From a virus, in IMG/VR virus record IMGVR_UViG_3300047550_000632, positions 1 to 33,799 of that record: a DNA stretch of 33,799 nucleotides. The stretch is one strand, 5' to 3'. How positions within the stretch are numbered: the stretch's first letter is position 1; each line of letters starts with the position of its first letter. A program made the translations under genes and the position numbers. The notes beneath the pieces were generated by a model that did no database searches, had not been told where the DNA came from, and saw nothing but the letters and a program-made list of their open reading frames with translations. Positions 1-33,799 of this stretch are shown here, in pieces.

Positions 1-47
1 GTAAATTGGGATTGATCAATCAACCCCTTTAAAAAAATTTACAAAGG

Positions 48-77
48 GTCCTCCGTCTAACCTGTGTTAGAGGACGG
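48..77. other. Hairpin in the leader of the rightward module
   Basis: TCTAAC (56-61) and GTTAGA (66-71) form a perfect 6-bp stem around a CTGT loop. The flanking TCC/GGA bases extend it with a one-base bulge. There is no T-run directly after it on the + strand, so a rho-independent terminator is not supported. A regulatory or mRNA-protecting hairpin is as likely. Confidence 0.4.
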
Positions 78-116
78 GAGAAACAGGTGAAAAGTTACAC
101 AGATTCTTTAATGGAG

Positions 117-146
117 TTGTAAGATGTTGGTTAGTAAGCTTATAAG
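117..146 (+). promoter_or_regulatory. Possible sigma70-like promoter
   Basis: TTGTAA (117-122) and TATAAG (141-146) are 18 bases apart inside the AT-rich stretch before the first rightward gene. The -35 box matches consensus at 4 of 6 positions and the -10 box at 5 of 6. The assignment rests on pattern only; AT-rich DNA often gives such matches by chance. Confidence 0.3.
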
Positions 147-194
147 TTTTAAGAATGTTCTTGATTAATTTGGCTGGGCTTGGTGATATAGGCC

Positions 195-725
195 ATGCCA
201 AAGAAGAAGAAGGTAAGTGACTTGGCCCTGAGTGTGGCGGAGCAGGCTAACAATGTGGGCAACTACATTGAGCGGAGGGACCCTGTGTTGGCTACGCAGG
301 CTTTGGAGCTTCTGGCTGAGGGGGAGTCTATTAACACGATTAGGGCTAAGACTGGGATGAAGTGGGAGACGATATGCCGGTTGAAGACGCGGCATAAGGC
401 GGCTTTGGATGAGCGTAGGGCTATGCTGGCGGAGGATGCTCTGGACATAGCGGAGGGTCTTAGGCTGCTTCAGAAGGAGAAGATGAGGATGTTGGCGGAG
501 GACCCTGAGCAGTTGGCGCGGACTAACATCCGAGACCTGACGCTTCCTTGGGGTATTGCCAATGACAAGTTCTTGTCAGCCATGGGGGAGAACAAGGTGG
601 TTGTTGAGCATAAGGCCCAAGCCCCGAGTTTGGAGGACGCCATGAAGGCCATTGAGGAGGCTAGGGCTAAGCTGAAGGCTGGGAGCCTTGATGCAGTGGT
701 TAAGCCCGTTGAAAAGACGGACTAG
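195..725 (+). CDS. HTH protein, candidate small terminase subunit
   Basis: A 176-residue protein with a very basic start (MPKKKK). Around residues 45-70 is a probable helix-turn-helix (INTIRAKTGMKWETICRLK), the arrangement of small terminase subunits that recognise packaging sites. The rest is rich in charged helices (AEDALDIAEGLRLLQKEKMRML; also PSLEDAMKAIEEARAKLKAG). It is the first rightward gene and lies two genes before the large terminase, the usual place for TerS. The ATG at 195 follows ATATAGGCC, a poor ribosome site. The family is assigned from position and the HTH alone; a transcriptional regulator of the late genes is an alternative. Confidence 0.6.
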   Translation: MPKKKKVSDLALSVAEQANNVGNYIERRDPVLATQALELLAEGESINTIRAKTGMKWETICRLKTRHKAALDERRAMLAEDALDIAEGLRLLQKEKMRMLAEDPEQLARTNIRDLTLPWGIANDKFLSAMGENKVVVEHKAQAPSLEDAMKAIEEARAKLKAGSLDAVVKPVEKTD

Positions 726-735
726 GAATTTCAAC

Positions 736-978
736 ATGAACAAAGAGCCAACAAAAGTTGTCGTAACCTTTCCGCTTGAGGATAGGCACAAGGAAGAGGC
801 GCTACGAATCCACGGCGTCATTGAGAAGCTGAAGAGTCTTCACAACGACCAGATTCAGGCTTTCCTTGTAGCCCTTGTTCGCAAGGCCAATGAGCATGAG
901 GACCTTAAGAACTATCCGTTCCCAAATGCTGAGGCTCGGAACATCATCTGCTCATTGTTTGAGCGTGGAAAGCCTTGA
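736..978 (+). CDS. Small conserved-type phage protein between TerS-like and TerL
   Basis: An 80-residue protein of unknown function, probably mostly helical with a short beta-like start (TKVVVTFPLED). The ATG at 736 has AGGA eight bases upstream, which decides it over an in-frame upstream start at 688. Its TGA stop (976-978) overlaps the TTG start of the terminase gene, so the two are probably translationally coupled. No enzymatic motif is visible. A role as packaging accessory is inferred only from position. Confidence 0.6.
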   Translation: MNKEPTKVVVTFPLEDRHKEEALRIHGVIEKLKSLHNDQIQAFLVALVRKANEHEDLKNYPFPNAEARNIICSLFERGKP

Positions 979-2588
979 GTCTTAGCTGGGAAAGGCACGA
1001 AGTCCTAAAGCCGCCAACTGACGAAGAGTTGGCTGTCATGGCTGCTGAGGATGTCCTCAAGCTCCATGAGGTTTATCATTCGGCAATCGCGAATAGCAGA
1101 CGTGACCCCTACAGGTATGGGTGGAAGCTTCCCCATTGGAGGGATGCGGAGGAACTTCTAAGCACGCATTCTGAGCTTCTGGTAAGTGGGGGGAACCGGA
1201 GCGGAAAGACAAGTTGGGCGGCTCATGCCGTGGTTAAGGCGGCGGTGGAGAACCCACAGTCCGTCATCATGTGCTTTGCCCAGAATGCGGATGTGTCCAT
1301 CCGTCAGCAGCAGTCGGCTGTCTACGACGCCTTACCCGAGGAGTACAGGGTTAAGGTGCTGGGAACTGAGGAGAATGTTTCCTACACGCGGAAGAACGGC
1401 TTCAGTAAGTCCAGCCTGATCCTCCCCGGCAGTAAGTCCTCCATCATCTTTAAAACCTATGCCCAATATCTTAATAACGACACCATTCTGGAAGGTGCTG
1501 AGCTTGGTTGCCGTGATCCTAATTGGATCAACATTGGAGCTTGGTGTGACGAGTATCTTATTGGGCCAGAACTTCTGGCAACGCTCCGCTTCCGTTTGGC
1601 TACTCGTAATAGCAAACTGGTTGTTACTTTTACTCCTATTGATGGCTACACAGAGGTTGTTAGAGATTATGTCCAAGGGGCAGAAATACTTCGTGCAAAG
1701 CAAGCTGAACTCCTTGGGGGACGCTCGGTGCCATATCTACAGCGTTCCAAAAACCGAGACGCAGGGATCATCTACTTCCACAGTAGGGACAACCCCTTCG
1801 GTGGTTACGACCGTATCTCAAAAGACCTTGCAGGCAGACCGGAAAATGAAATCCTTACACGTGCTTATGGCATTGCTACGAAATCGGTAAGTACCAAGTT
1901 CCCCAACTTTTCACGGGAGATCAACGTCGTCCCGCATGAGTCCATTGATCTGAAGGGCAAGACCAAGTACATGATCTTGGACCCTGCTGGTCGCAAGAAC
2001 TGGTTTATGGCTTGGATTGCCGTGGACCCTACCGACACATGGTGGGTGTACAGGGAATGGCCTGACGTTAATGTCGGGGACTGGGCCAAGTGGTCTGGGG
2101 GTAAGTGGACCAGCGGAGAAGGGGCCAAGGGTTTGGGTTATGGCATCCGCGACTACGTTGACCTCATCATGCGCTATGAGGACGAAACCAAGGATTCCAT
2201 CTTTGAACGCCTCATTGACCCTAGGCTGGGTGCCGCGAAGTACCAGACCCAGACAGGGGCTTCGTCCATCATCGAAGACCTAATGGATGCTGGCTTAGTG
2301 TTCATCCCAGCCCCCGGCTTGGACATTGAGGATGGGCTGCAAGCCCTCCAAACCAAGATGGCCTACAGCAAGAAGGCTCCCGTAGATTCGATTAACAGAC
2401 CGCACCTTTACATCTCCGACCGCTGCCAGAACATCATTTCAGCCTTTCAGGAGTACACGGCTGATGGAGGGCAGGACGAGGCATGGAAGGACCCAATCGA
2501 CTGCATGCGCTACGCCGCAGTCTCTGGCATCAGGTTTCTAGACCCCAACTCATTACGAACCATCAAACCCTTAGGAAAAGCCTACTAA
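975..2588 (+). CDS. terL: Terminase large subunit (ATPase/nuclease)
   Basis: A 537-residue packaging motor. The Walker A motif is SGGNRSGKTS (residues 71-80). A candidate Walker B with catalytic acid is GAWCDEYL, followed by the coupling motif VVTFTP. The C-terminal RNase H-like nuclease starts at KYMILDPAGRKNWF, whose Asp would bind metal, and a late Asp lies in DPIDCMRYA near the end. The length is normal for the family. The TTG start at 975 overlaps the previous stop and has GGAAA a few bases upstream; the first internal ATG would remove only about 20 residues. It works with the portal to translocate and cut DNA. Codons around 1460-1720 look more AT-rich than the rest. Confidence 0.95.
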   Translation: MSLSWERHEVLKPPTDEELAVMAAEDVLKLHEVYHSAIANSRRDPYRYGWKLPHWRDAEELLSTHSELLVSGGNRSGKTSWAAHAVVKAAVENPQSVIMCFAQNADVSIRQQQSAVYDALPEEYRVKVLGTEENVSYTRKNGFSKSSLILPGSKSSIIFKTYAQYLNNDTILEGAELGCRDPNWINIGAWCDEYLIGPELLATLRFRLATRNSKLVVTFTPIDGYTEVVRDYVQGAEILRAKQAELLGGRSVPYLQRSKNRDAGIIYFHSRDNPFGGYDRISKDLAGRPENEILTRAYGIATKSVSTKFPNFSREINVVPHESIDLKGKTKYMILDPAGRKNWFMAWIAVDPTDTWWVYREWPDVNVGDWAKWSGGKWTSGEGAKGLGYGIRDYVDLIMRYEDETKDSIFERLIDPRLGAAKYQTQTGASSIIEDLMDAGLVFIPAPGLDIEDGLQALQTKMAYSKKAPVDSINRPHLYISDRCQNIISAFQEYTADGGQDEAWKDPIDCMRYAAVSGIRFLDPNSLRTIKPLGKAY

Positions 2589-2589
2589 C

Positions 2590-2970
2590 ATGCCCGTACC
2601 ATTCCAAGCACTCTGCGATGAGTTGAGTATTTCCAAGTTCCAGCTTGCGAAGCTCAGGGACGAAAAGCTGTCCCCTGATGAGCATTTCACCGATCAGGGC
2701 AGGAAGTTCTTCACGGATGAGGGAGCCGACAAGATTAGGCTGGCCGTGGAGGTTCCTCTGGCTGTTCCCAAGCGCATTCAGGTAAGGGTGGTGCGCCGCG
2801 CCCCCAACCCCCATTGGGTGTATGCCTTGATTGAAACAGGCAAGCCATTGGTGCCTGTAGCCGTCAGACCCCGCGATTGTGATAGGCTCGTAGGCAAGCC
2901 CATCTACGCGGACATCATCACCGACGCCAATGGTGGCATCACCTATCGGCATGAAGTCCTCGGAAAGTGA
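2590..2970 (+). CDS. Unknown protein with possible N-terminal winged-helix
   Basis: A 126-residue protein. The first 45 residues (LSISKFQLAKLRDEKLSPDE...FTDEGADKIR) read like a small DNA-binding helix-turn-helix of the kind that opens excisionase or MerR-like proteins. The remainder has alternating hydrophobic residues suggesting beta strands (RIQVRVVRRA, HWVYALIE, PLVPVAVRP). It starts one base after the terminase stop. The gene overlaps its downstream neighbour by 20 bases. No family is recognised. It sits between terminase and portal, so a packaging or head role is possible but unsupported. Confidence 0.6.
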   Translation: MPVPFQALCDELSISKFQLAKLRDEKLSPDEHFTDQGRKFFTDEGADKIRLAVEVPLAVPKRIQVRVVRRAPNPHWVYALIETGKPLVPVAVRPRDCDRLVGKPIYADIITDANGGITYRHEVLGK

Positions 2971-3169
2971 CATTACGTTAGACCCTCAGTGGCAGGCTGA
3001 GCAGATGGACCGTCTGCTTGGGTTTGAGATTTTGACCAGAACCCTCAATGCCCAGTACCAGCCGATAAGCCCAGAATTGCTCTCCGACAAAATCGGGGCG
3101 CACAAGGGCTTTGCCTATACAATAGTCCAGAACTTACAGCGCAAACTCAATGCAAACCAACGAGTCTAA
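2951..3169 (+). CDS. Small unknown protein before the portal
   Basis: A 72-residue protein, acidic at the start (MKSSESDITLD) and helical and basic at the end. The ATG at 2951 lies inside the end of the previous gene, and its stop lies 20 bases inside the portal gene, which argues for a tightly packed translational unit. A longer in-frame start at 2930 is GTG and adds only a few residues. The segment ISPELLSDKIGAHKGFAYTI could be a helix-turn-helix. Function unknown. Confidence 0.5.
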   Translation: MKSSESDITLDPQWQAEQMDRLLGFEILTRTLNAQYQPISPELLSDKIGAHKGFAYTIVQNLQRKLNANQRV

Positions 3170-5225
3170 CGAAGCCCTGACCTACGTTCAGGATAAGCCT
3201 AACGTAGCCGCGCTGAAAAATGCGTACGACACGACCATCGGGGACTTGGACTGGTACTTGCAGAGTACGCGGGACTCCTATGACTACCGACGCAACATCT
3301 GGCCGGGAAAGTCCAAAGACCTGCGCAAGCATGGGGCAGACGCCTTTCCCTTTGAAGGTGCGGCGGATTCGGAGGTGCAGATCATCGACGAGCGCATCAA
3401 CACCTACGTTGCGCTGTTTATGTCTGCGCTCAATCGGGCCAACATCAGGGCCTACCCGGTTGAAATCGGAGACCTGAGCCGTTCTCGCGTGGTTAGCGCC
3501 TTCCTGAAGTGGATGGTGGCTTCCTACATCCCCGACTTCAAGCGTCAGATGGAGCTTGGGGCCAACTACCTGATGGAGCGGGGCATGATGATTAGCTATG
3601 TGGGCTGGCAGAAGGAAAACCGCACCTTCCTTCAGCGTCTGGACATCAACCAGATTGCTCAGGTTAGCCCCGATTTGGCCCAACTCATCATCGACGGCAA
3701 GTCTGACGACCAGATTGTCGAGCTTCTCAAGGGACAGTTTCAGGGATTGACGGACAAGCGGGCCAAGAAGGCTTTGAAGGACCTCCGCAAGTCTGGCAAT
3801 GCCGAGCTTCCCGTGGTTCGCCAGAGCGTCAATTGCCCCAAGGTGGCGGCATTAGCCCCTGATAGCGACGTTTTCTTCCCCGCCTATACGACTGACCCTC
3901 AGAAGGCCCCGTATTGCTTCTGGCGCGTCCTAATGACCGCTCAGGAGATCAAGAACAAGGTGGCTACGGAGGGTTGGGATGAGGAGTGGGTGGACAAGGT
4001 GTTGGAGATGCAGGTGACCTCCGTGGACATGACTGATCCTCGGACCAACACCCAGTACAACAAGCTCTCGACGGAGCAGACCACCGAGCTTTACGAGGTC
4101 ATCTACTGCTACCAGCGCCTAATTTCTCAGGAGGACAACTCAGAAGGCATTTATTGCACTGTTTTCCACAACAACTGGTACGGAACTCCTGAGAATCCTA
4201 AGTACGCCAAGCACGAATTGCTTAATGGTTACGACGACTATCCGTTCGTAGTCACCAAGCTGGGTGAGGACAACAAGCGTCTGTATGAGCTTGCCACCAT
4301 TCCTGAGCAGCTTCGCGGCATCCAGTGGCAGGTGAAGGTGGAGCGCGATAGCCGCATCGACCGTAACTCCTATGCAACCCTTCCCGCCATCCTCTATCCC
4401 GCTGGAACTCCCGCCCCTGAGTGGGGTCCGGGCGTCAAGGTGGCCTATCGTCGGATGGGCGAGATTCAGTTTGGGCCTACTCCTCCCTACAACCCCGGCA
4501 GCGTGGAGATGGAGCGCACGCAGATTGAGCAGGCCGACCGCCTCATGGGTCTGGACCATGCCAATCCAATGGCCCGCATCCGCCAGCAGTACTTCGTGGA
4601 CAAGTTCCTGACCCACGTCAGGGATGTCCTTCGTCTGTCCTACAAGTGTTACCAGCGGTTTGGCCCTGAGCAGGTGTTCTTCCGCGTCACGGGAAGCCCC
4701 GATCCGGTGCGCTTTGGCCGTGGCGACCCGAATGAGAACTTCGACATCAACATCAACTTTGATGTCCTCAACACCGATCCCGAGACCCTTGAGTCTCAGC
4801 TAAACCAGTTCGTAAGCCTGCTCCAGTTCGACCGTAACGGTCGTATCAACGTGGACCGCATGCTTGAGGCTATGGCTGGGGCGGTCAATCCCCTCCTTGC
4901 GGATGCTGTTCTTCAGCCCGCTCAGGAAGCCCAGCAGCAAATCGTCCGTCAGGTCACGGATGACCTATCGAAGATTTACGCTGGGATTGAGGTGGGTGCG
5001 CGGCCCAACGGGGCTCAGGTGGCCATGCAGGTCATACAGCAGTATGTCCAGCAGCCCGACGTTTCCCAGCGGTTGCAGAACGACGAGTCTTTTGCGGCTC
5101 GTCTCCAGAAGTACTCCCAGCAGTACCAGTTCCAGATGCAGCAGGCTCAGAACGCTCAGATTGGTCGGATTGGTACTGCGCCCGCTCAGATGGGTCAAAT
5201 GCAGACTCAGGGGATGAACGCATAA
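3150..5225 (+). CDS. Portal protein
   Basis: A 691-residue protein in the portal position after terminase. It has the acidic/aromatic N-terminal region expected of podovirus-type portals, including PFEGAADSEVQIIDERIN, where the conserved PFEGA-like motif appears. The long middle contains the typical helical and beta mixture. The C-terminal 120 residues are Gln/Ala-rich and low-complexity (QQYQFQMQQAQNAQIG), a common portal tail feature. It forms the dodecameric DNA channel at the capsid vertex. The start ATG overlaps the preceding gene. Its last ~190 bases are also read on the opposite strand by a convincing antisense ORF. Confidence 0.9.
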   Translation: MQTNESNEALTYVQDKPNVAALKNAYDTTIGDLDWYLQSTRDSYDYRRNIWPGKSKDLRKHGADAFPFEGAADSEVQIIDERINTYVALFMSALNRANIRAYPVEIGDLSRSRVVSAFLKWMVASYIPDFKRQMELGANYLMERGMMISYVGWQKENRTFLQRLDINQIAQVSPDLAQLIIDGKSDDQIVELLKGQFQGLTDKRAKKALKDLRKSGNAELPVVRQSVNCPKVAALAPDSDVFFPAYTTDPQKAPYCFWRVLMTAQEIKNKVATEGWDEEWVDKVLEMQVTSVDMTDPRTNTQYNKLSTEQTTELYEVIYCYQRLISQEDNSEGIYCTVFHNNWYGTPENPKYAKHELLNGYDDYPFVVTKLGEDNKRLYELATIPEQLRGIQWQVKVERDSRIDRNSYATLPAILYPAGTPAPEWGPGVKVAYRRMGEIQFGPTPPYNPGSVEMERTQIEQADRLMGLDHANPMARIRQQYFVDKFLTHVRDVLRLSYKCYQRFGPEQVFFRVTGSPDPVRFGRGDPNENFDININFDVLNTDPETLESQLNQFVSLLQFDRNGRINVDRMLEAMAGAVNPLLADAVLQPAQEAQQQIVRQVTDDLSKIYAGIEVGARPNGAQVAMQVIQQYVQQPDVSQRLQNDESFAARLQKYSQQYQFQMQQAQNAQIGRIGTAPAQMGQMQTQGMNA

Positions 5226-5439
5226 GGCGGTCCCACTTTTCGGTCAGCGACTCATACTGGGCAGCGAACAGCACCTCGTCCAAAGCGAGGATGCGTCCGC
5301 TTATCTGCTGAAGGCTTTCCGTCTTTAGGTCGTGGAGTTGCTTAATCCAATACTCCCGCACGGCATGGAGTTCGTTCAAGAACTTCAGAAAGTCCTGACT
5401 GTTATGGAGGCGTTCGATGATTTTTGGGTCGAGCATCAC
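5032..5439 (-). CDS. Antisense gene opposite the portal 3' end, unknown function
   Basis: A 135-residue reading frame on the minus strand. Its first ~75 residues look like real protein: amphipathic helices (IIERLHNSQDFLKFLNEL, VREYWIKQLHDLKTESLQQI, LALDEVLFAAQYESLTEKW) lie in DNA that carries no obvious + strand gene (5226-5439). The remaining ~60 residues are low-complexity (Ser/Glu/Ala/Arg) and lie antisense to the Gln-rich tail of the portal. The first codons are GTG then ATG; GGAG sits too close to be a normal ribosome site. The gene faces the rightward operon, so it needs its own promoter or is expressed from leftward transcription. I recognise no family with certainty. Confidence 0.6.
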   Translation of the reverse strand: MMLDPKIIERLHNSQDFLKFLNELHAVREYWIKQLHDLKTESLQQISGRILALDEVLFAAQYESLTEKWDRLMRSSPESAFDPSERAQYQSDQSERSEPAASGTGTAGSTSGDEPQKTRRSATAGKRRAAGHTAV

Positions 5440-5544
5440 TCCATGTGGCTCAGCAGGGCATTCCTAGGCAAGCACTAAATGGTGTGTGCTAGGATTTGGA
5501 TAACTCGCAATCGCCGGGGCGCAAATACGGCGGAAACACAATCT

Positions 5545-6603
5545 ATGTCAGAAGACGCTACGTCAAACGCGGCAGACGTTAAACCAGCCGTGGAAAACAA
5601 GCCGATGTCGGACAAGGACTTCCTGTCCAACCGCATCGCCAAGCTAACTGCCAAGGCCAAACCGGCTGAAGCAAAGCCTGAATCGGCTCCTGAGGAGCAA
5701 CCGAAGGCTGAGTCTCCCTCACAGGAGGGCGAAACTAAGCCAGAGGAAGCCCCGAAAAAGGAGGTTCTTTCAAAGGATGTAGACGAGCTAACGGATGAGG
5801 AAATCGCTGAATTGGCTCAAAAGGGCAAGAGCGGGCTCCTGAAGCGCATTGCTGAACTTACTGCCAAGAGAAAGTTGGCGGAGGAGAAGGCGGCGTCTCT
5901 GGAGGCCATGATTGCTCAGGCCAAGCAGCAGATTCCCGAAGTCAAGGTGGAGAACAACCCTTACGCCAACGTAAACACGTTGGATGACCTTCAGGCCAAG
6001 CGCAAGGAGGTTGACGAGGTGGTTGAGTGGGCTGAGGAGGTTCTCTTCCGATCCGAAGACCTATCCGCGACTGACGTTGCGGTGACGGTAGACGGCAAGG
6101 AATACACCAAGGCTGACATCCGCGAGTCCCTTCGCAAGGCCCGCAAGGCCCGCGACAAGTTCATCCCCGCGCAGTTCCAAGAATTGCAGGCGGCTGACCA
6201 GCGCAAGCAGATGGAATCAGCATTCCAACAGCAGGCGCGTAAGGAACTCAACTGGCTTGATGGAGAGGACAACGACACCCGCAAGCGTTTTGAGGCAATG
6301 GTCAACGACCCGCGTCTCAAGCGAGTGAAGGAAGCTGTTCCCGACATCGCGCCGCAGATTGAATACCTCATAGCCCACGCAGCCAACTCCATGTATGGCC
6401 GCAGGGTCATTGAGGCGGACAAGCCCAAGTCCCCCGCAATCAATCCGCCGTCCAATCCCTCCACCACCGCTTCCGCAAGTGAGCGGGTAGATGGAAGGGT
6501 TGAAAAGTCCCTGAAAGAGGTCGAGGCCCGGTTTAAACAAACAGGAAGCTCTAGCGACTTCATCGCCCTCCGCGCAGCTCAAATCTCTAAACGTAAAACC
6601 TAA
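5545..6603 (+). CDS. Scaffold-like capsid assembly protein
   Basis: A 352-residue, highly charged, Lys/Glu/Ala-rich protein directly before the major capsid gene. The first 100 residues are disordered and Pro/Glu/Lys-rich. Next is a coiled-coil-like region (GLLKRIAELTAKRKLAEEKAASLEAMIAQ), then helical segments with many Lys/Arg. This composition and position are those of podovirus scaffolds, which guide capsid shell assembly and then leave or are cleaved. The ATG at 5545 is chosen over an upstream GTG-type extension at 5479 because the added residues are basic and unlike the rest. Confidence 0.75.
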   Translation: MSEDATSNAADVKPAVENKPMSDKDFLSNRIAKLTAKAKPAEAKPESAPEEQPKAESPSQEGETKPEEAPKKEVLSKDVDELTDEEIAELAQKGKSGLLKRIAELTAKRKLAEEKAASLEAMIAQAKQQIPEVKVENNPYANVNTLDDLQAKRKEVDEVVEWAEEVLFRSEDLSATDVAVTVDGKEYTKADIRESLRKARKARDKFIPAQFQELQAADQRKQMESAFQQQARKELNWLDGEDNDTRKRFEAMVNDPRLKRVKEAVPDIAPQIEYLIAHAANSMYGRRVIEADKPKSPAINPPSNPSTTASASERVDGRVEKSLKEVEARFKQTGSSSDFIALRAAQISKRKT

Positions 6604-6609
6604 CTAGTC

Positions 6610-7590
6610 ATGTCATTCTCTAATACCTACGACACTACCTCCCCGGGTAGCGCGGCCCTCAATCGTGAGGACCTTCAGGACGCCATGTCCATGCTGTCGC
6701 CCGCTGAGACCCCGGTCCTCAGCACGGCGGATAAGTTCAAGTGCAACGCCACCTTCGTTGAGTGGGGCGTTGATAAGCTCTCCACCCCGTCCTCGACGGC
6801 GGTGAGCGAAGGTGCTGATGTCACCGACTTCGACGACAAGTTTGAGTCGGTTGCTCGTCTGGGCAACTACGTCCAGAAGCTCCGTCGTTCCTACCGCGTG
6901 TCTGACCTCCAGCAGGCCGTCTCCTCGGTTGGACCGCAGGACATCGCCCGTGCGGAGATGAAGGGCGTCAAGGAACTGAAGCGCGACGTGGAGAAGACCC
7001 TCCTCGGCACGCAGGATCGTGCGGCTGAGAATGGTGGCGGCACGGCCTACACCATGCGCGGCCTCGGTGACTGGATTGACTCCTCGGGTCCGGCGGATGT
7101 CCCTGCTGACTACCGCACCCCGTCCGGTTCGATCCACGCTTCCGGCACCTTCAGCGAGACGGTTCTGAACAACCTCATCACGTCGATCTATCGCGTGTCG
7201 GGTGTGACGAACAGCCTCACGCTGGTGGCGGACACCGCCCTTCGTCGGGTCATCAGCGACTTCGCTCGCGCTGATTCCTCGACCGGCCCGATCCGTACCT
7301 TCAACAGCAATTCGGCCTCTGGCCTGATTAAGCTGTCGGTTGGTCAGTATCAGTCGGACCACGGCATTGTCACCATCGTTGACATGAATCCCGACTGCGC
7401 TCCCGACACCACCAACAAGGACACGGGTTATCTGATTAACCCCGACTTCTACGCGGTGGGCGAGCTCATCCCGCTCGGCAGCACCCGTCTGCCGAATCTC
7501 GGTGGTGGCGAGCGTGGCTATGTTGACTGGACCGGCACCCTCAAGGTGGCGCATCCGGGCGCGCATGGCAAGATCACCGTCCTGAGCTAA
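6610..7590 (+). CDS. Major capsid protein, SU10-like
   Basis: A 326-residue protein after the scaffold. The N-terminal part has the pattern of the SU10-type HK97-fold capsid family: LSPAETPVLS, then a conserved Trp segment (FVEWGVDKL), then a VSEGADVTDFDDKF segment and KGVKELKRDVEKTLLG. The C-terminal half is beta-rich, with INPDFYAVGELIPLGS near the end. The GC-rich, C-ending codon choice differs from the neighbours and suits a highly expressed gene. It is followed 23 bases later by the decoration-like gene with a strong ribosome site. Confidence 0.85.
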   Translation: MSFSNTYDTTSPGSAALNREDLQDAMSMLSPAETPVLSTADKFKCNATFVEWGVDKLSTPSSTAVSEGADVTDFDDKFESVARLGNYVQKLRRSYRVSDLQQAVSSVGPQDIARAEMKGVKELKRDVEKTLLGTQDRAAENGGGTAYTMRGLGDWIDSSGPADVPADYRTPSGSIHASGTFSETVLNNLITSIYRVSGVTNSLTLVADTALRRVISDFARADSSTGPIRTFNSNSASGLIKLSVGQYQSDHGIVTIVDMNPDCAPDTTNKDTGYLINPDFYAVGELIPLGSTRLPNLGGGERGYVDWTGTLKVAHPGAHGKITVLS

Positions 7591-7613
7591 CCCTAACCAA
7601 GGAGACCATCACA

Positions 7614-8060
7614 ATGGCTAAAGTTGCTGTCAACGAACTGGGCGTCTTCACGGATGTCATCAAGCTGGACTACAATGACCTGATTGCTATCGGCAACGGT
7701 GGCACCCGCGTCATTGCCAAGATTCCTGCGCACGGCGCGGTGGAGCTTGCTGGTGTCGCCAACACGGTGGACATCGCTGGCTCGTCCTCGCTGGTCATCG
7801 ACGTTGGAACGACCTCGGCTGACCCCGATGAGTTCATCAACGCGCTGGACGTGGATGCCATGACTGCCCCCGTGTTCAACACGGGTGACCAGTATACGGC
7901 TGGCACGGCCACCAGCTCCTCGGGTCTGACGCAGGCTGTCAAGCAGTCGGCTTCGGAAACCGATGTGTACATCAAGGTGACTGATTCGGCCATCGCCTCC
8001 CTCACGGCTGGCGAAATCGTCATCGGCCTGCGTATCATTGATCTGGCGAAGTTCGCCTAA
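7614..8060 (+). CDS. Capsid decoration-like protein
   Basis: A 148-residue protein rich in Ala, Val, Thr and Asp, predicted all-beta (VIDVGTTSADPDEF, DVYIKVTDSAIASLTAGEIVIGLRII). The ATG at 7614 follows AAGGAG at the ideal distance, the strongest ribosome site in the module. Like the major capsid gene it uses GC-rich optimal codons, which points to high expression. It lies between the capsid gene and a strong terminator. The role as an outer-shell decoration protein is inferred from position, size and composition; a small capsid-stabilising protein is equally possible. Confidence 0.6.
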   Translation: MAKVAVNELGVFTDVIKLDYNDLIAIGNGGTRVIAKIPAHGAVELAGVANTVDIAGSSSLVIDVGTTSADPDEFINALDVDAMTAPVFNTGDQYTAGTATSSSGLTQAVKQSASETDVYIKVTDSAIASLTAGEIVIGLRIIDLAKFA

Positions 8061-8087
8061 TAGACCGCGATACGCTGTTAGAATGGG

Positions 8088-8118
8088 GGCGCATCCTGAG
8101 GGGTGCGCCTCCTTTTTT
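8088..8118 (+). terminator. Rho-independent terminator after the capsid genes
   Basis: GGCGCATCC (8088-8096) pairs with GGGTGCGCC (8101-8109) as a 9-bp stem with one G·T pair and a TGAG loop, followed by TCC and six T residues (8113-8118). It ends 28 bases after the decoration-like gene. It would limit transcription past the capsid genes, giving high capsid and lower tail expression. Confidence 0.85.
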
Positions 8119-8154
8119 ATGCACATCATCACCAGCTTGCCCGGAGAAGGGGCC

Positions 8155-8421
8155 GTGAAGGACGCTCTGATCCGTGAAATCAAGACGGGTTTCGAGCTAA
8201 TCAAGGCAAACGAGAAGAAAGAGGAAATCATTGCCGCCCAAGAGGCCCAGAAGTGGAAGAACCACCGTACCATCCCGGGTATTGGCAAGGCCGTGGCTTT
8301 CTACCCTGCCGACGAGTATTGCCGCCTTGTCCGCAAGTTTGGACGGCATGAGGTGAACAGCAAGGAATTCATCAAGTACCATCAGAAGAAGTTTCCACAT
8401 CTGGCTCCCAATAAGATTTGA
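8155..8421 (+). CDS. Small basic unknown protein, connector region
   Basis: An 88-residue, Lys-rich protein of unknown function. An ATG at 8119 is in frame, but it sits directly against the T-run of the terminator and has no ribosome site. GTG at 8155 has GGAGAAGG (8143-8150) four bases upstream of a good spacing, so I take that start. The first half is a charged helix (IREIKTGFELIKANEKKEEII) and the second half contains aromatic residues (FYPADEYCRLVRKFG). Its TGA overlaps the ATG of the next gene (TGATG). Position suggests a head-completion or connector accessory role. Confidence 0.6.
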   Translation: MKDALIREIKTGFELIKANEKKEEIIAAQEAQKWKNHRTIPGIGKAVAFYPADEYCRLVRKFGRHEVNSKEFIKYHQKKFPHLAPNKI

Positions 8422-9032
8422 TGCAAACGGACACCTACAGCAATCTCCTGTCCTTGGTTAAGGGGTTGTCTGGGAATACCACCCTGACTACCGCCGAGGA
8501 GTCGTTGGTGGGCAGCTTCATCAATCGACGCATCTACAACGCCTACCGTAGGAATGCCTATTGGCCGCGCTATCTAGTTCTGGGCGAGGCTCGGGCGGCT
8601 AGCGCCAGCGTCATTCCCTTCGATCAGGCGACCCTCAACTCCATCGACACCTTCCTCCGTATCTACGACGAGGCTCCCTACGTCACGAATAGCGTGGATG
8701 AGTTTGAGTTCGTCCTTACGAACGACGGGGCTAAGGTGATTAGCAATTCGGACAGTCTGACCACCTTCTACGTCGATTATAAGAAGCGGTGGGGTGGGGA
8801 TTACAACTCAACCACCAATCAGAACGTACCCCTTGAGTTCTTCCATTATGCCGCGCATGGGGCCTTTGCCGACTTCCTGCGGTATGATGGTCAGAATGAG
8901 AAGGCGGCGGCTGAGGAAGCCTACGCCGAGAGCCTTCTTGTGCTAGAATTGGAGAACGCAATGAACCAGCGCAATGCCAACCGAGTGGCTTCGCGGTTCC
9001 GCAGTCACGCTACATCTCAATCCCGCTTCTAA
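8421..9032 (+). CDS. Head-tail connector / adaptor-like protein
   Basis: A 203-residue protein between capsid and tail genes. The N-terminus (TYSNLLSLVKGLSG) and the helical segment SFINRRIYNAYRRNAYWPRYL resemble the small adaptor proteins that sit under the portal of podo- and siphoviruses. The middle has beta-rich stretches, and the C-terminal third is a helix with Ala/Glu/Arg (ADFLRYDGQNEKAAAEEAYAES). The ATG at 8421 overlaps the previous stop by one base. The family is assigned from position, size and helical pattern, not from a firm motif. Confidence 0.6.
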   Translation: MQTDTYSNLLSLVKGLSGNTTLTTAEESLVGSFINRRIYNAYRRNAYWPRYLVLGEARAASASVIPFDQATLNSIDTFLRIYDEAPYVTNSVDEFEFVLTNDGAKVISNSDSLTTFYVDYKKRWGGDYNSTTNQNVPLEFFHYAAHGAFADFLRYDGQNEKAAAEEAYAESLLVLELENAMNQRNANRVASRFRSHATSQSRF

Positions 9033-9034
9033 TC

Positions 9035-9358
9035 ATGGCTAACGCACGCATCGTCAACACTCCCTCGCAAGCTGTCCCCCAAAACGGGGTTAGCCATGCC
9101 CAAGTGACCATTGGAGCCACCGCCGCAGCCATCTGCTCGTCGCTCAATGCCGACACCACCCATGTGTTTGTCCAGTTTACGGGGGCTAATGCCCGTGTGA
9201 CATTCGATGGGTCCACCAATCCGACCACCTCCCTTGGGTTCCAGTATCCCGATGGCAGTACGGCTTATTGGACGCGCACGATGGCCCTGAAGGCCAAGGC
9301 GATTCGTGATGACTCCACGGACGTTGTGGTGGAAGTGCAGGAGCTCAACTACCTGTAA
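9035..9358 (+). CDS. Small beta-rich virion protein
   Basis: A 107-residue protein rich in Thr, Ala and Val. Alternating hydrophobic residues (HVFVQFTGANARVTFDG; DVVVEVQELNYL) indicate an all-beta fold. It starts two bases after the connector gene, and its stop overlaps the ATG of the next tiny gene (TAATG). A role as a small structural or head-fibre-type component is plausible from its neighbours. No family recognised. Confidence 0.55.
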   Translation: MANARIVNTPSQAVPQNGVSHAQVTIGATAAAICSSLNADTTHVFVQFTGANARVTFDGSTNPTTSLGFQYPDGSTAYWTRTMALKAKAIRDDSTDVVVEVQELNYL

Positions 9359-9468
9359 TGCAGTTGGATGTTCCAATTTTGATTCGTCCATTTTCTCCTA
9401 AGAAGGTTGTTATTCCGGTAGGGGCGGATCAGGAGTTTTGGGTTTCCGTAATGATGACACGCCCATAA
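9358..9468 (+). CDS. Tiny paralogue, first of a tandem pair
   Basis: A 36-residue frame starting MQLDVPILIRPF and ending VSVMMTRP. It aligns with the first 36 residues of the gene that follows (MQFDVPIL.RPF, GAD.EFW, V.M..RP). It starts inside the TAATG junction and ends in the same kind of junction with its copy. It is either a shortened duplicate or a naturally short relative. Its DNA is more AT-rich than the second copy, so the pair is not a very recent duplication. Function unknown. Confidence 0.6.
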   Translation: MQLDVPILIRPFSPKKVVIPVGADQEFWVSVMMTRP

Positions 9469-9671
9469 TGCAATTTGACGTTCCAATCCTCACCCGTCCG
9501 TTCACCTCCAACAAGGGGCTCACCCCTATTGGTGCGGACAGGGAGTTTTGGAGTGATGTGTTGATGAGCCGTCCTCAGACGGTGGAACCCGACATCATCT
9601 ACAGCTTGGTAACGTCCTCTGGGGATAGGTTTATCGACAGCAGCAGCAATCAATTTATAGCCGTCACCTAA
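9468..9671 (+). CDS. Small unknown protein, second of a tandem pair
   Basis: A 67-residue protein, MQFDVPILTRPF at the start and a Ser/Thr-rich end (LVTSSGDRFIDSSSNQFIA). It repeats the first copy over 36 residues and continues for another 31. The ATG at 9468 overlaps the stop of the first copy; an in-frame start at 9438 is rejected because it would run through the first gene. It ends one base before the tail fibre. A virion role is inferred from context only. Confidence 0.65.
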   Translation: MQFDVPILTRPFTSNKGLTPIGADREFWSDVLMSRPQTVEPDIIYSLVTSSGDRFIDSSSNQFIAVT

Positions 9672-9672
9672 C

Positions 9673-10554
9673 ATGGCCGACATTCGCATCAATTCTCTTC
9701 CGACCACAGCTAGTGCTTCGTCTTCTGACGACTTTCTGGCTCTTGACGGTGCAACGAACGGCACGCGCAAGCTGAATGCCTACAGCCCGACGTTTGGCGG
9801 CAACCTGACGGTGAGCGGCAAAATTATCGGCGGAAATTCGTCGGACTCTGGTGCGATCAGTACGCTTCGCAGTTCTGGAGCAGCAACCGGTCTTGCCAAC
9901 GTAAAAGCAAGTTCCGCTCTTACCGTCGTTGATAATACTACAGCAAACACCGACTCGGCAATGGTGTTCGGCGTAAATGGTAGCGGAGCTTATATCCAAG
10001 GGCTCTACACGACTGTTGCCAGCACGATAACGCTTCAACCGTATGGAGGTTCGACAACCCTCGGCGGCAACCTCACCGTCAGCGGGACGGGAAATAGTAG
10101 TGTCGCTGGAACGCTGCTTGTTGCAACCACGACCAATAGCAGCAACGGCAAGATCCAACTCGCCACCCACTCCACCAGCGCGGGCGGGATTGGGTTTGGG
10201 ACGGAGACTAGTCTGTATCGTATTGATACTGGTGCTCTCGCGTTAGATCATGTCGGAGGAAGTGCTCCACGTTTTGTACTTCGTAGCAACGGAACTATCG
10301 CCAGCAATTTGGAAGTAAGCTCTGGTGATCTTTTCTTCGACAATCGCGGCGTAGGCAAATCGCTTTATCTTCGGACCACCACTTCTGGAGGTACGACCAC
10401 CACCGCCCTGACGCTCGACAGCAGCCAGCGTTGCATCCTAGCCGGTGCGCTTCGTCTAAATAACGCTTACGTTTCGGGGGCTCCTACGGCCACGGGATAC
10501 GTTACGCTGCAAGATTCGGCTGGGAACACTTACAAGGTGCTGGTCGGGACTTAA
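9673..10554 (+). CDS. Tail fibre-like protein
   Basis: A 293-residue Ser/Thr/Gly-rich protein. Residues 1-40 (RINSLPTTASASSSDDFLALDG) are a common phage-fibre start. The repeat GGNLTVSG occurs twice, a hallmark of trimeric beta-helical fibres. The C-terminus (ATGYVTLQDSAGNTYKVLVGT) resembles conserved ends of phage tail proteins. It probably binds the cell surface or forms part of a fibre. The last 53 bases are overlapped on the opposite strand by the homing endonuclease gene. Confidence 0.75.
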   Translation: MADIRINSLPTTASASSSDDFLALDGATNGTRKLNAYSPTFGGNLTVSGKIIGGNSSDSGAISTLRSSGAATGLANVKASSALTVVDNTTANTDSAMVFGVNGSGAYIQGLYTTVASTITLQPYGGSTTLGGNLTVSGTGNSSVAGTLLVATTTNSSNGKIQLATHSTSAGGIGFGTETSLYRIDTGALALDHVGGSAPRFVLRSNGTIASNLEVSSGDLFFDNRGVGKSLYLRTTTSGGTTTTALTLDSSQRCILAGALRLNNAYVSGAPTATGYVTLQDSAGNTYKVLVGT

Positions 10555-11161
10555 CCGGCTTCGTCAGCGCATCCTCATACGACCAACCAAGATTGTGAAT
10601 CCGGTTAGAAACAGTATCGCGGTTAATGCCAAGGCGTCGGCACCAGTTCGCAATGGTGTCGGCCTCGCCGTTAAGCGTGACCTTGCGGATTCCGGTTTTG
10701 TTGTTGTTCTGATCAACCCACGTCGCCCACTTGCAGTTGCTCGGCTCGTAATGGCCTTCGCCGTTGATTCGCTCAATCGTGTGCTTCGGCGTGGGGCGCG
10801 GTCCCATGTCCTCCATGAAGGCGGCAAACGAGTTGAACCATCGGTCGCAGACATCAATGCCTCGCTGTCCGTACCGAGGATGAGGACGGATTCGGCAACG
10901 CTCGCGCATGGATCGCCAGATGTTGTATTCCGGTCTTTTGCTCATTCCGTGCGTTTTAAGGCGTTCCGCAGCCTTGTCGCGCTGAAGGCATCCGCAGCTT
11001 TTGGTATTGCCGTTATTGAGCTTGTCGGTGGGTACATTGCGCGTCTGGCCACACTCGCACCGGCAAACCCACTCGCTAACATGGCGGCGTGGATTCGTCG
11101 CTCGTTCAATGGCCGTCAAACGACCAAACTTCATTCCAGTCAGATCAACTTTGGGTGGCAT
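10502..11161 (-). CDS. HNH homing endonuclease, antisense insertion
   Basis: A 219-residue free-standing endonuclease transcribed against the virion operon. An N-terminal zinc-binding part has CRCECG (residues 33-38) and SCGC (55-58). The HNH-like core follows: GIDVCDRWFNSFAAFMEDMG (101-120), HTIERIN (127-133), and NCKWAT and QNNNK (142-155). The C-terminus (ANWCRRLGINRDTVSNRI...GWSYEDAL) is a DNA-binding module like those of other phage homing enzymes. Such enzymes cut DNA of rival phages lacking the gene and spread it. ATG at 11161 is preferred to a TTG two codons earlier. It fills the otherwise empty stretch between two + genes. Confidence 0.9.
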   Translation of the reverse strand: MPPKVDLTGMKFGRLTAIERATNPRRHVSEWVCRCECGQTRNVPTDKLNNGNTKSCGCLQRDKAAERLKTHGMSKRPEYNIWRSMRERCRIRPHPRYGQRGIDVCDRWFNSFAAFMEDMGPRPTPKHTIERINGEGHYEPSNCKWATWVDQNNNKTGIRKVTLNGEADTIANWCRRLGINRDTVSNRIHNLGWSYEDALTKPVKSRPAPCKCSQPNLAA

Positions 11162-11203
11162 ACTCAAACAGTCTAGCGTGACCCTTAACTTGTCAATCTA
11201 CTA

Positions 11204-11527
11204 ATGCAAACCTCCATCGTTCCTGTATCTGTATTCCCCAGCACGGCCAACGTCCTCCTCATCCGCAGCATCACGCTCGGACCTCCGCCCCAGTATTTCT
11301 ATGAGCTTTCCAACGTCGTCGTGGTTCCTCCCGTCGCCGAGCAACTCGACCCGACCACCGGCGCGGTGCTTATCGCTGCTCAAGACGAGCAGACTATTGT
11401 CACGGTGCTGAAGTCTGGGAATGTCTCGATGACCGAGGCCCAATGGCAGGCGTGGCCCGCTGACGCCGACGACGACAAGGTGCAGTTGGACGCCATTGCC
11501 GAGAACCTCGGCCTGACCCGTGTCTGA
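11204..11527 (+). CDS. Small tail-associated protein
   Basis: A 107-residue protein. The N-terminal half is hydrophobic and beta-like (IVPVSVFPSTANVLLIRSI), and the end is helical and acidic (SMTEAQWQAWPADADDDKVQLDAI). The latter resembles short segments found in fibre or chaperone-like phage proteins. It overlaps the start of the signal-peptidase-like gene by eight bases. Function unknown; a fibre assembly role is possible from context. Its ATG at 11204 has no clear ribosome site. Confidence 0.6.
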   Translation: MQTSIVPVSVFPSTANVLLIRSITLGPPPQYFYELSNVVVVPPVAEQLDPTTGAVLIAAQDEQTIVTVLKSGNVSMTEAQWQAWPADADDDKVQLDAIAENLGLTRV

Positions 11528-11978
11528 GCAGCTAAAAGCCGCCTTCACTAAGTTCCCTTATTGCCTAGCCACCTACGTCTGCCTCATCGGCGCGGGGTGG
11601 CTTTTGGCTTTTGGGTGGAAGCCTGTGAAGAAAGACTTTCCCATCTACGACTCTCCCATTGCCGAAAGCGTAGCGCATGAAACCGCCCAGAAGCTAGGAG
11701 GGCGGGCTTGGGCTGTAGGGAACACTGGGTCCATGAAGCCCCTGCTTCAGGGAGGGGAGTATGTCGTTACGGTGGACAGGTTTGAAGAGATAGAGGTGGG
11801 ACAGGTTCTTGTCTATCACGCCTCCTACAATAAGAACCCCATAATCCACAGGGCCGCGCTCAAGGACAAGCATGGCTGGCTCATGTCTGGGGACAGTTCA
11901 CGATTGTCAGAGAGCTGGTCTCGGGTGACAAAGGATAACTATCTAGGAACGGCTGTGGTAGGCTATCGTAAACCATGA
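11520..11978 (+). CDS. Membrane-anchored signal peptidase-like protein (Ser-His type)
   Basis: A 152-residue protein. Residues 12-31 form one membrane segment (FPYCLATYVCLIGAGWLLAF). The rest matches the catalytic fold of S26 signal peptidases: GSMKPLL, with Ser71 as the expected nucleophile; VGQVLVYH; PIIHR, with His110; and a later SGDSS, with Asp125. Bacterial type I enzymes use Ser-Lys, but this order with IIHR and a GD box is that of the Ser-His form in archaea, SipW and eukaryotic Sec11. It would cut exported proteins at the membrane. The GTG start at 11520 overlaps the previous gene by eight bases. Its TGA overlaps the next ATG. Confidence 0.75.
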   Translation: MSEQLKAAFTKFPYCLATYVCLIGAGWLLAFGWKPVKKDFPIYDSPIAESVAHETAQKLGGRAWAVGNTGSMKPLLQGGEYVVTVDRFEEIEVGQVLVYHASYNKNPIIHRAALKDKHGWLMSGDSSRLSESWSRVTKDNYLGTAVVGYRKP

Positions 11979-12148
11979 GAAGCACGGTAAACAGTGCGGG
12001 TGTATACACCAAACCCACTTTACGGAAGAACATCTATCGGCGCATCCTCGCTGGGAGCAAGGGCGGTAGGCCGGGGCAGTGGAGCGCCCGCAAGGCACAG
12101 TTCCTTGCTCGTCAGTATAAGGAAGCTGGCGGGGGATACAAGTCGTGA
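11975..12148 (+). CDS. Tiny basic phage protein, KGGxPGQWSARKAQ type
   Basis: A 57-residue basic protein. The segments STVNSAGVYTKPTLRK and GGRPGQWSARKAQFLARQYK are typical of small conserved phage proteins I remember from many environmental phages, where they are placed near DUF5872-like genes; I cannot confirm the exact family. It starts by ATGA overlap with the signal peptidase gene and ends by GTGA overlap with the next. Positive charge suggests nucleic-acid or membrane-surface binding. Confidence 0.75.
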   Translation: MRSTVNSAGVYTKPTLRKNIYRRILAGSKGGRPGQWSARKAQFLARQYKEAGGGYKS

Positions 12149-12378
12149 AGCCCCAACAAAGGTCACTCGTTGATTGGACCCGTCAGGAATGGCGCACCTA
12201 TTCGGGTAAGCCCTCCCTGAAGACGGGGGAACGCTATTTGCCAGCCAAGGCTTGGGCATCCCTTAGCCCGTCTGAGCGTGCGGCTACGAACGCCGCCAAG
12301 AGGAAGGCCATGAAGGCTGGGAAGCAGTTTTCCAAGCAGCCCAAGCGGGTGGCGGAGAAAACAAGCCGTTTCCGTTAA
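12145..12378 (+). CDS. Small basic phage protein, DUF5872-like pattern
   Basis: A 77-residue basic protein. The pattern QRSLVDWTRQEWRTYSGKPS, GERYLPAKAW, AATNAAKRK and GKQFSKQPK is highly characteristic of a small phage family recalled as DUF5872-like; the name is from memory. The GTG start at 12145 overlaps the previous TGA. It probably works in the same complex or process as the neighbour before it, since the two types often occur together or fused. Biochemical function unknown. Confidence 0.75.
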   Translation: MKPQQRSLVDWTRQEWRTYSGKPSLKTGERYLPAKAWASLSPSERAATNAAKRKAMKAGKQFSKQPKRVAEKTSRFR

Positions 12379-12418
12379 TCGGCTAGACAGATATAAGGAG
12401 TTTATCCATTTTATCGGT

Positions 12419-12580
12419 ATGGACCATAACCAAGCCCTCAATGCCCTGTACAACGCGGCGCGTCTTGCGCCCCTTAACGCTGCCGACCATGAGTTGGTGA
12501 AGAAGTGTGCGGAACAGCTTCTGGAAGCTCTGAAGCTAAAGCCAGTACCCGCCTCCTCGGAAGACGACAAATCGTCTTAA
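12419..12580 (+). CDS. Small helical phage protein
   Basis: A 53-residue protein, ALNALYNAARLAPLNAADHE then KKCAEQLLEALKLK, which reads as two amphipathic helices. AAGGAG lies at 12395-12400, 18 bases before the ATG, longer than usual. No in-frame start fits better, so the start is kept but uncertain. It lies directly before the holin-like gene. Function unknown. Confidence 0.6.
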   Translation: MDHNQALNALYNAARLAPLNAADHELVKKCAEQLLEALKLKPVPASSEDDKSS

Positions 12581-12593
12581 ACTCAAAGGAAAC

Positions 12594-12611
12594 GCCCTTT
12601 CTGGGCATTTT
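12594..12611 (+). terminator. Small hairpin with T-run before the holin-like gene
   Basis: GCCC (12594-12597) and GGGC (12603-12606) pair around TTTCT, followed by ATTTT. The stem is only 4 bp, so it may be a weak terminator or attenuator. It also lies between a possible ribosome site (AAAGGA, 12585-12590) and the ATG at 12616. Confidence 0.35.
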
Positions 12612-12615
12612 AGAC

Positions 12616-13077
12616 ATGGACCTTAGCACCCTCTTAGCAGGCCCCATTGGTGGTATTCTCGGCCTAGGGGGTGCTATTTTCCAGAAATGGCTGTCCATGA
12701 AGGAGGCCAAGGACAAGCATCAGATGAGGATGGAGGAGCTTAAGCTGGCCTCCCAGATTGACCTTCAAAAGGCGGACATAGCCTTACGGCAGACTACGGA
12801 GGAGAAGAACGCGGAGAGCTTCACGGAAGCCGTCAAGGCTCAGGCAGGGCTGAAGCCCGCCTCCAACCTCGTAGCCGACATAATGACCCTTTTCAGGCCG
12901 GGGCTCACCTTGGCCCTTTGGATTAGCTCACTAGCCCTTGCGGTGTGGTATCGTGACAGCAATCCAGAGCTTATGAGCTTCATCATCACCTCCACCTTTG
13001 GGATGTTCTCCATCTCAGTTGGCTATTGGTTCGGGGTTCGTACCGAGCAGAAGATGGCAGTGAGGGGTGTCAAATGA
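12616..13077 (+). CDS. Holin-like membrane protein (3-TM GTA-holin type)
   Basis: A 153-residue protein with a short hydrophobic N-terminus (TLLAGPIGGILGLGGAIF), a charged helical middle (MKEAKDKHQMRMEELKLASQ), and two membrane segments near the C-terminus (LTLALWISSLALAVWY; FIITSTFGMFSISVGYWFG). The closing YWFGVRTE resembles the end of the GTA-type 3-TM holin family. It would make holes in the inner membrane at lysis. The next small membrane gene starts by ATGA overlap. The endolysin that normally uses the holes is not visible nearby. An upstream in-frame extension to 12505 is rejected, since it would overlap the previous gene. Confidence 0.75.
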   Translation: MDLSTLLAGPIGGILGLGGAIFQKWLSMKEAKDKHQMRMEELKLASQIDLQKADIALRQTTEEKNAESFTEAVKAQAGLKPASNLVADIMTLFRPGLTLALWISSLALAVWYRDSNPELMSFIITSTFGMFSISVGYWFGVRTEQKMAVRGVK

Positions 13078-13253
13078 ACGTCCATCAAGGCAGGCAGATT
13101 GGCAGTGATGTTTTGGCGATGGTGAGCGCCTCAAGCTCCATTGCCGCTTGGCAGGAGCAGCTTGATTGGGCTCTGCGCATCCTAGCCAGCTTGCTAGCCA
13201 TTGCGGCTGGTGTCTATTCCATCGTGGTACGCTATCGTCGTAAACACCGATGA
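13074..13253 (+). CDS. One-TM small membrane protein in the lysis region
   Basis: A 59-residue protein with one membrane segment (WALRILASLLAIAAGVYSIVV) and a basic end (RYRRKHR). It overlaps the holin-like gene by ATGA. The size, TM and basic tail fit a second holin, antiholin or small lysis regulator. The first 24 residues are polar and could lie in the periplasm. No specific family is assigned. Confidence 0.65.
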   Translation: MNVHQGRQIGSDVLAMVSASSSIAAWQEQLDWALRILASLLAIAAGVYSIVVRYRRKHR

Positions 13254-13510
13254 ACAAGAAGAGCAAAGACGAGATGCCATGCAACCAACCGATGAAGAGT
13301 TGGAGGGCTGGAAAGAAGAAGGTGGTGAAGGCTTGTGCGAATGGGCAGGAGAGGATCGTCCACTTCGGTGATAGCTCCATGCAGGACTTCACCCAGCACA
13401 GGAGCAAGGCCCGCAGGAAGTCCTATTGCGCTAGGTCTGGCGGGATTAAGGGCGGAGAGGGCAAGCTCTCGGCCAACTATTGGGCTAGGAAAGTGCTTTG
13501 GTCCTGCTAG
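13250..13510 (+). CDS. Small basic Cys-containing phage protein
   Basis: An 86-residue protein with AGKKKVVKACANGQERIVHFGD, then SKARRKSYCARSGG and SANYWARKVLW. This pattern of two beta-like lines and short Lys/Arg clusters is common in small phage proteins near the DUF5872-like genes. Three Cys residues could bind metal but do not make a standard zinc motif. It overlaps the previous gene by ATGA and stops next to a strong hairpin. Confidence 0.7.
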   Translation: MNKKSKDEMPCNQPMKSWRAGKKKVVKACANGQERIVHFGDSSMQDFTQHRSKARRKSYCARSGGIKGGEGKLSANYWARKVLWSC

Positions 13511-13534
13511 CCGCCTCCCCTAGCGGGGAGGTGG
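13511..13534. other. Strong hairpin between small genes
   Basis: CCGCCTCCCC pairs with GGGGAGGTGG around TAGC: 10 bp with one G·T pair. It starts just after a stop codon and has no T-run after it. It may stabilise the upstream mRNA or act as a weak pause. Terminator status is doubtful. Confidence 0.6.
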
Positions 13535-13567
13535 AGGGGGAAACGAGTTTCTGTCAACACCAATCTT

Positions 13568-13708
13568 ATGAGCAAATCAGGCGAACGCTACAAAACGAAG
13601 GCGCAGATGAAGCGCCACGAAATGGAAGAGTCGAAGAAGGAGCGCATGATGGAATATGGCTCCATGAAGACCAAGAACCACGGGACCTCCCGTAAGAAGT
13701 GTTCCTGA
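13568..13708 (+). CDS. Tiny Lys/Met-rich protein
   Basis: A 46-residue frame with YKTKAQMKRHEMEESKKE and a basic tail (SRKKCS). It is compact, charged, and starts at an ATG 34 bases after the hairpin. A tiny basic protein directly follows it one base later. Function unknown. The lack of a visible ribosome site lowers confidence. Confidence 0.5.
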   Translation: MSKSGERYKTKAQMKRHEMEESKKERMMEYGSMKTKNHGTSRKKCS

Positions 13709-13709
13709 C

Positions 13710-13850
13710 ATGCCCCTGACCAAAAAGGGTAAGAAGATTATGGCCGCGATGGAGGCCGAGTACGGCAAGGAGCGGGGTCAGCGTGTCTTCTACGCCTCTG
13801 CCAATAAGGGCAAGATTAAGGGCGTAGACTTCAAGCGCAAGCGGCGTTAA
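13710..13850 (+). CDS. Tiny conserved phage protein, MPLTKKGKKI type
   Basis: A 46-residue basic peptide: MPLTKKGKKIMAAMEAEYGK, then VFYASANKGKIKGV and a Lys/Arg end. I recall this pattern as a small peptide in many marine and freshwater phages, sometimes at the end of larger structural proteins. The starting ATG follows the previous stop by one base. Its role is unknown; a minor virion component is possible. Confidence 0.7.
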   Translation: MPLTKKGKKIMAAMEAEYGKERGQRVFYASANKGKIKGVDFKRKRR

Positions 13851-13866
13851 GTGGTAGGATAGGCGT

Positions 13867-14634
13867 ATGCCTGTCCTTTCCACAGTTGGCGCGGCCAGCC
13901 TTCGCGCCTTTGGCGCTTTCAGGCCGACCTCCTCGTCGGCATTCATCGTTGCCACGGGAGGCACGGTGTACGTCGATCCGACCGACGCCAATTACAAGAT
14001 TCATCAGTTTACGTCGGATGGAACTTTCGTAATTACGACGGCTCCTTCTTCTGCTTCCGTCCAGCTTATGATGGTGGGTGGCGGCGGTGGTGGATTTTAC
14101 GGAGGTGGTGGTGCAGGTGGTTACATCTACCGCCCTTCGTTCTCAGTGTCTGCTGGATCGTTTTCTGTGATCGTGGGAGCGTCGGTTGGCTCGTCAACTA
14201 CGGGTAATGACACAACCTTCGGCGGATTGACTGCCTTGGGTGGTGGTAGTGGGAACGATGGGAGCGGTGGTAGTGGAGGTGGTGGTGTTGATTCCGTTGG
14301 AGGCTCTGGACTTCAACCCACGTCAGCCAGTGGTGGCTACGGAAACAAGGGTGGAGACTGGACCTCCTTTGGCAATGACGGTGGTGGCGGTGGTGCGGGA
14401 GGCGCGGGAAGCGTCCCCGCTGGTGGTGTTGGTCGCACGGCTGACATCATCTCCTCTGCTGGAACCTATGCCACGTTTGCAACGGGTGGTCATGGAAACT
14501 CCTCGTCCACCTCTTATCAGCTTCCTGCCGTTGTGGCCAACTCAGGCAATGGTGGATGGGGTGGAGGTTATAGTGGCATCAGCTTCGGAAACGGTCAGGC
14601 AGGCATTGTCCGCATTCGTTACAAATTCCAATAA
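13867..14634 (+). CDS. Glycine-rich adhesin / tail fibre-like protein
   Basis: A 255-residue protein. After a short N-terminal piece and a beta region (VDPTDANYKIHQFTSDGTFVI) comes a long glycine-rich region (MMVGGGGGGFYGGGGAGGYIY and several GGGG blocks). Such glycine-rich domains form polyglycine-II sandwiches in T4-type gp38 adhesins and other fibre tips. The C-terminus is beta-like again (GQAGIVRIRYKF). It probably binds the cell surface. AGGATAGG precedes the ATG at a good distance. The stop overlaps the next ATG by one base. Confidence 0.8.
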   Translation: MPVLSTVGAASLRAFGAFRPTSSSAFIVATGGTVYVDPTDANYKIHQFTSDGTFVITTAPSSASVQLMMVGGGGGGFYGGGGAGGYIYRPSFSVSAGSFSVIVGASVGSSTTGNDTTFGGLTALGGGSGNDGSGGSGGGGVDSVGGSGLQPTSASGGYGNKGGDWTSFGNDGGGGGAGGAGSVPAGGVGRTADIISSAGTYATFATGGHGNSSSTSYQLPAVVANSGNGGWGGGYSGISFGNGQAGIVRIRYKFQ

Positions 14635-16829
14635 TGGCCCGCTATTCAAAATACGGGGCGTTTGACACGCCCATCGCCACGGACGGGGACACGGGCTTCC
14701 TGCGGATGAACAATCGTCTGCGCCCTGACCAACTGAAGCCCACGGACGTAGCCTACAGCAGCAATGGTCGCATGGACTTGGACGGGGCTTGGCAGGTGCG
14801 TAGGGGCATTGAGAACTTTGGACCCACGCTCACGGCCAACACAGAATCCATCCAGCTTCTGGCTACGCCCACTTGGAAGCTGTACAGCGGGGCAGTGAGC
14901 ATCAGCAGCGCAAGCCGCAGCACAACCACTGTGACGGTGGACACGTCCTCTGCCCACGGCTACAGCAGCAATACCCTCGTTTACATCTCTGGGCTTACTG
15001 GAACAGTGAATCCAAATGGCAACCGTCTCATCACGGTGACCAGCAGCACCCAGTTTACGTTCAGCATCACGGGAGCCACTGGCAGCGAAACCTACACGGG
15101 CACGGGAACGAGCAACCCAGCGGCTTTGTCTTCCACCGCTGTGACGGGAGTGTTTGGATCATGCCTCTTCAGCAACCCGAATACGGCGAACGACAACTAC
15201 ATCATCCTCGCCACCAACCTCAACGCTCAAGCCGTCAAGCTCTCGGATGGAACGGCAACGACGATTGCCTACCCTACTGGTGTCACCATCACCTCCACGG
15301 TGAGCCTGCTTCAGGCGTTCGACAAGGTGTTCATCTTCAGGAACGGAGAGCAGGCGCTTGAGTGGAATGGCTCGTTCTCTGGCACTCCCGCCTTCACCAA
15401 GGTGCTTGGAGGGGTTTACGCCAATCCTGTCTATCTAGATTCCTCAAACAACACCACCGTTCTTGATGGTGTTGCCACGGTAGCAGAGACCGCTCACGGG
15501 CTTTCCGTTGGAGACAGAGTGTGGGTTGTTAATCAGGGCTCTGGCCATTTAACCATCGACGGAGAGGGTTATGTGGTGGCTACGGTGCCAAACGCCAACA
15601 CATTCACGTTCTTTACGCAGACGGAAGACGACGCCACCCATAAGGCGGTTTTTGCAAAACGCCAAAGCAATGGCCTTGGGCTCATGCACATGCCGGGGCC
15701 AGCTTGGGGTGTCCATCACCAGCGCAGGCTTTGGGTGCCGTATGCCTACACCCCGGGCGGAACCTCGGGTTCCCCGACCTACACGGATAGGAACATTCTG
15801 GATGAAATCGTAGCCTCAGACATCCTAGACAGCGACACCTTTGACAAGATTGAGGCCCAATACCGCATTACGGGGGGTACGGCTGACAGCCTTGTGGGAG
15901 CTGAGCCGTTTGCCGAGGACAACCTGTTGGTGTTCATGCGGCACTCCATCCACCTGATTAAGGGCATATCAGGTTCGCTACTAGACACATCAGTAAATCT
16001 AATCACCAAGGAGGTGGGATGCGTGGCCCGTAAGTCCATCGTCCAGATTGGCAATCAGGTGCTGTTCCTGTCAGACAATGGCGTGTATGCCGCAGCCTTT
16101 GGTGACCTGTACAACCTGCGTGGAGTGGGCGTTCCTCTGTCCGAGCCCATCAACCCGATCATCTCTCAGATCAATCGTAACTACGCCCAGAACGCCGTTG
16201 CGGCCTATTACAACAACCGCTACTACATTGCTGTTCCTTTGGGTAACTCCACCAAGAACAACACCATCTTGGTTTACAACCTCCTGAATCAGGGCTGGGA
16301 GTCCATCGACACCATCAATGCCACGGCTTGGGATGTGCAGGATATGATTGTCGGGGACATTGGTGGATTGTCCAATCTCTACGTTGTGGGCAGTTCGGGC
16401 TCGGTTCATGTGATCGACGCCCGCGAGGATGCGTTTGACCGCCTTGCCCTGTACGCTGGCATCCCTGCCTCCAACTACGCCGTAGCCTCCTACGTCACCA
16501 GCCGTCAGTATACGATGGGCACGATTGACCGTAAGAAGTTCTCCTCCTACGAGATTCACGTCGAGTCCTCTGCCAGCGAGGCGTCTAATGCCAGCATCAG
16601 CTTTGAAACAGAGAATCTGGACTCAACTGAGGCCCTTACGTCCATTTACGCCTTGTTGGACAACGCCAACCTGCCTGTGGGCGAAGATGCCTCGTTGCGT
16701 GGTAGGATTGGCAATAAACGCGGCTATGGCGCACAACTAACGCTTACCCCTACGGTTGGGCGTCCCAAGCTGCGTGCCGTCAACCTTAACGCAGCCCTAA
16801 CCAATCTCGGCGTAAGCCAAGCCACCTAA
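14634..16829 (+). CDS. Tail tubular / stabilisation-like protein with two FCCH-like modules
   Basis: A 731-residue virion protein. Near residues 85-160 and 270-340 there are two modules of the pattern HG(Y/L)S...V...TF.F (for example SAHGYSSNTLVYISGLTG and AHGLSVGDRVWVV), similar to FCCH-like modules often seen in phage tail proteins. The C-terminal part is beta-rich, with GQVL...NNRYYIAVPLG type strands. Size and position fit the tail nozzle or stabilisation protein of podoviruses. The exact family is not certain. It starts by a one-base overlap after the adhesin gene. Confidence 0.75.
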   Translation: MARYSKYGAFDTPIATDGDTGFLRMNNRLRPDQLKPTDVAYSSNGRMDLDGAWQVRRGIENFGPTLTANTESIQLLATPTWKLYSGAVSISSASRSTTTVTVDTSSAHGYSSNTLVYISGLTGTVNPNGNRLITVTSSTQFTFSITGATGSETYTGTGTSNPAALSSTAVTGVFGSCLFSNPNTANDNYIILATNLNAQAVKLSDGTATTIAYPTGVTITSTVSLLQAFDKVFIFRNGEQALEWNGSFSGTPAFTKVLGGVYANPVYLDSSNNTTVLDGVATVAETAHGLSVGDRVWVVNQGSGHLTIDGEGYVVATVPNANTFTFFTQTEDDATHKAVFAKRQSNGLGLMHMPGPAWGVHHQRRLWVPYAYTPGGTSGSPTYTDRNILDEIVASDILDSDTFDKIEAQYRITGGTADSLVGAEPFAEDNLLVFMRHSIHLIKGISGSLLDTSVNLITKEVGCVARKSIVQIGNQVLFLSDNGVYAAAFGDLYNLRGVGVPLSEPINPIISQINRNYAQNAVAAYYNNRYYIAVPLGNSTKNNTILVYNLLNQGWESIDTINATAWDVQDMIVGDIGGLSNLYVVGSSGSVHVIDAREDAFDRLALYAGIPASNYAVASYVTSRQYTMGTIDRKKFSSYEIHVESSASEASNASISFETENLDSTEALTSIYALLDNANLPVGEDASLRGRIGNKRGYGAQLTLTPTVGRPKLRAVNLNAALTNLGVSQAT

Positions 16830-16830
16830 T

Positions 16831-17526
16831 ATGGCCATCCTAGTCACTGGAAACACGTTCTCTACGGGTGATAGCGTCACGGCGACCACCCTGAACAATG
16901 CTGTCAACAACGCCACGTTTGACACGGGTGCTGTGGATGGGTCTACCACCCAGCTTTCAGGTGGGGCCATCATCGTCAAGGATGGCGGCATTACGGCTTC
17001 CAAGCTGAGTACGGGAGGCCCGACGTGGACCTCTGGAGGGGCTTTGACGGCCACTTCCATCCAGAATACGCCGGTTGGATCAACCACGCCCTCCACGGGT
17101 GCGTTTACGACCCTTTCCGCCACGGGAACTACCTCCATTTACGAAGTTGTTGAGAAGGCTTCGCTGAGTGGTTCCGTCCTCACGGGCACGGTCAACTTCA
17201 ACGTGCTTGATGGATCGGTTGTCTATTACACGGCCAATGCTTCGGCCAACTGGACGCTGAATGTCAGGGGTGATAGCTCAAACACCCTGAATACGGTGAT
17301 GGCCACCAATGACTCGGTGAGCATTGTTGTCATGGCCACTCAGGGCAGCACGGCCTACTACCAGTCTGCTATGACCATTGATGGCAATGCCGTCACGCCC
17401 AAGTGGGCTGGTGGCACGGCTCCCACGGCTGGTAACGCAAATAGCGTGGACATCTATACGTTCACCATCATCAAGACGGCTAGTGCAACCTTCTCCGTCT
17501 TCGCCACCCAAACCAAGTTTGCCTAA
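16831..17526 (+). CDS. Fibre-like structural protein
   Basis: A 231-residue Thr/Ser/Ala/Gly-rich protein. The N-terminus has a fibre-like start (NTFSTGDSVTATTLNNAVNN), and the middle has beta-helix-type turns (NTPVGSTTPSTGAFTTLSAT). The C-terminal half alternates hydrophobic and polar residues (VSIVVMATQGSTAYY). It is one base after the tail tubular-like gene. Receptor binding or a tail appendage is the likely role. No catalytic motif. Confidence 0.7.
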   Translation: MAILVTGNTFSTGDSVTATTLNNAVNNATFDTGAVDGSTTQLSGGAIIVKDGGITASKLSTGGPTWTSGGALTATSIQNTPVGSTTPSTGAFTTLSATGTTSIYEVVEKASLSGSVLTGTVNFNVLDGSVVYYTANASANWTLNVRGDSSNTLNTVMATNDSVSIVVMATQGSTAYYQSAMTIDGNAVTPKWAGGTAPTAGNANSVDIYTFTIIKTASATFSVFATQTKFA

Positions 17527-17536
17527 GGCCATTGAG

Positions 17537-17890
17537 GTGGCTTTAGGCCTTTACGGCCCAGAGTTTGCTAGGATACACGGACACTACACGCTGAATGGCT
17601 TTTGCTATTCCCAGCCTGATGTGTTCCTTTTGTTCAGGCCGTGCAGGATGGACAGGATGGGAGAGTGGTCGCCGGTAGATGCTGATTGTTGGTGGGTGGA
17701 ATTGGCCATAGGGGAGAAAGCACCGTCCATCTTTGCTAGAATCGTCCCGTGGTCACTACCTTACGTTGGCTGGCAGCGCGGGGTTAGGGACGACCTTAAA
17801 CCAAGATTCTTCCCTTTCAACAAAGCCAAAGCCATCTATGAGTTTTTCAACGAGAGTCGCGGCCCCGCCCCCTGCCCCAACCCCTGTTAA
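17537..17890 (+). CDS. Unknown Trp-rich protein
   Basis: A 117-residue protein read in a different frame from both neighbours. GTG at 17537 follows AAGG by eight bases; a TTG at 17519 is an alternative. The pattern CWWVELAIGEKAP, FARIVPWSLPYVGWQRGVRDD and RFFPFNKAKAIYEFF looks like genuine protein, with many aromatics and few rare residues. Its end overlaps the next gene by about 53 bases. I recognise the pattern as phage-like but cannot name a family. A role in the ejection apparatus is only positional. Confidence 0.6.
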   Translation: MALGLYGPEFARIHGHYTLNGFCYSQPDVFLLFRPCRMDRMGEWSPVDADCWWVELAIGEKAPSIFARIVPWSLPYVGWQRGVRDDLKPRFFPFNKAKAIYEFFNESRGPAPCPNPC

Positions 17891-19742
17891 TGCTGGGGAG
17901 TCCGCTTCCCAGTTCATTAGCCAGATGGCTAGCCCCGAGTTTCAGCAGATGCTGCTGAATGCGGAGGCCACCTACCGCCCGCAATACACGGCTCTCAGTC
18001 AGCGCGATTTGCAGAACACGCTTCTTGGCGTGGCTCCCGGCACGGCTGAGGGGTTCTATGGCACACTTGATTTGGCGGACATGGCTGCGCGGCGTCAGGC
18101 TGCGCTTCAGCAGGGCCTTCAGACGCAGGCTACGGAGTTTGGTCTAGCTCAGCTTGGGGCCTATGCTCCTCAGGCCCGTGAGGCCTATCTTGCCGCCAAT
18201 CCCGAAATGGCGGCGGCTTTGGGTCAGGCTGCTCAGTTTGGTGGTCGCCAAATGAGCGGCTACTTGAATGAGATGGGGCGGCTTGCCATGCAGGCTCCTC
18301 AGGCTCAGGCCATCAGTCCTGAGCGCCTTACGGCTCCTTCTGGCTTCACTCCTCAGCAGGTGGCGGCTCAACAGCTTCAGGTGGCAGGAACCCTTACGCC
18401 TGAGCGCGTAGCGGCTGAGCGTGTGGCCGCTGGTCAAGTGGCCGCTGAGCGTGTGGGCGCTGGGGCTCTTGGTGAAACCCTCTATCAGCAGGCTCTGCGC
18501 AACCAGCAAGTTAGCCCGCTGAGTCAGGCTCTTCAGGCGCAGGGGTTGGCGCGGGCTGCGGCTCCGGGGCAGCTTACGGCTCAGGAGCTTCGTGCTGCCA
18601 CGCAGGGAGCCCGAGAGATGGCGGCTGGTGCGGGCCGTCTGGAAAGCGCGGCTGGCATCACTGGTGAGGCTCTGGCTAGGGCTGGTGCGGCTCGTCAGCG
18701 CACGGCTGAGGACATTGCCATTGCCCAGCAGATTAACCAGCAGCTTCTGGGGGCCCAGCAGGCGGGTCAGTCGTTGGCTACGGATGTGCTTCGTGCGGAC
18801 ATTGCGCGTCAGCAGGCCAATGCGGCTGCGGCGCTTCAGGCTGGTCAGTTTAATGTTGGCACTGGTCTTGAGGCCTCTAGGGCCAATCAGCAGGCGGCGC
18901 TTCAGGCTGCTTTGGCCAATCAAGCCACGGGTATGCAGGCTGGGCAGTTCAACATCACGAACGCTCAGGATGTGGCTCGACTCAATCAAGCTGCCAACCT
19001 TCAGGCTGCCTTGGCCAATCAGGCTGCTGGACAGCGTGCGTTTGAGTTTGGCGCTGGTCAGGGCATGGCCGCGCAGGAGCTGAACGCCCGTCTTGGGCTG
19101 TCGGCGGCTGAGGCTAACAGGGCGTTTCAGGCCCAGCAGGCTCAGCAGCAGTTTGGCAATCTTGGGGCTGTTCTTGGGGCCGAGCAGAGCATGCTTGGCG
19201 CGGACAGGGCGTATGCTCTTCAGCAGGCCCAGCAGCAGGGTAATGTCACGGCTGCTAGCCTTGGCCTCATTGGATTCGGGCAGACTCCCACAGCCCTTGG
19301 TCTTGGCGCTCAACAGCAGGGCATCAGCGCAGGTCAGATGGGCATGGGTCCGCAGTTGTTTGATCCGTCTGCTGGCATCAATCTTGGCCTCCAGAACGCG
19401 GCCAATCTGGCCAACTATCAGGCTGCAACGTATGGCGCTAGGGCTGGGGCACAGGGTCAGATTGCCGGTGCCACCATCGGAGCTATTGGAAACATTGCTG
19501 GATCATTCCTAGGCAATCCTTCGCTAAAACTACCGTGCTGGGTGGCCCGTGAGGTGTATGGCGTTGAGAACCCGAAGTGGCTGATGTTCCGCGAGTGGTT
19601 GTTTGAGGACGCTCCATCTTGGTTCTACAAGCTCTACGTCAAGCATGGTGAGAAGTTTGCTGCCTTCATCAGCAACAAGCCCAAGCTGAAGTCCTTCATC
19701 CGTTCTTGGATGGACAGCCGCATCAATCACAAATTCGCTTAA
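17838..19742 (+). CDS. Ala/Gln-rich internal virion-like protein with C-terminal cap domain
   Basis: A 634-residue protein. Residues 50-570 are Ala/Gln/Leu-rich helices with internal repeats, for example LTPERVAAERVAAGQVAAERV and two copies of LQAALANQA (about 18898-18930 and 19000-19030). The C-terminal ~70 residues change character: CWVAREVYGVENPKW, FREWLFED, SWFYKLYVKHGEKFA, a compact domain I recall on the ends of several phage virion proteins. ATG at 17838 is chosen because upstream residues are not conserved-like. It probably forms part of the internal core or ejection complex. The length differs from T7 core proteins. Confidence 0.75.
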   Translation: MSFSTRVAAPPPAPTPVNAGESASQFISQMASPEFQQMLLNAEATYRPQYTALSQRDLQNTLLGVAPGTAEGFYGTLDLADMAARRQAALQQGLQTQATEFGLAQLGAYAPQAREAYLAANPEMAAALGQAAQFGGRQMSGYLNEMGRLAMQAPQAQAISPERLTAPSGFTPQQVAAQQLQVAGTLTPERVAAERVAAGQVAAERVGAGALGETLYQQALRNQQVSPLSQALQAQGLARAAAPGQLTAQELRAATQGAREMAAGAGRLESAAGITGEALARAGAARQRTAEDIAIAQQINQQLLGAQQAGQSLATDVLRADIARQQANAAAALQAGQFNVGTGLEASRANQQAALQAALANQATGMQAGQFNITNAQDVARLNQAANLQAALANQAAGQRAFEFGAGQGMAAQELNARLGLSAAEANRAFQAQQAQQQFGNLGAVLGAEQSMLGADRAYALQQAQQQGNVTAASLGLIGFGQTPTALGLGAQQQGISAGQMGMGPQLFDPSAGINLGLQNAANLANYQAATYGARAGAQGQIAGATIGAIGNIAGSFLGNPSLKLPCWVAREVYGVENPKWLMFREWLFEDAPSWFYKLYVKHGEKFAAFISNKPKLKSFIRSWMDSRINHKFA

Positions 19743-19743
19743 C

Positions 19744-21006
19744 ATGGCCATCATCGGACAAGGCGTACAGGCTGGCTTGGGACGGGTGGACTACACCCCC
19801 TATCTTCAGGGGGCGATGGCTGGCGCTCAAGGTATTGCTCAGGGCATTGCTGGCTTTGGTCAGGGTGTCACGCAGGGCGTGCAGACCTTCCTGAAGAAGC
19901 AGGAAGAAAAGAAGAATGAATTGGAAGGCATTGAGTTCATCAAGAACCAGATTCCCGGCATTGATGACGCTGCTGCCAAGGCTGGTTTGAAGGCTGCTGG
20001 TGGCGCGGCTGCGTTTGTGAAGTTTAAGTCAGACATGGCGGCTCAGGCGGATGCTGATCGTATGCGCGCCTTGCAGCTTGCTGAAATGGAGCGTCGCGCT
20101 GCTGATCAGGCTGGTGCCGCTCGCTTCGCTTCCCTTCTTGAACAGGGTGGTGGTCAGGTGCCTTCTCCTATCTCTAATCAGGCTATTGCTCAAATTAGCC
20201 CTGAGGCTCGCATGGCTGGTCGCTCTGCCTATCTCCAGCAGGCCCGCGCTCAGGCTGAGCTTGAGCAAACTCAGGCTCAGACCCGCAATCTCCTTCAGAA
20301 GCCCCTTCAGGAGGCTCCTGTTGGCTATCGTTACACCAAGAGTGGTGAGCTTGAGGAAATCCCCGGTGGTCCTGCCGCTGCTGCTCGTAAGCGCGAAGAG
20401 GCGGCTCAGCAAATCGCCCTTAGGTCTGCCGCTCGTCAGGAAGAGCTTCTCAATCTGCAAATTGGCAGGGCTCAGGCCGAGGCTCAGGATGAAACTGAAA
20501 AGAAGAGGTTGGCTGAAGAGGCTAAGTCGGCGGCAATTGAGGATGCCAAGCTTTCCGCTGAAACCACCCTTCGCGAGGTGGGTAAGGCTCGCGCCCTCAT
20601 TGACCAGCCGTTTGCACAGGGCTTTGGGTCTGACGTTGCCGGATTCTTTGGAGGAACGGCTGCTAATGACCTTGAAACGTCCTATGATGTCATCAGGGCT
20701 AATGAGGCGCTTGGCCGTATCATTGCCTTGAAGAAGGCGAGCCCGACTGGTTCTACTGGTTTTGGTGCCCTCAATCTGAAGGAACTCGAAACCTTGCAGA
20801 GCCGTTTTGCCAAGCTTACGCGCAAGACTTCCGATGAGTCTGCAAGGACCGCCTTGAATGATCTTGAGAAGGTTATTTACAAGGCCTACCCAGACCTCAG
20901 AGAGCGTGCGGAACTTGAGATGCGGAACAACGAGTCTCAGCGTGCGTCGCGAGGCCCCAAGATAGGCGCTGGAAGCCGATTTGAGGTCATTGAAGTTTCT
21001 CGCTAA
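19744..21006 (+). CDS. Ala/Glu-rich internal virion-like protein
   Basis: A 420-residue protein with a membrane-active-looking, Gly/Ala-rich N-terminus (GAMAGAQGIAQGIAGFGQG), then long charged helices (AEETTLREVGKARALIDQ and similar) likely to form coiled coils. It begins one base after the previous stop, and its stop overlaps the next start. Composition and order match podovirus core proteins that go into the cell with the DNA. No enzymatic motif seen. Confidence 0.7.
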   Translation: MAIIGQGVQAGLGRVDYTPYLQGAMAGAQGIAQGIAGFGQGVTQGVQTFLKKQEEKKNELEGIEFIKNQIPGIDDAAAKAGLKAAGGAAAFVKFKSDMAAQADADRMRALQLAEMERRAADQAGAARFASLLEQGGGQVPSPISNQAIAQISPEARMAGRSAYLQQARAQAELEQTQAQTRNLLQKPLQEAPVGYRYTKSGELEEIPGGPAAAARKREEAAQQIALRSAARQEELLNLQIGRAQAEAQDETEKKRLAEEAKSAAIEDAKLSAETTLREVGKARALIDQPFAQGFGSDVAGFFGGTAANDLETSYDVIRANEALGRIIALKKASPTGSTGFGALNLKELETLQSRFAKLTRKTSDESARTALNDLEKVIYKAYPDLRERAELEMRNNESQRASRGPKIGAGSRFEVIEVSR

Positions 21007-23840
21007 TGCCCACCTATACCATCAGGGATAAAGAGACTGGCAGGAGCTTGACCATCCGTGGGGACAGTCCTCCTACGGATGCTGAGATTGAGCAGCTTTT
21101 TGCCGCGCCTCAGGAACGTCCTCGCTTCACCCCAAGTCCCTATGGCGTTGGTGGAGGTGTGAGCGTTGCTCCTCCTCCCAACCTGAATGAAGCTACGGAG
21201 GCTGCTATTCGTTATGGCATCCCTGCGGTGGCCGCGCTTGGAACGATGGGCGCGAGTATTCCGATCCAGATGGCCATTGGTGCTGGTGCTGGCCTGCTGG
21301 GAGAAGCCGGGGCTCAGGCTGCTGGTGGGGCAGACTTAACCAATCGTCAGGCTCTTGGAGAGGTTGCCAAGTCAACGCTTCTCAGCGCCATTCCTGCTAG
21401 AAATGCAGCCAAGATTCTGGAAACCGCCGCAACGATGGGTGGTGGTGCTGCTCTGGCTGAGTCCATTGGAGGCTTGGTTTCTGGTCAGGATGCCAATGTG
21501 GCTTCGGTGGGCGGAGCTTCCGCTGTCTTTGGTGGCGGGTTGGCTGGACTTGGCAAGGTTGCTGGAAAGCTTAGCACTGCGGCTGCTGAGAATGCTCAGG
21601 CTAGGGAGTTCCTGAGTGAGATTGGAATCAAGAATCCAGTCCTTCCCCAGATTATTCCTGAGTATGCGCCTTTGACCAACCGAATGGCTGCGGCGAATCC
21701 TGAGTTGGCCAACCGTCTTGCCTCCACGGAGTCCGACATCACCCGTGAGCTTTTTGACATTGTGGGGAATGTTCCCCAGAATGATGTTCTGGCGTCTCGC
21801 TTTGCGCCGATGGCTCAGGCTGCTACTCAGGCTGAGTCTGCTGCAAAGGCGGCTAATGACACCTATCGTCGTGCTACGGAGCGTTTAATCCAGCTTGAGG
21901 CCGCTCCTCAGGCCACTGGCAATTGGCAGGCCGCGTATGAGGATGCGGTTCTTGCCAAGCTCAATGCGGTTCGTCGTGAGGCCGCTTCCACGTTTGCACT
22001 TCAGAACAAGTTTGCCGATGCGGCTTCCATTGCCTCTCATGCCAACGATCTTACGAAGACCATCCTGAAGCTGGATGACTCGGTGAAGGATGTTTCAACG
22101 GCGCTTTATTCAAAGACCGGCCTCAACGGTTCTGATGAGATTGTTTCACGTTCGGAGCTGGTCAGGGCAGCTAAGGCCTCCTTGAAGGATCAGGTGGACA
22201 GTCCGGTTGGGAAGCAAATTATCAATTCGATTGAGAACATAGGCAAGATTGAGGACACTATCCCTGAGTTCCTTTCTTGGAATCAGTTCAAGAACTTGCG
22301 CGATGAGATGTCCCAGAAGTGGGCGAGTCTCGACGAAAACTACGTCAATCGCGCTGAGGCGCTTGCTGGTAATGTCTACAGGAACCTTGGTGGGGTTTTC
22401 CGCAATGCGGTCAATGACCGTGTTGGTCCTGAGAACGCCAAGGCGTATGACGCCGCGCAGAAGTTCTGGTATGACTGGTCGCAGACCCGCGACAGCAATT
22501 TCACCCGTGGCATCTTCGGGGCTCCTAGGCGTCAGGCTGATGGCGGGGCCATTGTTTCAGGCATTACTTCCTCAACCCTTTCTTCGCTGGCTGATGGGGT
22601 TTTGAAGGGAGACACTCAGGCCATCTCCAATCTGGTTCGTGCAACCGACCTTGTAGGAAACTACGCTCCCGAGGTTGCCTCCACGATGAAAGCGTCGGTG
22701 GGCCGCGCCATTCGTGGGGCCATGATTGACAGGTACAGGAACGATCCTGCTGGATTGGTGTCGGCGATGGCTGAGCAAGCTAATAAGGAAGATGTTCTTC
22801 CCTTCATCCAGATGGCTGGATTTGGAGACAAGGCCACGATCAAGTCTTTGGCCTCTTCGGTGAAGGCCTTCAAGAAGGAGGACCTCACTCCTGAAATCAT
22901 TGATTCTGCGTTGTCCTCTGGGGATGTGGCGCTTGGGTTGGCCTCTGGGGTTCTGAAAAAGCAGGCTATGGATGCGGCTGCGGCGACGCTTGCCAATGAC
23001 ACGGCCAAGGCTGGTCAGAAACTTGCCGATGCCCGAAAGACCGCTGCCAAGGCGAGTCTGGATGCCAAGCGCATCACGGATGAGTTCAATGCTGTCAGGC
23101 AGGACCCCATCTTCTCGGTCTTCACTGGACGTGGGAAACACGGGTTCTCCGAGGAGGCTGGCAAGGTGGGGCGAGGCACGCTTAGTGACTTCGTGGTCAA
23201 TCTGAGCCCTGATGTTGGCCGTAGGTTCATGGGAGCCCTCAGGCAGAAGGACTCCGAGCTTGCCGAGCTTGTTTCCCGCAAGATTCTGGCTGACGAACTC
23301 TATCGTATTTCAGGGATTGAACGTAACGCCAAGGACGCCACTTCCAAGGTGGATTTTGACAAGCTTCGCAGGTTCTATAATCCTAGCCTTCCTCAGGACA
23401 AACAGCGTTCTGAACACATCAAGCTGTTGGTTGGGGATGTGCTGGATAGCCGCATGAAGCGGTTTTTCACCAACCTTGAGAAGGCTGCTCCCAAGCTGAA
23501 GGAAGCCAATCTGGTGACGCAGGAGTTGAAGGCCCCTATTGCCTCGACGCTTGCTGGTGCTGCCCAGCCTGTGCTGAACATCCCCGGCGTGTCTTCCCTT
23601 GGAGCGGCGGTCTTTGCCACGCGCATTGGCCGAATCTTGGAGAAGCCTAGGTTTGATCTGCTGACTTGGATGGCCACGGACCCTGAGTTCTTGAAGTATG
23701 CCGCCAAGGGCAAGAACTTCGCTGACTCCATGAATTCCCTGCCCGTGCGCAGAGCTTACCTGTACACGGCTAATGCTGGACTGTCCAGCGATATGGGGTC
23801 GTCTGACTCTGAGTTCAGACAATCTCAGCCCACTCGCTGA
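21006..23840 (+). CDS. Large internal virion-like protein
   Basis: A 944-residue protein. The N-terminal motif YTIRDKETGRSLTIRGDSPPTDAEIEQLF is typical of large podovirus ejection-type proteins. Next is a long Ala/Gly-rich hydrophobic region (AALGTMGASIPIQMAIGAGAGLLGEAG), likely membrane-interacting, then helical charged stretches to the end. It is the last rightward gene and overlaps the first leftward gene by 26 bases at the 3' ends. No lysozyme or transglycosylase active site could be seen, although this type of protein sometimes carries one. It probably forms part of the core or tail that delivers DNA. Confidence 0.75.
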   Translation: MPTYTIRDKETGRSLTIRGDSPPTDAEIEQLFAAPQERPRFTPSPYGVGGGVSVAPPPNLNEATEAAIRYGIPAVAALGTMGASIPIQMAIGAGAGLLGEAGAQAAGGADLTNRQALGEVAKSTLLSAIPARNAAKILETAATMGGGAALAESIGGLVSGQDANVASVGGASAVFGGGLAGLGKVAGKLSTAAAENAQAREFLSEIGIKNPVLPQIIPEYAPLTNRMAAANPELANRLASTESDITRELFDIVGNVPQNDVLASRFAPMAQAATQAESAAKAANDTYRRATERLIQLEAAPQATGNWQAAYEDAVLAKLNAVRREAASTFALQNKFADAASIASHANDLTKTILKLDDSVKDVSTALYSKTGLNGSDEIVSRSELVRAAKASLKDQVDSPVGKQIINSIENIGKIEDTIPEFLSWNQFKNLRDEMSQKWASLDENYVNRAEALAGNVYRNLGGVFRNAVNDRVGPENAKAYDAAQKFWYDWSQTRDSNFTRGIFGAPRRQADGGAIVSGITSSTLSSLADGVLKGDTQAISNLVRATDLVGNYAPEVASTMKASVGRAIRGAMIDRYRNDPAGLVSAMAEQANKEDVLPFIQMAGFGDKATIKSLASSVKAFKKEDLTPEIIDSALSSGDVALGLASGVLKKQAMDAAAATLANDTAKAGQKLADARKTAAKASLDAKRITDEFNAVRQDPIFSVFTGRGKHGFSEEAGKVGRGTLSDFVVNLSPDVGRRFMGALRQKDSELAELVSRKILADELYRISGIERNAKDATSKVDFDKLRRFYNPSLPQDKQRSEHIKLLVGDVLDSRMKRFFTNLEKAAPKLKEANLVTQELKAPIASTLAGAAQPVLNIPGVSSLGAAVFATRIGRILEKPRFDLLTWMATDPEFLKYAAKGKNFADSMNSLPVRRAYLYTANAGLSSDMGSSDSEFRQSQPTR

Positions 23841-24069
23841 TTCGTTCGTACCAACCGGGCTCCAGCCAGAACTTGAGCCCGTCGTTTACCCCCGACCAAA
23901 TCTCAGCTAGGTAGGTGGGTTGGCCCCCGTCTGGGTGGAGGGCGGGGCCTACGAGGGTGAACTTCTGCTCATTAGCCTCCATGACGCAGGGCATTCCTTG
24001 CTTTTCTGTCAGGAAGCATTCCACTATGGGCTTGAATTGGTAGATGGGGGTCCCGGCGTCGTTGGTCAT
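23815..24069 (-). CDS. Small unknown protein at the end of the leftward module
   Basis: An 84-residue protein with a beta-like start (TPIYQFKPIVECFL) and acidic/aromatic end (WLEPGWYERISEWAEIV). It starts by ATGA overlap after its upstream gene and overlaps the 3' end of the opposite large virion gene by 26 bases. No family recognised. Confidence 0.6.
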   Translation of the reverse strand: MTNDAGTPIYQFKPIVECFLTEKQGMPCVMEANEQKFTLVGPALHPDGGQPTYLAEIWSGVNDGLKFWLEPGWYERISEWAEIV

Positions 24070-24335
24070 GCTGCCTTAAAGATGCAGGTGTAGTCCTCCA
24101 GTGACTTGGAGCCGTCGTAGGCGCGGCCATTGCCCATCCAGACAAGCCCGCATTCGCATTGGTTCTTCTTGCTATTAGATAGCGTAATGGGCCTTTTGCA
24201 GGTGCATACGCCTATGGCCGGGATAAGGGTCCACTTGTACCAGCCGTCTACGACATTGCCTTTGGGGTCCTTCTGGGGCTCACAAATCTGCCTTCTGGCG
24301 TAACAAATCCTAATCTTCTTTGTTTCTTTGCCCAT
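24066..24335 (-). CDS. Small Cys-rich zinc-ribbon-like protein
   Basis: An 89-residue protein. CTCK and CECG, separated by about 13 residues, form a possible zinc ribbon; the middle has a beta pattern (WYKWTLIPAIGVCTCKRPI). ATG at 24335 has AGGAAAGG eight bases upstream, which decides it over an in-frame TTG at 24404. A nucleic-acid role is likely but not shown. It is followed by an ATGA overlap to the next gene. Confidence 0.65.
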   Translation of the reverse strand: MGKETKKIRICYARRQICEPQKDPKGNVVDGWYKWTLIPAIGVCTCKRPITLSNSKKNQCECGLVWMGNGRAYDGSKSLEDYTCIFKAA

Positions 24336-24424
24336 AAACGGCCTTTCCTTGCGTTTTAAAGCGATTTGACGTTTTTGGCTACCCCCGTACTCAAAGCCAA
24401 ACAAATCAAGCCTAATGCGATTCT

Positions 24425-24447
24425 AGGGGCGTTTAAGACGTGCCCCT
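24425..24447 (-). other. Hairpin at the end of the phosphoesterase gene
   Basis: AGGGGC and GCCCCT (24425-24430 and 24442-24447) form a 6-bp stem across the stop codon of the phosphoesterase gene. No U-run follows on the leftward strand, so it is not a clear terminator. Confidence 0.4.
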
Positions 24448-25296
24448 GATGCGCAGTTCTATCCTATCCTCATCCCCAGCCCTCACCCTGACAGGAGTAA
24501 TCTCAAACTCAATCCACCCTAGGGCACAGGGGCTACGTCCTGCATCCACGTTGTAGGAGGCCTTACCCGGCTCATAAGCCTTTAGGAATGAACCTGTGCG
24601 GCCTAGCCAAGGGGTGCGTTCGCGGACAATAACCCCACCCTTCTTGTCGTCTACCAGCTTAATGCGGGGGCTTGAGGGGATACACCCCTTCCCGTGGGTA
24701 TGCCCCATGAGGTAGATGTCGGCATCCGCCGCGTTCAGCATCTTCTCAATGGTGTTGAACTGGGCTCCCGGCGTCGATCCCCCGCCCTTCCCATGATGGG
24801 CGAAGATGTCCAAGGAAGCCCTACTGTTCTTCCCTTTGAATCCTAGGCTTAGACGGATGAGCGAGCAGACTCCGAGGAACTTCGTTTGAAGAGCTGCCGC
24901 AAGAAGGTGATCGGTAGTATTACCATCACCAAAATCAAAGTAGTGGTTGCCACCAATAAGGCCAATAACCCTACCGCGCATAAATCCAAGCTCGTTGACC
25001 AAAGTTTTGCTAACACCTTTGTAGACATCTTTGAGTGTGTTTCTAGTTGTGTCGTGCAGTCCAAAGTCTGAAAGGACGATGCGCTCTGACGTACTCACGC
25101 CATCCGTGTAGTCCCCCATGCCTAGGAACAAGGCGTTCTTCTGGGCCTTGGCGTAGGACAGGAACTCCTCCCAATGGGTGTCCGCGAACATATCCGAATC
25201 CCTGTGGATATCCCCAACTGGGATAAGCTTGAAGGGCTTCCCAATCTCAAGCTCTAGGTCAATCTTGTGCGTGGAGAAGACCCCGGTCGTTTTCAT
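24433..25296 (-). CDS. Calcineurin-like phosphoesterase
   Basis: A 287-residue metallophosphoesterase. Metal-binding motifs occur in order: GDIHRD (residues 28-33), GDYTDG (61-66), GGNHYF (115-120), AHHGKG (166-171) and MGHTHGK (197-203). The family uses two metal ions to hydrolyse phosphate esters; phage members are often DNA nucleases, nucleotidases or phosphatases, but the substrate cannot be read here. It overlaps the upstream HNH gene by ATGA, so the two are probably co-translated. A role in nucleic-acid turnover or modification is a reasonable guess. Confidence 0.9.
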   Translation of the reverse strand: MKTTGVFSTHKIDLELEIGKPFKLIPVGDIHRDSDMFADTHWEEFLSYAKAQKNALFLGMGDYTDGVSTSERIVLSDFGLHDTTRNTLKDVYKGVSKTLVNELGFMRGRVIGLIGGNHYFDFGDGNTTDHLLAAALQTKFLGVCSLIRLSLGFKGKNSRASLDIFAHHGKGGGSTPGAQFNTIEKMLNAADADIYLMGHTHGKGCIPSSPRIKLVDDKKGGVIVRERTPWLGRTGSFLKAYEPGKASYNVDAGRSPCALGWIEFEITPVRVRAGDEDRIELRIRGTS

Positions 25297-25652
25297 CGTT
25301 TGTTAGCCTTCCTTACTTCGCGCTGCGCTTGCGTGACTTCCGAATGACAGACGGTACAAAGTAGTCTGAATCCATCAGCTTCGACGAAGAGCCTTTGGAC
25401 GTACTCGTCCCACCCACAAAATCCTCGAACAGGATCGACGACGGGCTGGATGTGATCAATGTGGGTTTCTTGATTGCCGACGATCTTTTGGCAAGCAGCA
25501 CACCTGTACTGATTTCGTCCAACCCGCGCAGCCTTTCGGCAAGCGTGCTTAGGCCCCCATCGCCCAGAAGCCCTACGCAATGCAGATGTAATGAAGCTAC
25601 GGAATCTAGCGGCTGTCCAAGTTCCACCATTGTAGGGCTTTTCTGGACTCAT
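25293..25652 (-). CDS. HNH endonuclease with Cys pair
   Basis: A 119-residue protein. CAACQ (Cys-x-x-Cys) and LCTVCH flank the HNH core, HIDHIQPVVD, which holds the expected catalytic His. The Asp in the HIDH motif fits metal binding. It may act in DNA packaging, homing or recombination; small HNH proteins next to terminase help packaging, but here the neighbours are recombination genes. It overlaps both neighbours by ATGA. No evidence distinguishes a mobile element from a resident enzyme. Confidence 0.9.
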   Translation of the reverse strand: MSPEKPYNGGTWTAARFRSFITSALRRASGRWGPKHACRKAARVGRNQYRCAACQKIVGNQETHIDHIQPVVDPVRGFCGWDEYVQRLFVEADGFRLLCTVCHSEVTQAQREVRKANKR

Positions 25653-25966
25653 CCTATCGTGCGGCGTACAACCTCATGCCCCAACCATAGCAGACAGGCG
25701 TGGATATGCTTGCAGTTGATACGTTCCGCGTGGGGGTAATCATTGGGAACAAAGCCCTGCTTTATGCGGGGCTGGCACCTAGCCGTCCAGTCACGGCATG
25801 AGCATTCACCCATGCCGCGATGGAACGAAAGATCGACAACGTAGAACTCCTCTTCCTTGGACTCACTTGAGACATGAAAGAGAAGCTGCCCACGATGCTC
25901 AACCCTTAGGCTTGGCTCGTCCCGCTTCGCTTTCGAGACGCTTGGCTCGGGCGCTAACGAATGCAT
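25649..25966 (-). CDS. SWIM zinc-finger protein
   Basis: A 105-residue protein. The C-terminal half has a SWIM-type zinc site: CSC in GECSCRDWTARC, then CKH in INCKHIHACLLW. SWIM fingers bind DNA or protein and occur in Rad51-partner proteins; a stand-alone phage form may help recombination. The ATG at 25966 is the first good start, but the gene then overlaps its upstream neighbour by 68 bases, so the true N-terminus is uncertain. A TTG at 25996 is also in frame. Confidence 0.65.
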   Translation of the reverse strand: MHSLAPEPSVSKAKRDEPSLRVEHRGQLLFHVSSESKEEEFYVVDLSFHRGMGECSCRDWTARCQPRIKQGFVPNDYPHAERINCKHIHACLLWLGHEVVRRTIG

Positions 25967-26072
25967 TGTAGCGTTCGATGAGTTTGAACTGATCAACTGG
26001 GTCTTCGCAATCGTGGATGTCTTTTACAAGAGCTTCCATAACTGCCTCTTCGTATGTGTCTAGGTTGCGCAT
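25899..26072 (-). CDS. Small charged helical protein
   Basis: A 57-residue protein with acidic then basic helices (TYEEAVMEALVKDIHDCEDP; FVSARAKRLESEAGRAK). ATG at 26072 lies inside the end of the upstream HNH gene, and the gene overlaps the SWIM gene downstream. The real start is well set because 26240 would run back through the HNH gene. Function unknown. Confidence 0.55.
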   Translation of the reverse strand: MRNLDTYEEAVMEALVKDIHDCEDPVDQFKLIERYNAFVSARAKRLESEAGRAKPKG

Positions 26073-26353
26073 TTTAGTAGGTAGCCTTTCTCCTCTGCCC
26101 ATTTGGGATTGGAATGAATGTGGTCGTGACAAACTCGGCAAACGGCTAGGAAGATGGATGTGTCGTTCAACTTCCCACCTCGTCCGAGCGGTAGTTTGTG
26201 ATGGATGTCTGTGGATTCGTTTTCTTTGCAGACTTGGCAAATGCTGTTAGCAGTAATATTTAGGAACTGACGCCTTAGCTTCGCGTAGTCGCCTAGCATC
26301 TTGCTTCGCTTTAAGCTCACGCGCCTTAGCGGAACCCTTCTTTGCAAAGACAT
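26060..26353 (-). CDS. Small HNH endonuclease
   Basis: A 97-residue HNH protein. ICQVC and VCRVCH form the zinc sites. The core is IHHKLPLGRGGK with a typical HH pair, and the end DHIHSNPKWAEEKGY is a common HNH tail. The N-terminal RVPLRRVSLKRSK matches the basic start of this family, which supports the ATG at 26353, although the gene then overlaps its upstream neighbour by 107 bases in another frame. Homing or recombination function cannot be separated. Confidence 0.85.
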   Translation of the reverse strand: MSLQRRVPLRRVSLKRSKMLGDYAKLRRQFLNITANSICQVCKENESTDIHHKLPLGRGGKLNDTSIFLAVCRVCHDHIHSNPKWAEEKGYLLKCAT

Positions 26354-26624
26354 ATTTCTTTTGTTCTACTTCTTCACTTCTGAAAGCCTCAATTCCTAGC
26401 TGTTCAGCAAGAGCCAATAAAAGCTCATAGCAGCGCTTGGTTTCCCTAACTACAGGCTCAATGGAAACGTATTCTCCATCGTTGCTCACATAGTTGATAA
26501 TTCCAGCATCGACCAGAGCTTGCCTAAGATGCTTATCTTTTGATGAGAACATTGTCTTTGTCTTGAAGTATTGCTGCCAATCTAAAAAAGGACGGGGAAC
26601 GGCATGACCAGCGAGAATTCCCAC
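26247..26624 (-). CDS. Unknown protein in same frame as exonuclease
   Basis: A 126-codon frame giving a 125-residue protein with PFLDWQQYF, a helical centre and a basic Ala/Lys/Arg end. GTG at 26624 is preceded by AAGG eight bases upstream, so it is the first supported start. The frame continues upstream without a stop to the exonuclease TGA, only 15 codons away. The 15 extra codons (IKRGRKLHAPEKAPL) look protein-like, so the true start may be elsewhere. Function unknown; a DNA-binding or regulatory partner of the exonuclease is possible. Confidence 0.6.
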   Translation of the reverse strand: MGILAGHAVPRPFLDWQQYFKTKTMFSSKDKHLRQALVDAGIINYVSNDGEYVSIEPVVRETKRCYELLLALAEQLGIEAFRSEEVEQKKYVFAKKGSAKARELKAKQDARRLREAKASVPKYYC

Positions 26625-26669
26625 CAGTGGAGCCTTTTCAGGAGCATGAAGCTTCCTGCCCCGTTTAAT

Positions 26670-27449
26670 TCACTTACGCGGATCGTATCCGTTCTTGTAC
26701 CGCCAGATCGCACAGGCATGGAGGAACATATCGAACTCCTTGCGCATGGTCTCGGCGTCGTAGGAAACAACCTCCACACGCCCCGGCTCCGTAGTCGAGA
26801 TGTAGATGTTGTGTCCTACTGAGTTGTCTCGGATGTCTCCGTCCCTAGCCCAATAGGCAACGTGGTAGGCCGCGATCTGGGCTGCGTGGCCAAAGGACGG
26901 AACGACAGGCTCGTCTGGCTTGGTCCGCTTGGACTTGAAGTCTACGATGCCTACGCTCTTGCCCTTGGCGAATGCTGCGTCACAGGTCCCAGCATAGCCA
27001 TGCTTGATAGATACGGTGACGAACTCAGACTCCTGCACCTCAAGGCCGAGGTCCAAAAGCTTGTCCATCGCGCCGTTGACATAATCAAGAACGTCTAGGT
27101 CAACAGCCTTCCCCTTCAGGCGGGCTTCAATGCCAGCATGAATCTTGGTGCCGAGGTCAGCCGCATCCCTAGCTTCCTTACCTGCCTGTTCGATGATGTA
27201 GGCGCAGTAGTCCTCGTAAGCCTCGTCAGCTACGATGGGACGATCAACGCACGCCTTGACCACCTGTCCCTGCTTCCAGCGTTCCAGCGCAGGGTTGTGG
27301 ATGGTGCGGAGGACGCCAGTCACTGAAGGCAGAAGCCCCAGCTTCTTGGCATCCCGGATTGTAGTCGGCCTATTTGGGTTCTTGGCCGTCTTGGACGTGG
27401 TGGGCTGAGTGTGCGCCGCGATCCCGTCCTGCGTATACCAGTGTTCCAC
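26670..27449 (-). CDS. PD-(D/E)XK exonuclease (RecB/Cas4-like)
   Basis: A 259-residue nuclease. Core motifs occur in order: GTKIHAGIEA (residues 100-109), an acidic position before GYAGTCDAAF (about 142-160), IVDFKSK (168-174) with Asp and Lys of the catalytic site, and AAQIAAYHVAYW (189-200). The PSVTGVLR start motif is common in phage exonucleases of this group. Paired with an ERF annealing protein it would make a two-gene recombination system: it degrades one strand and ERF anneals the ends. The GTG start at 27449 lies just after the stop of a tiny membrane gene. Confidence 0.85.
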   Translation of the reverse strand: MEHWYTQDGIAAHTQPTTSKTAKNPNRPTTIRDAKKLGLLPSVTGVLRTIHNPALERWKQGQVVKACVDRPIVADEAYEDYCAYIIEQAGKEARDAADLGTKIHAGIEARLKGKAVDLDVLDYVNGAMDKLLDLGLEVQESEFVTVSIKHGYAGTCDAAFAKGKSVGIVDFKSKRTKPDEPVVPSFGHAAQIAAYHVAYWARDGDIRDNSVGHNIYISTTEPGRVEVVSYDAETMRKEFDMFLHACAIWRYKNGYDPRK

Positions 27450-27450
27450 T

Positions 27451-27555
27451 TTAATTGGCGATGAGCCACCAAATGATGGAACAGATGAACACCGTGCAGA
27501 AGCCTACGGATGCCGCAAGCTTCAGCAGTTCCTTGTCATCATCATTAAAGTTCAT
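27451..27555 (-). CDS. 34-residue membrane peptide
   Basis: A tiny frame, MNFNDDDKELLKLAA then one hydrophobic segment (VGFCTVFICSIIWWLIA). GGGAGGG lies five bases before the ATG, the clearest ribosome site in this area. It overlaps the previous gene by 11 bases and ends two bases before the exonuclease GTG. The acidic N-terminus and one TM fit a small membrane-associated regulator. Function unknown. Confidence 0.65.
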   Translation of the reverse strand: MNFNDDDKELLKLAASVGFCTVFICSIIWWLIAN

Positions 27556-27754
27556 CAGACCCTCCCTTGGCCTTAGGCTCGCTGATGGCGAGGCTCAGGA
27601 ACTTGGAGCCAGTCTTGGACTCCTTGAGCCAGCCAGCAAGGCGATAGTCCTTGCCATTGACGTTGAGCTTGCCGGTGTAGTCAGGCTTCTTGGTCCCCTC
27701 AGCCTTCTCGGCATCGCGGAACAGAACGCCCTTATTCGTATTGTCGTATTGCAT
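27545..27754 (-). CDS. Small conserved phage protein, DUF736-like pattern
   Basis: A 69-residue protein: MQYDNTNKGVLFRDAEKAEG, PDYTGKLNVNGKDYRLAGWLKES and KFLSLAISEPK. This sequence type is very common in phages and plasmids; I recall it as DUF736-like, not confirmed. The middle has alternating beta residues. The ATG at 27754 has no ribosome site but is preceded by the A/C-rich leader and TGTTAGTCAA element described separately. Confidence 0.75.
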   Translation of the reverse strand: MQYDNTNKGVLFRDAEKAEGTKKPDYTGKLNVNGKDYRLAGWLKESKTGSKFLSLAISEPKAKGGSDEL

Positions 27755-27774
27755 TTTTATTGGTTTGGTTTGGG

Positions 27775-27784
27775 TTGACTAACA
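27775..27784 (-). promoter_or_regulatory. TGTTAGTCAA element upstream of the DUF736-like gene
   Basis: Read leftward, the 10-mer TGTTAGTCAA is followed after 20 bases of A/C-rich leader by the ATG at 27754. The same 10-mer occurs in the same orientation before the first leftward gene. It may be a promoter part or a regulator site. Confidence 0.35.
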
Positions 27785-27787
27785 AGA

Positions 27788-28258
27788 TCAGAAAGGGTCT
27801 CCCTTAGCTTGGGGCTTACTCGGAGCGTGTAATGGCTTCGCTGCTGCCGTTGATGCTGCTTGCGGAGTTGCCATCCGAGCCGCATTCCCATCGTCGTCTT
27901 CCTGTGTGATACAGAGAAGAGCCGCGAGAGAATACCGGCGCAGATATGTAGTTGCCGAGCCGACGCCTTGCGGATCGGCTTTAGGGAGGGGCGAGTACGC
28001 TGTATCTTCGATCCACTGACCGGACACATGAAGGAGCCGAGTGCTGAGGTAAAGTCCGTCGTTCCCTTCAGACAAGCTCTGGATAACCGAGATGTTCTGT
28101 TTGTTGAGCGGCTCCTTGACCGCCTCAATAACCGAGCCAAGGCTTGCGTATGACGAACGGAAGTGCGGGTTCTTCGCGTCTTTGCTGGCATTGTTGATTT
28201 CCTTCTGAGCAGCCAGCAGGGCTGGCGCGATGAGGTCGAGTGTTTCTGATGTGTTCAT
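27788..28258 (-). CDS. erf: ERF-family single-strand annealing protein
   Basis: A 156-residue protein with the ERF core: LLAAQKEINNASKDAKNPHF, a conserved region followed by SYASLGSVIEAVKEPLNKQN, and SATTYLRRYSLAALLCI near the end, which is the most recognisable ERF motif. ERF proteins anneal complementary single-stranded DNA during phage recombination and circularisation. The C-terminal ~30 residues are low-complexity (Ala/Ser/Thr). The ATG overlaps the stop of the preceding small gene. With the exonuclease three genes downstream it probably forms a single-strand-annealing system. Confidence 0.9.
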   Translation of the reverse strand: MNTSETLDLIAPALLAAQKEINNASKDAKNPHFRSSYASLGSVIEAVKEPLNKQNISVIQSLSEGNDGLYLSTRLLHVSGQWIEDTAYSPLPKADPQGVGSATTYLRRYSLAALLCITQEDDDGNAARMATPQAASTAAAKPLHAPSKPQAKGDPF

Positions 28259-28419
28259 TCTTCTAAGAGAGCTTCAATGTTTGCCATCCATTCACGGGTG
28301 GCTTGCAGGACAATCTCCTGCTCCATGCATTCAGGAGCCGGGAATCGGCTCATCCAGCCATCAAGCAGCATTGCTGCCTTGGCGAGTTCGACCCGTAGGT
28401 CTTGATCTGTAGTCTTCAT
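28255..28419 (-). CDS. Small helical protein upstream of ERF
   Basis: A 54-residue protein, ELAKAAMLLDGWMSRFPAPE then EQEIVLQATREWMANIEALLEE. It is compact and reads as two helices. It overlaps the previous gene by 59 bases and ends in an ATGA overlap with ERF, so translation may be coupled. Function unknown; an ERF partner is only suggested by the overlap. Confidence 0.6.
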   Translation of the reverse strand: MKTTDQDLRVELAKAAMLLDGWMSRFPAPECMEQEIVLQATREWMANIEALLEE

Positions 28420-28552
28420 CTTTATCATCTCTGTCTATGGGTTTATTGGTTTTCTTCTCTCCGTCAAGAAGTTTCTTGCGGAAAATTTCGTCGTAGTTCT
28501 CCCGATAGGTCTCGGAGAAGCAGTTGCGTGGCGCATCACCCTTACCGTTCAT
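28361..28552 (-). CDS. Small conserved phage protein, MNGKGDxPR type
   Basis: A 63-residue protein with MNGKGDAPRNCFSETYRENYDEIF and a charged end rich in Asp, Lys and Arg. The starting pattern is common in phages, usually next to DNA-metabolism genes. It overlaps the upstream TAGT-like gene by ATGA. Function unknown. Confidence 0.75.
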   Translation of the reverse strand: MNGKGDAPRNCFSETYRENYDEIFRKKLLDGEKKTNKPIDRDDKDEDYRSRPTGRTRQGSNAA

Positions 28553-29397
28553 ATGTAGGCAGGTTGCAGTGTTTCCTTGAAAACCAACTTCATTCCGTAG
28601 TTGTCAACATCTTTCAAAACAGAAACGCCATCTTTCTTTTTCAGGAAGTTGGACTTGAACCTAGAGTAATCGACATGGTGCTGCCACCTGTTCCACTTTT
28701 TTGTGATTCTTACGCAGTCTGGATGCTGCTGCTGAAGACTTTCAGCCATAATCTTTCTGCCATCTCCTGAGTAAAGTTCGGCGGTGTTTCCACCGCGCAT
28801 GGTCATGGTTGTGGCCTTTTCCTGAGTGAAGGCATAAAACAAAATGGTGCAATAGCCATCCTTCAAAACCCTTATTGAGAGATCGGTGTCCTCGTTGTAC
28901 CTTCCTCGCCACCTATGCTTGATTGAATTGTCAATCAAGATGCATGAGTAGATTCTGGTGTTGGTGATGAAGGCAGGCCAAGGCCATTTGCTCTTCAGGA
29001 AAAAATCATACTGAAATCCAGATATGGCTACGTTTTCATACCTATCAACGAAGTCTTCCGCGCACTTGAATATGGTTCCGCTGGCAACCCTTATTTGCCT
29101 GTTTCTATTCATCCTGTTAAACCCGCCAATATTGTCGTCCATGATCCAGTGCCTAGCATGGCCTTCTGACATGGAGTGATCCCAAATCCAGTTTCTTGCT
29201 GGTATTGATCCTTGTCCTAAATTTGAAAACGGCAGCGTTAGGATTTTTTGAGTATCTATAACTTTTGAGTATTCATCGTACTCCTGAGGCTCAATGACAA
29301 TTCGATAAGGAACATTTAATCTTTCCAGTGTTTTTGATGTCAATCTGCTTTCCCAGCGACCTTTCGAAACAATGTAAATTGGATACCTAGGATTCAT
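28549..29397 (-). CDS. TAGT-like (TET-associated) glycosyltransferase
   Basis: A 282-residue GT-A-like protein. The sequence IYIVSKGRW...VIEPQEYDEY...LPFSNLGQGSIPARN WIWDHS closely matches the TET-associated glycosyltransferases that decorate phage DNA bases. The nucleotide-sugar/metal motif is DDN (residues 87-89) in HWIMDDN. RWRGRYNEDTDLSI (162-175) and MTMRGGNT (198-205) are other conserved blocks. In known phages TAGT enzymes glycosylate 5-hydroxymethylcytosine made by TET/JBP dioxygenases or hydroxymethylases, none of which is visible in this window. The DNA is clearly more AT-rich than the surroundings. ATG at 29397 overlaps the preceding gene by 11 bases. Confidence 0.8.
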   Translation of the reverse strand: MNPRYPIYIVSKGRWESRLTSKTLERLNVPYRIVIEPQEYDEYSKVIDTQKILTLPFSNLGQGSIPARNWIWDHSMSEGHARHWIMDDNIGGFNRMNRNRQIRVASGTIFKCAEDFVDRYENVAISGFQYDFFLKSKWPWPAFITNTRIYSCILIDNSIKHRWRGRYNEDTDLSIRVLKDGYCTILFYAFTQEKATTMTMRGGNTAELYSGDGRKIMAESLQQQHPDCVRITKKWNRWQHHVDYSRFKSNFLKKKDGVSVLKDVDNYGMKLVFKETLQPAYI

Positions 29398-29626
29398 CAA
29401 TGTACACTTTGTCGGCTATTGTCCTGTTTTCAGCTTTCGGGTGCCAAATTGACTTTTGCTTTGGCGTGATAGGCTGACCTATAAGATTTGAAAATTTGAT
29501 AACATCCTCCTCACATCGAAAGTGAACTATTAAGCTTCTTTTGGGAGAATGATCTTCCATTACAAATTCAGGCATTCCAAACCAATGTTGTTTCCAAATG
29601 GGCCTATCGTCTTTTTCTTCGAACAT
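29387..29626 (-). CDS. Small W..MPEF protein beside the TAGT-like gene
   Basis: A 79-residue protein with a conserved-looking pattern: WKQHWFGMPEF, RSLIVHFRCEEDVIKFSNLIGQ and TPKQKSIWHP. From memory, this small domain is seen in phages near TAGT-like or ParB-like DNA-modification genes, but I cannot confirm it. It overlaps the glycosyltransferase by 11 bases and shares its low GC content, so the two may move together. Function unknown. Confidence 0.65.
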   Translation of the reverse strand: MFEEKDDRPIWKQHWFGMPEFVMEDHSPKRSLIVHFRCEEDVIKFSNLIGQPITPKQKSIWHPKAENRTIADKVYIDES

Positions 29627-29750
29627 AGGTGTATGCGGCTAAGGTTAGTAGGATTAGACTAAAGCCATAGAACTCAGGCTCAGGAACGACACTCTTCGGT
29701 GGCCGTTTCTCATACGGTTGCCAAGGATCATGTTGAGCGATGTATTGCAT
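29604..29750 (-). CDS. 48-residue peptide with PEP-CTERM-like C-terminus
   Basis: A 48-residue frame. The first half is polar (HDPWQPYEKRPPKS). The end has the three parts of a PEP-CTERM sorting signal: VPEP (residues 22-25), a hydrophobic stretch (FYGFSLILLTLAAYTYV, 27-43) and a basic cluster (RRKRR, 44-48). In bacteria that signal is cut by an exosortase that anchors or glycosylates exported proteins. There is no N-terminal signal peptide and no clear ribosome site. The gene overlaps both neighbours by 23 bases, in a different frame from each. It could also be only a small membrane protein. Confidence 0.55.
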   Translation of the reverse strand: MQYIAQHDPWQPYEKRPPKSVVPEPEFYGFSLILLTLAAYTYVRRKRR

Positions 29751-31068
29751 GGAATGTGGTAGTTGGGCGATGGAAACTCATGGTGAGGGTAGCCACACCG
29801 TCGGAGCGCCCCTTGGCCTGACAGATGTTCACTTCGATGCGCGACAGGCTCTGATCGTTGAGGTCCTGCGTTGAACCATCCAACTTCTCGTCTGGGGCGT
29901 GGATGAAGATGACGCGATCCGCATCCTGCTCAATATTGCCCGACTCGCGGAGGTCAGACAAGCGGGGCTGTCTGTTCTCCTTCTCCACCTCACGGCCCAA
30001 CTGCGCCAAGAGGATGACGGGAATCTTCAGGCTCACGGCGAGGTCCTTCAGGGCCATAGTCATCCGCCCAATGGCTATGTCTCTCGTCTCTCCACGTTCC
30101 TGCTGAGGGTCATACCGCTGGAGATAATCCACGATGATGGCCTTTACTGGCATGAACGTCTTACAGGCTTCCACGCGGGCCGTAATCTGACTCAGGGTCC
30201 TATCCTGATCGAAGACGCTCAGAGTCTTTAGTTCCGAGACCTCCTTGAGCCCTTGCGTGAACTTCTTGGCATCCGCATCCAACACCTGATTGCGCCTTAC
30301 ATTCCTCCAACTGACGCCAGAACGAATCTGGGCGAATAGAGGGGCCAGTTGCTCAATGGGCATCTCTCGGCTGAAGAGCAAAACATTCCCGTACTTCTGC
30401 GCCCAATGCCAAGCGACTTGCCGAGCGCATGAGCTTTTGCCGCGACCGGGGCGTGCCGCGACGATGATGAGTTCCCCTGCCGCAGCCTGACCCATCTCCT
30501 TATTCCAATCCTGCCAAGGCCATTCCAGCCCCGAGTTCTCCTCAGTCTCCTTACCAGCTAGGATGTCCGCGACCTTGCCTATGCAATCCGTGGCTGCTTG
30601 GCTGAGGCTCTTGCAGACGTTCGTGGCGTTCTTCAGGGCCAAGACGCGCCCAATCTTGGCTACGAAGTCGTCCATGCTTGCCTTGCGCACAAGGGCCGCT
30701 TCCCGCGTTTCCTCGCTGATTAAGGCGATCTGACGTAGCTGGTATAGCTCCCGTAGCTGGTCTAGGCTGTAAGAGAACGCAACGCCCGTTGAGGCGTAAG
30801 CCGTAGCCTCCGAATACCCCGCAACCCCTCCCACGCTGTCCAGCTTAGGATCGGACTTCTTAAGCTCCTCAAGGACGATGTGTGCATCCAGAGGCTTCCC
30901 GTGGGCATGGCATCCCATCAGGGTCTTCCAGATGGCAACGTGGGGACGGTGGTAGAACCAGCTTTCGGTGATTCGATAGTCGAGGGCCTTGCTCAGATAG
31001 GCCGCGCCATCAAGGACGATGCATGACAGGACCGTCCGCTCTGCTTCAATTGAGTGTGGTAGGTTCAT
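29728..31068 (-). CDS. Replicative DNA helicase, DnaB-like
   Basis: A 446-residue helicase. The N-terminal ~120 residues match the DnaB primase-interacting domain (PHSIEAERTVLSCIVLD...). The RecA-like domain has Walker A ARPGRGKSS (residues 205-213), FSREMP (232-237), Walker B IVDYLQ (312-317), LLAQLGREVE (353-362) and SGNIEQDADRV (376-386), all typical of DnaB. It unwinds DNA at the fork. No phage primase or polymerase is visible, so it probably recruits host enzymes. ATG at 31068 follows AGAAGAAGAA; a longer TTG start at 31089 is rejected. Confidence 0.95.
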   Translation of the reverse strand: MNLPHSIEAERTVLSCIVLDGAAYLSKALDYRITESWFYHRPHVAIWKTLMGCHAHGKPLDAHIVLEELKKSDPKLDSVGGVAGYSEATAYASTGVAFSYSLDQLRELYQLRQIALISEETREAALVRKASMDDFVAKIGRVLALKNATNVCKSLSQAATDCIGKVADILAGKETEENSGLEWPWQDWNKEMGQAAAGELIIVAARPGRGKSSCARQVAWHWAQKYGNVLLFSREMPIEQLAPLFAQIRSGVSWRNVRRNQVLDADAKKFTQGLKEVSELKTLSVFDQDRTLSQITARVEACKTFMPVKAIIVDYLQRYDPQQERGETRDIAIGRMTMALKDLAVSLKIPVILLAQLGREVEKENRQPRLSDLRESGNIEQDADRVIFIHAPDEKLDGSTQDLNDQSLSRIEVNICQAKGRSDGVATLTMSFHRPTTTFHAIHRST

Positions 31069-31381
31069 GTTTCTTCTTCTTTTGTCCAAACCATTGTTTG
31101 ATAGCCCGCTCTCCTACAGGCATGGTGGTGTAACCACGCTTGCGGTGGACGATGTTGGAGATGGTGGCGGGACTGGTCTCCCACTTCTTGGAGATGTCCG
31201 TTATCCTCCATCCATCCTTGTGCAGCCGTATCGCATCAAGGATCATGTCCGTGGTGACGATGGCTGATGGAGCCTGTTCCTTTCTCTGGAATGAGGACGC
31301 GGGAGCCAACGGCACCGACGTGTCCTTCATATGCTTTTCAAACAGCCATCGGATTGACTGCATTGTTTCGCTGATGTTCAT
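31046..31381 (-). CDS. Helix-turn-helix protein
   Basis: A 111-residue protein. The middle has a clear HTH: ILDAIRLHKDGWRITDISKKWETSPATISNIVHRKRGY. The N-terminal part is likely helical. AAGGA is seven bases before the ATG at 31381. It overlaps the helicase start, so it is probably co-expressed. It may regulate the module or act at a replication start; sequence alone cannot decide. Confidence 0.8.
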   Translation of the reverse strand: MNISETMQSIRWLFEKHMKDTSVPLAPASSFQRKEQAPSAIVTTDMILDAIRLHKDGWRITDISKKWETSPATISNIVHRKRGYTTMPVGERAIKQWFGQKKKKHEPTTLN

Positions 31382-31472
31382 TCAATTTCCTTTCTAGTTG
31401 TCTTGCGAATTCGGCCTTCACCTTTTCGTGATGGCCGGTTTGGAGAATCTGCCTCACCGCTGCGTCCGTCAT
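31338..31472 (-). CDS. Small coiled-coil protein overlapping two genes
   Basis: A 44-residue frame: MTDAAVRQILQTGHHEK then VKAEFARQLERKLNEHQ, which reads as a charged helix of a type I recognise from many phage genes. A longer in-frame start at 31607 (MKVNLFGFTLEF) also looks natural and would give 89 residues. It overlaps the 31378-31677 frame over its whole length. One of the two frames may be a shadow. Confidence 0.45.
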   Translation of the reverse strand: MTDAAVRQILQTGHHEKVKAEFARQLERKLNEHQRNNAVNPMAV

Positions 31473-31677
31473 CGGCGTGGAGTGCGTATCGGTAGTCAAG
31501 CCACATGGGACCGGAGTCTGTATGGATGAGCACTTCGGAGCATCCAACGCAGGACTCTGTTTCTGTGCCGTAAATTCTAACGTAAATCCAAACAAATTCA
31601 CCTTCATGGGTAGTTGAGTTGCCGTCCAACCAGTTGATTCTGATTGGGCGGGGCGCGGAAGACGCTCTACTTTTCAT
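31378..31677 (-). CDS. Small unknown protein with tight junctions
   Basis: A 99-residue frame. The N-terminal half (WLDGNSTTHEGEFVWIYVR, CVGCSEVLIHTDSGPMWLDY) looks like real protein, but the second half is Arg/Lys/Glu-rich and lies opposite in register to a better-looking helical frame. The ATG at 31677 overlaps the previous stop by 11 bases, and the stop overlaps the next ATG (ATGA). The tight joints favour this frame; the second half may be real only in part. Confidence 0.5.
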   Translation of the reverse strand: MKSRASSAPRPIRINWLDGNSTTHEGEFVWIYVRIYGTETESCVGCSEVLIHTDSGPMWLDYRYALHADDGRSGEADSPNRPSRKGEGRIRKTTRKEIE

Positions 31678-31885
31678 CCGGTATCAAGTTTTTTCGCTTT
31701 CTTTCAGCAAGAATCATCTGCTGCTCCTCATCCGTGATGAACTCCCGGTGGAGTCCAAGGCGGTTGATTTGCCAGTAGACCTGCGTGTTGCGGACATTCA
31801 GGTGGCCCATGATCTCTTTGATGCAATAGAACTTGAGCAGCATCTCGCCAATTGCTGGGGACTTGGGATTCTCTGGGTAGCTCAT
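31667..31885 (-). CDS. Small HTH-like protein
   Basis: A 72-residue protein with probable helix-turn-helix KFYCIKEIMGHLNVRNTQVY and a basic end. GGAG at six bases before the ATG at 31885 makes the start secure. It overlaps its upstream gene by ATGA. Function unknown; a small regulator is likely. Confidence 0.65.
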   Translation of the reverse strand: MSYPENPKSPAIGEMLLKFYCIKEIMGHLNVRNTQVYWQINRLGLHREFITDEEQQMILAERKRKNLIPDEK

Positions 31886-32091
31886 TGCAGCCTCCAGATG
31901 AGGTCGTTCAGGTAGTCCGTTCGGATGGTTTCCGCGAACTTCTTCACCTCGTCACTACTGTTGCCGTGCTTGATCTCGTTGCGCAGGTAGGAGTCGATGT
32001 CGCACAGCGCCGCGTAAAGCTCAGGTGCGGCGATGGTAACCCCATGCTCATGCTTCTCCTCTGGCAGATTGAATTCAATTGTAGCTTTCAT
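31882..32091 (-). CDS. Small conserved phage protein
   Basis: A 69-residue protein: MKATIEFNLPEEKHEHG, then PELYAALCDIDSYLRNEIKHG and a basic-acidic helix. This pattern is very common in phages of many hosts and is of unknown function. It overlaps both neighbours (17 bases upstream, ATGA downstream). Confidence 0.75.
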   Translation of the reverse strand: MKATIEFNLPEEKHEHGVTIAAPELYAALCDIDSYLRNEIKHGNSSDEVKKFAETIRTDYLNDLIWRLQ

Positions 32092-32287
32092 ATACTCGTA
32101 TCGCTCGTTTCTTGATCTGTTCTAGGTTGTTTGAGTTGGCTATCTCCAAGAGAACTGCCTTCAGGTAGTCTCTGTCGTTTCTCATGTCGTAATAATGTTG
32201 TTTCACCTTGGCTAGTTCCGACTGGAGTTCGTCCATGTCGTCTCTCAGCCTCAGGTAGGCATCAATTCCCACGTTTATGTTGCTCAT
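32075..32287 (-). CDS. Small coiled-coil protein
   Basis: A 70-residue protein: DAYLRLRDDMDELQSELAKV, YYDMRNDRDYLKAVLLEIAN and a basic end. The heptad pattern suggests a coiled coil. ATG at 32287 is preferred over an in-frame start at 32368 because that one lies inside the upstream Cys-containing gene. Function unknown. Confidence 0.65.
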   Translation of the reverse strand: MSNINVGIDAYLRLRDDMDELQSELAKVKQHYYDMRNDRDYLKAVLLEIANSNNLEQIKKRAIRVYESYN

Positions 32288-32450
32288 TTGGTGGTAGGTA
32301 GCAGTCGAGTCCGCGAGGGTCACTGAACTGGCAGATTGGAAGGCCAATCTTCTTGGCAGCTTCCTCAACTTTGGGAGTCAAGGCGCGGAAGCATTTAGAA
32401 AACTGCTGGCATTCAGATGCGCGGCAGAAGGTCATGTCCTTGTAGGTCAC
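32262..32450 (-). CDS. Small Cys-containing phage protein
   Basis: A 62-residue protein with FCRASECQQFSKCF and LPICQFSDPRGLDCYLPP. The four or five Cys suggest metal binding. This sequence type is common in phages. GTG at 32450 overlaps the previous stop and follows GGAGAAG. Function unknown. Confidence 0.75.
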   Translation of the reverse strand: MTYKDMTFCRASECQQFSKCFRALTPKVEEAAKKIGLPICQFSDPRGLDCYLPPNEQHKRGN

Positions 32451-32683
32451 GGCTTCTTCTCCAGTCTGGCTCGCTTAGCCATCTTGTTAATGGATCGTCT
32501 AATCTTGGGCCACTCATCAATGTCGATGCGTATCTCTCCTGTGCCTTCATCAGTCTGTTGTTGAATGATGAGGAATTCACCCGCCGCCTCATCAGCTAGT
32601 TTGATGGTGGTGGCATGAGGATCGAAGAGCGGTTTGCCTTCGGGCAGGACGACAACGGAGGTGATGCGTTCTTCGTAGGTCAT
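32447..32683 (-). CDS. Small acidic phage protein
   Basis: A 78-residue protein with a beta-like segment EFLIIQQQTDEGTGEIRIDI and a basic C-terminus (NKMAKRARLEKKP). The ATG at 32683 follows AAGGCGCAGCC, and the same kind of junction precedes the next upstream gene. The longer start at 32731 is not supported. Function unknown. Confidence 0.7.
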   Translation of the reverse strand: MTYEERITSVVVLPEGKPLFDPHATTIKLADEAAGEFLIIQQQTDEGTGEIRIDIDEWPKIRRSINKMAKRARLEKKP

Positions 32684-32928
32684 GGCTGCGCCTTCTTTTT
32701 TTCTAGCAATGGCTTGGCTCGCTTGCACCAATTATCAAGAGCTTTGCCCCAAGGAGAAAGGGCCTTGTGGCCGAATGTGAAGAACCCATAGGGCTCTGAG
32801 AGCAAAGCCCGCAACTTAGTGTTTTCGAGTTCTAGTTTTCTAGAAAATTCAAGTGGTACATATTCGCGGCTCTTATGTCCCGGAAACGAGAGACGCCGTT
32901 TGTATGTTTCAGGTGTTGTGGTTTTCAC
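32680..32928 (-). CDS. Small basic phage protein
   Basis: An 82-residue protein. The first half is basic (YKRRLSFPGHKSREYVPLEF); the end is charged and helical (LDNWCKRAKPLLEKKKAQP). The GTG start at 32928 follows AAGGAGG, a strong ribosome site. Function unknown. Confidence 0.7.
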   Translation of the reverse strand: MKTTTPETYKRRLSFPGHKSREYVPLEFSRKLELENTKLRALLSEPYGFFTFGHKALSPWGKALDNWCKRAKPLLEKKKAQP

Positions 32929-33182
32929 GGCTGCGCCTCCTTCATTGCGGCGTCGATGGCGGCGCGAACATCTTCAGCATCAATGGGCGTGAAAAACCAC
33001 CACTTCATACCATAACCTCCACCATCGTAGCTCATTACTTCATCTAGCCAATCCATCCGCTCCTTGTCCTTCCGCAGCGCGGTGTTCTCGCGCTCTAGTT
33101 GATCTACTTGAGATCGATAATCCACACAAGCCTTCAACAGAGAATCTACAAATTCTTTGGAATAGGCGGGTTCAGTTTTCAT
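32925..33182 (-). CDS. Coiled-coil and LDEVM-type phage protein
   Basis: An 85-residue protein with coiled-coil YRSQVDQLERENTALRKDKERM, then DWLDEVMSYDGGGYG and VRAAIDAAMKEAQP. This end is typical of small phage proteins of unknown function. ATG at 33182 is preferred to a TTG at 33227. The end AQP* repeats that of its downstream neighbour. Confidence 0.7.
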   Translation of the reverse strand: MKTEPAYSKEFVDSLLKACVDYRSQVDQLERENTALRKDKERMDWLDEVMSYDGGGYGMKWWFFTPIDAEDVRAAIDAAMKEAQP

Positions 33183-33264
33183 CGTAGAGGAAGTCGAGGC
33201 TGACTGACCGTTCGTGGTAGTACTCAAACCAGTAGGTGTCGTATATGTCTGACGTTGTGTGCAT
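33172..33264 (-). CDS. Possible 30-residue peptide
   Basis: A 30-residue frame, MHTTSDIYDTYWFEYYHERS then VSLDFLYDEN, rich in aromatic and acidic residues. It overlaps the start of the next gene by 11 bases. No ribosome site is visible, so it remains tentative. Confidence 0.4.
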   Translation of the reverse strand: MHTTSDIYDTYWFEYYHERSVSLDFLYDEN

Positions 33265-33276
33265 GGATTGTCTTGG

Positions 33277-33477
33277 TTATCGGACGTTGGCCCTGATCTC
33301 CTCAGCCGCGAGCCGCGACCAGATACGCATCATCCCCCTCAGCGAGGAGGACATAAAAGGTTGATCCAACCTAGCTGCCAGTTGGGCGGCGCTTCTGAAG
33401 GCTACGGCCCGTGAGGTCGCGCCGTATGCGACCCGTAGGTTGTTATCGCTAAGCATTCTGCTTTTGATGTGGTTCAT
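33277..33477 (-). CDS. First leftward gene, small basic protein
   Basis: A 66-residue Arg/Ala-rich protein: ATSRAVAFRSAAQLAARLD and SLRGMMRIWSRLAAEEIRANV, which reads as two helices. It starts at ATG 33477 without a ribosome site, after the A-rich leader and the TGTTAGTCAA element. As the first gene of the early operon it may act on the host. Function unknown. Confidence 0.6.
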   Translation of the reverse strand: MNHIKSRMLSDNNLRVAYGATSRAVAFRSAAQLAARLDQPFMSSSLRGMMRIWSRLAAEEIRANVR

Positions 33478-33491
33478 ATTTTTTGTTTGTA

Positions 33492-33501
33492 TTGACTAAC
33501 A
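33492..33501 (-). promoter_or_regulatory. TGTTAGTCAA element upstream of the first leftward gene
   Basis: The second copy of TGTTAGTCAA, followed after 14 bases of A-rich leader by ATG 33477, again with no ribosome site. The two copies share the A/C-rich leader with CAAAC. Regulatory role inferred. Confidence 0.35.
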
Positions 33502-33514
33502 GGAAATTCTTGGA

Positions 33515-33790
33515 GGGGCAACGCCCCGACTTGCAAGGCTAAACTTATCGCGGCAGGAAACTAAGCTGCGCTAGCCTAGATGCAGGGAGCTTTCATGGGA
33601 GTACCCATGTCGTCTGATTGCCGTTTGCTGATTCCCACAAGGCAAGCTCATGGTTTCGGCGGATTCGGATTGCGCTGAGCCTGAGTGCAGGTGCCCTCAC
33701 GCCACCCCTATCAAGCTCCCAACATATTTCGGAGTGGACTTTTGAATCCCAACCTAGCAAAGCTGACGGTGTCGCCGTTTAAGGCGTCAG
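33515..33790. ncRNA. Candidate structured RNA or leader region
   Basis: No ORF is convincing from 33478 to 33799. Instead there are GGGGC/GCCCC (33515-33527), CATGGG/CCCATG with AGTA loop (33594-33609), TTGCC/GGCAA (33618-33645), CCTG/CAGG with AGTG loop (33680-33691) and CTGACG/CGTCAG (33763-33790). An 8-bp pair GGGAGCTT (33585-33592) and AAGCTCCC (33713-33720) encloses the middle three hairpins. On the leftward strand this is the 5' leader of the early operon. It could be a structured leader, a small RNA or a replication-origin structure. No known RNA family is recognised. Confidence 0.45.
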
Positions 33791-33799
33791 GTGCAATGT

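Follow-up and report, generated by a model that had tools for sequence, protein, structure and literature searches.

Many environmental Gram-negative bacteria rely on exosortase and PEP-CTERM proteins to shape their exopolysaccharide, flocs and biofilms, and substrate recognition by exosortase is poorly understood. The PEP-CTERM signal (PF07589, TIGR02595) of the exosortase/EpsH system (Haft et al. 2006, PMC1569441) comprises VPEP, approximately 17 hydrophobic residues and a basic end, and the catalytic residues of exosortase are predicted at the periplasmic face (PMC1569441). Short proteins that lack a signal peptide can be inserted into the membrane by YidC independently of Sec, as established for the Pf3 coat protein (PMC8920935). 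The viral DNA analysed here (the window; 33,799 nucleotides) encodes a 48-aa peptide that carries the three elements of the PEP-CTERM signal and has neither a visible signal peptide nor a cargo domain.

The peptide gene and its neighbours

The gene is located at 29604-29750 on the minus strand, with an ATG at 29750 and a stop at 29604-29606, and its translation is MQYIAQHDPWQPYEKRPPKSVVPEPEFYGFSLILLTLAAYTYVRRKRR. The N-terminal part contains a conserved, soluble motif, DPWQPYEKRPPK (29694-29729, minus strand), which is identical in the related phage L001 and reads DAWQPYEKR in L134 and DAWTIYESR in L054. It is followed by the PEP box VPEPEFYG (29664-29687, minus strand; family consensus [VI]PEP-x-x-Y-G), in which VPEP forms residues 22-25. 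The 17-residue hydrophobic segment FYGFSLILLTLAAYTYV (29622-29672, minus strand) is predicted to span the membrane, and AlphaFold2 models a single helix over residues 25-47 with a pLDDT of ~94 in residues 31-40. The peptide ends with RRKRR (29607-29621, minus strand); in L001 and L006 the corresponding residues are SKRKRR. The N-tail that precedes the hydrophobic segment has a net charge of -2 to 0, compared with +5 for the tail that follows.

The peptide gene lies between two genes on the same strand and overlaps each of them by 23 bases. Upstream, the last 23 bases of a DnaB-type replicative helicase gene (29728-31089, minus strand; PF03796, E 1.6e-50) overlap the peptide start; downstream, the start of a 79-aa gene (29387-29626, minus strand; MFEEKDDRPIWK...) overlaps the peptide end. 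The translation and the ORF map agree exactly with the preliminary description, which had reported a 48-residue leftward frame with VPEP, a 17-residue stretch, RRKRR and both 23-base overlaps.

A short frame that overlaps both neighbours and has no clear ribosome-binding site upstream could be a chance ORF within overlapping coding sequence from which no protein is produced. The codons argue strongly against this reading. Over 22 ungapped codons aligned with L001 (DPWQPYEKRPPKxVxPEPExYG), which span DPWQPYEKRPPK and VPEPExYG and fall almost wholly outside the gene overlaps of the window, 12 of 13.8 synonymous sites differ (pS 0.87, saturated) compared with 3 of 52.2 non-synonymous sites (pN 0.06). 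The peptide gene follows a different gene in L001, and diverged copies exist in other phages. A chance ORF is therefore rejected on codon conservation and is considered highly improbable. The excess of synonymous change indicates that the 48-aa frame is a real gene for a translated, constrained peptide. Purifying selection is strong on both the N-terminal motif and the PEP box, and the hydrophobic segment retains its character but not its sequence. Given its strongly conserved N-tail, the peptide cannot be just a sorting signal.

L001 encodes a 59% identical peptide behind a different small gene. A second homologue is located behind dnaB in L006; its N-terminal part differs, but VVPEPEYYG...YVSKRKRR is present. 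L003 and L055, whose DnaB proteins are the closest (96% and 97% identity), have no copy of the gene, nor does L004 (92%). In L003 and L055, dnaB is directly followed by a homologue of the 79-aa gene of the window, and in L004 by an NGKGD gene. The junction occupied by the peptide gene differs in each of the three related carriers. The peptide gene is therefore an accessory cassette.

In all three carriers (window, L001 and L006), the end of the peptide gene overlaps the start of the next gene. This gene starts MSQNGKGDSP in L001 and L006, where the other frame of the same stretch reads SKRKRR, and MFEEKDDRP in the window. Taken by themselves, L001 and L006 give no independent evidence that the basic end is conserved, since the stretch is also read as the start of the MSQNGKGDSP gene. 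However, the next-gene start in the other frame has changed from one sequence to the other (MFEEKDDRP versus MSQNGKGDSP), so the basic end is kept in the peptide frame regardless.

Other features of the region were also observed. A comparison with L003, L055 and L006 places the cassette junction (window 29604-29626) in a few bases that they have in common, GATAG.CC, close to where the downstream gene starts, a pattern that resembles exchange through microhomology. A TET-associated glycosyltransferase gene (28549-29400, minus strand; PF20691, E 1.2e-43) is suggestive of hypermodified phage DNA. In the window, this gene and the 79-aa gene come after dnaB with the peptide gene in between; in L003 and L055 they come directly after dnaB, and in L006 and L004 both are missing at that position. 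Elsewhere in the window, a 152-aa protein (11520-11978, plus strand) combines a hydrophobic segment at its N-terminus with a GSMKP motif; it shows weak likeness to S24/S26 peptidases (PF00717, 13.8 bits) and is possibly a phage signal-peptidase-like protein.

A family of seven peptides

Four further, diverged versions were found in L054 (MNQRENDAWTIYESRKHPPHPIVPEPSTYGATFLALCLILLAILRFKDT...), L133 (109 kb contig), L134 (41.5 kb) and L135 (130 kb). L134 was recovered through the N-terminal motif DAWQPYEKR and not through the PEP pattern, and it still has PEP-x-x-YG, the hydrophobic stretch and a basic end, RRKKR; its start is uncertain because no ATG is located nearby. L006, L133 and L135 were found via the PEP box, and their PEP is therefore not independent evidence. 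All seven peptides keep PEP-x-x-Y-G, the hydrophobic segment and basic residues, and the only invariant positions in the seven-row alignment are P-E-P and Y-G. The conservation matches the PEP-CTERM consensus beyond PEP, with V before, S/E/A after, and then an aromatic residue and G/A. Neither a signal peptide nor a cargo domain is visible in any of the seven, the hydrophobic N-terminal signal being judged by eye. Conservation of VPEP and the basic end in related phages had been proposed as a check on the signal; both are kept in the homologous peptides of other phages, the loss that would have spoken against the signal did not occur, and the closest relatives lack the gene altogether.

None of the seven peptides has a significant match in PHROG (one hit, E 0.36), no match to the peptide better than chance was obtained among named phages and plasmids, and no relative is present in the PDB, so membership of a known phage family is rejected. 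The peptide search of genome contigs and a fixed-spacing DNA pattern search (18-residue variant, immediate stop) likewise returned no match.

The host was sought via capsid and terminase relatives, and searches of 369 and 399 bacterial genomes yielded nothing useful. L088, a contig binned in a Rickettsiales MAG (MED657), has a capsid gene 59% identical to that of the window, and exosortase was not found in this MAG. L088 is probably a phage contig that was binned with this MAG, and it gives no indication of the host. Among named phages C75C1 is the closest; the small gene behind its dnaB is a different one, and its record names no host.

Resemblance to exosortase substrates

The window peptide has a Pro-Glu-Pro box near its C-terminus (PEP in all seven copies), a membrane-spanning segment directly after it and a C-terminal basic cluster. 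In place of an N-terminal signal peptide and exported cargo, 22 mostly polar residues precede PEP; the absence of a visible signal peptide, which the preliminary description had remarked on, is borne out by eye, as the N-terminus has no hydrophobic stretch. Residues 22-46 match Pfam PF07589 with 17.2 bits (E 0.0056), below the curated cut-off of 20.7, and the NCBIfam TIGR02595 score is 8.9 bits with a cut-off of 16. The L133 copy passes the Pfam cut-off (22.7 versus 20.7 bits). The PF07589 family search of the window record, which has low sensitivity there, missed the peptide. When 33 unrelated PEP-CTERM tails of other viral contigs were used to train a profile, the L006 homologue came first (E 0.00046) and the window peptide second (E 0.0026) among 15,829 ORFs of the phage loci, and the profile gave no match at E<1 on three shuffled sets. 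The match of the window peptide to PEP-CTERM is better than chance, yet it lies under the formal cut-off for this copy.

Two tests indicate that the ending is the exosortase signal. In viral contigs, the pattern VPEPExY[AG] with L/M/V as the next residue was found at 42 places, nearly all of them true PEP-CTERM C-termini with the pattern 26-31 residues from the protein end; two were unrelated. The profile built from the seven peptides alone matched 9 of 398 bacterial genomes in six frames, and those inspected lie at the C-terminal ends of exported proteins, for example ...VPEPEFYAMLLVGLGLVSVTANRRR.... Of the 9 matched genomes, 8 encode exosortase (PF09721), versus 4 of 20 unmatched ones (Fisher p 0.0009), where the 20 are the first ones listed and not a designed control, and the PEP letters supply much of the profile score. 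This recovery of true PEP-CTERM tails in exosortase-bearing genomes indicates, at the level of sequence, that the C-terminal half of the peptide is a PEP-CTERM-type signal. The PEP-CTERM-like signal proposed in the preliminary description is thus well upheld as a resemblance, by the VPEP and basic end kept in other phages and by the recovered tails, but the window copy stays below the Pfam and NCBIfam cut-offs and shows no signal peptide at its N-terminus.

Two large phage contigs of 70 and 80 kb (L137, 2084-3310, plus strand; L142, 2682-3734, minus strand) each encode a full-length exported protein whose N-terminus is signal-like and whose PEP-CTERM-like tail carries VPEPSTYG, next to clear phage genes (PhoH-like, UvdE-like or deaminase). 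Their tails score 18.4 and 18.0 bits, likewise under the Pfam cut-off. It is therefore probable that phages make use of exosortase sorting and that tails of this style are missed by the cut-off. A protein that recurs with the ending ...GGSGWFNG...TPFDVTPVPEPETYALMLAGLAAVGGIARRRKAQR was observed in ~10 viral-classed contigs (L103-L116 and L127), which may be prophage or host DNA.

Proposed role and comparison with known systems

By the established positive-inside rule, the charge difference across the hydrophobic segment predicts an N-out/C-in topology for the peptide, and from membrane insertion onward we infer the following course. Insertion would proceed without a signal peptide, in the manner of the Pf3 coat protein and similar YidC substrates. 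The PEP box would then be placed at the periplasmic face, where exosortase acts, and the peptide, with its fixed N-tail, would occupy or titrate the enzyme as a membrane-held pseudo-substrate, probably a decoy. Maturation of surface and matrix PEP-CTERM proteins would be blocked during infection; alternatively, the peptide may be processed and a short tail displayed. In the favored and most economical reading, which has about an even chance of being correct, the gene encodes a small phage membrane peptide with a PEP-CTERM-type exosortase recognition signal as its C-terminal half and without the usual signal peptide and cargo, which most likely acts as a pseudo-substrate that competes for and titrates exosortase. 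The earlier suggestion that the phage may use or interfere with host exosortase sorting is partly supported: the signal resemblance holds well, and use or blocking of exosortase would be a putative further step.

The peptide could instead be an ordinary single-pass N-out/C-in phage membrane peptide, active for example in superinfection exclusion or the timing of lysis. It would then be unconnected to exosortase, and PEP-x-x-YG would be just a rigid turn at the membrane face. The sub-threshold family scores, the missing signal peptide and an N-terminal motif conserved as strongly as PEP are all consistent with this possibility, and weak CcmD-like matches of two members illustrate that other small N-out proteins look alike. 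However, conservation that follows the PEP-CTERM consensus beyond three letters, and a seven-peptide profile that retrieves genuine PEP-CTERM proteins and exosortase genomes, are not readily accommodated, and the reading is regarded as a serious but lesser possibility. A true exosortase substrate, cleaved at PEP so that the 22-residue N-tail with its DxWxxYExR motif moves to the surface or matrix as a tag, for example to mask a receptor, is compatible with purifying selection on the N-tail and with the large phage contigs that seem to send full exported proteins by the same route. A 22-residue cargo would nevertheless be far shorter than the verified bacterial PEP-CTERM proteins here (75 of 77 matches lie in open frames of at least 125 aa), which renders this reading unlikely.

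If the pseudo-substrate reading is true, the 48-residue peptide would provide a naturally occurring minimal ligand or inhibitor of exosortase, and PEP-CTERM surface proteins would be implicated as phage receptors or barriers. More tentatively, and with somewhat less than an even chance, diverse phages may share such signal-less mini PEP-CTERM peptides, oriented N-out, which inhibit or hijack host exosortase. This would represent the first phage counter-measure against exosortase surface-protein sorting; no phage factor acting on exosortase or PEP-CTERM was found in the open-access literature, outside which most subscription journals lie.

Three known systems resemble the peptide to different extents. 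CcmD (PF04995) is a small single-pass protein to which two family members match weakly (12-14 bits versus a cut-off of 25.6), and the window copy gives no match. The phage Pf3 coat protein (YidC substrate, PMC8920935) is likewise short and single-spanning, lacks a signal peptide and has a hydrophilic N-tail that is translocated; it differs in being a structural protein without a PEP box, and the analogy is of topology only. Unlike PEP-CTERM proteins, the window peptide has no signal peptide or cargo domain, totals 48 aa, is phage-encoded and scores below the cut-off, and the GLGL pattern usual in the PEP-CTERM hydrophobic segment is absent from it. The length from V to the C-terminus is 27 residues in the window peptide and mostly 24-28 in genuine PEP-CTERM tails.
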